A DNA stretch of 64,000 nucleotides from assembly GCA_019694395.1 (NCBI GenBank), contig JAIBCC010000008.1, positions 114,501 to 178,500 on the forward strand, written 5' to 3'. The position numbers were made by a program, and so were the translations under genes. Each line of letters opens with the position of its first letter. The first letter of the stretch is position 1. The notes beneath the pieces are model-generated. The model did not search any database. It saw only the letters and a program-made list of their open reading frames with translations, and was not told the DNA's origin. This DNA comes from Pyrinomonadaceae bacterium. Its GTDB lineage: Bacteria > Acidobacteriota > Blastocatellia > Pyrinomonadales > Pyrinomonadaceae. Positions 1 to 64,000 of the stretch are shown here, piece after piece.

Positions 1-120
1 AAGGGAAAGTTGAGATTCTGCAAATAAATCAATCAAAGGTCAAAAATCCAAAATCAAAGATCAAATCAAGATTATCACAGATGCCTTTCGCAATAAAAAA
101 TGCTATATTTTCCCAAAAGA
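1..120. other. Left-edge non-coding stretch
   Basis: No gene is supported here. It holds an iterated CAAA/TCAAA tract at 33-65 and then the leader of the AraC-type gene. A possible earlier ATG for that gene lies at 100, but neither it nor the ATG at 121 has a clear Shine-Dalgarno sequence. Confidence 0.5.
33..65. repeat. Short-period CAAA/TCAAA tract
   Basis: Imperfect iteration of a TCAAA/CCAAA word. It shares the 16-mer AAAATCAAAGATCAAA with a tract inside the tilS coding region at 19883-19922, so the same repeat family occurs both between and within genes. Confidence 0.7.
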
Positions 121-930
121 ATGAATCGAGCGATTGCCAAAACCAAACTCTTCGGCGAAAGTCTGCAAAAGCAGAAAGTTTCGGCGTTTACCTTGAGCGA
201 AAGATTCTACTCGCCTTTTTTCCACACGCCCAAACACGCTCACGAAAACGCTCTTTTTTGTTTGGTTGTAAACGGAAGTTATACAGAGACTTACGGCAAT
301 CGAAGTCTGCTCTGTTCGCCTTCAAACTTTCTTTTTCATGCCGGAGATTTTCCCCACGCTGAGCAGTATCACAAAAACGGCGGACACGCTTTTATCATCG
401 AAATTGAGAAGGATTGGCTTAAAAAGATTCGTGAGCAGATAGATTTTCCAAAGTTTTCGGTTGATTTTAAAAATGGGAATCTCCCGCAACTCGGGGCAAA
501 ACTTTATCACGAATTTCGCAGGTTTGATTCGCTCTCGCCAATGATAATTGAAGGCGTGATGCTCGAAATTGCCGGAGAAACTGCCCGCCAAACTTTTGAA
601 AAGAAAAACGCTTCACCGCTTTGGCTGAAACGGGTGGAAATTCTTTTGAAAGAAAGATTTAACGAACAAATTTCGTTAGCGGAAATTGCTGAATTCGTTC
701 AAATTCATCCCGTTCATCTCGCCCAAAGTTTCCGCAAATATCGAAACACAACAGTCGGAAATTACCTCCGCGAAATTCGTCTGGAAAACGCCAAAAAAGA
801 TTTGCTCGCAACCAAAAAATCTCTTTCCGAAATCGCTCTAAACAACGGATTCTCCGACCAAAGCCATTTTTCGAGACTTTTCAAACAAAAATTCGGCGTG
901 ACACCAAGCCAATTTCGGCAATGTATCTAA
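121..930 (+). CDS. AraC-family transcriptional regulator
   Basis: A 269-residue protein with the AraC architecture. The N-terminal half looks like a cupin-type ligand domain (HxP/GD-type segments around residues 45-110). The C-terminal ~100 residues carry the double helix-turn-helix: ISLAEIAEFVQIHPVHLAQS, then ALNNGFSDQSHFSRLFKQKF and the family signature FGVTPSQFR. I chose ATG 121 (MNRAIAKTK); ATG 100 would add seven residues. It is the first gene of a co-directional hydroxyproline cluster, so a role as its local activator is likely by position. Ligand and operator sites are not visible. The family call is firm; the target is inference. Confidence 0.88.
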   Translation: MNRAIAKTKLFGESLQKQKVSAFTLSERFYSPFFHTPKHAHENALFCLVVNGSYTETYGNRSLLCSPSNFLFHAGDFPHAEQYHKNGGHAFIIEIEKDWLKKIREQIDFPKFSVDFKNGNLPQLGAKLYHEFRRFDSLSPMIIEGVMLEIAGETARQTFEKKNASPLWLKRVEILLKERFNEQISLAEIAEFVQIHPVHLAQSFRKYRNTTVGNYLREIRLENAKKDLLATKKSLSEIALNNGFSDQSHFSRLFKQKFGVTPSQFRQCI

Positions 931-960
931 GTTTCCCTGTAGAACATTTAGAAATTTTTA

Positions 961-1023
961 TCCACAGATGCACACAGATTGATACAGATATTTTGAGATT
1001 TTTTTTCGCGTTTTTTCGCGGGC
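961..1023. repeat. Intergenic repeat, chimeric arms
   Basis: The left part (961-989) iterates an ACAGAT word. The right part (1004-1023) is a TTTCGCG...CGCGGGC arm of another subfamily. The two parts are not complementary, so this looks like a mosaic of two repeat types. It lies between the regulator and the epimerase gene. Confidence 0.7.
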
Positions 1024-1094
1024 AAAATCCTAACCCGATTCAAATTTCCTAATTTCATTCAATAATTTCGTGCAAAATCGAATAGAATCAATCT

Positions 1095-2024
1095 ATGCAA
1101 AGGATTCGCGTCATAGATTCACACACCGCAGGCGAGCCGACTCGCGTTGTCATCGCAGGTTTTCCTGATTTAGGAAACGGCACTGTTGCCGAAAGATTAG
1201 AAATTTTTAAGGCAAATTATGACCATTTGCGAAACGCGATTGTCAACGAACCACGCGGACATTCGGCGATTGTCGGAGCTTTATTGTGCGAATCCTCAGA
1301 CAAGACCTGCGATGCTGGAGTGATTTTTTTCAACAACGTCGGATTTTTAAAGATGTGCGGACACGGAACGATTGGTTTAATTAAAACGCTCGAATTTCTG
1401 GGCAAAATTTCAGTCGGCAAAACTCGTATCGAAACGCCGGTTGGAATCGTTGAAGCCGATTTGGACGCATATGGATTTGTGACAATTACTAATGTTCCGA
1501 GTTATCGCTACGCCAAAAATGTCGAGGTTGAAGTCGAAAATTTCGGCAAAGTTTACGGCGATATTGCTTGGGGTGGGAATTGGTTTTTCTTAATTGAAAA
1601 TCATCCGTTTGAATTAAAACTGAACAATTTACAGCAATTGACAGACTTTACGGCAAGCGTCCGTAACGCATTAGAAGCAAACAAAATTACTGGGAAAAAC
1701 GGACAAGAAATTGACCATATCGAAATTTTTTCCAAGTCCGAAAATGCTAACAGTCGAAACTTCGTTTTGTGTCCCGGCATCGAATACGACCGTTCACCAT
1801 GCGGAACAGGCACAAGTGCCAAGCTCGCTTGTCTTTACGAAGACGGCAAATTAAAGGAAGGCGAAATTTGGAAACAGGAAAGCATCATCGGCAGTCTTTT
1901 TGAAGGAAAAGTTCAAATCGCGGATGGCAAAATCATTCCACAAATTCGCGGAACAGCTTTTATTACAGCGGATAATGAATTGATTTTGGATGAAAACGAT
2001 CCTTTTAGATTTGGGGTAAGTTGA
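1095..2024 (+). CDS. 4-hydroxyproline 2-epimerase (proline racemase family)
   Basis: Converts trans-4-hydroxy-L-proline to cis-4-hydroxy-D-proline, the entry step of the bacterial hydroxyproline route; cytoplasmic. The 309-residue length fits the family. Both catalytic cysteines are present: Cys88 in KMCGHGTIG and Cys236 in DRSPCGTGTSAK. Two Cys mark a racemase/epimerase; the related trans-3-hydroxyproline dehydratases have Thr at the second position. The genes for the next steps (D-hydroxyproline dehydrogenase, deaminase, semialdehyde dehydrogenase) follow on the same strand, which favours 4-hydroxyproline over proline as substrate. The start has only weak SD support. Confident on family, fairly confident on substrate from context. 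Confidence 0.93.
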   Translation: MQRIRVIDSHTAGEPTRVVIAGFPDLGNGTVAERLEIFKANYDHLRNAIVNEPRGHSAIVGALLCESSDKTCDAGVIFFNNVGFLKMCGHGTIGLIKTLEFLGKISVGKTRIETPVGIVEADLDAYGFVTITNVPSYRYAKNVEVEVENFGKVYGDIAWGGNWFFLIENHPFELKLNNLQQLTDFTASVRNALEANKITGKNGQEIDHIEIFSKSENANSRNFVLCPGIEYDRSPCGTGTSAKLACLYEDGKLKEGEIWKQESIIGSLFEGKVQIADGKIIPQIRGTAFITADNELILDENDPFRFGVS

Positions 2025-2028
2025 TTTC

Positions 2029-2158
2029 ACCGCAGAGACGCGGAGACGCAGAGAAAGAATAATATTGTATTTGTTTGAATAAATTGAGCATTTCTTTTGG
2101 AGGTATTATTAAAAATTCCGAACTTCTCAAAAACTCCGCGTCTCCGCGTCTCTGCGGT
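2029..2158. repeat. Near-perfect dyad repeat, GAGACGC type
   Basis: Left arm 2029-2053 (begins ACCGCAGAGACGCGG) and right arm 2134-2158 (ends GTCTCTGCGGT) are reverse complements at 24 of 25 positions, with an 80-nt AT-rich loop. The right arm ends 11 nt before the ATG of the next gene. Confidence 0.92.
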
Positions 2159-2169
2159 TTATTTTTCTA

Positions 2170-3267
2170 ATGCAAACTTTCGACATTGCCATCATCGGAG
2201 CAGGAATCATCGGTGCGGCGTGTGCGAATCGGCTTGCGTCCGAAGGCTTGAGCGTTGCAATTATTGAATCACATGAGGTTGCGGGCGGAACGACTGCCGC
2301 CGGAATGGGGCATATCGTCGTGATGGACGACAACGAAGCCGAATTTGCTCTGACAAATTATTCCCAAAAACTTTGGAATGGATTTGCCGAGAAACTGCCC
2401 AAATCAGCCGAATACGAAAATTGCGGAACGATCTGGGTAGCTGCCGACGATGAAGAAATACAGGAAGTTTTTCGCAAGAAAGATTTTTACGAAAAACGCG
2501 GTGTTGAAACAGAAGTTTTAGACGAAAAATCTTTGCGTGAAGCCGAACCGAATTTGCGCGAAGGACTTTTAGGCGGATTATTGGTCAAAAACGACAGCGT
2601 AGTTTATCAGCCATTTGCAACTAATTTTCTGCTGGAAAGTTCAAACGCCAAAGTTTTTCTCGGCAAAAAAGCGGTAGAGATTAGTGAAAAAGGCGTTCGC
2701 TTGGAAGACTCTACTTTTATCGAGTCGAATAAAATAATCATTGCTGCCGGAATTTGGTCAAGCGAATTGTTGCAAGACATCAAAATCCGCAAGAAAAAAG
2801 GTCATTTGGTGATTACCGAACGCTATCCGAATTTCGTCAAACATCAGCTTGTCGAACTCGGATATTTGAAATCTGCACACGCCAGCGAAAGTGATTCAGT
2901 TGCCTTCAATGTCCAACCGCGAGCGACTGAACAAGTTTTGATCGGCTCATCCAGACAGTTTGATGTAGATGATAAAGCGATTGATTACAATCTTTTACGG
3001 CAAATGACGAATCGGGCATTTGAGTATATGCCGAGTTTGAAAAACCTTTCAGCCGTCAGAGTCTGGACAGGTTTTCGTCCTGCTACGCCCGACAATTTGC
3101 CTTATATCGGTCAGCATCCAAAACGCGAAAATGTTTATTTGGCGTGCGGACACGAAGGTTTGGGAATTACGACTTCGCTTGGAACGGCAGAAATTTTGAC
3201 GGACGAAATTATTGGGCGAGAATCGAAAATCGATCGAAAACCGTATTCGCCAAAGAGAATGATTTAG
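2170..3267 (+). CDS. D-hydroxyproline dehydrogenase, DAO-type FAD subunit
   Basis: A 365-residue D-amino-acid-oxidase-family flavoprotein with an N-terminal dinucleotide-binding motif (AIIGAGIIGAACA, residues ~7-19). The C-terminal segment RPATPDNLPYIG followed by CGHEGLGITTS is the usual second FAD-contacting region. In multi-subunit D-hydroxyproline dehydrogenases, such a chain oxidises cis-4-hydroxy-D-proline to 1-pyrroline-4-hydroxy-2-carboxylate together with a small ferredoxin-like chain and a second flavoprotein. Both follow here (3349 and 3693). No SD is visible; the start sits 11 nt after a repeat arm. Assignment to hydroxyproline rests on neighbours. Confidence 0.88.
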   Translation: MQTFDIAIIGAGIIGAACANRLASEGLSVAIIESHEVAGGTTAAGMGHIVVMDDNEAEFALTNYSQKLWNGFAEKLPKSAEYENCGTIWVAADDEEIQEVFRKKDFYEKRGVETEVLDEKSLREAEPNLREGLLGGLLVKNDSVVYQPFATNFLLESSNAKVFLGKKAVEISEKGVRLEDSTFIESNKIIIAAGIWSSELLQDIKIRKKKGHLVITERYPNFVKHQLVELGYLKSAHASESDSVAFNVQPRATEQVLIGSSRQFDVDDKAIDYNLLRQMTNRAFEYMPSLKNLSAVRVWTGFRPATPDNLPYIGQHPKRENVYLACGHEGLGITTSLGTAEILTDEIIGRESKIDRKPYSPKRMI

Positions 3268-3337
3268 TCACGAACAAACACGAAATTACGCAAAAATTGC
3301 ATTATTTTTTTCGCGTCATTTCGCGTCATTCGCGGGC
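3268..3337. repeat. Intergenic dyad repeat, CGCGAAA type
   Basis: Left arm 3268-3296 iterates ACACGAAA-like words; right arm 3309-3337 iterates TTTCGCGTCA and ends CGCGGGC. The arms are diverged but complementary in register. The right arm ends 11 nt before the next ATG at 3349. Confidence 0.8.
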
Positions 3338-3348
3338 AAAAGTAAAAA

Positions 3349-3585
3349 ATGATTGCTCTAACTATTAACAATCAAGAGGTTACAGTTTCCGAAGGAAGCA
3401 CCGTTGCCACCGCAATTTTTGCGAGTGACGCGGAAAGTTTTCGCCGTTCCGTTTCGGGCGAACCCCGTTTTCCTCTGTGCGGAATGGGAATTTGTTTTGA
3501 ATGTCGGGTAACAATTAACGGCGTGAAACATCAAAAAAGTTGCCAGATTTTGGCTGAAAATGGGATGCAGATTGAAACGGAATAA
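3349..3585 (+). CDS. Small [2Fe-2S] subunit of D-hydroxyproline dehydrogenase
   Basis: A 78-residue ferredoxin-like protein (Fer2_4 type). The cluster ligands are visible as Cys44, Cys49 and Cys52 in LCGMGICFEC and Cys65 in HQKSC. Such chains are the small (gamma) subunit of HcnABC/opine-oxidase-type dehydrogenases and pass electrons between the two flavoprotein subunits. Those subunits flank it here (2170-3267 and 3693-4928). The length is normal for a stand-alone subunit of this type. Confidence 0.9.
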   Translation: MIALTINNQEVTVSEGSTVATAIFASDAESFRRSVSGEPRFPLCGMGICFECRVTINGVKHQKSCQILAENGMQIETE

Positions 3586-3596
3586 AGAAAGAATTT

Positions 3597-3685
3597 ACCA
3601 CGGAGGCACAGAGAACACGGAGATTTTTTTAGAATCAAATTTAGAAATTTTCAAAAAAACTCTATGCGCTCTGTGTCTCTGTGGT
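3597..3685. repeat. Intergenic dyad repeat, CACAGAG type
   Basis: Left arm 3597-3623 (begins ACCACGGAGGCACAGAG) and right arm 3661-3685 (ends GTCTCTGTGGT) are largely complementary. The right arm ends 7 nt before the ATG at 3693. Confidence 0.88.
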
Positions 3686-3692
3686 GAGAAGA

Positions 3693-4928
3693 ATGAATAA
3701 AAGTGAAACTGAAATTTTAATCATCGGCGGCGGTGCGGCGGGACTTGCGGCGGCAGTTTCGGCTTCGGATAAAAAAGTTTTGGTTGTTGACGATAATCCG
3801 CGACTTGGCGGACAAATCTGGCGGGCGGAATTGGGTAAAATCAAATCACCCGAAGCGCGGGAATTAGTTGAAAAGATTGAGCAAAAACAAGTTTCGATTT
3901 TGAATAATGCAACAGTTTTTGGGCAAAAAGACGAACAAACTTTGCTTGCTGAAACGCCGAAAGGAACGGTTGAATTGAACTTTGCAAAATTGATTATCGC
4001 TACGGGCGCACGCGAAAGATTTTTGCCGTTTCCAAATTGGACTTTGCCAAATATTTTCGGGGCGGGCGGTTTGCAGGCTTTGGTAAAAAATGGATTATCG
4101 GTTGAGAATAAAAGAGTTGTAATCGCAGGAACGGGAGCGTTACTTTTGGTTGTTGCTGAATATTTGAAATTTAAAGGCGCAAAAGTTTTGTTGATCGCTG
4201 AACAGACATCGCAGGTCAAATTAGCGAAATTCGGCTTTGGTTTGATAACTCATCCGAAAAAAATTGCTCAGGCAATTTCGCTCAAAACCAAACTTTTTGG
4301 CGTGAAATATTTAACCGATTGTTACATCAAATCTGCGGAAGGAAAAGGCAAACTTGAAGCCGTAAATTTAACCCGGAACGGCAAAACTTGGAGAGTTGAA
4401 TGCGATATGTTGGCTTGTGGATTTCATCTTGTGCCGAATGTTGAACTCGCGCAAATGCTTGGCTGCAAAGTTGAAAACGGCTCCGTCAAAGTTGATGAAT
4501 TTCAACAAACTTCAACTGAAAACATCTTTTGTGCAGGCGAACCGACGGGAATTGGCGGGGTAGAAAAATCTTTGATAGAAGGAAAAATCGCCGGATTTTC
4601 AGTCACCGAAAACTTTGAAAAAGCGAAAGCCTTTTTTGCCGAAAGACTGAAAACGCAACGATTTGCAGATGTTTTGAACGAAACTTTTGCGTTGCGTGAT
4701 GAATTAAAAAATCTTCCTGATGCTCAAACAATCGTCTGCCGTTGCGAAGATGTTCGGTTTGGAGATTTGAAAAATTATGCTTCGTTTCGGGAAGCAAAAT
4801 TACAAACCCGTTGCGGAATGGGCAGTTGCCAGGGACGCATTTGCGGTGCGGCAACAGAGTTTTTATTTAACTGGAAAAATGATTCGGTCAGACCGCCGAT
4901 TTTTCCTGTGAAGTTAGAAAATTTATAA
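3693..4928 (+). CDS. D-hydroxyproline dehydrogenase, HcnB-like FAD/[2Fe-2S] subunit
   Basis: A 411-residue NAD(P)/FAD-dependent oxidoreductase. An N-terminal Rossmann motif (IIGGGAAGLAAA) and a second nucleotide-binding stretch (VVIAGTGALLLVVA, ~residue 150) are followed by a C-terminal BFD-like iron-sulfur module with VCRCEDV and RCGMGSCQGRICG. This matches the large subunit of hydrogen-cyanide-synthase/opine-oxidase-type dehydrogenases, the usual partner of the preceding [2Fe-2S] chain. I prefer ATG 3693 over the GTG at 3681, because the GTG lies inside the repeat arm. Family is firm; substrate is inferred from the cluster. Confidence 0.87.
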   Translation: MNKSETEILIIGGGAAGLAAAVSASDKKVLVVDDNPRLGGQIWRAELGKIKSPEARELVEKIEQKQVSILNNATVFGQKDEQTLLAETPKGTVELNFAKLIIATGARERFLPFPNWTLPNIFGAGGLQALVKNGLSVENKRVVIAGTGALLLVVAEYLKFKGAKVLLIAEQTSQVKLAKFGFGLITHPKKIAQAISLKTKLFGVKYLTDCYIKSAEGKGKLEAVNLTRNGKTWRVECDMLACGFHLVPNVELAQMLGCKVENGSVKVDEFQQTSTENIFCAGEPTGIGGVEKSLIEGKIAGFSVTENFEKAKAFFAERLKTQRFADVLNETFALRDELKNLPDAQTIVCRCEDVRFGDLKNYASFREAKLQTRCGMGSCQGRICGAATEFLFNWKNDSVRPPIFPVKLENL

Positions 4929-4935
4929 GAAATTT

Positions 4936-5026
4936 GCCCGCGAAATACGCTAAAAACGCGAAAAAGAAAACAAAACTTTTTGGAAAATTGTTTTATTTTT
5001 TAGCATGTTTCGTGTGTTTCGCGGGC
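4936..5026. repeat. Intergenic dyad repeat, GCCCGCGAAA type
   Basis: Left arm begins GCCCGCGAAATACGC at 4936; right arm ends GTGTTTCGCGGGC at 5026. The arms are complementary at the outer ends and iterate an ACGCGAAAA word inward. It is followed by a strong SD for the deaminase gene. Confidence 0.88.
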
Positions 5027-5046
5027 AACAAAAAGGAGCAAAATCA

Positions 5047-5934
5047 ATGGAATGGAAAGGCGTGATGCCTGCGATCACAACTTGTTTTGATGAAAACTTG
5101 AACATTGACCACGAATTTACGGCAAAGCACGTTAAATGGTTGGTCGAAAACGGCTGCACGGGAATTGTCTGCAACGGGAGTTTGGGCGAAGGCGCGACGC
5201 TTTCGTTTGAAGAAAAAGTTGCGCTTTGGAAAACTTGTGAAGCAGCGGTTGGCGACCAAGTGCCGATTGTGGCGGCGATTGCCTCGCTTTCAACTGCCGA
5301 TGCGGTCGCGCAAGCTAAAGCTGCCGAATCCGCAGGTTGCCAAGGTTTGATGGTTTTGCCTCCCTACGTTTATCGCGGAGACTGGCGCGAAATGAAATAT
5401 CACATCGCCGAAATTCTCAAAGCAACTCCCTTATCGTGTATGCTTTACAATAATCCAGTCGCTTACGGAACGGACTTTTTGCCTGAACAAATTGCGGAAT
5501 TAGCCGAAGAATTTCCAAACCTTCACGCGGTCAAAGAATCAAGCACAGACGTTCGCCGTGTGACTGCGATTCGCGCTCTGATTGGCGATAAATTATCAAT
5601 TTTAGTCGGTGTGGACGATGCGATTGTTGAAGGAATTGCGGCGGGTGCAACGGGTTGGATCGCAGGATTGGTCAGTGCTTTTCCGAAAGAATCGGTTGAC
5701 CTTTTCAACTATGCAATGAACGGGGAATCAGAAAAAGCGTTTGAACTTTATCGTTGGTTTTTGCCGCTTTTACGGCTCGACACCGTGCCAAAATTCGTCC
5801 AATTGATTAAACTTGTCCAAGAGAAAATCGGAATGGGAAGTGCCAGAGTCCGTCCGCCGAGAATGGAATTGGTCGGGCAGGAATTGGAAGAAACTTTGGC
5901 GATAATCGAAACGGCATTGGCTACAAAGCCTTAA
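5047..5934 (+). CDS. DapA-family deaminase, probable 1-pyrroline-4-hydroxy-2-carboxylate deaminase
   Basis: A 295-residue class I aldolase-type barrel of the DHDPS/N-acetylneuraminate lyase family. The Schiff-base lysine is Lys163 in HAVKESSTD and the catalytic tyrosine is Tyr134 in MLYNNPVAYG; NGSLGEGATLS is the carboxylate-binding loop. Some members of this fold deaminate 1-pyrroline-4-hydroxy-2-carboxylate to 2-oxoglutarate semialdehyde, exactly the step needed between the dehydrogenase genes upstream and the semialdehyde dehydrogenase downstream. The start at 5047 is set by an AAGGAG eight nucleotides upstream; the in-frame ATG at 5005 lies inside a repeat. True dihydrodipicolinate synthase is the alternative, less likely here. 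Confidence 0.88.
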   Translation: MEWKGVMPAITTCFDENLNIDHEFTAKHVKWLVENGCTGIVCNGSLGEGATLSFEEKVALWKTCEAAVGDQVPIVAAIASLSTADAVAQAKAAESAGCQGLMVLPPYVYRGDWREMKYHIAEILKATPLSCMLYNNPVAYGTDFLPEQIAELAEEFPNLHAVKESSTDVRRVTAIRALIGDKLSILVGVDDAIVEGIAAGATGWIAGLVSAFPKESVDLFNYAMNGESEKAFELYRWFLPLLRLDTVPKFVQLIKLVQEKIGMGSARVRPPRMELVGQELEETLAIIETALATKP

Positions 5935-5940
5935 AAATTA

Positions 5941-6223
5941 GCCACAGAGGACACAGAGAACACGGAGATTTTTAATGCAATTTGATTGGGAAGATGATTT
6001 TGAAATGGAAGTAAAAATTGAAAAAAATCAAGTTATACTTTGGGCAAATAAAGAAGGTTTAATCTCACTTGCTAATCATCTTCTTAAATTAAGCACAGAT
6101 GATTTTCCAAGCGGTTACCATTTTCATCTTGATCAATATAATTCTTTAGAAGACGGTTCGCACGAAATAATCATTGGCAAAAAGTAATCTTCTTTTCTCT
6201 GCGTTCTCTGTGTCCTCTGTGGC
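5941..6223. repeat. 28-bp inverted repeat flanking a small gene
   Basis: Left arm 5941-5968 (begins GCCACAGAGGACACAGAGAA) and right arm 6196-6223 match as reverse complements at 26 of 28 positions. Unlike the other dyads, the 227-nt interior is a complete gene (5975-6187). The left arm supplies a GGAG eight nucleotides before that gene's ATG. The right arm ends 11 nt before the aldehyde dehydrogenase ATG. Confidence 0.92.
5975..6187 (+). CDS. Imm32-like small protein
   Basis: A 70-residue protein. The pattern NKEGLISLANHLLKLS, then YHFHLDQYNSLEDGSHEIII, resembles the immunity-protein-32 (Imm32) family as I remember it. No toxin gene is adjacent, so an immunity role is not shown. It interrupts the hydroxyproline cluster between deaminase and dehydrogenase and is enclosed by the arms of a 28-bp inverted repeat, which suggests insertion as a unit. 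It uses the repeat-derived GGAG as SD. Function unknown; family call moderate. Confidence 0.7.
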   Translation: MQFDWEDDFEMEVKIEKNQVILWANKEGLISLANHLLKLSTDDFPSGYHFHLDQYNSLEDGSHEIIIGKK

Positions 6224-6234
6224 AAAATAAACTT

Positions 6235-7800
6235 ATGGAAATTACAGGAAAATCAATTATCGGTTTTAGTCGCGGCATCGAAAGCGACACAACATTTACG
6301 GCGTTTAATCCGGCAACGGGCGAAGCGGTTGAGCCGAATTTTTACTCGGCGAGTTTGGAGGAATTAAACAAAGCGTGCGAATTAGCTGAAAGTGCCAGAA
6401 TCGCTTTTGGCAAAGTTTCGGGTAAAGAAAAGGCGAAGTTTTTACGCCAAATTGCGGATAATATCGAGGCTTTGGGCGATGCTTTGATTCAGCGGGCAAC
6501 GCTCGAAACGGGTTTGCCAAATGCTCGTTTTGTGGGCGAACGTGGACGGACTTGCGCGGGGTTGCGAATGTTTGCCGATTTGGTGGAACGTGGCGATTGG
6601 GTTGATGCGCGGCTCGACACGCCGAATCCTGAGCGTCAGCCGATTCCGAAACCTGATGTTCGTTCAATGCTTCGTCCGCTGGGAACGGTGGCGGTTTTTT
6701 GTGCGAGCAATTTTCCGTTGGCTTATTCGGTGGCAGGCGGAGATACGGCTTCGGCTCTGGCGGCGGGTTGTCCGGTCATCGTCAACGCGCATTTTGCTCA
6801 TCCGGGAGTTGCTGAATTGGTTGGGTTGGCGGTATCAGAAGCGGTTAAAACCTGCGGATTGCCGGAAGGAGTTTTCAGTCTGATTTTCTCGAAAGGCTAC
6901 GAAATCGGACAGGCTTTGGTCAAAAATCCGCACGTTAAAGCAGTTGGTTTTACTGGCTCGCGTGTTGGCGGACGGGCATTGATGGATATTGCGGCGGCTC
7001 GTCCCGAACCGATTCCTGTTTACGCAGAAATGAGTTCGGTTAATCCGATCTTTATTTTGCCGTCGGCGATGGAGAAACATTTTGAGACGATTGCAGCAGG
7101 TTTACACGCTTCGGTCACGCTCGGAGCAGGGCAGTTTTGCACCAAACCGGGAATTGTTGTTTTGCCGGAAACTGAAGAAACTGAAATATTTACCAGCAAA
7201 TTTGGCGAGTTGATTGCTTATACTTCCAAGCATCCGCTTTTGACTGAAGGCATCCGCAATAATTTTGAGAAACTAAGTGCGGCGAGAAAAACTAAAATTA
7301 GTTCAGCCGAAAATGATTTGCAGGGATTTGATGTCAATGCTTCTGTTTTCCAGACCGATGCCGAAACTTTTCTGGCAGATTCAAGTCTCGAAGCCGAAAT
7401 TTTTGGACCAACTACGCTTTTGGTTAATTCAAATAAACGGGAAGAATTATTAGAAATCGCCCGAAAAATGGAGGGGCAATTAACCGCGACAATTCACGGA
7501 ACGCCGGAAGATTTGCTCGAATATGAGGATTTAATTGCGATTTTGGAAACGAAAGTCGGACGACTTATTTTTAACGGTTATCCGACCGGAGTTGAAGTTG
7601 GTGATGCGATGGTTCACGGCGGACCATATCCGGCAACTTCCGATTCACGGACAAGCGCAGTGGGGACTCGCGCCATCCGCCGTTTTTGCCGTTTTGTTGC
7701 TTTCCAGAATTTCCCGAATGGTGCGTTGCCTGATGAATTGAAAGACGAAAATCCGCTTGGAATTTCACGGTTGATTGATGGCAAATTGACTGAAAAATAA
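6235..7800 (+). CDS. 2-oxoglutarate (2,5-dioxopentanoate) semialdehyde dehydrogenase
   Basis: A 521-residue NAD(P)+-dependent aldehyde dehydrogenase that would oxidise 2-oxoglutarate semialdehyde to 2-oxoglutarate, the last step of hydroxyproline catabolism. The catalytic cysteine is Cys302 in LGAGQFCTKPG and the general base glutamate is in VYAEMSSVNP; GFTGSRVGGRAL is the cofactor-binding GxxxxG loop. Length, the SSVNP motif and the FCTKPG motif fit the type III KGSADH subgroup rather than generic betaine or succinate semialdehyde dehydrogenases. It is last of the cluster; the downstream spacer holds another dyad repeat that could end the transcript. Confidence 0.92.
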   Translation: MEITGKSIIGFSRGIESDTTFTAFNPATGEAVEPNFYSASLEELNKACELAESARIAFGKVSGKEKAKFLRQIADNIEALGDALIQRATLETGLPNARFVGERGRTCAGLRMFADLVERGDWVDARLDTPNPERQPIPKPDVRSMLRPLGTVAVFCASNFPLAYSVAGGDTASALAAGCPVIVNAHFAHPGVAELVGLAVSEAVKTCGLPEGVFSLIFSKGYEIGQALVKNPHVKAVGFTGSRVGGRALMDIAAARPEPIPVYAEMSSVNPIFILPSAMEKHFETIAAGLHASVTLGAGQFCTKPGIVVLPETEETEIFTSKFGELIAYTSKHPLLTEGIRNNFEKLSAARKTKISSAENDLQGFDVNASVFQTDAETFLADSSLEAEIFGPTTLLVNSNKREELLEIARKMEGQLTATIHGTPEDLLEYEDLIAILETKVGRLIFNGYPTGVEVGDAMVHGGPYPATSDSRTSAVGTRAIRRFCRFVAFQNFPNGALPDELKDENPLGISRLIDGKLTEK

Positions 7801-7835
7801 AGTTAATTAATATCAACTCAGGTTAAGAAGCTGAT

Positions 7836-7944
7836 GCCCGCAGAACACGCAGAAAAACGCGGAATATTTAAAACCTAATTGGAAAAACTCAAAAATTTTG
7901 GCGCATTAAATTTAATTTCCGCGATTTCCGTGTGCTCCGCGGGC
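7836..7944. repeat. Intergenic dyad repeat, GCCCGCAGA type
   Basis: Left arm begins GCCCGCAGAACACGC at 7836; right arm ends GTGTGCTCCGCGGGC at 7944. It lies between convergent genes, so here it could act as a terminator for either strand, although no long T tract is present. Confidence 0.82.
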
Positions 7945-7973
7945 AAATAATTTTTATCTCGGACTCAGGTCAA

Positions 7974-9833
7974 TTACTGACAAGCCACAAAAATCCCTGA
8001 AGACCGAAAGCGTTTATCAAGGCTGATATTTGAGCCGAAAGCCACACATTTTCCGGTTCTGGAAATTGCCGGAACGCCGATGCCGAATTCTACGCCGTCA
8101 GCACTTTTTTTCGGAGTAATAACCCGTAGATTCGAGCCTTCGACCAAATTTTGCACGACCAGACTTCCGCCAAGATTTGCCGCTTTGGAAGTGAAGACTG
8201 TTTTATTTCCATCAAACGTCAACGGGATTTTTTCGCCTTGTCCGACGGGACTGTCGCCATCGCCAAAACTGCCATTGGCGAAGCTCAAAGGCGTAACTCT
8301 TCCAGAATCAATCTCAACCCGAAATGCGTCCTGCAAGCCGTTTGTATCGCCCGAAAACATATTTTTGGCGGTCGTCGCAAAGGTTACAAATCTTCCATCG
8401 CCCGAAATTGTCGGCGTAATCACACGGCTCGAACTTTCCGTTCCTTGGTCACGATCCATTCCGTCGGAAGTCAGACTGACACGCTTTAATTTTGGGTTGC
8501 CGCGTTGCCAAATGTAAATATCCCAGAGCGTATTTTTATCATCGGTGGTTAGCGGAAAATAGTTGTAAAAAGCGATTCGGCTGCCGTCTTCGGAAATTGA
8601 AGGACGCGAGCCACCGCCGCCTTTTTGGGTTTTCGGATCGCGGCTGATTAAAGTCACCGTTCCCGTCTGCATATCTTTCAGAAAAAGATTGACCGTCGAA
8701 TTTCCGTCAACTCCAGAAGTTAAATTGCTGGCGGATGAACTAAAGGCAATAAATCTTCCGTTGCCTGAAATCGCAGGTTCAAAGCATTCGGAATTGGCTT
8801 CGATTCCGCCAGGGGCATCGCTGACTGCCGTGACGGTATTCGTATCATAATTCCAAACAAAAACATCACGAACTTTATTATTATCAATCGGGACAAGATT
8901 AGTCGCGTAAGATTCAAACGCGACAGATTTTCCGTCTGCTGAAATTGACGGAGCAAAACTATTGCCATCGGCTTCCGCATTGTTCATTCCCTGACTAATA
9001 ACTCGTGTTTCGCCTGTTTTTCGGTCACGCCAAATTATTTGTCTGTATTTTCCGGTCGAATTGCCGAGTCCGGCGGCGTAAGAAACAAAAGTTACATAAC
9101 GACCTTCATCTTCCCCGATTCCGCCAATATCGGGCGAATTGCTGTCGTAAAAAGTTCCAAATTTTTTATCATCTGTGCTGCGGCTGACTAAATCGAATTC
9201 GACAGAATTTGAAGATGTTGGATTCGGTGTCGGCGTTGGTGTTGGTGTAACTCCAGTTCTGCTGCAATCCGCGATAACGGTTAGCGGAGTGTTCGGCACA
9301 ATGCCTTCGTGATTGGTCATTTTGCATTGCCGAGGTCCGCTGATTTGAGAAATAGTGTATCTGTCTCCGATTGGAAAGCCGCCTAAATTTGAGTTTGTAA
9401 AAGAAATCGGATAAGTATGGGTGCGTCCGTATTCATCGGCAAATTTAAAAGATTCGCCTTGTTCAACACCGCTGATATTCATCTTAAAGATTGAAGTCGG
9501 CGGAAAACCGCAATTTACGGACAGTGTCACATCTTGATTAGCAAAAACGCCTTGATTATCAAAAATAGTGCAAGTTCTCGGTCCCGATGTTTGAGAAACT
9601 CTGTATGTCTGTCCTGCTTTGAATTTTGTGGCAAAAGAACCTCTTCGATTTGTAAAATCTAAGACGACTCTATCGTTACTGCCAATCAAAAATTCAAAAC
9701 GGTCGTTTTTTGACAACATACTGTTTCCGTAAATTATCTCAACTTTATATTCAGCAGTTTGTTGCGAATAAACGGCAGAAACTATCAACAAAATCGTTAA
9801 AATTATCAAGGACAAATTGTTTTTACGAATCAT
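7974..9833 (-). CDS. Exported protein with two small repeat domains and a PD40/TolB-like propeller
   Basis: A 619-residue exported protein of unknown function. A signal peptide (LSLIILTILLIVSAVYSQ) is followed by two homologous ~80-residue modules, each with an SGPRxC motif and a closing Cys (residues ~25-190). A Thr/Pro linker (TPTPTPTPNPTSS) follows, then a beta-propeller of PD40/TolB-type blades (SISADGKSVAFESY, AISGNGRFIAFSSS, TISGDGRFVTFATT). The paired Cys in each small module could form disulfides outside the cytoplasm. ATG 9833 is chosen because GGAG lies a few bases upstream; the TTG four codons earlier overlaps that SD. Domain calls are by eye. Confidence 0.82.
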   Translation of the reverse strand: MIRKNNLSLIILTILLIVSAVYSQQTAEYKVEIIYGNSMLSKNDRFEFLIGSNDRVVLDFTNRRGSFATKFKAGQTYRVSQTSGPRTCTIFDNQGVFANQDVTLSVNCGFPPTSIFKMNISGVEQGESFKFADEYGRTHTYPISFTNSNLGGFPIGDRYTISQISGPRQCKMTNHEGIVPNTPLTVIADCSRTGVTPTPTPTPNPTSSNSVEFDLVSRSTDDKKFGTFYDSNSPDIGGIGEDEGRYVTFVSYAAGLGNSTGKYRQIIWRDRKTGETRVISQGMNNAEADGNSFAPSISADGKSVAFESYATNLVPIDNNKVRDVFVWNYDTNTVTAVSDAPGGIEANSECFEPAISGNGRFIAFSSSASNLTSGVDGNSTVNLFLKDMQTGTVTLISRDPKTQKGGGGSRPSISEDGSRIAFYNYFPLTTDDKNTLWDIYIWQRGNPKLKRVSLTSDGMDRDQGTESSSRVITPTISGDGRFVTFATTAKNMFSGDTNGLQDAFRVEIDSGRVTPLSFANGSFGDGDSPVGQGEKIPLTFDGNKTVFTSKAANLGGSLVVQNLVEGSNLRVITPKKSADGVEFGIGVPAISRTGKCVAFGSNISLDKRFRSSGIFVACQ

Positions 9834-9859
9834 ACTTTGCTCCAATTTTTAAGATAAAT

Positions 9860-10798
9860 TTACTCAGATTCAAACCCCGAAGCCTTCAAAACAAAATCAG
9901 GAACTTTTGGCTCATCCGGCAAAATATTTTCTTTTCCTTTATCTAATGCCCAACGATGAAGCCACGAAATTCCGGCTCTTTTGACAAAATTATCGGGTAA
10001 TTTGTAGGCTTCGTCTTTTAGTGCTTCTTCTAAGGGAACGAATTTATAACCACGATTTTTGAGCATTTTAGCTAATTCACCGAAATAATCTGAGTTGATA
10101 AAATTAGCGTGGATGAGCAAGATTTGACTAACTTCACGGTTAAAAAGTTTGACCGATTGGCGTTCCCAATAATCCATTTTGGCTTGCATATAGGGAACAT
10201 AAGCCTTGCCGATTTGCTTCATCAATTTTTTATCGCCTTTATCAAAAGCATTGTCATAAGCACGGGAAAAAATGTAGTCGCCGTTGTCAATCGTGACAGG
10301 TGCAATCGTGTAATTATGATTTTGCAAAAACTCCGCCAAATCTTTTTTTATGTCCAAACCCATTCCTGAATGCAGAAACGGATGGCGGAAATAGCGTATT
10401 TGCAGCCTTTTAGTTTGCAAAAGCTCTTTAGTAATGATTTCGCCTTTTAAGATTTCCGCTTCGTATTTTTCCAAAGAATTGGTGTGTAAATCCAAATGTG
10501 AAAAAGTATGATTGCCAAGTTCCAAATTTGCATTGAGCCACATTCGCAATAAATCAACCTGCAATTCATCACGTTTCTCATTGATGTAAAGTTTATTTTC
10601 GTTGACAAATCCAATCGCGGGAACTTTAAATTTAGTGATGTGCGATAATAATTTTTGAGTGATTTCCTGACGATTTTTTAAATTGTTACGAGTCGAAACG
10701 ACAGGCAAATCGTCAATCGTAACGGCAATTTGGCGATTTTGAGCAAAGGTGAAAAGTGCAAAGATCAAAATGCAAAATAAACTTAAAATTGTCTTCAT
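9860..10798 (-). CDS. Exported polysaccharide deacetylase (NodB domain)
   Basis: A 312-residue carbohydrate esterase 4-like protein. NodB motif 1 is TIDDLP, motif 2 is GNHTFSH, and RYFRHPF is the motif 3 region. Members remove N- or O-acetyl groups from peptidoglycan or polysaccharide. A signal peptide (TILSLFCILIFALFTFAQ) places it outside the cytoplasmic membrane. The start at 10798 is supported by AAAGGA upstream; a longer reading begins inside a repeat arm. It is 36 nt downstream of a VOC gene on the same strand. The signal peptide core is encoded by repeat-like DNA. Confidence 0.88.
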   Translation of the reverse strand: MKTILSLFCILIFALFTFAQNRQIAVTIDDLPVVSTRNNLKNRQEITQKLLSHITKFKVPAIGFVNENKLYINEKRDELQVDLLRMWLNANLELGNHTFSHLDLHTNSLEKYEAEILKGEIITKELLQTKRLQIRYFRHPFLHSGMGLDIKKDLAEFLQNHNYTIAPVTIDNGDYIFSRAYDNAFDKGDKKLMKQIGKAYVPYMQAKMDYWERQSVKLFNREVSQILLIHANFINSDYFGELAKMLKNRGYKFVPLEEALKDEAYKLPDNFVKRAGISWLHRWALDKGKENILPDEPKVPDFVLKASGFESE

Positions 10799-10803
10799 TT
10801 TTT

Positions 10804-10829
10804 CACGTCCTTTCGCGTTTTTCGCGGGC
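10804..10829. repeat. Single repeat arm before the deacetylase start
   Basis: Read on the minus strand it begins GCCCGCGAAAAACGCGAAAG and ends five nucleotides before the ATG at 10798. It contains the AAAGGA that serves as that gene's SD. No partner arm was seen nearby. Confidence 0.72.
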
Positions 10830-10834
10830 AAATC

Positions 10835-11248
10835 TTACTTGGCAAAAACTTGCGAGAAATCTGCAAAAGCCTTAAATTCCAGCGCATTTCCGCTTGGATC
10901 AAGGAAAAACATTGTTGCTTGCTCGCCGACTTCGCCTTTGAAACGGATGTATGGTTCGATGACAAATTTCACGCCTTTGGCTTTTAGTTTTTCGGCAAAT
11001 TTATTAAATTCATCCATTGTCAAAACAATTCCGAAATGCGGGACAGGAACGTTTTTTGAATCAACTTCGTTGTGATGCACAATTCCTGTGTTATCCGCCA
11101 GATGCGCGACGATTTGATGCCCGAAAAGGTTAAAATCAATCCAATGCTCCGAACTTCGACCTTCTTCGCATTCCAGAATTCCGCCGTAAAAATTTCGTGC
11201 TTCGTCCAGATTATGGACGGGAAAAGCTAAATGAAATAGATTGTTCAT
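10835..11248 (-). CDS. VOC-family (glyoxalase/dioxygenase fold) protein
   Basis: A 137-residue single-domain vicinal-oxygen-chelate protein. The opening [20 protein letters not shown] and the closing [11 protein letters not shown] are typical beta-alpha-beta halves. Candidate metal ligands are the early His and the Glu in the final strand. Members include glyoxalase I, ring-cleavage dioxygenases and antibiotic-binding proteins, and the sequence does not decide among them. It is co-directional with and close to the deacetylase gene, but no functional link is evident. Confidence 0.85.
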
Positions 11249-11283
11249 ATTATTAATTTTTTAAGATAATTTTATTGGATTTG

Positions 11284-11928
11284 TTATTTTTTTTTCGGCA
11301 TCAGCATCTTGGTAGATTGATTCAGCCAGGTTTCATACCAATCAAGAAAACCTGATCTTTCGGAAAAATCGTTAGTTTTACAATATGGATAAATACCAGC
11401 CTCACTGCTTCGGTCATCTATCCACATATTTCCATATTCTTTGCCATTAACAACCAAACTCGTAAAAATCCCGCAGCCGAGATTGCAAAGCCTCAAAACT
11501 CCGTAATTGTGTTGCGGTTCATTCCATTTCTCATCAATTTCATCTTCATCAAAATCGTCTGCATCCGCATCTTCATTCATCATTATCTGAGGTTCCGTAT
11601 GCGGAAAAGGCAATGCCGGATTAACCAAATTTTCCTCTTTTGGATAGTCCATATCTGCAAAAAGAGAGTTTTCCAATTTTGCCAGACCATACGCCGGACC
11701 TGCGCCGCCATTGCCGATTTGCTGTAGAAAAATTGAATATTCCAAAGGTAATTTAATTTTATGCTTTTCCTCAAAAGTAGAAATCGTTTCTAAGTCCAAA
11801 GTTTCATTCAAATCAAATTTGTGCAGTCTGGAACCAAAAGTTTTCAGATTTTTATCAAGATTTTTTAATTTGGAAAATTTTTCTTTTATTCGTAGAATTT
11901 GTTCACTCAATTCAATGTCCGTTTGCAT
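11284..11928 (-). CDS. SMI1/KNR4 (SUKH) family protein
   Basis: A 214-residue protein with a SUKH-type domain: an N-terminal helical region, then TFEEKHKIKLPLEYSIFLQQ followed by IGNGGAGPAYGL, the recognisable core, and a strand-rich C-terminus with an acidic insert (DEDADADDFDEDEIDEKW). Bacterial SUKH proteins often serve as immunity proteins of contact-dependent or secreted toxins, but no toxin gene is next to it. I chose ATG 11928 (MQTDIELSE); the upstream in-frame extension would overlap the divergent methyltransferase gene. Confidence 0.82.
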   Translation of the reverse strand: MQTDIELSEQILRIKEKFSKLKNLDKNLKTFGSRLHKFDLNETLDLETISTFEEKHKIKLPLEYSIFLQQIGNGGAGPAYGLAKLENSLFADMDYPKEENLVNPALPFPHTEPQIMMNEDADADDFDEDEIDEKWNEPQHNYGVLRLCNLGCGIFTSLVVNGKEYGNMWIDDRSSEAGIYPYCKTNDFSERSGFLDWYETWLNQSTKMLMPKKK

Positions 11929-11950
11929 ATTTTTGATAAAATTAATGTTT

Positions 11951-13120
11951 ATGCTGGAAAATGTCGAAAAATTTATCTCCGGGTTCGCTAAATCTTTACA
12001 CGAAGAAACTTTTATCAAACTTACTTTAGGCAATTATAAAGGCTCAGATGAACATTTACAAAAAATTCTGGTGCGGTTGGTTGATACCAAAAAAGGGAAA
12101 AGGCTTTTCTTTCTCTATCGCTACGACACGCGCGACACGGCGAAAAATTACGATTTTAACGAAGGCATCAAAATTTTGCGTCACACTCTCGGCACAGAAT
12201 TCATGGCAGGACATCTTTTTACGACCAGTAACGATTTTCAATTAGATATCGGTAAAAAAGGGAAATCACGATTAAATACTGCAAAACCAACATTTAAACT
12301 TAAACCGACCACTTCGCACGACCGCGAGAAACGCCGTTTTGTGCAGCAAGATTCGTTTTATTTGCAGGCACTCGGAATCACTACTGATGCAGGTGAAGTT
12401 CGAGACAAACAACAGGATAAATGGAAGCAAATTAATAAATTCGTTGAGACTTTGGGCAGATTTTTTGAAAACTCATTATTGGCAAACCGTAAAGAATTGA
12501 AAATCGTTGACATGGGTTGTGGCAAAGGTTATTTGACTTTTGCGACCTATGATTATTTCAAAAATATTCTCGGCTTGGACGTCAAAGTAATCGGCGTAGA
12601 TACTAAATCGGAGCTGGTCGGATTGTGCAACGATATTGCTAAAACGTGTGAATTTAATGGTTTGCAGTTTGTGAACGGGTGGATTGGCGATTATGATTTG
12701 CAGGATACCGATATTTTGATTGCCCTTCACGCCTGTAATACGGCAACTGACGATGCAATTTACAAAGGTATCAAAGCCAACGCAGATTTAATTGTGGTCG
12801 CGCCGTGCTGTCATCAGGAAATCCGCCCGCAAATCAAATCTCCGGAGATGCTGAGCGGAATTTTGCGGCACGGTGTAATGATGGAAAGGATGGCGGAAAC
12901 GATTACGGACGGGTTGCGTTCTTTGCTTTTGGAAAAAAGCGGTTATTCAACCAAACTTTTTGAATTTATTGCCACCGAACACACACCGAAAAATAATATG
13001 TTGGTCGGCACAAAGTTGGAAAAGAAAAGTGCAGCCGTCGAAACTGCCGCGCAAATCGCTGAAATAAAAGAATTTTACGGAATTAAAGAACAAAGATTGG
13101 AAACTTTGCTCAATTCCTAA
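11951..13120 (+). CDS. SAM-dependent methyltransferase (Methyltransf_32-like)
   Basis: A 389-residue class I methyltransferase. The SAM-binding motif is IVDMGCGKGYLTFATYDYF at about residues 180-200, followed by IGVDTKSELV and the motif ALHACNTATDDAI. The stretch VVAPCCHQEIRPQI resembles the CCH-containing motif of the Methyltransf_32 group (as in the C-terminal domain of GSTCD). The N-terminal ~170 residues look like an additional substrate domain. Substrate unknown, possibly RNA. The start is ATG 11951 (or 11945). Its stop overlaps the stop of the convergent VWA gene by four bases. Confidence 0.82.
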   Translation: MLENVEKFISGFAKSLHEETFIKLTLGNYKGSDEHLQKILVRLVDTKKGKRLFFLYRYDTRDTAKNYDFNEGIKILRHTLGTEFMAGHLFTTSNDFQLDIGKKGKSRLNTAKPTFKLKPTTSHDREKRRFVQQDSFYLQALGITTDAGEVRDKQQDKWKQINKFVETLGRFFENSLLANRKELKIVDMGCGKGYLTFATYDYFKNILGLDVKVIGVDTKSELVGLCNDIAKTCEFNGLQFVNGWIGDYDLQDTDILIALHACNTATDDAIYKGIKANADLIVVAPCCHQEIRPQIKSPEMLSGILRHGVMMERMAETITDGLRSLLLEKSGYSTKLFEFIATEHTPKNNMLVGTKLEKKSAAVETAAQIAEIKEFYGIKEQRLETLLNS

Positions 13121-14235
13121 TTTTTGACGAAATATCCTTGTCTCGCCCGCAAACGAAGTTTATTCGGATTAGTCAGATTAACGTTCAATTTGACGTATTT
13201 ATTTGCCGGAAATTCGGCTTCCGAATAGTATTGCACCAAATATTGGGCTTGTAATTCATTGGCTAACTGCCGGAAAATTTGGGTCAAAGTTGCCTGATTT
13301 TGCCGGATATTTACGGCATTTTGATAGTTATCCTTTAAGTTGATCGAAGCAAATTTCGGCAAAAACGCCGTTCCACCGGTTTCGTCCGCGAATTTCTGCA
13401 AATTGCTTTGTCCAAATTCGCTCATTTTGTTTAACTGATACGATCCGCCGCCCGGATTTATCGAATAAAAAACCGAATCAGCAAGCTGGATGCTTTGCAA
13501 AACTTTATTTTGCTCTTTCACTTTTGCTTCATCCCGGGCTTTAACTCGAATGCTTCGCAGCTCATCATTGCTGAGATTATTCTGCATAATTTTACTCTCA
13601 GCATCCCAAATTGCTTTAATTACTCCGGCACTGTTCGTATCGTCACCATCAGAAATTGCAACTAATACTTTACGTCTTCCTTGCGGGGAATTTTTTTGTA
13701 AATAATTAGCCGCAAAGCGAACCGAATCATAAAAAGCAGTTTGTTCTTTAGTTGGTCTGATGTTTTTAATTGAAATCTGAGACGTTTCTGCCGAATCACG
13801 GGCTTGGATCAGCACCGGTTTTTCACCAATGGTAAAAATTGTCGCGCGATCTTCGGGGCGCATTACCTCTTTTAGAAATTGCGAAGCCGTATCCAGTTCA
13901 AATTGGAACATTGCATCCGTGCTGGCGGAAACATCGAAAAGCAGTGCAATTTCCAGCGGAACTTTTTCAGCATCACTAACTTCGGCAATTTCCTGTGGTT
14001 TATTTTCTTCGGAAATCTGAAAATCTTGTTTTTTCAAACCCAAAACGGGTTGTCCATTTACGTCGGTAACTGACACTGGAACAATAACTAAACGCGATTC
14101 GACTTTAATGACTTCATCATCATTAACCGGAGTCGGACTGGGAGTTGGTTTTGGCGTTTGGGCAAAACTTGGTAAGGCAAAAGTAAAAAGTAAAAAGGCA
14201 AAAGTTAGAAATTTTTCAGAATTCAAATTTTTCAT
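13117..14235 (-). CDS. Exported VWA-domain protein (Acidobacteria type)
   Basis: A 372-residue exported protein. A signal peptide (FLTFAFLLFTFALPSFAQ) and a Pro/Thr linker precede a beta-sandwich stretch (VIVPVSVTDVNGQPVLGLKK) and a von Willebrand A domain with a MIDAS-like motif (LLFDVSASTDAM, ~residue 115). This layout is the VWFA-related family that is abundant in Acidobacteria; function unknown, possibly adhesion or envelope assembly. A second member lies at 15509. ATG 14235 is used because the hydrophobic core follows at once. The signal-peptide region overlaps a GTAAAAAG-type repeat. Confidence 0.88.
   Translation of the reverse strand: MKNLNSEKFLTFAFLLFTFALPSFAQTPKPTPSPTPVNDDEVIKVESRLVIVPVSVTDVNGQPVLGLKKQDFQISEENKPQEIAEVSDAEKVPLEIALLFDVSASTDAMFQFELDTASQFLKEVMRPEDRATIFTIGEKPVLIQARDSAETSQISIKNIRPTKEQTAFYDSVRFAANYLQKNSPQGRRKVLVAISDGDDTNSAGVIKAIWDAESKIMQNNLSNDELRSIRVKARDEAKVKEQNKVLQSIQLADSVFYSINPGGGSYQLNKMSEFGQSNLQKFADETGGTAFLPKFASINLKDNYQNAVNIRQNQATLTQIFRQLANELQAQYLVQYYSEAEFPANKYVKLNVNLTNPNKLRLRARQGYFVKN
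14176..14205. repeat. GTAAAAAG-type tract inside a signal-peptide coding region
   Basis: The + strand reads GGCAAAAGTAAAAAGTAAAA and continues in the same period. On the coding (minus) strand it encodes the LTFAFLLFTFA hydrophobic core. The same tract type is found between genes at 16842, 22733 and 25477. Confidence 0.8.
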
Positions 14236-14300
14236 AATTATAAGTTTTGCAAAATCAGATTGAACAAAATCCACATTCTACATTCTCCAATCCAAAATCA

Positions 14301-14340
14301 AAAGACCGCATTTGACACAAAATCTGATGCGGTCTTTTTT
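14301..14340 (-). terminator. Bidirectional-looking hairpin terminator after the ompA-family gene
   Basis: AAAGACCGCAT (14301-14311) pairs perfectly with ATGCGGTCTTT (14327-14337) around a 15-nt loop. A T run follows on the + strand, and a TTTTGATTTT run follows on the minus strand, the direction of the OmpA gene ending at 14364. Confidence 0.78.
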
Positions 14341-14363
14341 TCAAAAGTTGTTAAGTTTGTTAG

Positions 14364-15326
14364 TTATTGATTTGGATTGTTGCGAACTTCAACATTTTGG
14401 TTTAATCCACGGCTCGCCAAAATCTTCACTTCAACGCGACGATTTTGTTCACGACCTTCTTTAGTAGTATTGTCTGCAACCGGTTGGAGTGCACCGAAAC
14501 CATATGATGTGCTGATTCTGCGAAGCGGAATATTGTGTGTTTCAACTAAATAATCAATTACGGCTTGAGCGCGTTTTTGACTTAGAACTTTGTTCTTTTG
14601 AGCATCACCCTCAGCCGAAGCAAATCCGGTAATTTCAACCATATAACCTTTCATTGTTAAAGCTGTTTGAGCTACCTGATCAAGTTTAGCTTTTCCTTCA
14701 GGTAATAAAACCGAGCTTCCGACTTTGAAATTAACAGTTTCAGTTGATTGAACAACATAATCATCAATCGCTCCAATTCTTTGATTGGTAGCATTAACAC
14801 CGGCAATTGCGGCATCTGCCGAATCCTGAGCTGCTTTTGCACCGCCGCGAGCAGCATTTGAAACAGCCATCAATTCGTCAATTTGTCCTGAAACACGTTG
14901 AGCATTTTGCTCAGCTTGACTTAATCTTTCTTCTGCCGGAGCCACACGGCTATCAATTGATTGTGCGGTTTTAAAATCATCTTTGGTAAAACGCACCTGC
15001 TTAGCAACTAAATTACCTGCCCCATCGCCCGTTCCTTCGACTTCAAGGTTCAATCCGCGCACAAGCTGACTTGATGCGACATTATCGCCACCACCGAAAA
15101 ATCCTCCTTTGGTTTTGATGCTGGTAGCAGAAGTTAAGGAAACATTGGTATCAACCCCAGTTGCGTCACGCACAACAAGTTTGTCTGTGTCTTTGGAAAT
15201 AATAACGCCTTTCAGTTTCATTTTTTGACCAACGGCAACCGTTCTGGTTTGGGTATTGGATTGAGCAAAAACGCTCATCATTCCAAGAGACAAAACAAAT
15301 AAAATCACTGACAATTTCTTTAGCAT
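14364..15326 (-). CDS. OmpA-family outer-membrane/periplasmic protein
   Basis: A 320-residue protein with a signal peptide (LSVILFVLSLGMMSVFAQ), an N-terminal small beta domain (KLKGVIISKDTDKLVVRDA), a predicted helical, coiled-coil-like middle (about residues 125-190), and a C-terminal OmpA peptidoglycan-binding domain. The latter shows TVNFKVGSSVLLPEGKAKLD, ITGFASAEGD and GREQNRRVEVKIL. It probably tethers the outer envelope to peptidoglycan. The start at 15326 is set by an AAGGAG about ten bases upstream. A clear hairpin terminator follows at 14301-14340. Confidence 0.9.
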   Translation of the reverse strand: MLKKLSVILFVLSLGMMSVFAQSNTQTRTVAVGQKMKLKGVIISKDTDKLVVRDATGVDTNVSLTSATSIKTKGGFFGGGDNVASSQLVRGLNLEVEGTGDGAGNLVAKQVRFTKDDFKTAQSIDSRVAPAEERLSQAEQNAQRVSGQIDELMAVSNAARGGAKAAQDSADAAIAGVNATNQRIGAIDDYVVQSTETVNFKVGSSVLLPEGKAKLDQVAQTALTMKGYMVEITGFASAEGDAQKNKVLSQKRAQAVIDYLVETHNIPLRRISTSYGFGALQPVADNTTKEGREQNRRVEVKILASRGLNQNVEVRNNPNQ

Positions 15327-15508
15327 AACTTTTTTACTCCTTGAAAAATAATCGAAATTCAAACGTTTGACGTTGAAAGTTTAAATTTGGGTTGTCAAAA
15401 AAATAAACAAACGCCAAAAAAATGAGGACAATAACTGTAAAAAACAGCTAAGGTTTCATTTTACAAAATTTAGCGGGATAAAAACAAACTAATTTTTTCT
15501 TTGAAATT

Positions 15509-16765
15509 TTATTTTTTCTTTGCATTATCGTCCGGTGCAGTATAAAAAGGACGATGCTGAACTACAAACTCCTTATCATCGGGAACTCCGTCACCATTGA
15601 CATCAACTTTTACTTCCAATTTATATTTTTTCCCATCGTGCGGTTTAATTCCGCTGTCATAGCCTAAACTATATTGATTACGCAACAGTGCATTGATGTT
15701 ATTAAGAATCCCCGGGATTTCTCCTTCAAAAGTCATCGCATAATGCGCTCCGCCGGACTCTTTTGCCAGCGTATTCATCGTATTTTGAGCTTGTAAAAAG
15801 GTTAATCTGCCTGGAAATCCGCTAATTGAATCAGTTGCATCTAAATACGGCTCATACATTTTATAAAAAAGATTGCCGGTGCTGATGATATAAATCGGAA
15901 TTCCCGCATTTTGAACGATTTTGCGGCATTGGTCATAGTTGATTTTGCTGAAAGTATCAATGCCCGAAGCCACTAAAATTAGGGCACGACGTTTGGCTTG
16001 AACTGAAACCATTCCACTATATTCGGCGGTTTCCTCTTTTGAATTTTCCAAAACTACCGAATCTCCGCGACCGCCGACCAACGCGAATTTAATTGCATCA
16101 AAAAGGTTATTTTCCCGAAAAGCAGGATTATTTCTCAAAAGTAAATTGACAGTTTGATTCAACCGATTCGGATCGTTGGTAAAGTCTGTAATTGGAGTCG
16201 GGCGAATATCAAAAGCAATGATTGAAGCATAATCATCAGGAGCTTTGATAAATTTTGAAAGGAAATACGCAACCGGACGGATTACCTCAAGTTTTCCGGC
16301 TTCTTGTCCACGGCTTGCCAAAGTTCCGAAAACCTCCGACCATTTGCTGTATTCAACTACCAAAGTTACTGTGATCGGAGCTTCGGGCGTAGAAAAATTG
16401 CTTATATCCTGCTTGACTCCGTTTTCAAAAACCGAAAAGTTTTCTTTCTTTAATCCAGTAATGATCTGACCTGTTTTTTTATTAAGAACGACCGCATCAA
16501 CATTGACGAGGCTGGTATCAATTTTCAGAACTTCGTTATCTACGACCGCGTTTTTCTCTTCTTCTCTCTGCTTTTTCTCTTCAGCTTCTTTTTTCAGTTG
16601 CTCTTCGGTTTTTGGAACCGGACGCTGATTTTTTTTGCCGTCGCCTTGCGGCGCATCAGGTCTTTGCGGACGCGATTGAGCAAAAGCATTAACTTCCAAC
16701 CCTGTCAATAAAAAGACAGAGAGAAAAATAATGCTTGCCAAACGATAAAAATTGATTGATTGCAT
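15509..16765 (-). CDS. Exported VWA-domain protein with charged linker
   Basis: A 418-residue paralogue-type relative of the VWA protein at 13117. A signal peptide (LASIIFLSVFLLTGLEVNAF) is followed by a very charged Lys/Glu segment (about residues 50-75). Then come the VNVDAVVLNKKTGQIITGLK strand region and a VWA-like domain whose metal-binding site looks degenerate (TLVVEYSKWSEVF replaces the usual DxSxS). The C-terminus LEVKVDVNGDGVPDDKEF is a calcium-loop-like motif. The start at 16765 has AAGGAAA upstream; an upstream extension would run into a repeat. Probably exported to the envelope; function unknown. Confidence 0.85.
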   Translation of the reverse strand: MQSINFYRLASIIFLSVFLLTGLEVNAFAQSRPQRPDAPQGDGKKNQRPVPKTEEQLKKEAEEKKQREEEKNAVVDNEVLKIDTSLVNVDAVVLNKKTGQIITGLKKENFSVFENGVKQDISNFSTPEAPITVTLVVEYSKWSEVFGTLASRGQEAGKLEVIRPVAYFLSKFIKAPDDYASIIAFDIRPTPITDFTNDPNRLNQTVNLLLRNNPAFRENNLFDAIKFALVGGRGDSVVLENSKEETAEYSGMVSVQAKRRALILVASGIDTFSKINYDQCRKIVQNAGIPIYIISTGNLFYKMYEPYLDATDSISGFPGRLTFLQAQNTMNTLAKESGGAHYAMTFEGEIPGILNNINALLRNQYSLGYDSGIKPHDGKKYKLEVKVDVNGDGVPDDKEFVVQHRPFYTAPDDNAKKK

Positions 16766-16841
16766 AGCTATTTCCTTCGGGAACATTAATTCTTTAGATT
16801 CAAATTTTCGTTCTTTGGTTGGAATAATGCAAATGTTTTTG

Positions 16842-16966
16842 AAAGTAAAAAGTAAAAAGTAAAAAGGCAAAATCAAGAAGGTTAGCTAATCTGTTGAAAA
16901 AGTGACATTTACGTCAACAAAAAAACAGAAAAGTTTTCCTTTTTACCTTTTGCCTTTTACCTTTAT
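16842..16966. repeat. Intergenic dyad repeat, GTAAAAAG type
   Basis: Left arm 16842-16872 iterates GTAAAAA and ends AGGCAAAAT; right arm 16934-16966 iterates the complement (CCTTTTTACC, TGCCTTTTACC). The right arm ends two bases before the stop codon of the minus-strand gene at 16969, so it would be in that gene's 3' UTR. Confidence 0.85.
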
Positions 16967-16968
16967 AG

Positions 16969-17808
16969 CTAATTTCCGTTGTTTGTCATTGGATCAATTT
17001 CGACAATTACATCAAATGAGCCGGAATTATCATCCAAATAACCTTCATTAACTCCTAAAAATAAAGCACCGTCCCGGTTTGCGACAAATTCATATGAACC
17101 GCCGATGAAAATAAAATCATTATTATCATCACCGATAACAGCAATTAAACCGCCGGTCGGTTTACTTTTAATTAATTTGTCGTTGTCGGGAAGCGAAGAT
17201 ACGCCGGAAGGAGTTGAGTAACGTCCATTCCCAAGCGAAATTCGTCCGGTTCCGCTGATACGGATGCGTTGACCTTTTTTGACTACCCAACCTGTGTTTG
17301 TCCAACCGTTTGAAGTGTTATCCGCTAAAACTTTAGCCGTTAGAGTTGGTCCTTGGGCATTGGATTTAGCCGGAGTTGAAACCGGAATTGTTTGCGGCGT
17401 AGGCGATTTCTCAGGCTGAGTCGTAGTGTTGCCGCCGACAATTTTTACATTATTATTAGGCGTTGGAGTGCTGACAGGCGTTGGCATCGGAGTCGGAGTC
17501 GGACGCGGTTGGGTTGTCGTTGAAGTCGAATTGTTGGGCGGATTATTTATTTTGGTGGTGTTGGTCATCGCATTGGCAGCAGAATCGAATTCAATTGTTT
17601 CGATCTCATCGGCGTAAAAAGTCATTTGACGCTGACGGGTGCCTTCACCGATCAAAATAATAAATTGTCCGTCACGAAAACCAATTACACGACCTTTGAC
17701 AAGGCTGCCGTCTTTTAACCGAACCGTATCGGCAAAAGTCCACAGACAAAGGCTTAAAATCATTACTAAAGAAAAACAGACACGCAGAAATTTGGACTTA
17801 AATAACAT
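16969..17808 (-). CDS. Exported protein with Pro/Thr linker and PA-IL/LecA-like C-terminal domain
   Basis: A 279-residue exported protein. After the signal peptide (FSLVMILSLCLWTFADT) comes a short SH3-like beta module (VRLKDGSLVKGRVIGFRDGQ), then ~70 residues of Thr/Pro/Asn linker. The C-terminal ~110 residues (VLADNTSNGWTNTGWVVKKG, ISGTGRISL, GGLIAVIGDD, LGVNEGYLDDNSGSF) resemble PA-IL/LecA-type calcium lectin domains. Carbohydrate binding is inferred from that resemblance only. A GGAGGAG stands just before the ATG, an unusually strong SD for this window. Confidence 0.82.
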   Translation of the reverse strand: MLFKSKFLRVCFSLVMILSLCLWTFADTVRLKDGSLVKGRVIGFRDGQFIILIGEGTRQRQMTFYADEIETIEFDSAANAMTNTTKINNPPNNSTSTTTQPRPTPTPMPTPVSTPTPNNNVKIVGGNTTTQPEKSPTPQTIPVSTPAKSNAQGPTLTAKVLADNTSNGWTNTGWVVKKGQRIRISGTGRISLGNGRYSTPSGVSSLPDNDKLIKSKPTGGLIAVIGDDNNDFIFIGGSYEFVANRDGALFLGVNEGYLDDNSGSFDVIVEIDPMTNNGN

Positions 17809-17970
17809 ATCTCCTCCGGGACGGAATTTTTTCGGGAAAGTTCAAAAGTGGCTTCGCAAGCGATTTTGCGAATGGAGTTTCACCAGCAAGATAGCATAAA
17901 AAGCCGCAAAATAGATGAAAAAAAAACTTTTGGGGTTGCAGTAATTTGCAAAACGCAAATTTGAATTTTG

Positions 17971-17999
17971 ATTATACACAAAAAAGTTAAAGTTGTGAA
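17971..17999 (-). promoter_or_regulatory. Candidate sigma70 promoter for the lectin-like gene
   Basis: On the minus strand, TTCACA (17999-17994), a 17-bp spacer and a perfect TATAAT (17976-17971). It would give a 5' UTR of about 155 nt. Based on consensus match only. Confidence 0.42.
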
Positions 18000-18059
18000 T
18001 TAAGAAATGGAATTTATTTTAATGAAAACACAAGTATTTGAAGAAAAAAGTATCTGTAA

Positions 18060-18089
18060 TTGTCACAAACCTGTAATTCCGCCTAAAAT
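18060..18089 (+). promoter_or_regulatory. Candidate sigma70 promoter for argH
   Basis: TTGTCA (18060-18065), an 18-bp spacer and TAAAAT (18084-18089). Transcription would start near 18096, leaving only about 14 nt of leader, just enough for the CGGAG SD before ATG 18110. Confidence 0.48.
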
Positions 18090-18109
18090 AAAATCAAGCG
18101 GAGAACATA

Positions 18110-19504
18110 ATGACTGAGACCAAAAACCTTTGGGGCGGACGTTTTACCGAAAGCCCTGACCAAACTTTTGCCGAATTTAACAATTCGTTCAAATTTGATA
18201 AGAGACTTTTTACGGCTGATATTCGGGCAAGCATCGCCCATTGCGAAGGCATTTTTCAAGCCGGAATTTTAACCAGACCCGAAGCCGAACGCATTAAAAA
18301 CGGATTATGGACAATCCTCAAACGTTCCGATTTTGACAAAGATTATTTCAATGACTCGACGGTTGAAGATGTGCATTCATTCATCGAATCACGTTTGGTT
18401 CAATTGGTCGGAGATGTCGGCAAAAAACTGCACACGGGCAGAAGCCGCAACGATCAGGTCGCAACTGCTTTTCGACTTTGGCTGCGGGACGAAATCGTTG
18501 AAATACAACAAATTACACGGGAACTGCAAAAATCTTTAGTAGAGGCGGCAAATCGTCAAAAAGACGCAGTTTTGCCCGGCTACACGCATTTACAAAGGGC
18601 GCAGCCGGTGATGTGGGCGCATTGGTGTTTGGCTTATTTTGAAATGTTGGCGCGTGACCGTGAGCGTTTGGATGAAGTTTGGCGGCGGGTCAATGTGCTT
18701 CCGCTCGGTTCGGCGGCGTTGGCGGGAACTTCGTTTGAAATTGACCGTGAAACTGTTGCCCGTGAAATCGGATTTGAAGGGGTTACATCAAACAGTTTGG
18801 ATGCGGTTTCCGACCGCGATTTTGCAATTGAATTTGTCGGAGCGTGTGCGCTGATTATGGTTCATCTTTCGCGTTTTGCCGAAGATTTGATTCTTTATGC
18901 CTCAAGCGAATTTCAGTTTATTGAGCTCAGCGATGCAGTTTCAACGGGTTCGAGCCTGATGCCGCAAAAGAAAAATCCTGATGCGCTGGAATTGATTCGC
19001 GGAAAAGCCGGACGGGTTTTTGGACATCAAACCTCGTTGCTTTCGATGATGAAAGGTTTGCCGTTGGCTTATAACAAAGATATGCAGGAGGATAAAGAAG
19101 CGGTTTTTGATACAGTTGATACGGTCAAAATTTCTTTGAAAGTTGCTGCAATTGTCCTCAAAAACTTGGGTTTGCGCGAAGATAAAACCCGCGAAGCTGC
19201 TACCAAAGGTTATTTAAATGCAACCGAATTAGCTGATTATCTTGTTCAAAGAGGCGTTCCTTTCCGCACTGCGCACGATGTTGTAGGGAAAACCGTTTTA
19301 TATTCGATTTCAGTCGGCAAAGAGTTGAACGAACTAGCTTTAACTGATTTTCAAAAGTTTTCGTCCGAGATTGAAAATGATGTTTTTGAGGCGTTGAGTC
19401 TGGAAAAAACTTTGGGCAGTAAAAATCAAATCGGCGGAACTTCGCCTGAAAGAGTTTTTGAAGCATTGGAAGAAGCACAGCGAAGTTTGGAAATTGAAAA
19501 CTAG
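18110..19504 (+). CDS. argH: Argininosuccinate lyase
   Basis: Splits argininosuccinate into arginine and fumarate, the last step of arginine synthesis; cytoplasmic homotetramer of the fumarase/aspartase superfamily. The 464 residues match the usual length. The opening WGGRFTESPD and the conserved loop TGSSLMPQKKNPD (about residues 280-292) are diagnostic; TGRSRNDQVATAFRLW and GYTHLQRAQPV are the other two conserved regions. The start is supported by CGGAG at the proper distance. No other arg gene is adjacent; tilS follows after a repeat-filled spacer. Confidence 0.97.
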   Translation: MTETKNLWGGRFTESPDQTFAEFNNSFKFDKRLFTADIRASIAHCEGIFQAGILTRPEAERIKNGLWTILKRSDFDKDYFNDSTVEDVHSFIESRLVQLVGDVGKKLHTGRSRNDQVATAFRLWLRDEIVEIQQITRELQKSLVEAANRQKDAVLPGYTHLQRAQPVMWAHWCLAYFEMLARDRERLDEVWRRVNVLPLGSAALAGTSFEIDRETVAREIGFEGVTSNSLDAVSDRDFAIEFVGACALIMVHLSRFAEDLILYASSEFQFIELSDAVSTGSSLMPQKKNPDALELIRGKAGRVFGHQTSLLSMMKGLPLAYNKDMQEDKEAVFDTVDTVKISLKVAAIVLKNLGLREDKTREAATKGYLNATELADYLVQRGVPFRTAHDVVGKTVLYSISVGKELNELALTDFQKFSSEIENDVFEALSLEKTLGSKNQIGGTSPERVFEALEEAQRSLEIEN

Positions 19505-19517
19505 AAAGATAATTTTC

Positions 19518-19613
19518 AACGCAAAGAGTTAAGTAAAAAGTTAAAAGGAAAAAGGCAAAATAAAAATCATTTTTAAAAAACTTTGCGCCTTTCACCCTTT
19601 GCGTCTTTGCGTT
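19518..19613. repeat. Intergenic mosaic repeat before tilS
   Basis: The left half (19518-19560) begins AACGCAAAGAG and runs into GTAAAAAG/AGGAAAAAGGC units. The right half (19581-19613) iterates CTTTGCG and ends TTTGCGTT, pairing with the left end. The right arm ends ten bases before the tilS ATG. Confidence 0.83.
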
Positions 19614-19623
19614 AAAGAACAAA

Positions 19624-20643
19624 ATGCACAAATTCACCCGAAATTTATTGACCAAGTGGCGCAAACTTGAACTACCGTTTTCGGATAAAACGATTATTGT
19701 TGCAGTTTCGGGCGGGGCGGATTCGGTGAGCTTGGCATTAGCTTTAAAGGAATTAAAAGAACGAAAAAAACTCAATTTAAATTTTATAATTGCCCATTTT
19801 AATCACGATTTACGCGGCGTTGAAAGCGACAAAGACGCTGAATTCGTCAAAGATTTAGCCGAAAAATTAAAATTTGTTTGTGAAATCCAAAACTCAAAAT
19901 CAAAAATCAAAGATCAAAAAGGTAATTTAGAGGAAAATGCCCGTAACGCCCGCTACGAATTTCTTTTAGAAATTGCCGAAAAATATCAAGCTTTTGCAGT
20001 TTTAACCGCTCATACTCAAAACGATCAAGCTGAAACTTTTTTGCTCAATTTGATTCGCGGCAGCGGATTGGATGGGCTGGCAGGTATTTGCCCTGCAAGA
20101 AGGCAAAAAGTAAAAGGAAAAAGACAAAATGGAGAAATTTTGCTGATACGTCCTTTAATAAATTGGGCAAAGCGCGAAGATACGGAAAATTTTTGCCGTG
20201 AACATCAAATAAATTTTCGTCAGGATGCGATGAATGATGATTTGAAATTTTCCCGCGTGCGGGTGCGAAAAGAAATTATTCCGCTGCTCAAAAACTTTAA
20301 TCCTAAAATTGTAGAAACTCTTGCCAATACTGCCGATCTGTTGCGCGAAGATGTGGAAGAATTACAACGAAATACACCGATTTTTACAGGTAAATTATCG
20401 CAAAACGAATTAAAGCAAATATCTAAATCAAGACGTTTGCGGGTGTTGAGAAATTGGCTTGAAAGTCATCGAGGAAACTTGCGGCAACTTGATTTGAAAC
20501 ATCTTGAAGCCATTGAGCGTTTAATTTTTAGTCCGAAAAGCGGCAGGGAAATTGAGCTGCCGAATGGTGAAAAAGTAATAAAAAAGGACGGAAACCTCGT
20601 TTTTGAAAAAACAAGGGTTGAAAAAAGCAGTTCGGACAACTAG
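19624..20643 (+). CDS. tilS: tRNA(Ile)-lysidine synthase
   Basis: Modifies C34 of the CAU-anticodon tRNA-Ile to lysidine so that it reads AUA. The PP-loop ATPase motif VAVSGGADSVSLA lies at about residues 27-39; FNHDLRGVESDKDAEFV and HTQNDQAETFLLNLIRGSGL are family signatures, and FRQDAMNDDLKFSRVRVRKE is the usual later block. At 339 residues it is a short form. Two Lys-rich stretches (about residues 87-100 and 159-170) are encoded by DNA matching intergenic repeats in this window and interrupt otherwise conserved sequence (EEN-ARNARY; GLAGICP...EILLIRPL). Likely functional, since the motifs are intact. Confidence 0.95.
   Translation: MHKFTRNLLTKWRKLELPFSDKTIIVAVSGGADSVSLALALKELKERKKLNLNFIIAHFNHDLRGVESDKDAEFVKDLAEKLKFVCEIQNSKSKIKDQKGNLEENARNARYEFLLEIAEKYQAFAVLTAHTQNDQAETFLLNLIRGSGLDGLAGICPARRQKVKGKRQNGEILLIRPLINWAKREDTENFCREHQINFRQDAMNDDLKFSRVRVRKEIIPLLKNFNPKIVETLANTADLLREDVEELQRNTPIFTGKLSQNELKQISKSRRLRVLRNWLESHRGNLRQLDLKHLEAIERLIFSPKSGREIELPNGEKVIKKDGNLVFEKTRVEKSSSDN
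19883..19922. repeat. TCAAA-type tract in frame inside tilS
   Basis: Encodes the IQNSKSKIKDQKG stretch directly before the conserved NLEENARNARY block. It shares AAAATCAAAGATCAAA with the intergenic tract at 33-65. Confidence 0.72.
20098..20132. repeat. GTAAAAGG-type tract in frame inside tilS
   Basis: AGAAGGCAAAAAGTAAAAGG and its continuation encode RRQKVKGKRQNG between GLAGICPA and EILLIRPLI, where family members normally have only a few residues. Word content matches the intergenic tracts at 22733 and 25477. Confidence 0.72.
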
Positions 20644-20652
20644 AATCAAAGT

Positions 20653-20670
20653 AAGCGATTTATCGCTTTT
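20653..20670 (+). terminator. Small hairpin after tilS
   Basis: AAGCGA pairs with TCGCTT around a TTTA loop, followed by TT. The stem is short and the T tract poor, so it would be a weak terminator at best. Confidence 0.35.
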
Positions 20671-20785
20671 GTAACATCAAAGGTGTTTGAACAACGATTA
20701 TTGATAAATTTTCATCTTAAGCAAAGACGATAATTATTTTATACATCGTTAGTTTTTATAGTTAAGTAGTGTTGGAGGCTATAAG

Positions 20786-22729
20786 TTGAGTTCTAAAGCA
20801 AAACAAATTTTATTGTGGTTGATGATTATCTCAAGTGCGTTGCTGTTCGTATATTTCATTCAGCGCACTCAGGGTAAAAGTCCGGCAGAATTGACGGTTG
20901 ACAAAGCAATCACGCAAATAAAAAACAAAGAGATTCAAGAAGTTTATTCAAAACCTTCACAGGTCGAACTGCTTGATAAAAGCAATAACAAATTTTACGT
21001 CAATGTTGGCAGCGATGTCGCTCACGAAGCGATTTATAAAGCAGTTGATGAGGTCAATGCCGCTGCTCCGAGCAGTATCAAATACACAGAAGAACCCGCC
21101 TCAAGCGGATACTTTTGGCTTTTGTTGATCAATGCTCTGCCGTTTTTGTTATTGGTCGGTATTCTGGTCTTTACTTTGCGTCAAATGCAAGCCGGTGGAA
21201 ACAAGGCACTTAGCTTCGGAAAATCGCGTGCGAAATTGCTGAATAATCAGCAAAAACGCATTACCTTTAAAGATGTTGCAGGAGTTGAAGAAGCTAAAGA
21301 AGAATTACAGGAAATCATCGAATTTCTGAAAGATCCGCAAAAGTTCCAAAAACTTGGCGGACGTATTCCGAAAGGCGTTTTAATGGTTGGACCTCCGGGA
21401 ACAGGTAAAACCCTTTTGGCAAAAGCTGTTGCCGGTGAAGCCAACGTGCCGTTTTTCTCGATTTCAGGTTCTGATTTCGTGGAAATGTTCGTCGGCGTTG
21501 GTGCATCACGTGTGCGCGACCTTTTTGAACAAGGCAAGAAAAATGCGCCTTGTATCATTTTCATTGACGAAATTGATGCAGTCGGAAGACATCGCGGTGC
21601 AGGATTAGGCGGCGGACACGATGAACGTGAACAAACATTGAACCAATTATTGGTTGAAATGGACGGATTTGAATCGAACGACGGAGTTATTTTGATGGCT
21701 TCGACCAACCGCCCTGATGTTCTTGATCCAGCGTTGTTGCGTCCGGGACGTTTTGACCGTCGCGTCGTGGTCGGCAGACCTGATATTCGCGGACGCGAAG
21801 GAATTTTGAAAGTTCATACCCGCAAAATTCCGCTTGACGAAGGCGTTGATGTCAGCGTCATTGCTCGTGGAACTCCGGGATTTACCGGTGCGGATTTGGC
21901 AAATTTGGTCAACGAAGCTGCTTTGAACGCCGCTCGCTACAACAAAAAAGTTGTCACAATGGCAGATTTTGAACTTGCCAAAGACAAAGTTTTGATGGGT
22001 GCAGAACGCCGTTCAATGGTGATTTCGGATGCTGAAAAGAAAATTACGGCATATCACGAAGCCGGACACACTTTGGTCGGTCTGAAAGTTCCATCGGCTG
22101 ATCCGGTTCACAAAGTGACGATCATTCCGCGCGGAATGGCTCTCGGAGTGACGCAATCTTTGCCGGAAGGCGATAAACACAGCTATACCAAAGAGTATTT
22201 GCTGGGACAAATCGCAATGTTGATGGGTGGACGGATTGCCGAAGATATTTTCTTAGGTTCGGATAAAATTACGACCGGCGCATCAAACGATATTGAACGT
22301 GCAACTGAACTTGCCCGGTCTATTGTTTGCGAATACGGAATGTCCGAATTAGGTCCGCTAACCTTTGGTAAAAAAGACGAGCAGATCTTTTTAGGACGCG
22401 AGATAAACCAGCATCGTGATTATTCGGAAGATACGGCGATTAAAATTGACCAACAAGTTAAGAAAATCGTTTCCGAACAATATGATCGGGCGGCTAAACT
22501 CATTACCGATAACAAAGATGCAATGATTCGTTTAGCTGAAGCGTTATTAGAATACGAAACGCTTGATGCTATTCAAATCCGTCGGGTTGTTGCCGGATTG
22601 ACAGTTGATGATGGCGGAAGTCCGACTACTTCAAACGAAGGCGGAACCCCGCAAGCAACAGATGAAAGTTCGGCTAATCCGTTCAAAAAACCTATTCTGC
22701 CGCCAATTACGCCACCGGCTACGGCTTAG
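20786..22729 (+). CDS. ftsH: ATP-dependent zinc metalloprotease FtsH
   Basis: Membrane-bound AAA+ protease for quality control of membrane and short-lived proteins; hexameric. The 647-residue chain has an N-terminal membrane segment ([17 protein letters not shown]), a periplasmic domain and a second membrane segment ([20 protein letters not shown]). Then come Walker A (GPPGTGKT), Walker B ([11 protein letters not shown]), the second region of homology ([17 protein letters not shown]) and the zinc site (HEAGH). All key residues are present. The start is TTG at 20786, decided by a perfect GGAGG at 20773-20777; no in-frame ATG is nearby. The C-terminal tail is Pro/Thr-rich. Confidence 0.97.
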
Positions 22730-22750
22730 CAGAAGTAAAAAGTAAAAAGT

Positions 22751-22792
22751 AAAAAGGCAAAAGTGAGGTTAGACTTTACTTTTGCTTTTTTT
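22751..22792 (+). terminator. Repeat-derived terminator after ftsH
   Basis: Part of a GTAAAAAG-type repeat (22733-22792). AAAAAGGCAAAAGT (22751-22764) is mirrored by ACTTTTGCTTTTTT (22778-22791), closing a 13-nt loop and running straight into a T tract. It has the layout of an intrinsic terminator although it is made of repeat sequence. Confidence 0.68.
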
Positions 22793-22809
22793 ATTTTTAG
22801 CGTTGATTT

Positions 22810-23658
22810 ATGAAATTTTGGCAAACTTCTAAACGGCAAATTTCTCTTGAAAAAACTTTAGTGATGGCTATTTTGAACGTGACACCCGATTCATTTTCGG
22901 ACGGCGGAAGGTTTAATTCAATTGATTCAGCCCTAAAACAGACCGAAAAACTTATTTCCGAAGGTGCAGATATTTTGGACATTGGCGGAGAATCTACCCG
23001 CCCGAACTCTGCCGGAGTTTCCATCGAAGAAGAAAAACGAAGAGTTGTGCCGATTATTGAAGCCATCACGAAACGATTTGAAATTCCAATTTCGATTGAT
23101 ACGAGCAAAAGCAAAGTTGCCGAAGCTGCAGTCAATGGCGGAGCAGAAATAATTAACGATGTTTCAGGACTAAGGTTTGACGAAAAGATTGGTAAAGTTG
23201 CGGTTAAATATAAAACAGGATTAGTTTTAATGCACTTGCGCGGTGAGTTTGAAACGATGCATACGCAAGAGCCTGTGGCAGAGATTTTAAGTGAAGTATC
23301 AAACGGTTTTTGTTGGAGTATTGAAAAAGCCAAAAGTTTTGGTGTGACAGACAATCAGATTTCGCTTGATATTGGCATTGGTTTCAGTAAAACTTTCGAG
23401 CAAAATTTGGAGTTGTTGGCAAAGTTAGATAAACTCATTGAAAACTTTCCAAATTATCCGATGCTAATTGGAACTTCGCGTAAATCTTTTATCGGAAAGA
23501 TTTTAAATGAGCCGAACGCCGAAAAAAGATTATCAGGCGGTCTTTCGAGCATCGCCATTGCGGTTTTTAACGGTGCAAAAATTATTCGGGTTCACGATGT
23601 CAAAGAATCGGTTGATGCAATTAGGGTAGCAGAAGCCATAAAAAATTGGAGTGATTAG
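22810..23658 (+). CDS. folP: Dihydropteroate synthase
   Basis: Condenses p-aminobenzoate with dihydropterin pyrophosphate in folate synthesis; the target of sulfonamides. A 282-residue TIM barrel with both signatures: MAILNVTPDSFSDGG near the N-terminus and ADILDIGGESTRPNS at about residues 50-64. SIDTSKSKVAEAA, INDVSGL and LIGTSRKSFIG complete the family pattern. It is the only folate gene here; pabB lies 5 kb away on the other strand. The stop is one base before the ATG (23660) of the next gene, so the two are probably co-transcribed. Confidence 0.96.
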   Translation: MKFWQTSKRQISLEKTLVMAILNVTPDSFSDGGRFNSIDSALKQTEKLISEGADILDIGGESTRPNSAGVSIEEEKRRVVPIIEAITKRFEIPISIDTSKSKVAEAAVNGGAEIINDVSGLRFDEKIGKVAVKYKTGLVLMHLRGEFETMHTQEPVAEILSEVSNGFCWSIEKAKSFGVTDNQISLDIGIGFSKTFEQNLELLAKLDKLIENFPNYPMLIGTSRKSFIGKILNEPNAEKRLSGGLSSIAIAVFNGAKIIRVHDVKESVDAIRVAEAIKNWSD

Positions 23659-23659
23659 A

Positions 23660-24277
23660 ATGAATAGAAAAAGTCCATTGAGTTTGATTATCATTTTAAT
23701 ATTCTGTGTGGTGATTAAAGCAGATATTGCTCCCGATTCGGGATATTCACAGGTCAGTGCCGATCTAATAATTTCTACTACCCAAGATTTGTCCAATTAC
23801 CGGTTTTTCCTTGAGTTTTCCGGAGACTGCAACGAAATAAAAATAAAAAACAATGATACAACGACAATCCCTCCACAGGGCGGCGGAGTCAGATACAGTA
23901 GCGGAACTTTACTTGCAGTTCCTAAAAAAAGCCTCAAAGATTTTGCTGATGAACTGACCTTTGCACAACAAACCCGATTAGCTGATTTGATCAGAGAAAA
24001 TAAAATTGAAGGAGTGATTAAGTTAATAGACCATTCATTTAACAGAGTTGTTAAAGATGGCGAAAACTGGACAAATTTAACTTATCGACTCGAAAAAGAA
24101 GAAACTACGCTCAAAGCAGTTAAGGAAAGAGAAATCCTCTCCACGGCACCTAATATTGAATCCAGAATATTACTTTACAAAATTATAAGCTATGGACTAA
24201 TTGGCGGAGTTTTAGTCGCCCTAGGAGTTATTGGCGGAGGAATTTATTTATTTCGCAAACGTCGTCAAAAAAGATAA
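23660..24277 (+). CDS. Exported single-pass membrane protein of unknown function (copy 1)
   Basis: A 205-residue protein with an N-terminal signal (SLIIILIFCVVIKADIAP), an extracytoplasmic domain and a C-terminal membrane helix (GLIGGVLVALGVIGGGIYLF) ending in basic residues, so a type I topology is likely. I do not recognise the family. It is clearly homologous to the next gene: both have a KADIAPDSGY/RADIAPPDGY start of the mature part, a DLSNYRFFL/DLTDYRFFL block and a RYSSGTLxAVPKKSLKD block. ATG 23660 is used; ATG 23651 would overlap folP. Confidence 0.75.
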   Translation: MNRKSPLSLIIILIFCVVIKADIAPDSGYSQVSADLIISTTQDLSNYRFFLEFSGDCNEIKIKNNDTTTIPPQGGGVRYSSGTLLAVPKKSLKDFADELTFAQQTRLADLIRENKIEGVIKLIDHSFNRVVKDGENWTNLTYRLEKEETTLKAVKEREILSTAPNIESRILLYKIISYGLIGGVLVALGVIGGGIYLFRKRRQKR

Positions 24278-24307
24278 GATAATTCGATTGAATTTGGAGC
24301 AGAAACA

Positions 24308-24922
24308 ATGGTTAAAAATTGGTCAGTTTTTTTATTGACACTATTTCTTTTTACTGTTGTCAGGGCGGATATTGCGCCTCCCGACGGTTATAAAAAGGTT
24401 TCGACAAATTTGAACATCGAAACCAAAGAAGATTTGACCGATTATCGTTTTTTTCTTGATTTTTACGGTGATGTGCGGGAAGTCGAAATAAAAAAGGGTG
24501 CAAACTCAATTTCTTCGATGGGCGGCGCAAGATACAGCAGCGGAACACTTTGGGCAGTTCCCAAAAAGAGTTTGAAAGACGAAACCAAAGAGCAAATTAG
24601 TCAAGCGTTGCAAGGAAATAAATTGTCCGGCGCAATTAAATTAACTCAATATCAATTTTCTCAAACTGTTAGTGACTCTGAGGCGGATAAAATTCAAAGT
24701 TCCTCGTATTTGCTTGAACGTGATGCCGAAAAAGGTCTTAAATTAACACTTCAAAATGTTCCTAAAAAATCAGGTAGACATGGAGAAGGCATAGATTTTA
24801 CGGTCTATAGTGTTACAAAAAGTATAACTCCCTTGGGTTATATTGTTTTAATTGGAACTCCGTTGGCTCTAATCATTTTGGGCATTTGGCTTTTTAGAAA
24901 AAGAGGGCGAAAATTAGATTAG
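24308..24922 (+). CDS. Exported single-pass membrane protein of unknown function (copy 2)
   Basis: A 204-residue tandem paralogue of the preceding gene, with signal peptide (SVFLLTLFLFTVVRADIAPP), the shared YRFFLDF and YSSGTLWAVPKKSLKD blocks, and a C-terminal membrane helix (GYIVLIGTPLALIILGIWLF) followed by RKRGRK. The central region differs more than the ends. A GGAG is well placed before the ATG. The downstream lptE gene begins five bases after its stop, suggesting one transcript through holA. Confidence 0.77.
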   Translation: MVKNWSVFLLTLFLFTVVRADIAPPDGYKKVSTNLNIETKEDLTDYRFFLDFYGDVREVEIKKGANSISSMGGARYSSGTLWAVPKKSLKDETKEQISQALQGNKLSGAIKLTQYQFSQTVSDSEADKIQSSSYLLERDAEKGLKLTLQNVPKKSGRHGEGIDFTVYSVTKSITPLGYIVLIGTPLALIILGIWLFRKRGRKLD

Positions 24923-24927
24923 CAGTT

Positions 24928-25482
24928 ATGAAAAGCATTAAATTCATCGCAATAATTTTAGTTTTGATTTGGGTTTCGGGCTTTACCGAATGTTATAAGC
25001 CTGTCACAAATTCGGGCTTGCCAAAAGACATCAAAATCGTTGCTGTCCCGACCTTTCAATTTGAAGCCAAAGGTTTGCGCTATAAAGTTGATTCACGTTT
25101 TACCGAAGCAGTGATGAAAGAAATCATCAAACGCGGACACGGATTAAAAGTCCAAAGCGGACGCGGTGGTGCGGATGCAGTAATCGAAGGAAACATTCGT
25201 GATTTTAATTTTTCCGGTGTTTTGCTCGACAAAGATGGTCGCGCCCGCGTCTATGAAGTAACTATCGTTGGTGCGGTTACGATCCGTGATTTACACGCAA
25301 ATAAAGTAATTTACGATAATCAAAACTTCGTTTTCCGTGATTCGTTTGAATTTTCCAATGATCCGCGCTCATTTTTTAACGAAGAAGATCCCGCAGTTGA
25401 AAGAATGGCACGAGCTTTTGCCGAATCGGTTGTTTCTGCGATGATTAACGGATTGGGTGTTAAAGATAGGAAAACCAAGTAA
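24928..25482 (+). CDS. lptE: LptE-like LPS-assembly lipoprotein
   Basis: A 184-residue exported protein with a lipobox-like VSGFTEC at the end of the signal peptide, so a lipoprotein anchored at Cys22. The body (IKIVAVPTFQFEAKGLRYKV, FTEAVMKEIIKRGHGLKVQS, ADAVIEGNIRDFNFS) has the repeated beta-strand/helix pattern of LptE, which plugs LptD in the outer membrane. Position immediately before holA is the classic lptE-holA arrangement and is the main reason for the name. The TAA stop is part of a GTAAAAAG repeat. Confidence 0.75.
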   Translation: MKSIKFIAIILVLIWVSGFTECYKPVTNSGLPKDIKIVAVPTFQFEAKGLRYKVDSRFTEAVMKEIIKRGHGLKVQSGRGGADAVIEGNIRDFNFSGVLLDKDGRARVYEVTIVGAVTIRDLHANKVIYDNQNFVFRDSFEFSNDPRSFFNEEDPAVERMARAFAESVVSAMINGLGVKDRKTK

Positions 25483-25513
25483 AAAGTAAAAAGTAAAAAG
25501 GCAAAAGTAAAAA
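25477..25513. repeat. GTAAAAAG-type tract at the lptE stop codon
   Basis: Three AAGTAAAA units followed by AAGGCAAAAGTAAAA. The lptE stop codon TAA lies inside the first unit, so the repeat may have set the present 3' end of that gene. Confidence 0.8.
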
Positions 25514-25534
25514 TTTTATAGAATCCAAAATCTG

Positions 25535-26560
25535 ATGGAAATTCTAACCCGCGAAGATTTACGTAATCAATTGAGGAAAGGTGAAATAAAACCTCTTTAT
25601 CTGCTTTTTGGAGCGGAAAAGTATTTGCGTGATGTCGCTGCTAAAACTATTGCCGATAGGGCTTTGCAGGATTCTCAGTTGCGGGAATTCAATGATATTG
25701 AGTTCAGCCTGAGCGAAACGGATTTTATTCATGCGATTTCTTCGGCTGAACAATTGCCGATGCTTTCGACGCGCCGCGTGGTCAAAATAGTTGACGTTAA
25801 GATCGGTGCAGCTGCCAACAAAGATACGCTCAAGGAAGATTACGAAGATGCTCTAAACAGATATTTGCAGCGTCCGGTAGAAAGTTCGGTTGTCATTTTT
25901 GTAGCCGATGAAATTGATAAACGCCGCAAAATCTCGCGGCTTTTGCTCGAAAATTGTGTTTCGGTTGAGTTTTCAAATCTTTCCGATTTTGAATTGTTAG
26001 GTTGGGCAAAAAATAAATTAAAGGAATTAAATACTCATGCAGATGACCAAATCGTCCGAGAAATTGTTAATTTAGTCGGAAATAATGTTTTGAAACTCAC
26101 CAACGAAATTGAAAAATTAGCCACAGCTGCTTTGCCCGATTCGATCATTACACATGCATTGGTCGAAAAGTTGGTGCCGAATTCACGCGAAATTTCAAAT
26201 TTTGATTTGACCGATCATCTTTTGAATAAAAATCGAAGTCGTGCTTTACAGGTTCTGAAAAAAATCCTGGATGATGGCGCAGAACCTTTAATGCTGCTTG
26301 GATTGATTGCCCGTAATTTTCATCAGCTTTTTTTAGCTAAAGAACTGATGCGGCAGGGCGTTGACAGAAAAGAAGTTGCGCGGGTAATTGGGCTGCCGTT
26401 CCATAAACAGGAAGATTTTCTGGCAACTGCGCGTCGTGCTGACGGAGATGAACTTTCCAGAAGTTTGCAAAGAATTGCCAAAAGCGATCTAGCCATCAAA
26501 ACCTCAAAAGCTACTCCGCGAATGCAAATAGAAATGCTCATAGTTGAATTAACTGCCTAA
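25535..26560 (+). CDS. holA: DNA polymerase III delta subunit
   Basis: The clamp-loader subunit that opens the beta clamp. The 341 residues fit HolA. The N-terminal KPLYLLFGAEKYLRDVAAKT is the family's degenerate nucleotide-binding region, followed by the conserved VVIFVADEIDKRRKISRLL and the C-terminal collar domain (ILDDGAEPLMLLGLIARNFH). It lies after lptE, the usual order. A hairpin terminator follows at 26564-26604, separating it from the convergent rpsT. Confidence 0.93.
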   Translation: MEILTREDLRNQLRKGEIKPLYLLFGAEKYLRDVAAKTIADRALQDSQLREFNDIEFSLSETDFIHAISSAEQLPMLSTRRVVKIVDVKIGAAANKDTLKEDYEDALNRYLQRPVESSVVIFVADEIDKRRKISRLLLENCVSVEFSNLSDFELLGWAKNKLKELNTHADDQIVREIVNLVGNNVLKLTNEIEKLATAALPDSIITHALVEKLVPNSREISNFDLTDHLLNKNRSRALQVLKKILDDGAEPLMLLGLIARNFHQLFLAKELMRQGVDRKEVARVIGLPFHKQEDFLATARRADGDELSRSLQRIAKSDLAIKTSKATPRMQIEMLIVELTA

Positions 26561-26563
26561 ACA

Positions 26564-26604
26564 AAAAAGGTAAGAACAATTTTACTTGCTCTTACCTTTT
26601 TTTT
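26564..26604 (+). terminator. Intrinsic terminator after holA
   Basis: AAAAAAGGTAAGA (26564-26576) pairs with TCTTACCTTTTTT (26590-26602), ending in a run of eight T. It also works in reverse and may serve the convergent rpsT. Confidence 0.85.
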
Positions 26605-26638
26605 ACATTAAAGGAGAAAAACTATGAGTGAGAATCTT

Positions 26639-26899
26639 TTATAAAGCGTTGACGTGTGCGCTTAGGCGCGATTTGTAACGAGCCGCTGTATTTTTATGTA
26701 AAAGTCCTTTGTTGACTGCTTTGTCAATTACTGAAACGGTTGAGCTTAAAAGTTCTTGACTTAAGGCTTTGTCTCCGGCAGTAAAGGCGGCACGAAGTTT
26801 TTTGATTTCGGTGCGAACGCGGCTGCGGTTGCTTCGATTGATAAGACGGCGTTTTTCGTTTTGTCTAACGCGTTTTTCGGCTGATTTATGATTTGGCAT
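26639..26899 (-). CDS. rpsT: Ribosomal protein S20
   Basis: An 86-residue basic, helical protein of the 30S subunit that binds 16S rRNA. The sequence opens MPNHKSAEKRVRQNEKRR and carries the typical SRVRTEIKKLRAAF and the closing HKNTAARYKSRLSAHV. Length and composition are normal. It is convergent with holA, with the terminator between them. Confidence 0.96.
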   Translation of the reverse strand: MPNHKSAEKRVRQNEKRRLINRSNRSRVRTEIKKLRAAFTAGDKALSQELLSSTVSVIDKAVNKGLLHKNTAARYKSRLSAHVNAL

Positions 26900-26998
26900 A
26901 ATTTCTAATTTTTAGTTCACTCAATATGTTAGTTTTTCTTCCTTTAGGGAAAACATAAATTCTAAAATTTAATTGGGCGGATGTCAAGTTCGGTGATT

Positions 26999-27796
26999 TC
27001 ATTCAAACCTTGAAACCACGTTATGCATAATATCAACCAACAGAACTACGATCGGCGGGTAAAAAGCCATTTCAGGCTGCAAGGAAGGGGAAAATAACTT
27101 CGGATCCATTGAGACAATAGAAATTTCCAGATAGCTGCCTACAAATAAACCAATAACAAGACTTACCCCGACTCCGGCTAAAAGAAAAGCTATTGCGGAA
27201 TATTTTGAATAAGGCTTATTTGTGACCTCCTCGAAAATAGATTCGTGTAAATCATCTGCATCGTATGTGTAATGTTCAAAACTTGCCCGATAGCGGCGGA
27301 TGATGTGCAAAATACTGACTGTGAACAGTGTCAGCAAAACAATTTTGCCGATTATTTCCGAGTTGCTCCAGATCAACGGTTTAAAAACCGCAAAGAAAAA
27401 AGTTGAAACAAAAAGTGCAACGGTCGGAAAAATCGCGCGTTGGAGTGCCATTGTTTCCTTGCGCTCTTCGTCAATCATTCGATCAACTATTTCGTTGTAG
27501 CGGCGTTCGATCGCCATTTGGCGCAATCTCTGTGCGTGTGGATTGTCAGAATGAAAAACCGAATCGGTAGTATGAATTGAGCCGTTTGAACGTGACAGCT
27601 GAATGTCGTAAGTTGCTCTTTCTTTGGGATTGCTCAATACTTCATAGGCTTTGGCAACTTTGGCAAAATCTTTATTAGCTTCCGGCGTTTTACTAACGTC
27701 AGGATGCAATTTTCGCGCTAAACGACGATAGGCTGATTTTATTTCAGCCGTCGATGCTTTGGGTGTTACTTTCAAAATTTTGTAGTAATTCACCAT
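26999..27796 (-). CDS. Membrane protein with N-terminal J domain
   Basis: A 265-residue protein. The J domain occupies residues 1-70 (YYKILKVTPKASTAEIKSAY, the HPD motif in KLHPDVSK, then YEVLSNPKERATYD), so it should stimulate an Hsp70 at the membrane. After a short linker there are about four hydrophobic segments (AIFPTVALFVSTFFFAVF, IVLLTLFTVSILHII, IAFLLAGVGVSLVIGLFVG, FYPPIVVLLVDIMH). The glycine/zinc regions of true DnaJ are absent. ATG 27796 is chosen because the J domain begins there. Client unknown. Confidence 0.87.
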   Translation of the reverse strand: MVNYYKILKVTPKASTAEIKSAYRRLARKLHPDVSKTPEANKDFAKVAKAYEVLSNPKERATYDIQLSRSNGSIHTTDSVFHSDNPHAQRLRQMAIERRYNEIVDRMIDEERKETMALQRAIFPTVALFVSTFFFAVFKPLIWSNSEIIGKIVLLTLFTVSILHIIRRYRASFEHYTYDADDLHESIFEEVTNKPYSKYSAIAFLLAGVGVSLVIGLFVGSYLEISIVSMDPKLFSPSLQPEMAFYPPIVVLLVDIMHNVVSRFE

Positions 27797-27873
27797 TGTA
27801 AATCTGATTTGTAGAAAGAGTGTTTTTAAGGGCTGACCGTCATAGCCCAATTGTCAAAAGTATAACACGATTT

Positions 27874-28040
27874 GAGTTTGAAAGTGAAAAAGTTTAAATG
27901 TGAAAGATTGAAAAAGTTGCTTTCAGTCATTTCAATTATCCGGTTTTTAGCTACACAAAACCAACGCTTTTTGACAGTAAGTGTATTCAAATACTTAACC
28001 GTTCAAACTCTTTCACTTTTCTGCTCTTTCACTTTTCTTA
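27874..28040. repeat. Intergenic dyad repeat, GTGAAA type
   Basis: Left arm 27874-27919 (GAGTTTGAAAGTGAAAAAGT and similar units), right arm 28001-28040 (CAAACTCTTTCACTTTTC, then a second CTCTTTCACTTTTC unit). It covers the 3' end of exbD up to its stop codon. Confidence 0.75.
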
Positions 28041-28484
28041 TTCCAAATTATCAATTTGCAAGCCAATCGGAGCTGCTCCCGATTGTTTGACGGCATCTAC
28101 AATTTTGGCAATTTCACCGTATTTCATTTGTCGCGGAGCTTTGATAAAAACGGTCTTTTCAATTTCATTGGTTCCGGGACGGAATGCGCTGCTTTCTTCT
28201 CTTTCGTGAAAGGTTTGCGAAAGTTTTGAAATTAGATTTTGCGGTGCATCAACGGTTCCAAAGTCTTTTTGGTTGTTGATTTCAAGCGAAAAATCCGAAT
28301 TAACACTGACAACCAAAGTGTGCGGATTTGGTTCTCCGCCTTCTGTGGGTTCATTTGGAATATTGGCTCTGAAAGCAGACGGTTTGAGCGGGGAAATGAC
28401 CATAAAAATAATTAACAAAACGAGCAGCACATCAATTAACGGTGTAACATTGATATTTGGGGAAACTTGTTTATTTTCTGACAT
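28038..28484 (-). CDS. ExbD/TolR-family biopolymer transport protein
   Basis: A 148-residue inner-membrane protein. A short cytoplasmic N-terminus leads to one membrane helix with the conserved proton-pathway aspartate (NVTPLIDVLLVLLIIFMVIS), then a periplasmic domain. ExbD works with ExbB/TolQ to energise TonB or Tol systems. No ExbB or TonB gene is in the window, so it is either an orphan copy or pairs with a distant set. A TonB receptor gene lies 4 kb away on the opposite strand. Confidence 0.9.
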   Translation of the reverse strand: MSENKQVSPNINVTPLIDVLLVLLIIFMVISPLKPSAFRANIPNEPTEGGEPNPHTLVVSVNSDFSLEINNQKDFGTVDAPQNLISKLSQTFHEREESSAFRPGTNEIEKTVFIKAPRQMKYGEIAKIVDAVKQSGAAPIGLQIDNLE

Positions 28485-28610
28485 TTTTTCTTTCTCCTTT
28501 TCGGTGTTTTGAATGATTAGACACCGTTGAGAAGAAAAAGTTCCGAAAAAGTTGGCAGAAGTAGTGGCAATGGCAGTTTGGTTGAAGTTGATAAGGCTTT
28601 TGAAGTTATT

Positions 28611-29957
28611 TCAAGGTTTTCCAAGGTTTGCATTTATTGCGTTAAGTAATGCTTTTGCTTTAGTTAGAGTTTCTTCGTATTCGCTTTTGGGGATGCTGTC
28701 AATGACAATTCCGCCGCCGACATTAAAAATCGCTTCACGTCCGCGAATCGTCATTGTCCGAATTGCAACGCTCAAATCGAAAGAGTGGAAAGTGGAAAGT
28801 GGAAAGTGGAAAGTATTGGATTTTTTCCTTTTCCCTTTTCCCTTTCTCCTTGTGGCGAAGCCAACCGCTCCCATCGAAAGACCGCGTGAAACGGTTTCGA
28901 TTTCGTCAATGATTTGCATTGTCCGAATTTTCGGTGCGCCGGTAATTGAACCGCAAGGAAAAGTCGCGCGGAGCATTTGAGAGAATTTAATCTTTTCCCG
29001 CAGTTTGCCCGAAACGGTTGAAACCAGATGAAAAAGCGTCGGATGTTCTTCTAAATCACACAGTTTTTCTACTTTAACGCTTCCAAATTCGCAAATTCTG
29101 CCGATGTCATTGCGAAGCAAATCTACGATCATCACATTTTCAGCGCGATCTTTTTCGGAATTTAACAACTCATTTTTAAAACTCAAATCTTCCGTCAAAT
29201 CTTTCCCGCGCGGACGAGTTCCTTTGATTGGTGAAACGGAAATCAACTGGCTTTCGACTTTAAAAAACCTTTCGGGCGACGCGGAAATTACTACATCATT
29301 TTTGCGCTGAATGAATGAAGCAAAAGGCGCAGGATGTGATTTTCGTAATTTATGGAAAATTATTTCAGGCGTTAAGTTTTTCGGTAATTCTGCCCGAATT
29401 TGCTGCGTTAAATTGGTTTGATAAGTGTCGCCGCAACGGATAAATTCTTGAATTTGTTCAACCGCTTTGATGTAGCTTGATTGAGTGAAATTTGAAGAAA
29501 TTTTTGAGTTTGGGAAGTTAAGGAAGTTTGGAAAGTTTGGGGAAGTTAAAATGATTTTTTCGATTTTATCAAACTTAGATTTGTTTCCCGTCAAATAAGT
29601 TTTTTTAGTGTTGTAATCGTGAATTATCAAAACATCGAACAAAGCGAGAAAAACATCAGGCTCGGTAAAATTTTGATGGCGCGATTTGATGCGGTTGAGT
29701 TTTAAACCAAAATCGTAAGAGATTGTAAAAATCGCCGATAATTCAGACTGCAAAAGTTTATCATCCAAAATCTCAAGCGTTTTTTCTGCCGTCTTATTTT
29801 TAATTTCGATAATTTCAATCGGACAAATTCCCGCTACCAACAGATGCGAATTAAGATGAGAAACGCCGCAACTGTCCAGAAGACAAAGATTTAATTCTTT
29901 TGGTAAACAGAGCAGAGATTCGACCAATTCATCGGCTGAGATTTTGAGTTCGTGCAT
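28611..29957 (-). CDS. pabB: Aminodeoxychorismate synthase component I
   Basis: Converts chorismate with ammonia/glutamine to 4-amino-4-deoxychorismate for folate. A 448-residue chorismate-binding enzyme: SYIKAVEQIQEFIRCGDTYQ, ISASPERFFKVESQLISVSP, IKGTRPRG, DLLRNDIGRICEFGSVKV and FPCGSITGAPKIRTMQIIDE are the standard blocks. Two stretches are foreign to the family: a Lys/Arg/Ser/Phe-rich insert before SFDLSVAIRTM and an Asn/Pro/Phe-rich insert before SNFTQSSYIKAV. Both are encoded by repeat DNA. The frame is open throughout. ATG 29957 is used; a longer reading adds non-conserved sequence. Anthranilate synthase is the less likely alternative. Confidence 0.88.
   Translation of the reverse strand: MHELKISADELVESLLCLPKELNLCLLDSCGVSHLNSHLLVAGICPIEIIEIKNKTAEKTLEILDDKLLQSELSAIFTISYDFGLKLNRIKSRHQNFTEPDVFLALFDVLIIHDYNTKKTYLTGNKSKFDKIEKIILTSPNFPNFLNFPNSKISSNFTQSSYIKAVEQIQEFIRCGDTYQTNLTQQIRAELPKNLTPEIIFHKLRKSHPAPFASFIQRKNDVVISASPERFFKVESQLISVSPIKGTRPRGKDLTEDLSFKNELLNSEKDRAENVMIVDLLRNDIGRICEFGSVKVEKLCDLEEHPTLFHLVSTVSGKLREKIKFSQMLRATFPCGSITGAPKIRTMQIIDEIETVSRGLSMGAVGFATRRKGKGKRKKSNTFHFPLSTFHSFDLSVAIRTMTIRGREAIFNVGGGIVIDSIPKSEYEETLTKAKALLNAINANLGKP
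28779..28853. repeat. Purine/pyrimidine dyad repeat in frame inside pabB
   Basis: The + strand reads four GTGGAAA units, then TTTTTTCCTTTTCCC-type units. On the coding strand it adds about 23 residues (KGKGKRKKSN, then TFHFPLSTFH) between GAVGFATR and SFDLSVAI. The GGAAA and TTTCC halves are mutually complementary, as in the intergenic dyads. Confidence 0.85.
29506..29552. repeat. GGAAGTT-type tandem tract in frame inside pabB
   Basis: Iterated GGGAAGTT/GGAAGTTT/GGAAAGTTT units that encode LTSPNFPNFLNFPNS, directly before the conserved NFTQSSYIKAVEQIQ block. Confidence 0.78.
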
Positions 29958-30638
29958 AGAAAGTAAAAGATTAACACAGAAGAATTTTGAAATAGCGTCT
30001 AATTTTCTCAAAGCTAAAAAAAATTGAAATAGTAGGACGTTCACTATATGTTCACATTTTTGCAAAGTCACCATCTAAATGGGGCAAAGTGAATGAAGTT
30101 TCAACTTGATAAAGTCTATTAAGTCTTGCAAATACTAGACTTTCCCTTCTCTTTTTTTTGGAGGTATGATTGGAGATAGTTGAAATGGAATATTGACTTT
30201 TTGAGAAAACCAGTTTCTAATAAGTCATCTCAAATGTTTGAGTAATTTGATTTAATCGTTAAATTTAGGATTATTTCAGAACTTCCCAATTTACTCGCTT
30301 AACTCTCATCTCCCCCAAATGAGCAATCAGAAGTGTGTTTGCGAAATCTGAAATAAAATCAAATAAAATCTAATGTTTTCTAAGTGTGATTTATAAAAAA
30401 ACATACATAAAAAGCCCTGAGGTTAATGGCATAACCAACAAGGCTTGTATGTTTTTAGCGTCTCTGCTGTGGGTTAGACAACAGATGCTTGTAAAAAAAC
30501 AAACACTTGTATCATAGCGCAAAACTCAGAAGAGGCTCAACCAATAACTCAAGAATTGGATATGTTTGTGTTTTTAGTTTGTCTATTCATCTTCAATTCT
30601 TAATAGCTAAATTTATAATTTTTAGGAGAAGTGAAGTT
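29958..30638. other. AT-rich non-coding stretch with hairpins upstream of the Cys-rich peptide
   Basis: No convincing protein gene in 681 bp. It is the left edge of an AT-rich island. A compound hairpin lies at 30396-30456 (listed separately), followed by a stretch with further iterated words (CTTGTA...ACAAACACTTGTAT). The far right holds the SD (AGGAGAA) for the peptide gene at 30639. Possible leader RNA or small RNA. Confidence 0.5.
30396..30456. other. Compound hairpin (possible structured leader RNA)
   Basis: AAAAACATACA and AGCC on the left pair with GGCTT and GTATGTTTTT on the right; inside, GGTTA/TAACC forms a second small stem. A T run follows the right arm on the + strand. It could be a terminator/attenuator or part of an RNA gene. 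Confidence 0.5.
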
Positions 30639-30836
30639 ATGAAAAAGAAAATTATTGTTTCAATTGCGTGTTTGTTTTTGTTTGTTGCATCGTTTGTGGG
30701 AACAAACGCTGTTTATGCTAAAGCTTTCAATAATGGTGGATGTAATGCCGATGATGCCAATGCTTGTCGACTTATTGGTTGCTCTGGTTGTGGTTCAACC
30801 AAAGGTGGTGGATATGTGTGTATAGGTTGTCCATAA
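30639..30836 (+). CDS. Exported Cys-rich 65-residue peptide
   Basis: A 65-residue protein with a clear signal peptide (KKKIIVSIACLFLFVASFVG, cleavage likely after VYA). The mature part is about 37 residues with six Cys (35, 43, 48, 51, 61, 64), four of them as two CxxC pairs (CSGC and CIGC), plus Gly/Asn-rich spacers. I do not recognise the family. The layout (small signal-bearing Cys-rich peptide beside a redoxin) recalls the NVEALA small proteins of Bacteroidetes, but I see no NVEALA motif. A good SD (AGGAGAA) fixes the ATG; an in-frame upstream extension destroys the signal peptide. Disulfides or metal binding are plausible. Confidence 0.78.
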   Translation: MKKKIIVSIACLFLFVASFVGTNAVYAKAFNNGGCNADDANACRLIGCSGCGSTKGGGYVCIGCP

Positions 30837-30966
30837 GCTGAAGCTGAGGCAGTGGCTTACTAATCTATTTAAGTAAAATTAGTGTTTAAATAGTCGGATA
30901 ATGCAGAAACCCGCATGAAGTAAAGGTGTAACACAAAGCAAGTTTACTCCGTGAGTGTTTCTGCAA
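30834..30966. other. Series of hairpins directly after the peptide gene
   Basis: Three consecutive dyads: TAAGC/GCTTA (from 30834), CTATTTAA/TTTAAATAG (around 30863-30892), and a long stem TGCAGAAAC (30902-30910) with GTTTCTGCA (30957-30965). The last encloses AGTAAA/TTTACT. No long T tract follows. It could stabilise the mRNA 3' end, terminate, or be an independent RNA. Confidence 0.52.
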
Positions 30967-31131
30967 TTTACACAATTTTATATCTAGCAATTTTTTTTTT
31001 GATTAGATAAGAAATGTTAGATTTGGTTAAAGTTTAGAGTTAAGTTGCTTTAGGTATAACAATTCAATCATTAATAATATCTGATAAACCTAACTCTGAA
31101 ATCTTATCATTACTACACATTCAAAAGAATT

Positions 31132-31683
31132 ATGAGATTTCTAAATCACCACAAACTTGAAATTATTATCTTTTCACTTGTGATTGGGTTTGGTGCATTG
31201 ACAGCGATAGCATTCAAAAAAATAAACGAACCTAAATATGATTTTGGCAAGATTATTACAAATAATAAACCATTGCCTGAATTTAATTTTGTTGACTACG
31301 AAAATAAGCGAAATTACAATTTAGAGATGAAACAGGGCAAAATCTTGTTAATTTACATACTTACGACTTGTGGAGGGTGTCAAAATGAAGCTGATATTAT
31401 TGCCCAAAGTAATTTGCTCAAAGATTCCAAAATAAAAGTCTATGCAATCGGGAACGAGAAAAATGAGGCTTTTAGTGAATTTGCTAAAAACCACAACTTT
31501 AACTTTCCTATTTTCTTAGATGAAGATGACAAACTTAAGAATGATTTAGTCATAAATAAAGAACAAGACATAAGTATTTTCCCTGCAAATTTTGTAATTA
31601 ACAATGGAATGATTGAGAGAAGTTGGTTTGGAAAACCGCGTGACCTAGATGATTTGTATGATAAGTTAGGCGTTTCAAAATAA
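31132..31683 (+). CDS. Membrane-anchored thioredoxin-fold protein (redoxin, CGGC)
   Basis: A 183-residue protein. One N-terminal membrane anchor (LEIIIFSLVIGFGALTAIAF) is followed by a TlpA/AhpC-TSA-type domain: the strand ILLIYILTTCGGCQNEADII holds the CxxC pair Cys80/Cys83, and ISIFPANFVINNG supplies the cis-proline region in a less typical form (FPA). Topology puts the active site outside the cytoplasm, where it could form or reduce disulfides. The partner may be the Cys-rich peptide encoded 295 bp upstream. Codon use is AT-rich like the rest of this island. Confidence 0.87.
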   Translation: MRFLNHHKLEIIIFSLVIGFGALTAIAFKKINEPKYDFGKIITNNKPLPEFNFVDYENKRNYNLEMKQGKILLIYILTTCGGCQNEADIIAQSNLLKDSKIKVYAIGNEKNEAFSEFAKNHNFNFPIFLDEDDKLKNDLVINKEQDISIFPANFVINNGMIERSWFGKPRDLDDLYDKLGVSK

Positions 31684-31754
31684 ACTAACAGAAACAATCA
31701 TCATTACCTAAATAATGTTGGTTTCACCAACTAGAACTATCTTAAATACAACAA

Positions 31755-32624
31755 ATGATTACAACAACAAGAAAAGTAATTTCTTACTTAATCTTAATAC
31801 TTTCTTTTTCCGTCATTGCTTTTGGGCAAAAAGAAACAAATGAAAATTCGGCGAAAATTCGCGCTCAAGAAGTCCTAGCTGAAGCACGAAAAGCGGTCGG
31901 CTTAAAAACAGATGTTTCCAGCCTTAAAGGCTTTAGTATTTTATATGAACAGGTGGCTGAAACCTCAACCACAGATCCAAATATTACAACCGGAGAACCA
32001 ATGACTGAGAAAATTCAGATAGATACGGTTTTGTCGGATAAAATCAAAATAAATAAATCAAGGAAGATAGGTATGTCATCAGCTACTGAATTAAAAGCCG
32101 TTAATGGTGATGTCTATGAATTTCAACTTGATGCTTACAGGAATGGTGCGCCGTTTGCTTCTAAATATATAAATACGAACAGACCAGAAGATGCTCAAAA
32201 AAAGACTTCAGGTATCAATTCATTAAAATGGGATTTGTTTTTACAACTCTATCCAATCACTTTAGATGCGTCATGGTTTAGCCCTCTTGAATTTAAATTT
32301 ATTGGTGTTGCTGAATCACCCGATGGAAAAGCTGATATTCTGGAAGCTGTTTCATCCGATAAAGTCGAGTATAGATGCTTTTTTGATAAAGAAACTCATT
32401 TTCTTCTGATGCTCACAAAAACTTGGACAACTGAAGAAAATAAAGAGGCTAAAGATACATATTTCTTTTCCGATTATAAAAAAGCGTCTAATCTAATGTA
32501 TCCACACAAAATAATTCGACAAAGCACTAGAGATAGTTTTACTATCGAAAATACCATCAGCAGCATCACTATAAACACTAATCCAACCTTCAAACCTGAT
32601 TTTTTCGACATCAAAGAAAAATAG
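31755..32624 (+). CDS. Exported LolA-like protein of unknown function
   Basis: A 289-residue exported protein with a signal peptide (VISYLILILSFSVIAFGQ). The mature part has the rhythm of a LolA/LolB-type half-barrel: alternating strands such as KIQIDTVLSDKIKINKSRKI, YEFQLDAYRNG, KVEYRCFFDKETHFLLMLTK and DTYFFSDYKKASNLMYPHKI. Acidobacterial proteins of this sort are often annotated as outer-membrane-lipoprotein sorting-like, but sequence similarity to true LolA is not evident. The TonB receptor gene starts immediately after its stop (TAGATG), so the two are coupled. Confidence 0.75.
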   Translation: MITTTRKVISYLILILSFSVIAFGQKETNENSAKIRAQEVLAEARKAVGLKTDVSSLKGFSILYEQVAETSTTDPNITTGEPMTEKIQIDTVLSDKIKINKSRKIGMSSATELKAVNGDVYEFQLDAYRNGAPFASKYINTNRPEDAQKKTSGINSLKWDLFLQLYPITLDASWFSPLEFKFIGVAESPDGKADILEAVSSDKVEYRCFFDKETHFLLMLTKTWTTEENKEAKDTYFFSDYKKASNLMYPHKIIRQSTRDSFTIENTISSITINTNPTFKPDFFDIKEK

Positions 32625-35201
32625 ATGCGAATCTTAATTAAATTTTCCCTTTTCTTTTTGGTGCTGATTTTTGCTCAATCAGTTTTCGCCTTTCAAATAA
32701 CAAGTTTGAATTTGCGAGTGGTTGACCAAAATGGAGATTTAGTGCCGAATGTTACGGTTGAATTAAAACTTGGCAATAAAATCGTCAAGAAGATTACAAA
32801 TGAAGAGGGTAAAGAAATAGTTTTCTCAAAACTTCAATCAGGTAAATACATTTTAGACATTGAAGCCAAAGGATTTACATCTTTATCACAGGAGGTTGAG
32901 GTAAAATCCGGCAAAAATGATTTAGTCGTAAATTTAGAAATTAGCGGAATAGTTGAAAATGTAAAAATTGAAAGAGATGTTCAAGAAAAAAGTATTGATG
33001 AGGCGTTCAGTGGATTTTTCACGAGAGAGCAAATTGATGCGCTCCCTGATGAACCAAAGGAAATAGAGCAAGAGTTAAAAAGACGTTATGGCGAAGATAC
33101 GATTATTCGTGTTGATGGATTTAGCGGAAAGATGCCGAAAAAATCACAAATCGCCTCAATTAAGGCTAGTTTAAGTTCTTTTGACGCAGAAAATCACGAA
33201 CTTGGTTTTACTTATGTAGATATTATTACCAAAGTTGGTAAGGAATCATTTAGCGGAAGTCTTGGTTTGCGGTTTAATGATGAATCCTTAAATGCCAGAA
33301 ACCCTTTTTCTGCAAATCGCTTACCTGAACAAACACGCGATATTGATTTTTTCCTGGTAGGTCCATTGAAAAAAAATAATTCTTTCTTTTGGATATGGCT
33401 TGGCAATAATAGAAATCTCAAAAGGGAAAATATTATTGCCCGTCTCCCAACAGGTTCAGTGAACAATTCTATCAATAGTCAAACAACATCAAGTTATATT
33501 AGTGGCAATATTAACCAAAACCTGATAAAACAGCACGTTGCCAGAATCCAATATGATTTTTTGCATAAAGATTCTGAGAATCTGGGAGTTGGCGGTTTTA
33601 ATTTACCGGAAAAAGCATTTTCCCTTAATTTTCAACAACATAATGTGCAAGTTTCCGAATCAGGTTACATTGGCAATCGTTTTCTCAACACATTTCAATT
33701 GGAATTTACCCGTGAATCTACAAAAAGAACTCCACAAAATGAAGATACGGCAATAATTGTTTTAGATGCTTTCAGCAAAGGCGGGGCAGGCAATGCCAGC
33801 CAAAATGTGCGGCAACATCTTTGGTTTGCCGATAATTTACTGTGGGGATACAAAAAGCACGCTCTAAAAATCGGTGGTTTAGTCTCTTTTGAAACAAGAA
33901 ACGAAACGTCAAAATTGAATCAGAACGGAACTTTTTTATTTTCAAGTTTAGACGATTTTCAAGCTCAGAAACCATCAATTTTTACCCAAAATAAAGGAAT
34001 CAGAAACTCAAAAGTCTCAAACATACAGGTAGGTGTGTATTTCCAAGATGATTTTCGGATTCGGAAAAGCTTTGGTTTAAGTTTCGGCTTGCGTTACGAA
34101 TGGCAAAATAATCTAAATGATTACAATAATTTTTCACCCCGTCTAGGTTTCACTTGGTCGCCGTATAAATCAGGAAAAGCAACTTTTCGCGGGGGAATTG
34201 GACTTTTTTATAATTGGTTGGAAACAGAGACCTTATCGTTTATTGCTAATCAAAGTATTGACCAGCCCAGCGAGACAATTATTATCAATCCAAATTTTCT
34301 AAATCCGTTTCAAAACGGAACAAGTCAATTTCTACCAAAAAGCTATTGGAAAAAAGCCGATGATTTCAAAAACCCTTACGTTATTCATTCCTCAATCGGA
34401 GTTGAAAGCCCGTTGCGAAAAAATTTATCATTGCGGGCAAATTATGTTTTTCAAAAAGGGCTTCATCAATTTAGAAGCCGAAATGTAAATGCACCGATTT
34501 TAGGTGTGAGACCAAATGCGGATTTTGGAAATATTAATCAGGTTGAATCAACGGCTTTCTTTGTAAAAAATTCTCTGACACTTGGGCTTAACGGCGGAAT
34601 TACAAAAAATATTGCTTTCGGAATTAATTATACTTTGGCAAAGAAAACCTCTGATAACAATGGAGTTTTCGGATTGCCAAGCGATAATTTCAATCTAAAA
34701 TCTGATGTTTCCGCTGCTAATGATGACCAAAGACATCGGATTTATGTCTCTCTTGGTTGGAAAATCAGAAAAGGGTTACGCCTTTCGGTAATTTATACTG
34801 CAAATTCACCATTGCCTTACACAATTACCACCGGAAAAGATGAAAACGGGGATACAAATTTTAACGATCGACCTTTTGGATTTTCGCGCAATAGTGAACG
34901 TGGTCACTGGCGCAATCAATTAGATTTAGGCTTTTCATATTTTTTCTCTTTTTTCAATCGTAGTAAGGAATCTTCAGGCACAACATCCATCACAATAGAT
35001 TCTAATGAAATAAGTCCGGGTTTTGATTCAACTGATCCTAAAAAAAGATTTTCAGCGAAACTTTATATAACAGCCCGAAACGTATTAAATCAAACAAACT
35101 TTAATAGTTTTGTTGGGGTGCAAACCTCACCTTTTTTTCGTCAGCCAATTTCCGCCGAAAATCCACGCCGAATTGAATTTGGCTTGAGGTTCTCATTTTA
35201 A
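32625..35201 (+). CDS. TonB-dependent outer-membrane receptor with carboxypeptidase-regulatory-like domain
   Basis: An 858-residue receptor. Signal peptide (ILIKFSLFFLVLIFAQSVFA), then an Ig-like CarboxypepD_reg domain at about residues 27-105 (NLRVVDQNGDLVPNVTVELK, KYILDIEAKGFTSLSQEVEV). A short plug-like region follows (residues ~120-200, with DTIIRVDGFSGKMP), and then a long beta-barrel of aromatic-rich strands ending in the outer-membrane insertion motif PRRIEFGLRFSF. It would import or process a bulky ligand with TonB energy, or bind the co-encoded peptide. Start is ATG 32625, adjacent to the preceding stop. No TonB box is obvious. Confidence 0.87.
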   Translation: MRILIKFSLFFLVLIFAQSVFAFQITSLNLRVVDQNGDLVPNVTVELKLGNKIVKKITNEEGKEIVFSKLQSGKYILDIEAKGFTSLSQEVEVKSGKNDLVVNLEISGIVENVKIERDVQEKSIDEAFSGFFTREQIDALPDEPKEIEQELKRRYGEDTIIRVDGFSGKMPKKSQIASIKASLSSFDAENHELGFTYVDIITKVGKESFSGSLGLRFNDESLNARNPFSANRLPEQTRDIDFFLVGPLKKNNSFFWIWLGNNRNLKRENIIARLPTGSVNNSINSQTTSSYISGNINQNLIKQHVARIQYDFLHKDSENLGVGGFNLPEKAFSLNFQQHNVQVSESGYIGNRFLNTFQLEFTRESTKRTPQNEDTAIIVLDAFSKGGAGNASQNVRQHLWFADNLLWGYKKHALKIGGLVSFETRNETSKLNQNGTFLFSSLDDFQAQKPSIFTQNKGIRNSKVSNIQVGVYFQDDFRIRKSFGLSFGLRYEWQNNLNDYNNFSPRLGFTWSPYKSGKATFRGGIGLFYNWLETETLSFIANQSIDQPSETIIINPNFLNPFQNGTSQFLPKSYWKKADDFKNPYVIHSSIGVESPLRKNLSLRANYVFQKGLHQFRSRNVNAPILGVRPNADFGNINQVESTAFFVKNSLTLGLNGGITKNIAFGINYTLAKKTSDNNGVFGLPSDNFNLKSDVSAANDDQRHRIYVSLGWKIRKGLRLSVIYTANSPLPYTITTGKDENGDTNFNDRPFGFSRNSERGHWRNQLDLGFSYFFSFFNRSKESSGTTSITIDSNEISPGFDSTDPKKRFSAKLYITARNVLNQTNFNSFVGVQTSPFFRQPISAENPRRIEFGLRFSF

Positions 35202-35266
35202 ATTTTCATCATTTTCTCATCCGTGTTAATCTGTTTGAAATCTTAATCTTCTGAAAATCGTAAAAT

Positions 35267-36727
35267 ATGACCGAAAATCAATCTAATCAACTTTCACTGG
35301 TGCGCGGACTCGGTTTACTCGCGGCAATTTCAATCAATGTCGGCAATATCATCGGAACGGGAGTTTTCCTGAAAGCCCGTGTGATGACCTGTAATCTCGG
35401 CTCGCCTGAATGGGTGATGATCGCGTGGATAGCCGCCGGAATTTTGTCATTGGCGGGGGCTTTGACTTATGCTGAATTATCCGCGATGAAGCCGGAAGCT
35501 GGCGGCGAATATGTCTTTTTGCGGGACGGATTCGGCAAAGTTTGGGGTTTCTTATTCGGTTGGATGCGGATTTTTGTGGCTCAAACCGGCTCACAAGCCG
35601 CAGTTGCCGTAGCATTTGCGATTGGTTTAAATGATTTTTACGGGGGCGCACTCAAAAAGGTTATTATTCAAACTTCATCGGTCGAAATAACTTCATTGCA
35701 ATTGATTGCGGTGCTGGTGATTTTGATTTTTACTGCCATCAACTGCCTTTCGGTTTCGTTAACCGGACAATTGGCAACCGTTTTAACTTTCGTCAAGATC
35801 GGGCTAATTTTATTTGTCGGAATCGGTGCATTTATTTGGGTAACGGGCGGCAATTTCGGTAATTTTTCTTTGATTAGTGACGGCGGAAAATGCGAAGGAG
35901 TTGATGATGTTCTGAAATACGGCTCGTCAAATTATTCGTTTATCCAAGGCTTTGCCGCCGCAATGTTAGCGGCGTTATGGGGCTACGACGGCTGGAACAA
36001 TTTGTCGAGCGTGGCGGGTGAAGTCAAAAATCCGAATCGTAACATTCCGCTGGCTATCATTGGCGGAACGGTTTTAATCATAATTTTATATCTTTTCGTT
36101 CACGTTGCTTATTTTTATGTGCTTGATCCTACAACAATTGCCTCGGTTTCAAAAGATTCTTCGGTAGCTAAAGAAGTTGTTTCGAGATTTTTCGGTGGTG
36201 GAAATGTTGCCGCCGGAATTGCCGTTTCGATCTTTACGATTGGGTTGATGCTTTCCTCAATCGGCACTTTGCACACCTCAATTTTGGCTGGCGCGCGATA
36301 TCCGTATGCGATGGCGAAAGATGGTGTAATGTTCGATTCGTTGAGCAAACTATCGGAAAAATCAAAAGTTCCGGTAATTGCTTTGCTTGTTCAGGGAATT
36401 TGGGCATCTGTTTTAGCTCTGTCCGGTTCGTTTGACACTTTGACCGATTACGTTATTTTCGGCTCGTGGATCTTTTATGCTTTGGCAACTGCCACCATTT
36501 TTGTTTTCCGCCAAAAATACCCGAATGCAGAAAGACCATACAAAGCGTTTGGCTATCCTGTCGTTCCCGTTTTATTCTTATTTGTAGCAGGTTGGTTGCT
36601 GATAACAACTATGAAAAGCTCACCAACGCAATCTTTTGCAGGAATTTTCTTAATTTTGCTCGGATTACCAATTTATTATTATTTGACGAGTAAAAATCCT
36701 AAGGCAAAGGAAGAAAAAGCGGAATAA
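35267..36727 (+). CDS. APC-superfamily amino acid permease
   Basis: A 486-residue inner-membrane transporter with about 12 hydrophobic segments. The first helix carries the substrate-binding unwound motif (INVGNIIGTGVFLKARVM), and the sixth the GYDGWNNLSSVAGEVKNPNR block, typical of the LAT/basic amino-acid group. Substrate is not determined; a cationic or neutral amino acid is likely. Within 10 bp of the PilZ gene and co-directional. Hydroxyproline uptake is a possibility but it lies 27 kb from that cluster. Confidence 0.88.
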   Translation: MTENQSNQLSLVRGLGLLAAISINVGNIIGTGVFLKARVMTCNLGSPEWVMIAWIAAGILSLAGALTYAELSAMKPEAGGEYVFLRDGFGKVWGFLFGWMRIFVAQTGSQAAVAVAFAIGLNDFYGGALKKVIIQTSSVEITSLQLIAVLVILIFTAINCLSVSLTGQLATVLTFVKIGLILFVGIGAFIWVTGGNFGNFSLISDGGKCEGVDDVLKYGSSNYSFIQGFAAAMLAALWGYDGWNNLSSVAGEVKNPNRNIPLAIIGGTVLIIILYLFVHVAYFYVLDPTTIASVSKDSSVAKEVVSRFFGGGNVAAGIAVSIFTIGLMLSSIGTLHTSILAGARYPYAMAKDGVMFDSLSKLSEKSKVPVIALLVQGIWASVLALSGSFDTLTDYVIFGSWIFYALATATIFVFRQKYPNAERPYKAFGYPVVPVLFLFVAGWLLITTMKSSPTQSFAGIFLILLGLPIYYYLTSKNPKAKEEKAE

Positions 36728-36730
36728 GTA

Positions 36731-37060
36731 ATGATTGAAAGAAGAAGCGGTCAAGACCGTCGGTCAAACGAACGATTTAGTGTAAATATTGATGTTGAAT
36801 GGGAAGGTTTTGCCGGAAAAGAAAACGGAACCATCAGTGACATTAGTGTTTCAGGTTGTTTTGTGCTTTGTTCAGGTGAAGTTGAAGACGGGGATTATGT
36901 CAAAATTTGGTTTCCCCTAACCAACGGAAAGAAGATTCAATTTATGGCAGAAATAGCTAATCACGTTTTTGAAATCGGATTTGGCGCAAAATTTATCAAC
37001 CTTTCCGAAGCGCAAATTGATTTTTTAGAAGTGTTTGTTGATACTTTGCGAGAAGATTAG
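36731..37060 (+). CDS. PilZ-domain protein
   Basis: A 109-residue single-domain protein. The N-terminal RRSGQDRRSNERF provides the arginine-rich c-di-GMP-binding motif, and GTISDISVSGCFVLC is the D/N-x-S-x-x-G motif of the barrel. It should bind c-di-GMP and regulate motility, adhesion or exopolysaccharide; the target is unknown. It starts three bases after the permease stop, suggesting co-transcription. Confidence 0.87.
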   Translation: MIERRSGQDRRSNERFSVNIDVEWEGFAGKENGTISDISVSGCFVLCSGEVEDGDYVKIWFPLTNGKKIQFMAEIANHVFEIGFGAKFINLSEAQIDFLEVFVDTLRED

Positions 37061-37069
37061 GTCAGTCGG

Positions 37070-37153
37070 CAGTAACAGTTGCAGCAGCATATTTTAGTTG
37101 TTGATATTTTTATTTGAGAATTTACGATTGTTTGCAGATGCAACTGCTACTGC
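37070..37153. repeat. Intergenic dyad repeat, CAGTAG type
   Basis: Left GCAGTAACAGTTGC (37070-37083) and right GCAACTGCTACTGC (37140-37153) are reverse complements apart from one base. It lies between the convergent PilZ and WD40 genes, where it could act as a terminator. Confidence 0.8.
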
Positions 37154-37250
37154 TACTCGTCTTTTAATTTCTCTTTTCAGAATTAGAGTGACGCAATGAA
37201 TCAATTTGCCATTCTTTGAGACTTTTATAATCTCTGCGTAATTTTAATTA

Positions 37251-38363
37251 TTACTTAGTATCCCAAATTAAAATAGTGTTTTTTTGACCTGCTGTTACCA
37301 AAGTTCGGTCTGTTGGACTAAAAGCTATTTGGGGACTAGCTCCTTCGAGCGTTTCCTTTAGGATACCGGTTTTTACATCCCAAATCTTGACATTTTTTTT
37401 ATCTGCTGTTGCAATTACTTCTCCGTCATTACTGAATTTAATCGCATAGATGTTATCTTTATGACCAATCAGGGATTGTAATGATTTTCCCGTTTTTAAG
37501 TTCCATATTTTGATTTCTCCATTTTGAAAACCTGTTGCTAACAGTTCTCCATTAGGACTAAAGTTTATTGTTGCAACCTCTTTCTCGAACTCTAACGTCT
37601 CAGACAGTTTTCCTGTTGCTACTTCCCAAATCTTTACTGTTCTATCACGGCTATATGAAACTAACCTATCTCCTTTTGGGCTGAATTGCATTCCATAAAC
37701 AGTATCTTTGTGGCTGTATTCTTTCGTCAAACTATTGTCTATAAGTGTAGTTTTGAGTTGATAGCTTTTAGCATCCCAAAAATATATGATTTCAAAATTT
37801 GATGAGGCTAGGATTTGTCCGGTGGGATCATAAGTCAGGCGGATAACATTTCCCGGATGGCTAAAAGTTTTGGTCATTTGCCCTGTTGTTGAATTCCACA
37901 GTTTTATTTCTGACTTGCCATAAATAGAACCACTTGCTATTGTTTCCCCATCAGCACTAATAGATGCTTTGGGAAGAATACTTGATTCGAGTAAAGTAAC
38001 CTTATTATCAGAATTTACATCCCAGCAATTAACAGATTTTCCGACAGTTGTGGCAATTAACTTTTGCCCATCGGAGCTAAACGATAGCTGAAATATCGTT
38101 TGGTCACCAGTAAGAATTCGCTTTCTTTGACCAGTAGAAGTTTCTATTAACCAAACATCACTGCCGCCATCTTCTACTATTGCGATTGATTTACCATCGG
38201 GGCTAAATGATACTAAACCTAATTGGTGCTTGGGTAATGACAGCACCATTTTAGGTTTTATGCTTGTTAAAGAATTGGTTTGTTGAGCCAAAATGCCATT
38301 TAGACTGACAATAATCAACATTTGCAAAGTAAATATTCGTAGGAAAAAAAAATATTTTTGCAT
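37251..38363 (-). CDS. Exported WD40-repeat protein
   Basis: A 370-residue protein with a signal-like N-terminus (FFFLRIFTLQMLIIVSLNGI) and about seven WD40 blades: for example LGLVSFSPDGKSIAIVEDGG, VYGMQFSPKGDRLVSYSRDR followed by VKIWEV, and IYAIKFSNDGEVIATADKKN followed by VKIWDV. A full propeller fills nearly the whole length, so no catalytic domain is present; a protein-binding role outside the cytoplasm is likely. AT-richer than its neighbours. No operon partner. Confidence 0.88.
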   Translation of the reverse strand: MQKYFFFLRIFTLQMLIIVSLNGILAQQTNSLTSIKPKMVLSLPKHQLGLVSFSPDGKSIAIVEDGGSDVWLIETSTGQRKRILTGDQTIFQLSFSSDGQKLIATTVGKSVNCWDVNSDNKVTLLESSILPKASISADGETIASGSIYGKSEIKLWNSTTGQMTKTFSHPGNVIRLTYDPTGQILASSNFEIIYFWDAKSYQLKTTLIDNSLTKEYSHKDTVYGMQFSPKGDRLVSYSRDRTVKIWEVATGKLSETLEFEKEVATINFSPNGELLATGFQNGEIKIWNLKTGKSLQSLIGHKDNIYAIKFSNDGEVIATADKKNVKIWDVKTGILKETLEGASPQIAFSPTDRTLVTAGQKNTILIWDTK

Positions 38364-38457
38364 AATGGTCTCCTAATTCTGTCTAATTTTTCTGTAAGCT
38401 ATATAAAATGATCAAAAAAAGGAGATAAATCTCATTTCGCCTTCGGAAGTTGAGTTT

Positions 38458-39939
38458 TTATTCTTCTTTTAATTTTTCCAAAGCCTCACGCGCAATTTCC
38501 CGGTCGTCAAAATGGTATTTGTTATTACCAATGATTTGATAAGTTTCGTGACCTTTTCCCGCAATTAAAACCACATCGCCTGCCTTTGCTTTTTTGATAG
38601 CCGTATGAATTGCTTCGTGCCGGTCTGAAACGACCAAATAAGGGCAATTCGTGTCTTTTATTCCAACTTCGATTTGCGAAATAATTTCCAAAGGGTCTTC
38701 GGTGCGCGGATTGTCAGAGGTAATAATCGCCAAATCACTGTGCTTTCCGGCAATTTCGCCCATCGGCGCACGTTTGGTTTTGTCACGGTCGCCGCCGCAG
38801 CCGAAAACTGTAATAATCCGACCTTTGGTTAAATCGCGGGCAGTTTTCAAAACATTCAAGAGCGCATCGTCCGAATGTGCGTAATCAACTACAATCGCAA
38901 AATCTCCGTCGTGCGGAACACGCTCGAAACGTCCCGGCGCACCGACGCAAGTTTCGATTCCTTGCACGATCTTATCCAAATCATAGCCCAGTTCAAGCGA
39001 AGTCGCAGTCGCCGCTAAAATATTGTAAACGTGCGGCTTGCCGACTAATGGTGAAGTTACTTGGCGATTTCCGCTTGGAGTTTTGAGCAAAAATGAAGTT
39101 CCTTTCAAAAGCGAAACTTCGATATTTTCGGGAGTCAGATCGGCAGAATTATTGATGGCAAAAGTCAATACTCTCTGCCCGTTAGCTTTTAATTCATTGG
39201 CTAGTTTCGCGCCCCATTCGTCATCAATAAAAACAACACTGGAAGCAGGTTTTTCGCCTAAACTTCCGTCAAATAATTTCTTTTTTGCCTCGAAATAATT
39301 TTCCATCGTTAAATGGTAATCGAGATGGTCACGGGTTAAATTGGTGAAAATCGCTACTTGAAAACGGAGCGCATCGCATCGGTGCAGATCAATCGCTTGC
39401 GAAGATGTTTCCATTACCGCCATCTGACAACCTGCTTCAACCGCTTCGGCTAAAAATCTTTGTGTATCGCTGGCTTCGGGCGTGGTGCGGATTGCCGGTT
39501 CGCTTTTTTCGCCAATCCGATATTCAACGGTGGTCAGCATCGCACCTTTTTCGCCATTGGCTTCGGCTAAAGCGTAAGTCAAATAAGTTGTCGTTGTTTT
39601 TCCGTTAGTTCCGGTAACTCCGACCAATTTTAATTTGTGTGAAGGGTTGTCGTTAATAACGGCAGCGGCTTGAGCAAGTGCAACACGCGCATTTTCTACT
39701 TGCAGCCACGCCCCTTCAAAATTTTCGGGAGCTTCCGATTCCGAAATTACGCCGACTGCACCGCGCCGCATCACATCTTCGATAAATTTATGACCGTCCA
39801 TTGTCAAGCCTTTGATAGCGACAAAAAGACTTCCCGCGCCCGCCTGACGCGAATCGTGCGTGACATCGGTGATTGTTTGATTGGTTTCGCCTGATAATTT
39901 GGCGTTTAATGCTTCTGCAACGGTTTTTAGATTGCTCAA
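38458..39939 (-). CDS. murE: UDP-MurNAc-L-Ala-D-Glu:meso-diaminopimelate ligase
   Basis: Adds meso-diaminopimelate to the peptidoglycan precursor. A 493-residue Mur ligase: P-loop GVTGTNGKTTTTYL at about residue 107, the central ETSSQAIDLHR and NLTRDHLDYHLTMENYF blocks, and the C-terminal DNPRTEDP, which is the signature of meso-DAP-adding enzymes (lysine-adding ones differ at the DNPR site). A DAP-type cell wall follows. The start at 39939 lies 21 nt from a repeat arm. No other mur/fts gene is adjacent, so it is outside the usual dcw cluster. Confidence 0.96.
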   Translation of the reverse strand: MSNLKTVAEALNAKLSGETNQTITDVTHDSRQAGAGSLFVAIKGLTMDGHKFIEDVMRRGAVGVISESEAPENFEGAWLQVENARVALAQAAAVINDNPSHKLKLVGVTGTNGKTTTTYLTYALAEANGEKGAMLTTVEYRIGEKSEPAIRTTPEASDTQRFLAEAVEAGCQMAVMETSSQAIDLHRCDALRFQVAIFTNLTRDHLDYHLTMENYFEAKKKLFDGSLGEKPASSVVFIDDEWGAKLANELKANGQRVLTFAINNSADLTPENIEVSLLKGTSFLLKTPSGNRQVTSPLVGKPHVYNILAATATSLELGYDLDKIVQGIETCVGAPGRFERVPHDGDFAIVVDYAHSDDALLNVLKTARDLTKGRIITVFGCGGDRDKTKRAPMGEIAGKHSDLAIITSDNPRTEDPLEIISQIEVGIKDTNCPYLVVSDRHEAIHTAIKKAKAGDVVLIAGKGHETYQIIGNNKYHFDDREIAREALEKLKEE

Positions 39940-39960
39940 AATTTAATTCCTCGAAAAATA

Positions 39961-40047
39961 TTGGTCTTTGGTTTTTGGCTTTTGGTCTTTGTTGGCTCTT
40001 TAATTTTAAGTAAAGACCAAAGACCGAAGACCGAAGACCAAAGACCA
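39961..40047. repeat. Intergenic dyad repeat, GGTCTTTG/CAAAGACC type
   Basis: Left arm 39961-39991 (TTGGTCTTTGGTTTTTGGC and on), right arm 40012-40047 (five GAAGACC/AAAGACC units). Complementary throughout; loop only 20 nt. Between divergent genes murE and the small membrane protein. Confidence 0.9.
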
Positions 40048-40127
40048 GATTCAAATCAATCTGAATTATACATTTATGGATTGCGTTTGAAAAATGAGCT
40101 ATGATGAGATTGCGAGGTTTTATAAAA

Positions 40128-40397
40128 ATGAAGTGGTTCAAACTAATACTTTTGGCACTTGTTGTTGTTTTCGCAGTAATGCTTGGTTTTTGGATCATCG
40201 GAGTTATTTCGAGTTTGATCTGGTATCTATTTTGGATTGGAATTTTGGTTCTTGGCGGTTACATAGGTTACAAAGTTTTGAGCAAGGGCAAAAATAACGA
40301 GCTTGAAGGAAGAGATGCGGTTTCACAAATCGAATTGGAAAACGCGAAAATTATCAAGAGTTTAGAAGATTTCAAGCGCGAAACAACTAAAAAGTAA
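40128..40397 (+). CDS. Small membrane protein with charged tail
   Basis: An 89-residue protein with two close membrane segments (LILLALVVVFAVMLGFWIIG and LIWYLFWIGILVLGGYIGYK) and a 40-residue hydrophilic, probably helical tail (SQIELENAKIIKSLEDFKRE). Unrecognised family. The start is uncertain: ATG 40128 has GAGG ten bases upstream, while ATG 40101 would add nine residues. It faces the convergent gene at 40402 with a four-base gap. Confidence 0.65.
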   Translation: MKWFKLILLALVVVFAVMLGFWIIGVISSLIWYLFWIGILVLGGYIGYKVLSKGKNNELEGRDAVSQIELENAKIIKSLEDFKRETTKK

Positions 40398-40401
40398 AAA
40401 A

Positions 40402-41148
40402 TTATTCTCGTTTTATCGAAGTTGGATTTGCATAAATGAAAAGCTGATTATCTACTCGTTTGACCTCACCTGTAATTTCGATTGGTTCAGCTACAAAATC
40501 AAGTATTTCATTATTTATCGCTTCGCCCTTTTCCGATAAAAGCCATAATTCCGAAACATTTCCTTGAAAATCTTTGACCGCAAAAAGTGGTGCAATTCCT
40601 CCGCGCAGGCACGCAACCGCGCAATCCCGATGCACTTTTGATTGTCCCGGATTCATCACGCCAAGGTAACATTTTGAATCAACAATTTCGCCTTTGAGCG
40701 TAAATTTGCCTAAAGATTCGGATTTTTCGGAAATTTGATTTGTGTTTGGAGACTTTTCAACTGAATCCGTTACGACTTCGATCATTTGCAAATCGTCACG
40801 ATAGATCAAAGTTCCTTTTAATTTGATCTGTTGTCCGTCAAAAGATTTTCCGTCAAACCCGTGTTTTCCTTCGGCAACCAGCGGAATTCGTTCAAATGTC
40901 GGTAAACCGTTATTTTTTTCCGCCTTTTCGATCAACAAAAATGGAATAGTTTTGGCTTGAATTGTTCCCGAAAATTCTTTAACTGTGCCGAATTCAAAAA
41001 CGCTTTTGGCAAAAGGTTTTTGAGCAATCCACAAAATTACTGCCAAACCAATCGCCGCAATAAACGCCAAAATCACAAAAGTTTTGATGATTTTTGATAA
41101 ACTTTTTGGCATTTTCGGCAAATAGCCAATGTAAAAATCTTCGTTCAT
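40402..41148 (-). CDS. Membrane-anchored Cys-containing protein of a Rieske operon
   Basis: A 248-residue protein with one N-terminal membrane helix (IIKTFVILAFIAAIGLAVIL) and two OB-like beta domains. The second holds a conserved-looking Cys/His motif: EIVDSKCYLGVMNPGQSKVH then RDCAVACLRGG. I do not know a name for the family. It follows the Rieske/ferric-reductase-like gene by 39 nt, so a redox or cofactor role for its Cys/His residues is inferred. Start at ATG 41148; the longer reading enters a repeat. Confidence 0.75.
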   Translation of the reverse strand: MNEDFYIGYLPKMPKSLSKIIKTFVILAFIAAIGLAVILWIAQKPFAKSVFEFGTVKEFSGTIQAKTIPFLLIEKAEKNNGLPTFERIPLVAEGKHGFDGKSFDGQQIKLKGTLIYRDDLQMIEVVTDSVEKSPNTNQISEKSESLGKFTLKGEIVDSKCYLGVMNPGQSKVHRDCAVACLRGGIAPLFAVKDFQGNVSELWLLSEKGEAINNEILDFVAEPIEITGEVKRVDNQLFIYANPTSIKRE

Positions 41149-41158
41149 AAATTTTTTT

Positions 41159-41188
41159 AACGCAAAGACGCAAAGGCGCAAAGATTTT
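41159..41188. repeat. GCAAAGACGC-type single arm
   Basis: AACGCAAAGACGCAAAGGCG and continuation, ten bases upstream of the ATG at 41148 on the minus strand and touching the stop codon of the Rieske gene. Confidence 0.75.
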
Positions 41189-42216
41189 TATATTTTTGCG
41201 GGTTCAACTCTTGTTCCTGCTTTGTTCGGCTTTGCTTTAACAAACACTTTTCCGTCTTCAATTTTGACATTAAAAGTCGGCACTTTTTCGGTAAAAGGCG
41301 GCGGCGATGCGCCTGTTTCGGGCAAATATTGAAAACCGTGCCAGGGACAAGTAATGCAGCCGTCATCTCCGATTTTACCTTCGCCAAGCGGTCCGTTCTG
41401 ATGCTGACAAACATTTGAAACGGCGGAAATTTTGCCGTCATATTTAAAAATGGCGACTCTTTCGCCCGAAATTGTGCGAATACAGGCGCGTTTTTCGGGA
41501 ATTTCTGCAACCGTGCAAGCCTCAACAAATTCATCGACTGAAACAATTTCTTTGTCCAAATCGGTTTCTTTGAAAGCAGAAATCAAATGCAAACCAACAA
41601 CTAAAACCAATCCAATTCCTAACAAAATTGCCAAAATCGGAGAAGTTTCAGACTGCAAAACGCCGAGCGCAACGTGACCGATCAGCAACGCGTAAGCCAC
41701 ATACACAAGTGTGTGCAAAGTTTTCCAAATCGGCGCGGTCAAATTATTAAGCCAAAAATCGTGGCTCGTGACCGCCATCAAGAAAAGAATAATCAGCGCA
41801 ATCAACCCTAAAATTTGAAAAGGAAAATCAGCAATGCTGTTAAATTTAGTGTTGCTGACCAAAATACTGACAATCGGATTTATAGTTCCGAGCGCGTGGA
41901 ATTGGATAATTGAAAAAACAGCGTGAACTGCGCCAATTAAAAAAGTCGTCACGCCCAAATGTCGGCGGTTGTAAAGCAACGGCAAAAACTTTGGCGAAAT
42001 CCGGCACAATGGACCAATAATCAAAACAATATGCAAAAGCAAAATCGCACAAGTTCCAAAACCGCGAATTATCAAAGTTTCAATCGTTGCATTCGGCTGC
42101 AAAAAGCTCCCTAAACCGATAAACAGCAACAGATAAACTGCTACGCCCGACCACAGAAGCGCGTCATAAATTTTCTTTTGCCGATTCCAACTGATTGCAA
42201 CGTATTTTTCGCTCAT
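41188..42216 (-). CDS. Ferric-reductase-like membrane domain fused to a Rieske [2Fe-2S] domain
   Basis: A 342-residue inner-membrane protein. The first ~225 residues have six hydrophobic segments with likely heme-ligating histidines (CAILLLHIVLIIGP, FLIGAVHAVFSIIQFH, WKTLHTLVYVAYALLIGHVA), like ferric-reductase/MsrQ-type cytochromes. The C-terminal ~110 residues are a Rieske domain with CQHQNGPL and CPWHGFQYL supplying the Cys-x-His and Cys-x2-His ligands. Electrons probably pass between a quinone or heme and the [2Fe-2S] cluster; the partner is unknown. Middle gene of an operon running from 44686 down to 40402. Confidence 0.87.
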   Translation of the reverse strand: MSEKYVAISWNRQKKIYDALLWSGVAVYLLLFIGLGSFLQPNATIETLIIRGFGTCAILLLHIVLIIGPLCRISPKFLPLLYNRRHLGVTTFLIGAVHAVFSIIQFHALGTINPIVSILVSNTKFNSIADFPFQILGLIALIILFLMAVTSHDFWLNNLTAPIWKTLHTLVYVAYALLIGHVALGVLQSETSPILAILLGIGLVLVVGLHLISAFKETDLDKEIVSVDEFVEACTVAEIPEKRACIRTISGERVAIFKYDGKISAVSNVCQHQNGPLGEGKIGDDGCITCPWHGFQYLPETGASPPPFTEKVPTFNVKIEDGKVFVKAKPNKAGTRVEPAKI

Positions 42217-42227
42217 TTATTTTTTTA

Positions 42228-42300
42228 GCCACGAACAAACACGAAAAGACACGAAAAATCTTTTAAAAAATCTGTGTTTATCTGTGTGAATCTGTGGTTA
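42228..42300. repeat. Intergenic mosaic repeat, ACACGAAAA and TCTGTG arms
   Basis: Left arm 42228-42260 (GCCACGAACAAACACGAAAA and on), right arm 42271-42300 (TCTGTGTTTATCTGTGTGAA and on). The left arm ends 11 nt from the Rieske gene's start (minus strand). The right arm overlaps the 3' end of the small gene at 42278. Confidence 0.8.
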
Positions 42301-42433
42301 ATTTTTTACTTGGAATATTCTCGTTTATTGGCTCATTATGCCGAAAAACAATGCTCGCAATAAACAAAATCGGCAAGAGAATTGCCAAAATTATCCATAC
42401 GATTTTGTGTTTTTTACGAATCGAACGAATCAT
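42278..42433 (-). CDS. Tiny single-pass membrane protein
   Basis: A 51-residue protein with a basic N-terminus (IRSIRKKHK), one membrane helix (IVWIILAILLPILFIASIVF) and a short polar tail, the last residues of which are encoded by repeat DNA. The ATG overlaps the upstream stop as ATGA, the mark of translational coupling. No family recognised; likely a small subunit of the neighbouring membrane redox protein. Confidence 0.62.
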   Translation of the reverse strand: MIRSIRKKHKIVWIILAILLPILFIASIVFRHNEPINENIPSKKLTTDSHR

Positions 42434-42678
42434 TTTTCTGCTCTCCGGCGATGTGCGTTTTGCTCCGTCGGACGTTTTTCGCCTTTTAACAATCTTTTTG
42501 CCAGCAAAAACCAAAAAGGAATTGCGCCGAAAAATATCAAAAAACGAAAACCGATACTTGTTCCTTTGGCTGAATCGTCTAATTTTGTAATGCCGAACAC
42601 AACAAACCAGAGCGCAAACAAAACTCCGATTGCGAGATAAACAAAAACTGAATAGACGATTATTTCAGCCCAAATCAT
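42430..42678 (-). CDS. Small two-pass membrane protein
   Basis: An 82-residue protein with two hydrophobic segments (IIVYSVFVYLAIGVLFALWF and FRFLIFFGAIPFWFLLAKRL) and a basic C-terminus. It lies between the cupin gene (four bases upstream) and the 51-residue gene (overlapping ATGA), in the Rieske operon. Family unknown; probably structural or assembly partner of the membrane redox protein. Confidence 0.72.
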   Translation of the reverse strand: MIWAEIIVYSVFVYLAIGVLFALWFVVFGITKLDDSAKGTSIGFRFLIFFGAIPFWFLLAKRLLKGEKRPTEQNAHRRRAEK

Positions 42679-42682
42679 AAAT

Positions 42683-43105
42683 TTACATTACCAATTCCAA
42701 ATCGTTTCGTTTCCCGATTTCAGCGATTTTTTCCAGATCAAATCCTTTTAATTTATTCATTTCGGCAAAGAAATTCTCGAAACCGCTTGGGGTAATAATA
42801 GCTAACATTCTACTTGATGTCTCAAGCAAATTGCGAAAGCCGTGCGGAGTTTTTCGGGAAATAACAAAACTTTCGCCTTTTTCGGCAACGGAAATTTTGC
42901 TGTCAATATTCAATTCGTATTTGCCTTCCAAAATGTAAATTATTTCGTCCGTTTCGTGGTGAAAATGCGTCGGAACAACCGAATTTGGCGGAGAAATTTC
43001 TTCGACTACGGCGAATCTGCCAAAAGTTTCTGCACCGCGCACTTTGCAGATTATTTGCTCGCCCAGAACATTCCAAATTTCATTTTGTAAAATCGGTTTC
43101 GTCAT
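42683..43105 (-). CDS. Cupin-domain protein
   Basis: A 140-residue single cupin. Motif 1 is VPTHFHHETDEIIYILEGKY with the two His and Glu of the metal site; motif 2 is GESFVISRKTPHGFRN with the third His. Such proteins may be dioxygenases, isomerases or mere binding proteins. It lies 30 bp downstream of the FAD monooxygenase gene on the same strand, so action on the same or a derived metabolite is plausible. Confidence 0.85.
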   Translation of the reverse strand: MTKPILQNEIWNVLGEQIICKVRGAETFGRFAVVEEISPPNSVVPTHFHHETDEIIYILEGKYELNIDSKISVAEKGESFVISRKTPHGFRNLLETSSRMLAIITPSGFENFFAEMNKLKGFDLEKIAEIGKRNDLELVM

Positions 43106-43135
43106 ACTCTCACTGAAACCAATGGGCGCAAAAAT

Positions 43136-44686
43136 TTATTCCACAATTTCACGAAAATAATTTTTAACTTTTTCGGCGGAAATTTCGGATGAAAGAAAAG
43201 CGATGTAATTATCAGGTCGAAGCAAGATCATAAAGGGTTTTTCCGAACCGAAAATTTCCGTAACTTGCGGATAAAGCGGGATTATTTGAAAATCCATCGC
43301 ATCATTTTTCAATTCATTTTCGATTTCGTGAAAATCATTTTCTCCGTCCGAAAAAACGAGTATATGGAATTTCGGCTCGCGCAGACGGTCAAAAATGCTC
43401 ACGCCGTCCATCAAAAAATACGGCAATCTGTCGCCCGCTTTGACTTCAAAATTCTTATCACCTCCGTGTCGGCTCAAAGTGTGACCACGATAATTGATTC
43501 CGATTTGCGACAATCGGCGGAAAAATTCTTTTCTGACTGCTTCAATTTTCAACGCCGTTCCCATTATTTTTGGGAAAATATATGTGCGGATCAAATTGGT
43601 GAACCAGGCATCGCCCGCCGCAAAATTAAAGATTTGATCGGTTGTTTTCAAAAGATTTTCGGCATTTTCAAGCCGTTCCGAATTATAACTGTCCAGAATT
43701 TTTTCATCGGCTTTGCCTTGCAAAACAAATGCCAATTTCCAAGCCAGATTGTAGCCGTCCTGAATTCCCGTATTCATCCCTTGTCCGCCCGCCGGAGTGT
43801 GAACGTGCGCGGAATCTCCTGCGAGAAAACATCTGCCCTTACGAAAATTTTCAACGTGGCGGGTATGAACTTTGTAGGTCGAAAACCAATTTACCTGCGA
43901 AATATCCAAATTCAAATCGGCTTCTTCTTTGATACGCCGCTCGATTTCTTCATACAAAACATCGCCTTCGTCTTTGGAAAATTCTTCGGGAAACGCGCCG
44001 ACAATTCGATAACGGTTTTCACCCGGCATTGGAAAAAAGGCGACCACCGAATGTTTTGCCATGCAAACTTGCAGCGCGTCGTGCGAAAATTTCCAATCAA
44101 CCCGCGCATCGGCAACGTAGAAAATTCTTTCAAAAGTGCTGCCTTCAAATTTCAAATTCAGCAAATGACGAACGGGACTTTTTGCACCGTCACAACCGAC
44201 CAAATATTTTGCTTTAATCGTGGAAGTTTCGCCGTTAGTGTTTTTGATAGTTGTAGTTACGCCATTTTCGTTTTGCGTCAAAGTTTCAAGTTCGGTTTGC
44301 CACAAAACGTCTTTGCCTTGAGCCAAAACATAATCGTAGAGCAACCGCTCATTTTTGCTTTGCTCCAGCACGAGCATATACGGATATTGGCTCAAACCTT
44401 TGCCGACATTCGACAAATCAACTTCGCCGCGAATTTCGCCGCCTTCCAGAATCCTCGCTTTTCCGGCGATTGTGCCTTGTGAAACAGCTTTTTCGGCAAT
44501 TCCGATTTGCTCATAAACTTCCAAAGTCCGGGCGTGAACGCCTAACGCTTTGGAAAATTTAGTGATGTCGTCTTTTTTATCAATGATGACAAAATCCACG
44601 CCGTAGCGGATAAATTGACAGGCAAGCGAAAGTCCGGTCGGACCTGCGCCGATGATGGCGACTTCCGTTTTAATTGGGCTGTTCAT
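43136..44686 (-). CDS. FAD-dependent aromatic-type monooxygenase
   Basis: A 516-residue class A flavoprotein hydroxylase. The FAD-binding GxGxxG is in VAIIGAGPTGLSLACQFIRY; the central conserved block is the YLVGCDGAKSPVRHLL (DG motif) region; the second FAD motif is CFLAGDSAHVHTPAGGQGMN. A C-terminal thioredoxin-like domain of the type in phenol/pentachlorophenol hydroxylases seems present in the last ~120 residues. Substrate undetermined. First gene of the presumed operon with the cupin and the Rieske membrane protein. Confidence 0.9.
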   Translation of the reverse strand: MNSPIKTEVAIIGAGPTGLSLACQFIRYGVDFVIIDKKDDITKFSKALGVHARTLEVYEQIGIAEKAVSQGTIAGKARILEGGEIRGEVDLSNVGKGLSQYPYMLVLEQSKNERLLYDYVLAQGKDVLWQTELETLTQNENGVTTTIKNTNGETSTIKAKYLVGCDGAKSPVRHLLNLKFEGSTFERIFYVADARVDWKFSHDALQVCMAKHSVVAFFPMPGENRYRIVGAFPEEFSKDEGDVLYEEIERRIKEEADLNLDISQVNWFSTYKVHTRHVENFRKGRCFLAGDSAHVHTPAGGQGMNTGIQDGYNLAWKLAFVLQGKADEKILDSYNSERLENAENLLKTTDQIFNFAAGDAWFTNLIRTYIFPKIMGTALKIEAVRKEFFRRLSQIGINYRGHTLSRHGGDKNFEVKAGDRLPYFLMDGVSIFDRLREPKFHILVFSDGENDFHEIENELKNDAMDFQIIPLYPQVTEIFGSEKPFMILLRPDNYIAFLSSEISAEKVKNYFREIVE

Positions 44687-44760
44687 AACCCTGATATTAT
44701 GGCTTTTTTATTGAAGAAGGCAATGTAAAGATCGCGGATTATGACAAAAAATAAATTATT

Positions 44761-46464
44761 TTAAGCGGTTGTTGAGTTTTGGATTTGATTCAGATCTTTG
44801 GCTAACTTCTCTCCGATTTTTTCAAAAAGAACGCTCAAAGTTTTGGGTTGAATCGCAGAAATTGCCACACATTCACCGCCTTTTTCCAACGAAATTTGGC
44901 GTTTTAAAGCTTCAATTGACACTTCATCCAACAAGTCTGTTTTGTTGAGAACGATTAACTTTGGAATTTCATTTAATTTTAATTCGCTCAAAATTTTATC
45001 TACCGAATCAATATGCGCCAAACAGTTGGAATTAGACGCATCTACAACGTGAATCAATAAATTGCTGTCCGAAATTTCTTCAAGCGTGGCACGGAAAGCG
45101 GCAACCAACGCTTCGGGCAAATCGCGGATAAATCCAACCGTGTCGTTAATGATTACTTCTTGTTCAATCGGCAGCCGCAATCGGCGCGAAGTCGGATCAA
45201 GCGTGGCAAACATTTTCTTTTCGGCATAAACTTTGCTGTCGGTTAAAGTATTGAGAAGCGTTGATTTACCGGCATTAGTGTAGCCAACCAAAGAAATGAT
45301 CGGAACATTTTTTTGCACCCGATGCTTGCGGCGTTCCTGACGTTGACGGCTCAAACTGTCAATTTGTTTTTCCAGATTATTGATTTTATCGCGCACCCGC
45401 CGACGGTCTGTTTCAAGTTTTGTTTCACCCGGACCGCGCCCGCCGATTCCACCCGCCAGACGCGAAAACGCCGAATCTTGCCCCATCACCAGACGCGGCA
45501 GCATATATTTCATCTGCGCCAATTCGACTTGAATTTTCCCTTCGCGTGACTGCGCCCGTTGCGCGAAAATATCCAAAATTAATTGCGGACGGTCAATAAC
45601 CTTTAAATCGGTAGCTTCGGAAATCGAACGCACTTGGGTTGGCGTAAGTTCTGTATCAAAAACAATTAGATCTGCGCCGAGCCGCATTGCCCGAATCAAA
45701 AGTTCTTCTAATTTACCTTTTCCTAAAACGGTTTTGCGGTCAATTTCCTGTCTTCGTTGAATAATTTTGTCGAGAACGATAACATCCGCCGAAAGAGCAA
45801 GCTCTTCTAACTCCGCCATAGATTCTTCGGCATCAAAAATTGAATTAGTCGTCACGCTGACCAAAATCACGCGGTCACGATTGGTTTGACGGGTTCGCGC
45901 CGTTTGGCGATTCCGTGCCATTTCTTCTTCGAGCGAGTTGATAAGTTCGGTAAAATCCGTATCTAACTGCGAAGGAATCTGCGGCGTTAAAAATTCGTAA
46001 GGCAAAGTTTGTGCTTGTGTTTCAAGTTTTTCCGCTGTGGTCGGCAAAAGATGTGCGGAGTGAACCAAATTCGGTAAACCCGTTTTGGCATCAACCTGAA
46101 TCGAAGACATTAGATCAAGGCGCAACAGTGCAAGGTCGGTTAAATCGTCTTGCGTCAATTTGTCGCCGCGCAGTTGGGTGTGAACGCATCGAAGCCCGCG
46201 AAAACGGTCTTGAGCCACGCGCACCCGTTTGAAATCGGGCATCCAAATTCGTTTGGCATCGCCAACCATCACATATTCGATCTGTCCTTTGCGATTGATC
46301 AAAACCCCAATTAATCTGCCTGTTTCGTGAGAAATTTCCGACATTTGGCGGGCAAGTTCGGGCGAAACGATTTCGCTTTGAGCAACACGCCGAGTTGAAA
46401 GTTTTTCGATACGCTTCAACTGATTTTGTTTTAAGCCTTGCGTATAACCGTGAACGATACTGAT
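44761..46464 (-). CDS. hflX: Ribosome-associated GTPase HflX, apparent AUC start
   Basis: Binds the 50S subunit and helps split or rescue stalled ribosomes. A 567-residue long form: N-terminal domain, HflX glycine-rich linker (GGIGGRGPGETKLETDRRRV), then the G domain with G1 GYTNAGKSTLLN, G3 DTVGFIRDLP and G4 NKTD. The family N-terminus GLKxNQLKR is coded upstream of the first canonical start codon (TTG 46419, no SD). In-frame ATC at 46464 follows GAGGAGG by ten bases, gives SIVHGYTQGLKQNQLKRIEK, and has a good promoter in front. I therefore start at 46464. A sequencing frameshift is the alternative. Confidence 0.92.
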   Translation of the reverse strand: MSIVHGYTQGLKQNQLKRIEKLSTRRVAQSEIVSPELARQMSEISHETGRLIGVLINRKGQIEYVMVGDAKRIWMPDFKRVRVAQDRFRGLRCVHTQLRGDKLTQDDLTDLALLRLDLMSSIQVDAKTGLPNLVHSAHLLPTTAEKLETQAQTLPYEFLTPQIPSQLDTDFTELINSLEEEMARNRQTARTRQTNRDRVILVSVTTNSIFDAEESMAELEELALSADVIVLDKIIQRRQEIDRKTVLGKGKLEELLIRAMRLGADLIVFDTELTPTQVRSISEATDLKVIDRPQLILDIFAQRAQSREGKIQVELAQMKYMLPRLVMGQDSAFSRLAGGIGGRGPGETKLETDRRRVRDKINNLEKQIDSLSRQRQERRKHRVQKNVPIISLVGYTNAGKSTLLNTLTDSKVYAEKKMFATLDPTSRRLRLPIEQEVIINDTVGFIRDLPEALVAAFRATLEEISDSNLLIHVVDASNSNCLAHIDSVDKILSELKLNEIPKLIVLNKTDLLDEVSIEALKRQISLEKGGECVAISAIQPKTLSVLFEKIGEKLAKDLNQIQNSTTA

Positions 46465-46485
46465 AAATCCTAATCCTCCTCAGAT

Positions 46486-46498
46486 AAGAAGTATTATA
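46486..46498 (-). promoter_or_regulatory. Extended -10 promoter of hflX
   Basis: On the minus strand, TGCTATAAT: a perfect -10 hexamer (46498-46493) with the extended-10 TG. Transcription would begin near 46486, giving a leader of about 20 nt that contains the GAGGAGG SD. No good -35 hexamer, as is usual for extended -10 promoters. Confidence 0.62.
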
Positions 46499-46530
46499 GC
46501 ACTTTAGTTTTGGTAATTTCTATTTTTAAC

Positions 46531-46632
46531 GGTCGCCGGTCAGAGGTCAGCGATCAGAAAAACTGCAAATATTACAAAGTCTAAAAAATATTTACATTAC
46601 AACTCAAAAACTGACTACTGCTCACTGAATTG
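46531..46632. repeat. GGTCAG-type intergenic repeat
   Basis: GGTCGCCGGTCAGAGGTCAG at 46531-46550 and AACTGACTACTGCTCACTGA near 46609-46628 carry related words in opposite sense. The dyad is weaker than the others. It lies between divergent hflX and the NHL gene. Confidence 0.6.
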
Positions 46633-46665
46633 AACTTTAGTGATTGAAAGATTAAACTGTCTTTT

Positions 46666-47694
46666 ATGAATAAAGCCGGTAAAATTTTATCTGTCTCACC
46701 TCAATTCGCTATTCCTGGCGGCGAAGTCACTATCGAATGTGAAGGTTTTGAGGCAAATTTTGAAAAAGGTTTCGGTTGCTATTTTGACGGACAGCGGGCG
46801 CGGGTGGTTGGTGCTTCTCCAAATCGGGTATTGGCGATTGTGCCGGATAATTTTGATACGCACGATGTCGAAATTTATCTCGAAAGCGGAGTTGACCAAA
46901 GCAATTCGATTCATTTAACTGTCGGCAAAAAATTAGCGGAGGATTTGCATATTGTGGCAAATCCGGCAGTTGATCCGAAAGATAATTCAATTATTTTGAC
47001 TCGCTCAGGTTCGCGCGGACAAGCTTTGCCAGTTACTCTTTTTCGGTTGGAATCCGATGGATATTTACAAGAAATGTCCTCAGACATTTTGAATCCGACC
47101 GGAATCGCTTTTGATAAATTGGGGCAGCTCTTTGTAACCAATCGCGGTGACGGAGAAGTTTGCCGCATCACCAAAGACGAAGAAGTTGTTCCTTATGCGA
47201 CCGATTTGGGAATTGCGACCGGAATTGCTTTTAACAAACAAGGAAAAATGTTTGTCGGTGACAGAAGCGGCAAAATTTTTGAGATCTCAGCCTTAGGAAC
47301 TCCGCAGCCTTTTGCGGTGCTTGAGCCTTCGGTCTCAGCGTATCATTTAGCATTCGATCAGGCGGGAAATCTTTGTGCAACCGCGCCCGGACTTTCCAGT
47401 TTTGATTCGATTTACAGCATTGATCTGCTTGGAAAAGAACACGAATTTTATCGCGGATTAGGCAGACCGCAAGGCTTGGCATTTGATCAGGCAGGGAATT
47501 TATATGTCGCCGCCTGTTTGCGGGGAAAACGCGGAATCGTCAAAATCTCAACTGAAAAACAAGCCGAAATCTTTGTTGCCGGAATGAACGTGGTCGGACT
47601 TTGCTTCACCCGCAAAGGCGAAATGGTGGTTGCAACTAATGAGGCTGTTTACAGTTTACCGATGGGGATTCACGGGATTTTGCTTTCAGAGTAA
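46666..47694 (+). CDS. IPT/TIG plus NHL/SMP-30-type propeller protein
   Basis: A 342-residue protein. Residues 8-90 form an IPT/TIG Ig-like domain (PQFAIPGGEVTIECEGFEAN, RVLAIVPDNFD). The rest are six NHL-like blades (GIAFDKLGQLFVTNRGDGEV, GIAFNKQGKMFVGDRSGKIF, LAFDQAGNLYVAACLRGKRG). No signal peptide or catalytic acidic triad of SMP-30 lactonase is evident, so a binding role is more likely than hydrolysis. No operon partner. Confidence 0.82.
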   Translation: MNKAGKILSVSPQFAIPGGEVTIECEGFEANFEKGFGCYFDGQRARVVGASPNRVLAIVPDNFDTHDVEIYLESGVDQSNSIHLTVGKKLAEDLHIVANPAVDPKDNSIILTRSGSRGQALPVTLFRLESDGYLQEMSSDILNPTGIAFDKLGQLFVTNRGDGEVCRITKDEEVVPYATDLGIATGIAFNKQGKMFVGDRSGKIFEISALGTPQPFAVLEPSVSAYHLAFDQAGNLCATAPGLSSFDSIYSIDLLGKEHEFYRGLGRPQGLAFDQAGNLYVAACLRGKRGIVKISTEKQAEIFVAGMNVVGLCFTRKGEMVVATNEAVYSLPMGIHGILLSE

Positions 47695-47902
47695 ATCATT
47701 AAAATCAATCGAAAAACAATAAAAATATAAAATCAATTTTCACAATTAACAAAACTTAGTTGTCTTTCCGAACAAACTTGTGCTAAATTAACTTCGCAGA
47801 AAGTCATCAATTAACAAAATAAGTCTAAAAATATCTAACCGAAATTGAAAATCTTCTCAGGTTGAAATTCATTTTTCGCTCAAGATATTACTTTTATTGC
47901 AG

Positions 47903-50900
47903 ATGAAGTTTTTCCGAAGTCTAAGAAAATCAATGGTTTGGCTTTTACTTTTGCCAATTTTGTTGATTGCCCAAACAAACTTTAAAACTTCCGAGGAGGC
48001 GTATCGCGCCAATAATCGCGGAGTTAGTTTGCTGGAACAATTCAAATCCGATGACGCGGAAAAAGAATTTCGCCAAGCTTTAACGCTCAAACCCAATTTC
48101 AAGCTTGCCAAAATCAATCTCGCCATCGCGCTATTTAATTCAAAAAAACTGGATGAAGCCAAAAAAATAATCGCAGAATTTCTGCAAATTGAGCCGAATT
48201 CTCCGCAAGCCTTCTATGTTTTGGGTTTGATTGCGCGTTCGGAAAACAATCTGGACGAAGCTCTGAAAGATTTTCGCAAAGTTCTGGAGATTGATTCGAA
48301 AGATGTCGGCGCAAATGTCAATCTTGGTCAGCTTTTCGCGCAAAAACGCGATTATGCTAATGCTATCAAAGTTTTACAAGCCGCATACGATTCCGAACCT
48401 TTTAATCTAACTGCCATTTACAATCTGGCAACTTCTTTGCAGAGAAGCGGCGAACGTGAAAAATCAGCCGAACTTTTGAAACGATTTCAAGTTTTGCGCG
48501 ACACAGGCGCAGGCGTAAACATCGGCTTAAATTATTTGGAACAAGGGCGTTATGCCGAAGCCATTGCTTCGACGGGGGCGGAGAGTGAGTTGGTTAATCC
48601 CGCAAAATCTTTGGTCAAATATACCGAAGCAACTACATCTTTTTTCGGCGGCAAAAAGATAAATTTCAAACCTGATACGGCTGCACTTTTCGATTATGAT
48701 GGCGATGGATTTTTAGATTTAGTCATTTCAACAGGAAGCTCAATCCGGCTTTATCAAAACCATAAAGGAAAATTCATTGATATTTCGGAAAAATCAGGCG
48801 ATTTGGCGAAAAATACTGGTTCTTTTGCCAATGCAATTGTTGCCGGAGATTACGACAATGATTTAAAGCCTGATTTATTAGTCGTCCGGGCTGACTGCTT
48901 TTCGCTTTATCAAAATAATGGTGACGGAAAATTTACTGATGTTACTAAACGATCTGGCTTACTTGTTCCTCAAACAAGAAAAAATGGTTTTAGTTTTATT
49001 TTGGGAACTATTAGTGTCGCTTGGGTTGATTTTGATCACGATGGCGATTTGGATATTTTTGCGGCGGGTGGTAGCGATTTAGATGAATACAAAGAACACT
49101 TACCCTTACCAAATAGATTGTTTCGGAATAACAATGACGGAACCTTTACTGAGGTTAGCGAGACTGCCAAAATTGCCGACAAACCTGATTTAGGGAGGAT
49201 TGTGCCGACCGATTTTAATAACAGCCGCGATGTAGATTTACTGGTCGTTGGTAACAAAAAAACTTATCTTTACAGCAATCAGCGCAACGACACCTTTAAA
49301 AATGTTGCTGATGAAGCAGGATTGAACATTGGTGGAGTAAGTGTCGCGGCGGCGGATATTAACAAAGACGGTTTTACCGATTATTTCATTGGAGACGCAT
49401 ACGGCAAAAGTTTTCTATTTATCAATAACGGCAACGGCAAATTTACCAAACAAAAGATTTCAAATAAAAAAGTTTCAGCTATTTCTTCGCAATTTTTTGA
49501 TTATGATAATGACGGTCTGATTGACCTCATTACGTCCGACTTAACTGAAACGAAAATCTGGCGAAATTTGGGAAATAAATGGCAGGAAATTGGTAAAGCA
49601 AATTGTCCAACGGCGGGCGGAGAAATGTTATCGGGCGATATTGATAACGACGGCGACATTGATTTAATTGTCTTTTCATTGGCGCACCCTTTGAAAATTT
49701 TCCGCAATGACGGCGGAAATTTGAATAACGCTGAAACTCTAAATTTACAAGGTCGCGTCAGTAATAAAAGCGGAATCGGCGCAAAAGTTGTGATGCGTTC
49801 GGGGAGTCTGGCGCAGCAGCTTGAAAGTTATTCTGCGAGTCCGATGCCAGCACCTTCACAAGTTCATTTTGGTTTAGGAAAACGTGAAAAGGCAGATTCA
49901 ATCCGTATTTTATGGAGTTCGGGAATCGTTCAATCCGAAACCGATTTTGTGGCTAAGTCCAATCAAATCAACATTCAGGAAGTTGACCGCAAACCCGCTT
50001 CGTGTCCTTATCTTTACACTTGGGACGGCGAAAAATTTGCTTTCGTCACCGATTTTCTGGGCGGCGGCGAGATGGGCGGTTGGGCTGGAAAAGGCGTTTA
50101 TAATTTTCCGAAATCCGACGAATTTGTGCGGATTCCACAGGATAAATTGAAAGCCAAAAACGGTTTTTACGAAATTCGGGTGACGAACGAGCTTGAAGAA
50201 GTGATGTATCTTGACAAAGTAAAACTCGTTGCCGTCGAACACGATGAAAACTCGGAAATCTTTCCAAATGAAGGTTTAGGACAATCGGAAAAACCGAAAG
50301 AATCTATCATTTCTACCCAAAACGCGCATCCGCCGATCTCGGCAGTTAATTCAGAAGGCGAAAATATTGTTTCAAAAATTAAAGATTTAGACCGCGTTTT
50401 TTATGATGATTTTACCAAACAAGAGATTCGCGGTTACGCCGATGAACACAGTTTGACACTCAATCTGGACGACAAAAAAGGCTACAACGGACGCACAATT
50501 TTGTTGCTGACGGGATGGACTGATTACGCATTTTCTTCGGATAATGTTCGCGCTTCACAAAGCGGAAAGTCTTTGTTTTTTCCATATTTACAAGTCAAAA
50601 ATGCCAAGGGTGAATGGCAAACCGTGATTGATTCAATCGGCATTCCGATTGGTCGTCCGCAGACTTTGCTGGCTGATCTGACCGGAAAATTTTTATCCGA
50701 TTCGCGTGAAGTTCGGATTGTTACTAATTTCAGAACTTATTGGGACAAAATCGCGGTTGACACTTCGCCAAAAGAGACGAATTTAAAAACGATTGAGATT
50801 GAGCCGACAGTTGCAAATTTGCGGGAAAGAGGTTATTCAGCCGAAACGAAATTTAACGGAATGGATGTTCCCGATTATGGCAAAGTTTCGTTCGATGATC

Positions 50901-51256
50901 GTTGGAAAAACTTTGCCGGAAGATTCACACGAACAGGCGATGTCAAACCACTTTTGAAAGAAATTGACGATGTTTTCGTGATTGCTAAAGCGGGTGACGA
51001 ATTCGTTTTATCTTTCAAAGAATTACCCGCTCCGCCGAAAGGAAAAACTTATACATTTCTGTTATTTGCAGACGGTTACAGCAAGGAAATGGACATCAAT
51101 TCCGGCTCGCCCGATGCGGTTTATCCGTTGCCGTTCAAGGGAATGAAAAAATATCCTTACGGCAATGAAGAAGCCTTTCCGATGACTGAAGAAAAACGGC
51201 GGATTTATGATGAAACTTTGACCAGATTCAGCCGAGGTGGATTAGCAAGATTTTAA
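47903..51256 (+). CDS. Exported TPR + FG-GAP/VCBS propeller + ASPIC/UnbV giant protein
   Basis: A 1117-residue exported protein. Signal peptide (SMVWLLLLPILLIAQT), then four to five TPRs (residues ~25-190: NNRGVSLLEQFKSDDAEKEF, AFYVLGLIARSENNLDEALK). FG-GAP-type blades with calcium-binding loops follow (DYDGDGFLDLV, DYDNDLKPDLLVV, DFDHDGDLDIF, DIDNDGDIDLIVF), then an ASPIC/UnbV-like stretch (KSGIGAKVVMRSG, VHFGLGKREKADSIRILWSS) and a ~400-residue C-terminal beta-rich region. Large exported proteins of this kind are frequent in Acidobacteria; function unknown. ATG 47903 is preferred over TTG 47897. Confidence 0.88.
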   Translation: MKFFRSLRKSMVWLLLLPILLIAQTNFKTSEEAYRANNRGVSLLEQFKSDDAEKEFRQALTLKPNFKLAKINLAIALFNSKKLDEAKKIIAEFLQIEPNSPQAFYVLGLIARSENNLDEALKDFRKVLEIDSKDVGANVNLGQLFAQKRDYANAIKVLQAAYDSEPFNLTAIYNLATSLQRSGEREKSAELLKRFQVLRDTGAGVNIGLNYLEQGRYAEAIASTGAESELVNPAKSLVKYTEATTSFFGGKKINFKPDTAALFDYDGDGFLDLVISTGSSIRLYQNHKGKFIDISEKSGDLAKNTGSFANAIVAGDYDNDLKPDLLVVRADCFSLYQNNGDGKFTDVTKRSGLLVPQTRKNGFSFILGTISVAWVDFDHDGDLDIFAAGGSDLDEYKEHLPLPNRLFRNNNDGTFTEVSETAKIADKPDLGRIVPTDFNNSRDVDLLVVGNKKTYLYSNQRNDTFKNVADEAGLNIGGVSVAAADINKDGFTDYFIGDAYGKSFLFINNGNGKFTKQKISNKKVSAISSQFFDYDNDGLIDLITSDLTETKIWRNLGNKWQEIGKANCPTAGGEMLSGDIDNDGDIDLIVFSLAHPLKIFRNDGGNLNNAETLNLQGRVSNKSGIGAKVVMRSGSLAQQLESYSASPMPAPSQVHFGLGKREKADSIRILWSSGIVQSETDFVAKSNQINIQEVDRKPASCPYLYTWDGEKFAFVTDFLGGGEMGGWAGKGVYNFPKSDEFVRIPQDKLKAKNGFYEIRVTNELEEVMYLDKVKLVAVEHDENSEIFPNEGLGQSEKPKESIISTQNAHPPISAVNSEGENIVSKIKDLDRVFYDDFTKQEIRGYADEHSLTLNLDDKKGYNGRTILLLTGWTDYAFSSDNVRASQSGKSLFFPYLQVKNAKGEWQTVIDSIGIPIGRPQTLLADLTGKFLSDSREVRIVTNFRTYWDKIAVDTSPKETNLKTIEIEPTVANLRERGYSAETKFNGMDVPDYGKVSFDDRWKNFAGRFTRTGDVKPLLKEIDDVFVIAKAGDEFVLSFKELPAPPKGKTYTFLLFADGYSKEMDINSGSPDAVYPLPFKGMKKYPYGNEEAFPMTEEKRRIYDETLTRFSRGGLARF

Positions 51257-51265
51257 AGCAGATTA

Positions 51266-51374
51266 TCCACGAAGGGACACGAAGATTTCACGAAGGGGAA
51301 AATATTATACAAGAAATTTTGATTGGAAATAAAAAGGAAAAAAACTTCGTGTGTTCTTCGTGAACCTTCGTGGA
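51266..51374. repeat. Intergenic dyad repeat, CACGAAG type
   Basis: Left arm 51266-51298 (TCCACGAAGGGACACGAAG and on), right arm 51345-51374 (ends GAACCTTCGTGGA). The arms are complementary. The right arm ends ten bases before the next ATG (51385). Confidence 0.88.
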
Positions 51375-51384
51375 CGAAATTTTT

Positions 51385-52377
51385 ATGAATCACATTCGAT
51401 ATTCAGCCGCCGCAATTCAGACCGATTTTGCCAATCCGGTGAGACGTTCTGAAATGCGGAAAAATACCGATAGAATCCTGAATTTAATTGATTCGGCGGT
51501 GGCTGGGGCTGTTCCGTTTTTACCTGTGAAATTGGTAACGTTTCCAGAATTTGCACACGCTGCGCCCGTTTTCCCGACGGTTAAAGAATTGCACGAAAAA
51601 TTAGCGGTTGAAATTCCGAATGAACACACGGACAGGTTGCAAGCAAAGGCGAAAGAATACGGGATTTATATTCAAAGCGGTTCGATGTTGGAAATTGATA
51701 AAAAATATCCGAATCACGTTTTTAATACGACTTGTTTGATTGGTGCAGAAGGAATTTTATACAAATACCGCAAAGTAAATACCTGGATTCCTTACGAAGT
51801 TCATTCTTCGCCGCACGACATTGAAGGCTACGAGGAAGAACTTTTCCCGATTGCCAAAACCGAAATTGGAAACATCGGAACGGCAATTTGTTACGACTGG
51901 CTTTTTCCCGAAGTTTTGCGGCAATTGGCGATGAACGGCGCGGAAATTTTGGTGCGCGTTTCGGCGTATATGGACCCTTGGAACGCGACTGAGCCGATGG
52001 ATTGGTGGACGCTCGTTAATCGTTGTCGGGCTTTGGAAAATATGTGTTACGTTGTGGCTTCAAACCAAGCCGCGAGTTTGAAACATTATCCACCTTATTC
52101 GTGGTCAGGCGGTTCGATGATCGTTGATTTTGAAGGGCGAGTTTTGACCAAAGCGAGCGAAGGCGCAGGCGAAAAAATCGTGGTTGCGCCGATTGATATT
52201 TCGGCGTTGCGCCACGAACGTGAAACACGCAAAGGTCACCATCTTTTATCGCATTTACGCACCGAGGCGTATCCCGTTTATCAAAAACATATCTATCCGC
52301 CGAAGTTTTTGAAAGACGATGAAACGCTTTCTTATGAAGGTAATAACGAATTGATTGAAACTGCAAAGAAAAAATAA
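51385..52377 (+). CDS. Nitrilase-superfamily amidohydrolase
   Basis: A 330-residue carbon-nitrogen hydrolase with the Glu-Lys-Cys catalytic set: Glu in VTFPEFAHAA, Lys in YKYRKVNTW and Cys in GTAICYDWLFPE. The family includes aliphatic amidases, N-carbamoyl-polyamine amidases and nitrilases; the substrate is not settled by sequence. The C-terminal extension (HHLLSHLRTEAYPVYQKHIY) is longer than in minimal members. Start at ATG 51385; a GTG at 51370 lies in the repeat. No metabolic link to the following GH13 operon is obvious. Confidence 0.87.
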   Translation: MNHIRYSAAAIQTDFANPVRRSEMRKNTDRILNLIDSAVAGAVPFLPVKLVTFPEFAHAAPVFPTVKELHEKLAVEIPNEHTDRLQAKAKEYGIYIQSGSMLEIDKKYPNHVFNTTCLIGAEGILYKYRKVNTWIPYEVHSSPHDIEGYEEELFPIAKTEIGNIGTAICYDWLFPEVLRQLAMNGAEILVRVSAYMDPWNATEPMDWWTLVNRCRALENMCYVVASNQAASLKHYPPYSWSGGSMIVDFEGRVLTKASEGAGEKIVVAPIDISALRHERETRKGHHLLSHLRTEAYPVYQKHIYPPKFLKDDETLSYEGNNELIETAKKK

Positions 52378-52380
52378 TTT

Positions 52381-52451
52381 GCCCGCGAAAGACGCGAAAA
52401 GACGCGAAAAAGTTTTTTTGTTTTTGTCTTTATTTAGCGTGTTTAGCGGGC
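52381..52451. repeat. Intergenic dyad repeat, GCCCGCGAAA type
   Basis: Left arm 52381-52412 (GCCCGCGAAAGACGCGAAAA and on), right arm ending GTGTTTAGCGGGC at 52451. It lies between the amidase gene and the first GH13 gene, whose ATG is 17 nt after it. Confidence 0.88.
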
Positions 52452-52468
52452 AATAAAAAACAAAATCT

Positions 52469-54229
52469 ATGAATCGAAAAAACTATATCTATTCCTTTAT
52501 TTTATTGGCTTTGCTAATGTTTACTTCGTGCCAAACCGCGACTAAACAGACACAAACAACGCCTACTACACCAACAACTTCTGCCAATGAAATTCCCGGA
52601 CGCAAATGGTGGAAAGAAGCGGTTGTTTATCAAATTTATCCTCGTAGTTTCAAAGATTCAAACGGCGACGGCATCGGCGATTTACGGGGAATTATCGAAA
52701 AACTTGACTACATAAAATCACTTGGCGTGGATGTGGTTTGGCTCAATCCGATCTATTCTTCGCCCAATGATGACAACGGTTACGACGTTTCCGATTACCG
52801 AAATATTATGAAGGATTTCGGGACGATGGCGGATTTTGATGAATTAATTAAAGGTTTGCACGACCGCAAAATCAAGCTCGTGATGGATATTGTCGTCAAT
52901 CATTCTTCGGACGAACACGAATGGTTCAAATCCGCAAGAAGTTCGCGCGAAAGTCCTTATCGTGATTATTACTATTGGTGGAACGCCGAAAAAGGCAAGC
53001 CGCCCACGCGTTACAGTCTGTTTGACGCGAAACACGATGCGTGGAAATTTGACGAAAAAACGAACTCGTATTATCTGCATATTTTTTCAGAAAAACAACC
53101 AGATTTGAATTGGTCAAATCCAAAATTGCGCCAGGAAGTTTACGACATCATGAAATTCTGGGCGGAAAAAGGAACTGACGGTTTTCGGCTCGATGCGTTC
53201 CAGTTTGTCGCCAAAGACCCGAATTTTCCGCCGTTTCCCGAAGGAACCGAACTTAGTTTGATGAACTATTCGATGGGCGAACATATTCACGATTATTTGA
53301 AGGAAATGAACAAAGAAGTTTTCAGCAAATACGATGTGTTCAGCGTTGCCGAAGGCGCGGGCAGAAATATGCAGGACGCGCACGATCTGGTTGACGAAGA
53401 CCGCAACGAATTGAGTATGGCGTATGCTTTTGAACCTGCGGATTTAGGCAAATTCGGCGGTTACAAATTGACCGAAATGAAGAAAGTTTTTTCCAAATGG
53501 GACAAGGAATTTGCCGAAAAAGGCTGGCTTTCGATCTTTTTGGCAAATCACGACAAAGCCAGACTCGTTTCGGTTTGGGGCAACGATAAACCTGAATTTC
53601 GTGATTATTCGTCAAAAATGCTTTCGACTTTTCTGCTGACGATGCGCGGAACGCCTTATTATTACAACGGCGACGAATTGGCGATGACCAACGGCGGATT
53701 TGAAAAGATGGAGGAATTCCGCGACAAACCTTTGTTCAATATGTATGAGTTTGAAAAAAGCAAAGGCGGAGATTTGACCAAATTTTTGGAACGTGCCAAA
53801 TTTGAAGCCCGCGACAATTCGCGCACGCCGTTTCAATGGAGCGCAGCCGATAATGCCGGATTTTCAACTGCCAAACCCTGGATAAAAATTGCGCCAAATT
53901 ACAAAGAAATCAATGCCGAAGCACAAGAAAAAGATCAAAACTCTCCGCTCAATTATTTCCGTAAATTAACCAAATTGCGAAAGGAAAATCCCGTTTTGGT
54001 TTACGGAAAATACACTTTGCTCGATGAAGCGAGCGAAAGCGTTTATGCCTATACACGCGAATTAAATGGTAAGAAATGGCTGATTCTATTGAACTTTACT
54101 GACAAAGAAGCGACTGCCAACACAGGTTTGGATGTCAGCAAAGCCAAAGTGCTTTTAGGAAATTATGCCGAATCATCAAAGGACGGAAAATTGAAACCAT
54201 ACGAAGCAGTTGTTTTTGAATTGAATTAG
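52469..54229 (+). CDS. GH13 alpha-glucosidase-like lipoprotein (copy 1)
   Basis: A 586-residue secreted lipoprotein: signal peptide ending LLALLMFTSC, then a Thr-rich linker and a GH13 catalytic domain that opens WWKEAVVYQIYPRSFKDSNG. The nucleophile is Asp242 (GFRLDAFQF), the acid/base Glu295 (SVAEGAG) and the transition-state stabiliser Asp362 (ANHDKAR). Copies 2 and 3 have Gln or Phe where this one has Lys363. The residue after the nucleophile is Ala, against Val in the other two copies, so its linkage preference may differ (Val there is associated with alpha-1,6 cleavage in isomaltases). First gene of an operon with DUF1349, a permease and two more GH13 genes. Confidence 0.9.
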   Translation: MNRKNYIYSFILLALLMFTSCQTATKQTQTTPTTPTTSANEIPGRKWWKEAVVYQIYPRSFKDSNGDGIGDLRGIIEKLDYIKSLGVDVVWLNPIYSSPNDDNGYDVSDYRNIMKDFGTMADFDELIKGLHDRKIKLVMDIVVNHSSDEHEWFKSARSSRESPYRDYYYWWNAEKGKPPTRYSLFDAKHDAWKFDEKTNSYYLHIFSEKQPDLNWSNPKLRQEVYDIMKFWAEKGTDGFRLDAFQFVAKDPNFPPFPEGTELSLMNYSMGEHIHDYLKEMNKEVFSKYDVFSVAEGAGRNMQDAHDLVDEDRNELSMAYAFEPADLGKFGGYKLTEMKKVFSKWDKEFAEKGWLSIFLANHDKARLVSVWGNDKPEFRDYSSKMLSTFLLTMRGTPYYYNGDELAMTNGGFEKMEEFRDKPLFNMYEFEKSKGGDLTKFLERAKFEARDNSRTPFQWSAADNAGFSTAKPWIKIAPNYKEINAEAQEKDQNSPLNYFRKLTKLRKENPVLVYGKYTLLDEASESVYAYTRELNGKKWLILLNFTDKEATANTGLDVSKAKVLLGNYAESSKDGKLKPYEAVVFELN

Positions 54230-54239
54230 GAGAAAGGAG

Positions 54240-54896
54240 ATGAGAATTTATTCGATTTTGTTTTTGATTTGTTTCTGCACAATAAATTTTTACGGTCAAA
54301 AATCTATCTTTTGGGATTTTTCCGAAAGCCGTAACAATGCCGAAAAACTTTTTTCCAAAGTCGGCAATAAAATTGAAATTTCAGCCGGTGCGGAAACGGA
54401 TTTTTTTATCGAGCCGGGTTTGCCGCCTTATGAAAAAGCCAACGCGCCTTTGCTTTTGAAAACGGTTGATAATACAAAATCTTTTACCTTTTCTTTCAAA
54501 ACTACACCCGTTCACAAAGTCAAATACGACGCGGGAATGGCGTTCATTTACATTGACGACAAACATTGGCTGAAATTCGCTTTTGAAGCCGACGAAAGAA
54601 TGAACAAACGGCTCGTAACCGTTAAAACTAAAGACTTTTCCGACGACAATAATCATGATGCGATTAAAAGTCCGAGTGTTTTTTTGAAAATTTCTTCGGA
54701 TACGAAAGTGGTCGGATTTTATTATTCGATTGACGGAAAAATCTGGCAGCTAGTCCGTGTTTTCAAAAACGAATATCCGCCGACAATCAAAATCGGTGTT
54801 GGCTCACAATCGCCCGCCGGAAAAGGCAACAAATCAGTTTTTGAAAATTTTAAGTTTTCCGAAACGAGCGTTAAAGATTTCAGGATGGGAATTTAG
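54240..54896 (+). CDS. Exported DUF1349-type concanavalin-like protein
   Basis: A 218-residue exported protein (signal IYSILFLICFCTINFYGQ). The jelly-roll pattern FTFSFKTTPVHKVKYDAGMA, IYIDDKHWLKFAFEADE, TKVVGFYYSIDGKIWQLVRV and IKIGVGSQSPAGKG is that of DUF1349/YesU-type proteins, some of which bind or act on carbohydrate. It sits ten bases downstream of the first GH13 gene with a strong SD (GGAG...AAGGAG), so it belongs to the operon. Confidence 0.82.
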   Translation: MRIYSILFLICFCTINFYGQKSIFWDFSESRNNAEKLFSKVGNKIEISAGAETDFFIEPGLPPYEKANAPLLLKTVDNTKSFTFSFKTTPVHKVKYDAGMAFIYIDDKHWLKFAFEADERMNKRLVTVKTKDFSDDNNHDAIKSPSVFLKISSDTKVVGFYYSIDGKIWQLVRVFKNEYPPTIKIGVGSQSPAGKGNKSVFENFKFSETSVKDFRMGI

Positions 54897-54930
54897 CGAG
54901 GAATTTTATTATAAAGTCTTCTTAAAGCTT

Positions 54931-55152
54931 ATGAAATACTGGAATTATCGAGTTGTAAAGGACACTGGAAATTACTCAATTTACTCTGTTTACTATGATG
55001 AGCAGGACAGAGTTATTGGCTGTAGTGAAAACCCTGAGCCAGCAATTTCAGAAGATTTAGAATCTTTGAGAACACAATTAAAATTGATGATTGAGGCGAC
55101 AACCAAACCTGTAATTGATTTAGAACAGGTTAATAAAGAAAAAAAGTTATGA
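54931..55152 (+). CDS. Small conserved hypothetical protein
   Basis: A 73-residue protein opening MKYWNYRVVKDTGNYSIYSV then YYDEQDRVIGCSENPEP, and ending with a helix. It resembles a widespread small family of unknown function (MxxWNYRVxxxxxxx...YYDExGxxxGxTExP, from memory). The start codon is ATG 54931; an upstream extension overlaps the DUF1349 gene in another frame. Its TGA overlaps the ATG of the next GH13 gene (ATGA), so translation is coupled. Confidence 0.78.
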   Translation: MKYWNYRVVKDTGNYSIYSVYYDEQDRVIGCSENPEPAISEDLESLRTQLKLMIEATTKPVIDLEQVNKEKKL

Positions 55153-56948
55153 ATCGCAAATTTTACTTCTACACCGTTTTATCTTTGATTTTGCTGATTG
55201 CTTCGGCGTGTCAAAATTCAACCAATCAAACCAATCAAACAAACGTGAATTCTAATCAAACTACAACTGCTTCCAACGAAATTCCCAACCGCAAATGGTG
55301 GAAAGAAGCGGTGGTTTATCAAATCTATCCGCGCTCTTTCAAAGATTCAAACGGTGATGGAATTGGTGATTTGAAAGGAATTACGTCAAAACTTGATTAC
55401 ATAAAATCTTTGGGAATTGACGTTGTTTGGCTCAATCCGATCTTTAGTTCGCCGAATGATGATATGGGTTACGACGTTTCCGATTATCAAAATATTATGA
55501 AGGAATTCGGGACGATGGAAGATTTTGACGAAATGTTGAAAGGCTTTCATGACCGAAAAATTAAAGTAGTTTTGGATTTGGTCGCCAATCATTCTTCGGA
55601 CGAACATAAATGGTTTCAGGAGGCGAAAAAATCACGCGATAATCCATATCGGGACTATTACCATTGGTGGAATGAAGAAGACGGAACTCCGCCGAAACGA
55701 GTCAGTTTTTTCGATCCGAAAGGTGAGGGCTGGAAATATTCACCCGAAACAAAATCTTATTATCTGCACTATTTTTCGCAAAAACAGCCTGACTTAAATT
55801 GGGAAAATCCGAAGGTTCGCCAAGAAATCTATTCGGCAATGAAATTCTGGTTCGACAAAGGTGTGGACGGTTTTAGAATGGACGTAATCCATTTCATTTC
55901 AAAAGATAAGCCGTTCAAAGAAATTCCCGCCGAATTCAAAGATGATTACGGAAAATTCTATGGCAGCGGTCCGAAACGTCACGAATATGTCCAGGAAATG
56001 TATCGTGAAGTTCTTTCAAAATACGATGTGATGACTCTGGGTGAAGCAGGCGCAACGCAGGAAGACGCACATAATTACGTTGATGAAGACCGCCACGAAC
56101 TTAATATGATTTATCACTACGAGGGTGTTTCTTTAGGTTATTTGCCGAATTCAAAGAAAATCATTGATCCGAAAGGTTGGAAACTGACCGATTTCAAAGA
56201 TATTTACACCCGTTGGGATAAAAATTTCGCCGAAAAAGGCTGGAACACAGTTTATCTTGCCAATCACGACCAGCCGCGAATGGTTACTCGTTGGGGAAAT
56301 GATGCGACCGAATTCCGCGAACTTTCTTCTAAAATGCTGTCAACATTCCTTTTAACCCAAAGAGCCACTCCTTATTATTTCCAGGGCGATGAGCTGGCAA
56401 TGTCGAACATCAAATTCGACAAGATCGAAGATTACCGCGACATCGAATCAATCAATTGGTATAAGCAAATTAAATCCGAGGGTGGAGATTTGAAGCAATT
56501 TATGGAATCGCAAAAAATTGCCGCCCGCGACAACAGCCGCACCCCGATTCAATGGGACGAGACGGAAAACGGGGGGTTTACGACCGGAAGTCCTTGGCTC
56601 AAGGTTAATCCGAATTATAAAACCGTCAACGCCGCAGCGCAGGAAAAAGATGAAAATTCGCCGTTGAATTATTTCCGAAAGTTGACCGAATTGCGTAAAA
56701 AAGAGCTAACACTTGTTTACGGTAAATATACTTTGGTTGATAAGGATAACGAAAATGTTTATGCCTACACACGCGAGTTAAACGGTAAAAAGCTGTTGGT
56801 TTTATTGAATTTTAAGGCAACCGAATCAACCGTCAACGCCGGAGTTGATTTGAGCAAAGCAAAAGTTCTTTTAGGCAATTACAAAGATTTTTCGACGGAT
56901 GGAAAACTTAAACCATATCAGGCAGTAATTTTGGAATTATCAAACTAG
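55149..56948 (+). CDS. GH13 alpha-glucosidase-like lipoprotein (copy 2)
   Basis: A 599-residue lipoprotein (signal ending LILLIASAC) with an Asn/Thr/Gln linker and a GH13 domain opening WWKEAVVYQIYPRSFKDSNG. The nucleophile is in GFRMDVIHF, the acid/base glutamate in TLGEAGA and the stabiliser in LANHDQPRM, the usual NHDQPR form. Val after the nucleophile favours alpha-1,6 (isomaltase-type) activity by analogy. Closest relatives are copies 1 and 3 in the same operon. Secreted or outer-face placement suggests it trims oligosaccharides before uptake. Confidence 0.9.
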   Translation: MNRKFYFYTVLSLILLIASACQNSTNQTNQTNVNSNQTTTASNEIPNRKWWKEAVVYQIYPRSFKDSNGDGIGDLKGITSKLDYIKSLGIDVVWLNPIFSSPNDDMGYDVSDYQNIMKEFGTMEDFDEMLKGFHDRKIKVVLDLVANHSSDEHKWFQEAKKSRDNPYRDYYHWWNEEDGTPPKRVSFFDPKGEGWKYSPETKSYYLHYFSQKQPDLNWENPKVRQEIYSAMKFWFDKGVDGFRMDVIHFISKDKPFKEIPAEFKDDYGKFYGSGPKRHEYVQEMYREVLSKYDVMTLGEAGATQEDAHNYVDEDRHELNMIYHYEGVSLGYLPNSKKIIDPKGWKLTDFKDIYTRWDKNFAEKGWNTVYLANHDQPRMVTRWGNDATEFRELSSKMLSTFLLTQRATPYYFQGDELAMSNIKFDKIEDYRDIESINWYKQIKSEGGDLKQFMESQKIAARDNSRTPIQWDETENGGFTTGSPWLKVNPNYKTVNAAAQEKDENSPLNYFRKLTELRKKELTLVYGKYTLVDKDNENVYAYTRELNGKKLLVLLNFKATESTVNAGVDLSKAKVLLGNYKDFSTDGKLKPYQAVILELSN

Positions 56949-56961
56949 GAGCATTGAAAAT

Positions 56962-58347
56962 ATGAACACAAAATTCAAACCAAATTTGTCGTTTTGGCAG
57001 ATTTGGAATATGAGCTTCGGCTTTTTAGGAATTCAATACGGATTCGGTTTACAGCAGGCAAACCTGAGTCCGATTTTCCGTTACTTGGATGCGGAGGAAT
57101 CAAAACTGCCGATTTTGTGGCTGGCGGGACCGATTACGGGTTTGTTGATTCAACCGTTGATTGGGGCAATTAGCGATGGAACGTGGACACGATTTGGAAG
57201 ACGAAAACCGTTTTTCTTGATTGGAGCGTTGACGGGAAGTCTTGCTGTTCTATTGATGCCGTATTCGCCGGTTTTATGGATGGCGGTTGGTTTGTTCTGG
57301 ATTTTAGATGCTTCGATGAATACTGCGATGGAACCTTATCGGGCGATGGTTGGCGATAAACTCAACGACAGTCAGCGAACTTTAGGCTTTTCCGTTCAAA
57401 CCTTTATGATTGCGTTCGGACAAATTCTGGCAGGTCTTATGCCTATGATTTTATTGGGTTTAGGGGTTTCTTCTGATACACAAAACGGCAAGCATATTCC
57501 CGACATTGTTAAATATTCATTTGTGATCGGGGTTGTGGCGATGTTGGTGACGATGGCTTGGACAAATTTCACGACGGACGAATATCCGCCTGACAATTTG
57601 GAAGAGTTTCGCGCCGAACAAGCCAAGAAAGGCGGAATTGTTGGAAAAGTTGTCCACGCTTTTAAGGAAATTTGGGATGCTGTGTTGCAAATGCCCAGCG
57701 GATTAAAACAAATTTGGTGGGTTAAATTTTTCACTTGGTATGGAATGCCTTTGATGTGGCAATACTTGGCTCTTTCGATTGCCAGACATTGTTATAATGC
57801 TCCAACGCCGGAATCACCAGGTTTTGCCGAAGGTTCAGCTAAAGTCGGTGTGGCTTTTACAGTGATGAATATTACAACTGTCGTGATGGCTTTTGTCATT
57901 CCGCCCGTTGTTAAAGCTATCGGAACCCGAATGACTTATGCGATTTTTCTGGCAATCGGCGGATTAGGCTTCATTTCGATGCTTTTTACCACCGATTTAA
58001 ACGTAGTTTTAGCCGGAATGGTTGGCGTTGGAATCGGTTGGTCGGCAATTATTACCGTGCCGTTTATTATGACGACTTCAATCGTGCCGCAAAACAGAGT
58101 CGGCGTTTATATGGGGCTGTTGAATGCTTTTATTTGTATTCCGCAAATTATTGAGATGCTGACGGTTGGATTTTATTACGACAAATTGTTGGGCGGAGAC
58201 GCTCGCAACGCTATCGTTTTAGCCGGAATTTGTTTGATTTTGGGAGCAGTTGCTTGCTTATTTATTTCAAAGGATGTTGAAAAATCTACGACAACCGAGG
58301 AAGTTTTAGGAGCAGAAACGGCTGAATTAGAAGCACATAATTATTGA
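56962..58347 (+). CDS. SLC45-like sugar permease (MFS/GPH type)
   Basis: A 461-residue 12-helix transporter. The motif ISDGTWTRFGRRKPF is the typical loop 2-3 signature of the sucrose/maltose SLC45/GPH group, and the opening FLGIQYGFGLQQANLSPIFR is also characteristic. It probably imports disaccharide (maltose, isomaltose or sucrose) by proton symport. It starts 13 bp after one GH13 gene and ends 4 bp before the next, which supports a transport-plus-hydrolysis operon. Confidence 0.9.
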   Translation: MNTKFKPNLSFWQIWNMSFGFLGIQYGFGLQQANLSPIFRYLDAEESKLPILWLAGPITGLLIQPLIGAISDGTWTRFGRRKPFFLIGALTGSLAVLLMPYSPVLWMAVGLFWILDASMNTAMEPYRAMVGDKLNDSQRTLGFSVQTFMIAFGQILAGLMPMILLGLGVSSDTQNGKHIPDIVKYSFVIGVVAMLVTMAWTNFTTDEYPPDNLEEFRAEQAKKGGIVGKVVHAFKEIWDAVLQMPSGLKQIWWVKFFTWYGMPLMWQYLALSIARHCYNAPTPESPGFAEGSAKVGVAFTVMNITTVVMAFVIPPVVKAIGTRMTYAIFLAIGGLGFISMLFTTDLNVVLAGMVGVGIGWSAIITVPFIMTTSIVPQNRVGVYMGLLNAFICIPQIIEMLTVGFYYDKLLGGDARNAIVLAGICLILGAVACLFISKDVEKSTTTEEVLGAETAELEAHNY

Positions 58348-58351
58348 TTTT

Positions 58352-60016
58352 ATGAGTGAATTACAAAGAAAATGGTGGAAAGAAGCGGTGGTTTATCAAA
58401 TCTATCCGCGTTCTTTCAAAGATAGTAACGGCGATGGCATCGGTGATCTACGCGGAATTATCGAAAAACTTGACTACATCAAATCTTTAGGGGTTGATGT
58501 AGTTTGGCTCAACCCGATCTTCAAATCTCCGAATGACGATAACGGCTATGATGTAAGCGATTACTGCGGTATTATGGACGATTTCGGGACGATGGAAGAT
58601 TTTGACGAAATGCTCAAAGGCTTTCACGAACGCGGAATCAAACTTGTGCTTGATTTGGTCGCCAATCATTCTTCCGACGAACATTTTTGGTTTCAGGAAT
58701 CAAGAAAAAGCCGCGATAATCCGTATCGAAATTACTATCATTGGTGGGAGGCGGAAAAGGGAACTCCGCCCAAACGCTGGAGTTTTTTTGACGAAGAAGC
58801 GAACGCCTGGAAATACGATGAACAAACGGATTCCTATTATTTGCACATATTTAGCGTCAAGCAACCTGATTTGAATTGGGAAAATCCGAAACTTCGGCAG
58901 GAAATTTATGACGCAGTTCGATTCTGGTTTGAAAAAGGCGTTGACGGTTTCCGAATGGATGTTATTACCTTTATTTCTAAAGATTTACCATTCAAAGAAC
59001 TACCCGAAAAATACAACGGAAATTTTGTTCAGTATTATGCCGAAGGTCCGAAACTGCACGAATATTTACAGGAATTTAACCGCGAAGTTCTGAGCAAATA
59101 CGACATTATGACCGTTGCCGAAGGTCCGGGAACAAATACGGAAAACGTCCTTGATTTTGTTGACGAAGACCGTCACGAACTCAATATGTCTTACCATTTC
59201 GACATCAGCAATCTTGGTCACAAAGATTTAGCCAAAAAGTTGATGTTGCCCGAAGGTTGGGATTTCCGCGAATTCAAGGAAATTTTTATCAAATGGGACA
59301 AGGTGTTTGACAAGAAAGGTTGGGGAACAGTTTATCTCGGCAATCACGATTTTCCGCGAATGGTTTCTCGTTGGGGAAATGATGCGACCGAATTCCGTGA
59401 ACTTTCTTCTAAAATGCTGACCACATTTCTCTTAACAATGCGCGGAACGGTTTATTATTATTTCGGTGACGAACTTGGAATGACCAACATTCGATTCGAC
59501 AACATCGAAGATTACCGCGACATTATGACCATCAATCTGCACAAATTGATTTCTTCCGAAGGCGGCGATTTGGACGAATTTATGTGGTCGCAAAAACTCA
59601 TTGCCCGCGATAACGGGCGCACTCCTTTTCAATGGAATGATTCTGAAAACGCCGGATTTACAAGCGGAAAACCTTGGCTTAAAGTTAATCCGAATTACAA
59701 AGAAATCAATGCTGAAGCACAAGACACAACCGAAAATTCGCCGTTGAATTATTTCCGCAATCTCATCAAATTCCGCAAAGAAAATCTGGAATTGATCTAC
59801 GGAAAATCCGAATATTACGATCTGGAAAATGAATCGGTTTTTGCTTATTCAAGAGAATTGAACGGGCGTAAATTATTGATTTTAGTTAATTTCAAAGAAA
59901 ATGAAGCAACAGTCAATGTTCCTTTTGATTTGGAAAAAGCTAAACATTTATTTGGAAATTATGCCGATTTTGACGGCACTTTGAAACCGTATCAAGCCGT
60001 AATTTTAGAAGTTTAA
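58352..60016 (+). CDS. GH13 alpha-glucosidase-like enzyme, cytoplasmic (copy 3)
   Basis: A 554-residue enzyme with no signal peptide; it begins MSELQRKWWKEAVVYQIYPR, so it acts on imported sugar. Catalytic set: nucleophile in GFRMDVITF, acid/base in TVAEGPG, stabiliser in GNHDFPRM (Phe replaces the usual Gln of NHDQPR). The Val after the nucleophile again suggests oligo-1,6-glucosidase activity. It follows the permease by four bases. Together: two lipoprotein glucosidases outside, a permease, and one glucosidase inside. Confidence 0.9.
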   Translation: MSELQRKWWKEAVVYQIYPRSFKDSNGDGIGDLRGIIEKLDYIKSLGVDVVWLNPIFKSPNDDNGYDVSDYCGIMDDFGTMEDFDEMLKGFHERGIKLVLDLVANHSSDEHFWFQESRKSRDNPYRNYYHWWEAEKGTPPKRWSFFDEEANAWKYDEQTDSYYLHIFSVKQPDLNWENPKLRQEIYDAVRFWFEKGVDGFRMDVITFISKDLPFKELPEKYNGNFVQYYAEGPKLHEYLQEFNREVLSKYDIMTVAEGPGTNTENVLDFVDEDRHELNMSYHFDISNLGHKDLAKKLMLPEGWDFREFKEIFIKWDKVFDKKGWGTVYLGNHDFPRMVSRWGNDATEFRELSSKMLTTFLLTMRGTVYYYFGDELGMTNIRFDNIEDYRDIMTINLHKLISSEGGDLDEFMWSQKLIARDNGRTPFQWNDSENAGFTSGKPWLKVNPNYKEINAEAQDTTENSPLNYFRNLIKFRKENLELIYGKSEYYDLENESVFAYSRELNGRKLLILVNFKENEATVNVPFDLEKAKHLFGNYADFDGTLKPYQAVILEV

Positions 60017-60025
60017 AGCAATTTA

Positions 60026-60093
60026 GCCACAGAGCGCACAGAGTTCGCAGAGATTTTTTGATTTTTCTATGAGTTCTTTGTGAACTCTGTGGC
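60026..60093. repeat. Intergenic dyad repeat, CACAGAG type, at a gene break
   Basis: Left arm 60026-60053 (GCCACAGAGCGCACAGAG and on), right arm 60071-60093 (GAGTTCTTTGTGAACTCTGT and on). The GH32 remnant begins within ten bases of the right arm. Confidence 0.88.
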
Positions 60094-60096
60094 AAA

Positions 60097-60344
60097 TTTA
60101 TTTCGGATAAGGCAAACACTGGTAAAAAATGTTTTCCAATACTTTTGCGAAAAAAACATTTGCTCGACAATTGAGAAATAATAATCTGCTGAAACTTCAT
60201 CTGTTTTTTGATAAAGCCTCAGCCGAAATGTTTGCCGATGACAGGGAAATTGTGATGACCGATATTTTCCTTCCAACCGAAGATTTCACCAGATTCAAAC
60301 TTTACGGTGACGGCAAAGTGTTTTTTACCAACGCCAAAGCTTGA
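60097..60344 (+). pseudogene. Remnant of a GH32 (fructosidase/levanase) C-terminal domain
   Basis: The frame at 60129-60344 reads LLKLHLFFDKASAEMFADD, then REIVMTDIFLPTEDFT and a closing YGDGKVFFTNAKA. This follows the GH32 beta-sandwich end (consensus L-x-I-F-V-D-x-S-S-V-E-V-F). Just upstream another frame reads SDKANTGKK, the expected DRTxSG-like segment, so a frameshift separates them near 60125. All of the catalytic domain is missing; the break coincides with the repeat at 60026-60093. Translation from ATG 60129 is possible but a function is unlikely. Confidence 0.72.
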
Positions 60345-60406
60345 AATTTGAGTTCAACCTGGCGATAGAACTAATTGAGGATTAATGATTCCGATCCTTG
60401 ATTCGA

Positions 60407-60625
60407 TTAGTCATTTTTATAAGTAATGTCAGGCGGGAATTCAGGAATTGGCTCAGGCGGCACCGGAAATGGTTCAGGAATTGGCTCAGGAATCGGATCG
60501 GTGACAGGATACGGATTCGGTTCTTCCGGGGATGGTTCCGGCATAACAGGTTCATTTGGTTCTTTAATCGGTTCTTTAACCGGATTTTCCGGCTCATCTG
60601 ATTGTAAGTGTGTTTTTTCGTTCAT
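60407..60625 (-). CDS. Small Pro/Glu-rich protein
   Basis: A 72-residue protein almost wholly of Pro, Glu, Asp and Asn in short PEP/EPxP units (PDIPEP-like; for example EPIPEPFPVPPEPIPEFP). No signal peptide and no recognisable domain. A textbook GAGGAG precedes its ATG, so it is probably expressed. Probably extended (PPII) in structure. The neighbouring small acidic gene lies 42 bp upstream on the same strand. Confidence 0.68.
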   Translation of the reverse strand: MNEKTHLQSDEPENPVKEPIKEPNEPVMPEPSPEEPNPYPVTDPIPEPIPEPFPVPPEPIPEFPPDITYKND

Positions 60626-60667
60626 AATTTTCTCCTCAAATTTTTTTAATTTTCTGATTTTATCTTT

Positions 60668-60925
60668 TCATTCTGTGTTTTCTTTGTCCGAACTAACATC
60701 GGGAGAAACATCTTCAGATTTGACTACAGCAACTATGTCGCGCTCGTCAGGATTACCTTTAGTTTCATCTCCGCGCCTAATTCGTTGTGCTGTTTCGGTT
60801 TCATCTTCATAAGCCGATGCTTCACCAATTTCTTCGGCAGTAAAACCATCGCGCTTGATTTTCTGTGCCTCTCGGTCAAGATCGGCGTTTTGTTTTTTTT
60901 CAACTTTTTGGTTTGATTCCTTCAT
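60668..60925 (-). CDS. Small acidic protein of unknown function
   Basis: An 85-residue hydrophilic protein with many Glu, Asp and Lys (MKESNQKVEKKQNADLDRE, FTAEEIGEASAYEDETETA, VKSEDVSPDVSSDKENTE). Predicted disordered or helical; no known domain. The start at 60925 is preceded by AAGGGGA; an upstream extension has no support. It is co-directional with the Pro/Glu-rich gene and may share its transcript. Confidence 0.68.
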   Translation of the reverse strand: MKESNQKVEKKQNADLDREAQKIKRDGFTAEEIGEASAYEDETETAQRIRRGDETKGNPDERDIVAVVKSEDVSPDVSSDKENTE

Positions 60926-61266
60926 TCTAATTTCCCCTTTATAAAGTTTCTCTACGCTTCGGTATTTTGTTCTGATTAATAAAATCAAACTAATTAACCT
61001 GTTCGATTCCAATACAAAAAACAGTCAAAAACGATAGCTACCGATTCGGATAGCAAATTGCTAGCCAAATTATCGCGTTCTCCTAAAGATTTAAGGTAAA
61101 ACTGCATTTCTTTTGGTTGTTTGGCAGTTGAATATAGAGTCTATCTAATAAGGAAGGAGAAGGATTGCAGAAGAATATTTTTAATAATTAACCCAATAAA
61201 GGCAGTGATATACAAGCATCAAAACAAGTATAAAAACTGCCTTAAATCAAAGAATTTTTATTGGAC
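60926..61266. other. AT-rich spacer without a convincing gene
   Basis: 341 bp. A short hairpin (GCTA-CCG/CGG-TAGC, 61037-61054) is the only visible structure; it lacks a T tract. A short + strand reading frame (61121-61330) has no SD and overlaps the xylF-like gene end, so it is not called. Likely the 3' region of the minus-strand xylF-like gene and the promoter region of the small acidic gene. Confidence 0.5.
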
Positions 61267-62328
61267 TTATTCGTTCTTTGGTCTTTTATCTGTCGGAACG
61301 TTTAGAAAAATTTGGTCATATTTTTCGTAACCGTCTTTAACGATGTCCATCAAATTTGATTTTTCAACCACTTTCGGTTCAATGAAAACAAAAGGAACTT
61401 CCTTATTGACGGCTTTCATCGTTTTGGTTGTGTCGAGCTTTTCGCCTTTGGCTAATTTGACGGCGGCTTCGACTGCCGCGAACGCCAAAGGTTGAATCGG
61501 TTTATAAACGGTCATTGATTGGTCGCCTTCGGCAATTCGCTGTAAGGCATCAAGCTGCGCATCCATTCCGGTAGTGATGATTTTGCTGGCTAAACCTTTG
61601 CGTTTCAAGACTTGAATTGCTCCGCCTGCTGTTCCGTCATTCGAGCAAACGAAAGCCACAACATTGTCCTGATTTTGAGTTAAAGCGTTTTCGGCAATTT
61701 TCAAAGCATCTTCGGGTGACCAGTTTTTGGCGTGTTGGTCAGCCACAATTTTAATATCGCCGCGATCAACTGCGGGTTTTAAAACCTCCATTTGTGCATC
61801 TTTCATAATCAGCGCATTGTTATCGGTAGGCGCACCGTAAATTAAGACATAATTACCTTTCGGAGCATGTTTGAGTGCATATTCGGCTTGCATTTTTCCG
61901 GCGAGTGAATGAAGATGCGAAACCAAAACGTCAATCTGATCGCTCAAAATCAAACGGTCATAACTAACTACGGGAATCCCTTTGGCTTTTGCTTTTTCTA
62001 CTCCGGTTGCTACGACCTGACCGTTATGAGGTGCAATGATCAGAACATCAACTCCCTGAGTAATAAAATCGTCAATCTGTTTTAATTGGGTTTCGTCATT
62101 ACTTTCGGCAACATTAACTATAACTTCTGCACCCAATTCGGCTGCTTTTTTCTCAATTAATTCTTTGTCCTTAACCCAATGTTCTTTGAGTGTGTCCATC
62201 GAAAAACCGATTTTGATCTTGCCGTCTTTCTTTTTTGTGGTTTGGTTGCTTGCTTGATTAGTTGGCTGTTGGACACAAGCCGATAAAAACAACATTGCTA
62301 AAATTGTTAGGAATAATATTTTTCTCAT
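61267..62328 (-). CDS. Sugar ABC transporter substrate-binding lipoprotein (XylF-like)
   Basis: A 353-residue periplasmic-binding-protein-1 family lipoprotein with lipobox LFLSAC. The order GKIKIGFSMDTLKEHW, IDDFITQGVDVLIIAPHNGQ, IPVVSYDRLI, VAFVCSNDGTAGGAIQVLK and KIITTGMDAQLDALQRI is that of D-xylose-binding XylF rather than ribose or galactose binders. Neither ATPase nor permease genes are in view. Its ATG overlaps the TGA of the upstream glycosidase gene, so the two are translated together. Confidence 0.88.
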   Translation of the reverse strand: MRKILFLTILAMLFLSACVQQPTNQASNQTTKKKDGKIKIGFSMDTLKEHWVKDKELIEKKAAELGAEVIVNVAESNDETQLKQIDDFITQGVDVLIIAPHNGQVVATGVEKAKAKGIPVVSYDRLILSDQIDVLVSHLHSLAGKMQAEYALKHAPKGNYVLIYGAPTDNNALIMKDAQMEVLKPAVDRGDIKIVADQHAKNWSPEDALKIAENALTQNQDNVVAFVCSNDGTAGGAIQVLKRKGLASKIITTGMDAQLDALQRIAEGDQSMTVYKPIQPLAFAAVEAAVKLAKGEKLDTTKTMKAVNKEVPFVFIEPKVVEKSNLMDIVKDGYEKYDQIFLNVPTDKRPKNE

Positions 62329-64000
62329 TTTTTCGTTCCTTTCGGAATTGCTGTCACCTCAAAAGGCAGCAGAATTTCGCGTTTGATGTAATCATCCGAA
62401 TTTCCTGCAAATGTAACTTGTAATTGCTGTTCGCCGTTTGCAGAGGCTGAAATTTTAACGCCTTCGGTTTCCTTTAAGACTTTTGCTGATTTGCAGTTTA
62501 ACTGATAAGTTTGTCCGGCGCGACCTTCGAGCAGTAAATACAAACCTTCTTTGCGTGCCTGAGATTTGATGATGCGCAAACCTTGATTTTCCTGTCCGGC
62601 AACCAACATCGGCGGATTCCAATAAACTTCCGTTCCTTCTGCATAGTCAAAAACAATTTCCAATGGCGAGTTGCTCAAATCAAGTTTTAATTCGGCTTGT
62701 TGAATGTCTCCGTTCGGCTTTATTTCAAACGTGATTTTCTTGCCGTTGGCGGTTACATTTTTGATTACTGCATCAAGCGGAAATGACGGCGCAAGCACTA
62801 AATTTGCCGCAGTTCCGCCTTTTCTGAAAACTGAAATCGTCATTTTGCCGTTTTCGCGTTTCAATTTGAAATCAAGCATCGAATCGCCAACCCGAACATT
62901 TTGGACATCCAAATTATTCCAGGTTGCTGGGATTTGCGGGGCAAATTTGACGGTTTTTCCGGCGTTTGAAACCTCAATTCCCAACATTCCGCGCAAAATG
63001 GGCGAAACCACCATTGCTTCCGACCAAACCTGATGATGCGAACTGCGTCCAAACGGAGCGTTGAAATCTCCTGACAAAAGTTCGGTAACGTAACCTAAAG
63101 CATTTGAATAAGTTAAAAGAGAATTAGCCATCAAAGCCTGATAGCCGACCTGCGGACGACCGTAATTATAAGCCGCCACCGATTGCCAACCCGTAAAAAG
63201 TCCCCAAACCGAGCCGTAGTGATACGAAAGCGGATCGTAAAGCTGGCTGTCATTGACCAAAATCCGCGAACCCCAATCGGTTGAAATCTTTGCGCTGCCA
63301 AGATGGTCAATTTGTTTTTGAGCTTTTTCATTGTCCATCGTCCGCCACCACATCGGAACGGCTGGCAAAACCGTGTCTTCATCGTAAATTTTGGCACTTT
63401 GCAGTTCGTTCAAGCGTTTTTGGCGGCGTTCAAGATTCGGTCCCGGTTCGGCTTTCAGCGGTTCTTTGCGCGGAATTTGCGTTGCATAAGCATAAAATCC
63501 TTTGTCGTTCAGCCAATACGTTTTTTCCATCGCCTGACGGCATTTTTCGGCGTTGGCTTTGGCGCGTTCAGCCGTTGCCGAATCTCCTAAAACTTCCGCC
63601 ATCCGAGCCATACTGCTCGAGGCTTCGATCCAAACGCCTTGCAGGTAAATTTCTTCGTGCGGCGGATAGAGTGCGCCGCCTTCCACCCAGCCGTGACCGA
63701 ATTTGGTGTTCTCAATCAAACCGTTGCCATCGGTGTCGGTGGCTTCTTCGTATTTGTAGGCTTTAACGATTGAATCCCAATTCGCTTTCAAATATTCAAG
63801 GTCGCCGCCGGCTTCGTAAAGGTCTTTATTAACAATAACATAAAGAGGTGTCGCATCAGTCGAATTCCAGGGATATGGATAACCCTTCCACCAATCAAGG
63901 AGCGTTGCACTTTGCGAAATTTCGTGCGGAATTTTGCCGTCGTCACGCTGAACTCTTTTTAAGAAATCAATCGCTTGTTTAGAAGTCGAAAAATCGCCGT
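62325..64000 (-). CDS. Six-hairpin glycosidase (amylo-alpha-1,6-glucosidase-like), partial
   Basis: The reading frame is open from the stop at 62325 to the right window edge, so the N-terminus is missing; 558 codons are seen. The (alpha/alpha)6-barrel stretch has WWKGYPYPWNSTDATPLYVI, TDTDGNGLIENTKFGHGWVE and GGALYPPHEEIYLQGVWIEA, typical of amylo-alpha-1,6-glucosidase/GH63-like enzymes. The Asp/Glu of TKFGHGW-VEGG and IEASSSM regions are candidate acids. A beta-sandwich C-terminus follows (VKFAPQIPATWNNLDVQNVR). It is upstream of and overlaps the XylF-like gene. Exact family and substrate are undecided. Confidence 0.75.
   Translation of the reverse strand, partial: GDFSTSKQAIDFLKRVQRDDGKIPHEISQSATLLDWWKGYPYPWNSTDATPLYVIVNKDLYEAGGDLEYLKANWDSIVKAYKYEEATDTDGNGLIENTKFGHGWVEGGALYPPHEEIYLQGVWIEASSSMARMAEVLGDSATAERAKANAEKCRQAMEKTYWLNDKGFYAYATQIPRKEPLKAEPGPNLERRQKRLNELQSAKIYDEDTVLPAVPMWWRTMDNEKAQKQIDHLGSAKISTDWGSRILVNDSQLYDPLSYHYGSVWGLFTGWQSVAAYNYGRPQVGYQALMANSLLTYSNALGYVTELLSGDFNAPFGRSSHHQVWSEAMVVSPILRGMLGIEVSNAGKTVKFAPQIPATWNNLDVQNVRVGDSMLDFKLKRENGKMTISVFRKGGTAANLVLAPSFPLDAVIKNVTANGKKITFEIKPNGDIQQAELKLDLSNSPLEIVFDYAEGTEVYWNPPMLVAGQENQGLRIIKSQARKEGLYLLLEGRAGQTYQLNCKSAKVLKETEGVKISASANGEQQLQVTFAGNSDDYIKREILLPFEVTAIPKGTKK

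Follow-up and report, generated by a model that had tools for sequence, protein, structure and literature searches.

An exported cysteine-rich peptide encoded beside a ResA-like redoxin in a Pyrinomonadaceae bacterium: a putative peptide system with LolA-like and TonB-dependent partners

The locus described here lies in a 64,000-nucleotide stretch of DNA from a Pyrinomonadaceae bacterium (hereafter the window) and holds four genes on the forward strand, which encode in order a 65-residue exported peptide (30639..30836), a membrane-anchored ResA/StoA-like thiol-disulfide oxidoreductase (the redoxin; 31132..31683), an exported protein with a LolA-superfamily fold (31755..32624) and an Oar-like TonB-dependent outer-membrane barrel (32625..35201). 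This order had been given in a preliminary description of the same DNA and all four genes lie where it placed them, down to the ATG of the barrel gene directly following the TAG of the LolA-like gene with a gap of zero; the start that it gave, 30396, falls upstream of the peptide, near the beginning of an RNA leader (30409..30554, forward strand). The AT-rich composition noted there is equally apparent, with GC of 0.31-0.38 and GC3 of 0.21-0.30 in the four genes compared with GC3 of 0.35-0.44 in their neighbours. The peptide and redoxin genes are separated by 295 nt, against 49-82 nt in three other loci, and so their co-transcription in the window is not assured. A stem-loop within this gap (30902..30965, forward strand; z -1.7 for the stretch) could conceivably be an attenuator.

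The peptide gene opens with an ATG at 30639 preceded by AGGAG and its stop ends at 30836. Cleavage is likely between VYA and KAF, which would leave a mature part of about 38 residues containing six cysteines (35, 43, 48, 51, 61 and 64) and the two CxxC pairs, CSGC and CIGC, that had been pointed out before. Pfam and NCBIfam searches placed the peptide in no family, and single-sequence searches with all 65 residues, as the preliminary description had proposed, returned no credible relative from 97 genomes or from viral contigs; relatives were reached only by way of the redoxin, the LolA-like gene and the leader. Comparing 21 peptides, we found a signal peptide followed by 29-60 mature residues with 4-8 cysteines, mostly acidic, the net charge of the mature part falling as low as -11 (+1 for the window peptide). 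The number of mature cysteines is even in 19 of the 21 when cleavage sites are set by hand, with the question known, and in 16 of the 21 with the automatic sites used earlier. Cysteine spacing and number differ from one peptide to the next and, whilst a C-Y-Y-x-C-like stretch is common to many of them, the remaining sequence varies so freely that common descent of all 21 is not established. No consistent lipobox was seen on inspection by eye, and in two genomes (G055 and G060) tandem peptide genes adjoin a single redoxin. Patchy distribution and variable sequence are what one might expect of a peptide used in signalling or competition.

The redoxin has a predicted N-terminal helix (residues 3-31) and a CGGC site, and matches AhpC-TSA at E 1e-12. 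Its AlphaFold model (pLDDT 74, from eight sequences) finds ResA (2f9s) as its best Foldseek match, with a TM-score of 0.80 by target, so that the predicted thioredoxin fold, CxxC motif and predicted membrane anchor together are those of a ResA/TlpA-type redoxin. The NCBIfam ResA subfamily model also matches the protein, yet far below its cut-off, and the one match from a search of genome contigs, in Flavobacterium, was unrelated. At another locus (L238, 3896-4450, reverse strand), the redoxin of genome G022 has lost its second active-site cysteine, reading CKAF where that of G042 reads CKAC, a point that weighs against the explanation favoured below. Within the four-gene set, only the peptide and the redoxin hold multiple cysteines: the LolA-like and TonB proteins carry none or one outside their signal peptides, the window barrel carries none, and the alternative partner proteins found elsewhere (see below) have few or no mature cysteines. 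The peptide is thus the natural client for the redoxin and, as the only multi-cysteine partner in the set and one with mostly even cysteine counts, is most likely what the redoxin acts upon.

The third protein has no Pfam match, but its AlphaFold model (pLDDT 88) is best matched in Foldseek by 3bk5 (E 1e-10), with Porphyromonas gingivalis LolA3, LolB and NE2245 also retrieved; TM-scores by query are moderate (0.45-0.50), and the sensors RseB and MucB match as well. On this model, the product of 31755..32624 has a LolA-type fold. The fourth protein is a barrel, scoring 165 bits against OMP_b-brl_4 (cut-off 30; E 3e-48), and a candidate N-terminal CarboxypepD_reg-like domain reaches 31.9 bits against a cut-off of 32.3. 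Its likeness to Oar is presumed from its domain make-up. An ExbD/TolR-like gene on the reverse strand (28038..28484), 2.2 kb from the four-gene locus, is a possible energiser. The window genome has three ExbD matches, each no more than about 5 kb from one of its two four-gene modules (at 28038-28484 in the window and at 12197-13179 in the second, L056). None was found at the module loci of other genomes and so we rejected ExbD as a conserved part of the module.

To follow the module, the LolA-like protein was searched for in kin genomes and the neighbourhoods of the matches were read. The order peptide, redoxin, LolA-like, TonB is found at five loci in four genomes: the window, L056 in the same genome, and one locus each in G008 (L059), G022 (L058) and G111 (L113). 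Reading frames are broken in L058 (redoxin and TonB) and L113 (TonB), and in L056, L059 and L113 the redoxin and LolA-like genes overlap by 4 bp. In a tree, the receptors of the five peptide loci fall in one clade (100/100), separate from the LolA-TonB pairs elsewhere in the sample, and the receptors that accompany the peptide therefore share common descent. That clade also takes in a third locus of the window genome (L057), where the leader is found with a 159-aa exported protein and the redoxin is absent, and a LolA-TonB pair in G130 that lacks both peptide and redoxin (L112). Since the G130 receptor groups as sister with the one from G111, a genome that does have the peptide, the more economical explanation is loss in G130. 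In the phylum sample, the pairing of a LolA-like protein with an Oar-like barrel extends to several families.

The redoxin reaches further. A profile searched over 162 genomes of the class found nine loci outside the set used to build it at 73-103 bits; eight of these have an exported cysteine-rich peptide nearby and the ninth is near a contig end. Matches at 49-69 bits are mostly without a peptide (about 1 of 17 has one within 1.5 kb). Taking all redoxins examined, 18 of 21 adjoin a signal-bearing small ORF with at least four cysteines, eight of the 21 having built the profile and one (L229) having been added because a peptide was present. Control windows gave 32 matches in 704, nearly all of them the same loci under other identifiers, leaving about five that are independent. 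Adjacency of peptide and redoxin exceeds chance, and relatives repeat the pair about twenty times. More distant cases lie in family f2 (L246 and L247) and in G151 and G002 (L248 and L229). Across a phylum sample of 347 genomes, a single marginal redoxin match fell outside the class, at a locus without such a peptide. The conserved core is the peptide together with its redoxin.

In most of the strong loci, the place of LolA-TonB is taken by exported proteins of about 220 and about 620-660 aa, recognisable by profiles of their own across about ten loci; tested representatives belong to no Pfam family. The four-gene unit proposed in the preliminary description is borne out by the five loci, but its receptor is not an obligatory neighbour, the core being found with these other exported proteins in about ten. 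Peptide homologues lacking their neighbours had been named there as what would speak against the proposal; such homologues exist as far as the receptor is concerned, whereas the link between peptide and redoxin is conserved. We count the ten or so loci without LolA and TonB against the explanation favoured below, and together with the G130 pair they indicate that neither half strictly needs the other.

The leader adds a further element. As modelled (R1), it starts with a terminator-like 13-pair hairpin that has a T-rich tail, followed by a long helix that surrounds an internal loop (GACAACAGATG / ATCATAGCGCAAAA) and a short hairpin; similarity continues to about 30615, and several genomes resemble one another in the DNA just 5' of the peptide gene despite their differing peptides. 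Thirteen copies align with a common fold in which 17 of 28 pairs are compensated at least once, and of five copies folded alone four gave z of -4.0 to -8.1, the window copy -1.3. In an alignment of 29 copies scoring above 45 bits, which was fitted to the R1 model and is hence biased towards it, 88% of pair cells are standard, a share that drops to 68% after shuffling and to 35-44% on sliding; changes on both sides occur in at least one sequence for 13/13 pairs of helix 1 and 10/10 of helix 2. We disregarded matches scoring under about 45 bits because opposite-strand matches, probably of the hairpin alone, reach 39. The copies include those at 30409-30554 in the window and at L145 (4662-4804), L057 (8021-8161) and L150 (3833-3975), and nearly all stand upstream of a gene with an exported-protein-like start, mostly 60-90 nt away. 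Class and phylum searches found strong matches only in family f1, the single outside match (G083, 34 bits) being sub-threshold. Rfam gave no gathering match for the window leader (best E 0.78 in the window) and no match exceeding the gathering score across the leader at six other loci. The leader is a structured RNA with strong covariation and is absent from Rfam. We rejected it as a module-specific element, as most copies stand ahead of other operons for exported proteins and none was matched at L056, L058 or L113; preceding more than the peptide system, it is best viewed as a linked find that does not define the system.

Several leader-headed loci deserve mention in their own right. At L145 in the window genome (3569-4528, reverse strand), the leader is followed by a redoxin (CHFC) and a cysteine-rich exported protein of 140-144 aa, a further redoxin and cysteine-rich pair with its gene order reversed. 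At L147 (about 5280-5387, reverse strand), it stands before an exported ORF interrupted by an in-frame TGA, beyond which the frame stays open, a candidate pseudogene or case of unusual decoding. One leader-led operon recurs at L150, L152, L154, L188 and L196; it encodes an exported protein (254-257 aa) followed by a lipoprotein-like one (about 250-260 aa), and most copies add a gene for a third exported protein.

Taken together, the peptide-redoxin set appears to be a genuine peptide system, as yet unnamed. The explanation that we favour, and to which we would give an even chance, is that of a small disulfide-rich peptide with a dedicated redoxin and with LolA-like and TonB proteins for handling at the outer membrane, most likely in the outward direction. 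The peptide would be exported by Sec into the periplasm, where a dedicated membrane-anchored redoxin of ResA/StoA type would make, reduce or reshuffle its disulfides; the LolA-fold periplasmic protein and the Oar-like barrel would next take over the matured form at the outer membrane. ResA and StoA are known as reductases, and so net oxidation by this redoxin is not assured. With regard to direction, Myxococcus xanthus needs Oar in order to secrete PopC (PMC6434023), which makes export the first choice without being proof of it. Going further, one may tentatively picture lineage-specific peptide secretion or communication, with variable disulfide peptides, a dedicated redoxin, exchangeable partner halves and several copies under a non-Rfam RNA used for exported-protein operons; this we hold possible, though somewhat doubtful. 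If true, these readings would give a scarcely studied group of bacteria a further family of disulfide peptides served by a maturation enzyme of its own, would offer a natural setting for testing whether peptides are exported through Oar-type TonB receptors, and would bring to light a structured RNA common to exported-protein operons.

Transport could also run the other way: having left by another route, the peptide would use its cysteines to bind a ligand or metal and would be imported or sensed by the barrel, with the LolA-like protein as a binder in the periplasm. Most TonB-dependent barrels serve import (PMC6434023), CxxC pairs can bind metals, and the matches to RseB and MucB noted above would suit a sensor. 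Nevertheless, cysteine spacing and number vary, unlike a fixed metal site, and the even counts favour disulfides, and so we consider uptake or sensing unlikely. That the peptide is secreted as a bacteriocin-like toxin, with disulfides to stabilise it, seems to us more unlikely still: its variable mature sequence, patchy presence and tandem copies would be explained, and SdbA, a thiol-disulfide oxidoreductase that introduces disulfides into secreted proteins, appears together with bacteriocin in Streptococcus gordonii papers (PMC5112981), but mostly acidic peptides do not resemble typical membrane-active ones, and neither an immunity gene nor a peptidase-containing exporter was recognised when the listed neighbourhoods were read by eye. 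That the peptide is an untransported thiol relay or stress protein working with the redoxin in the periplasm, LolA-TonB being separate passengers, draws on the loci where the core stands without that pair and on the many other exported operons headed by the leader, but is very improbable given that the peptide-associated receptors form their own clade and that redoxin and LolA-like genes overlap in three loci.

How the favoured reading sits beside known systems can be considered part by part. NVEALA peptides of Bacteroidota (Pfam PF14055) are likewise small and signal-bearing, and the preliminary description, which suggested a link to them for this locus, gives them a redoxin as neighbour. Membership finds no support in Pfam or NCBIfam: the window peptide has no match to PF14055 at E<=1, the best peptide relative (L245) scores 10.2 bits (E 0.66) where the cut-off is 27, and we rejected the NVEALA and NCBIfam peptide models since window and relative peptides fall below cut-off or do not match. 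In Oar/PopC of M. xanthus, a TonB-dependent barrel is likewise required for outward movement of cargo, but that cargo is a 50.8-kDa protease without a signal peptide and not a small signal-bearing peptide, and the passages on it describe no redoxin or LolA partner, unlike the locus here (PMC6434023). The LolA-like protein shares its fold with the LolA/LolB/RseB superfamily, from which it differs in having no Pfam match, about 10% identity and an Oar-like barrel as its pair. The redoxin, finally, has the thioredoxin fold, membrane anchor and CxxC of ResA, StoA and SdbA, but differs from them in its roughly 20-23% identity and in being tied to one exported-peptide family.
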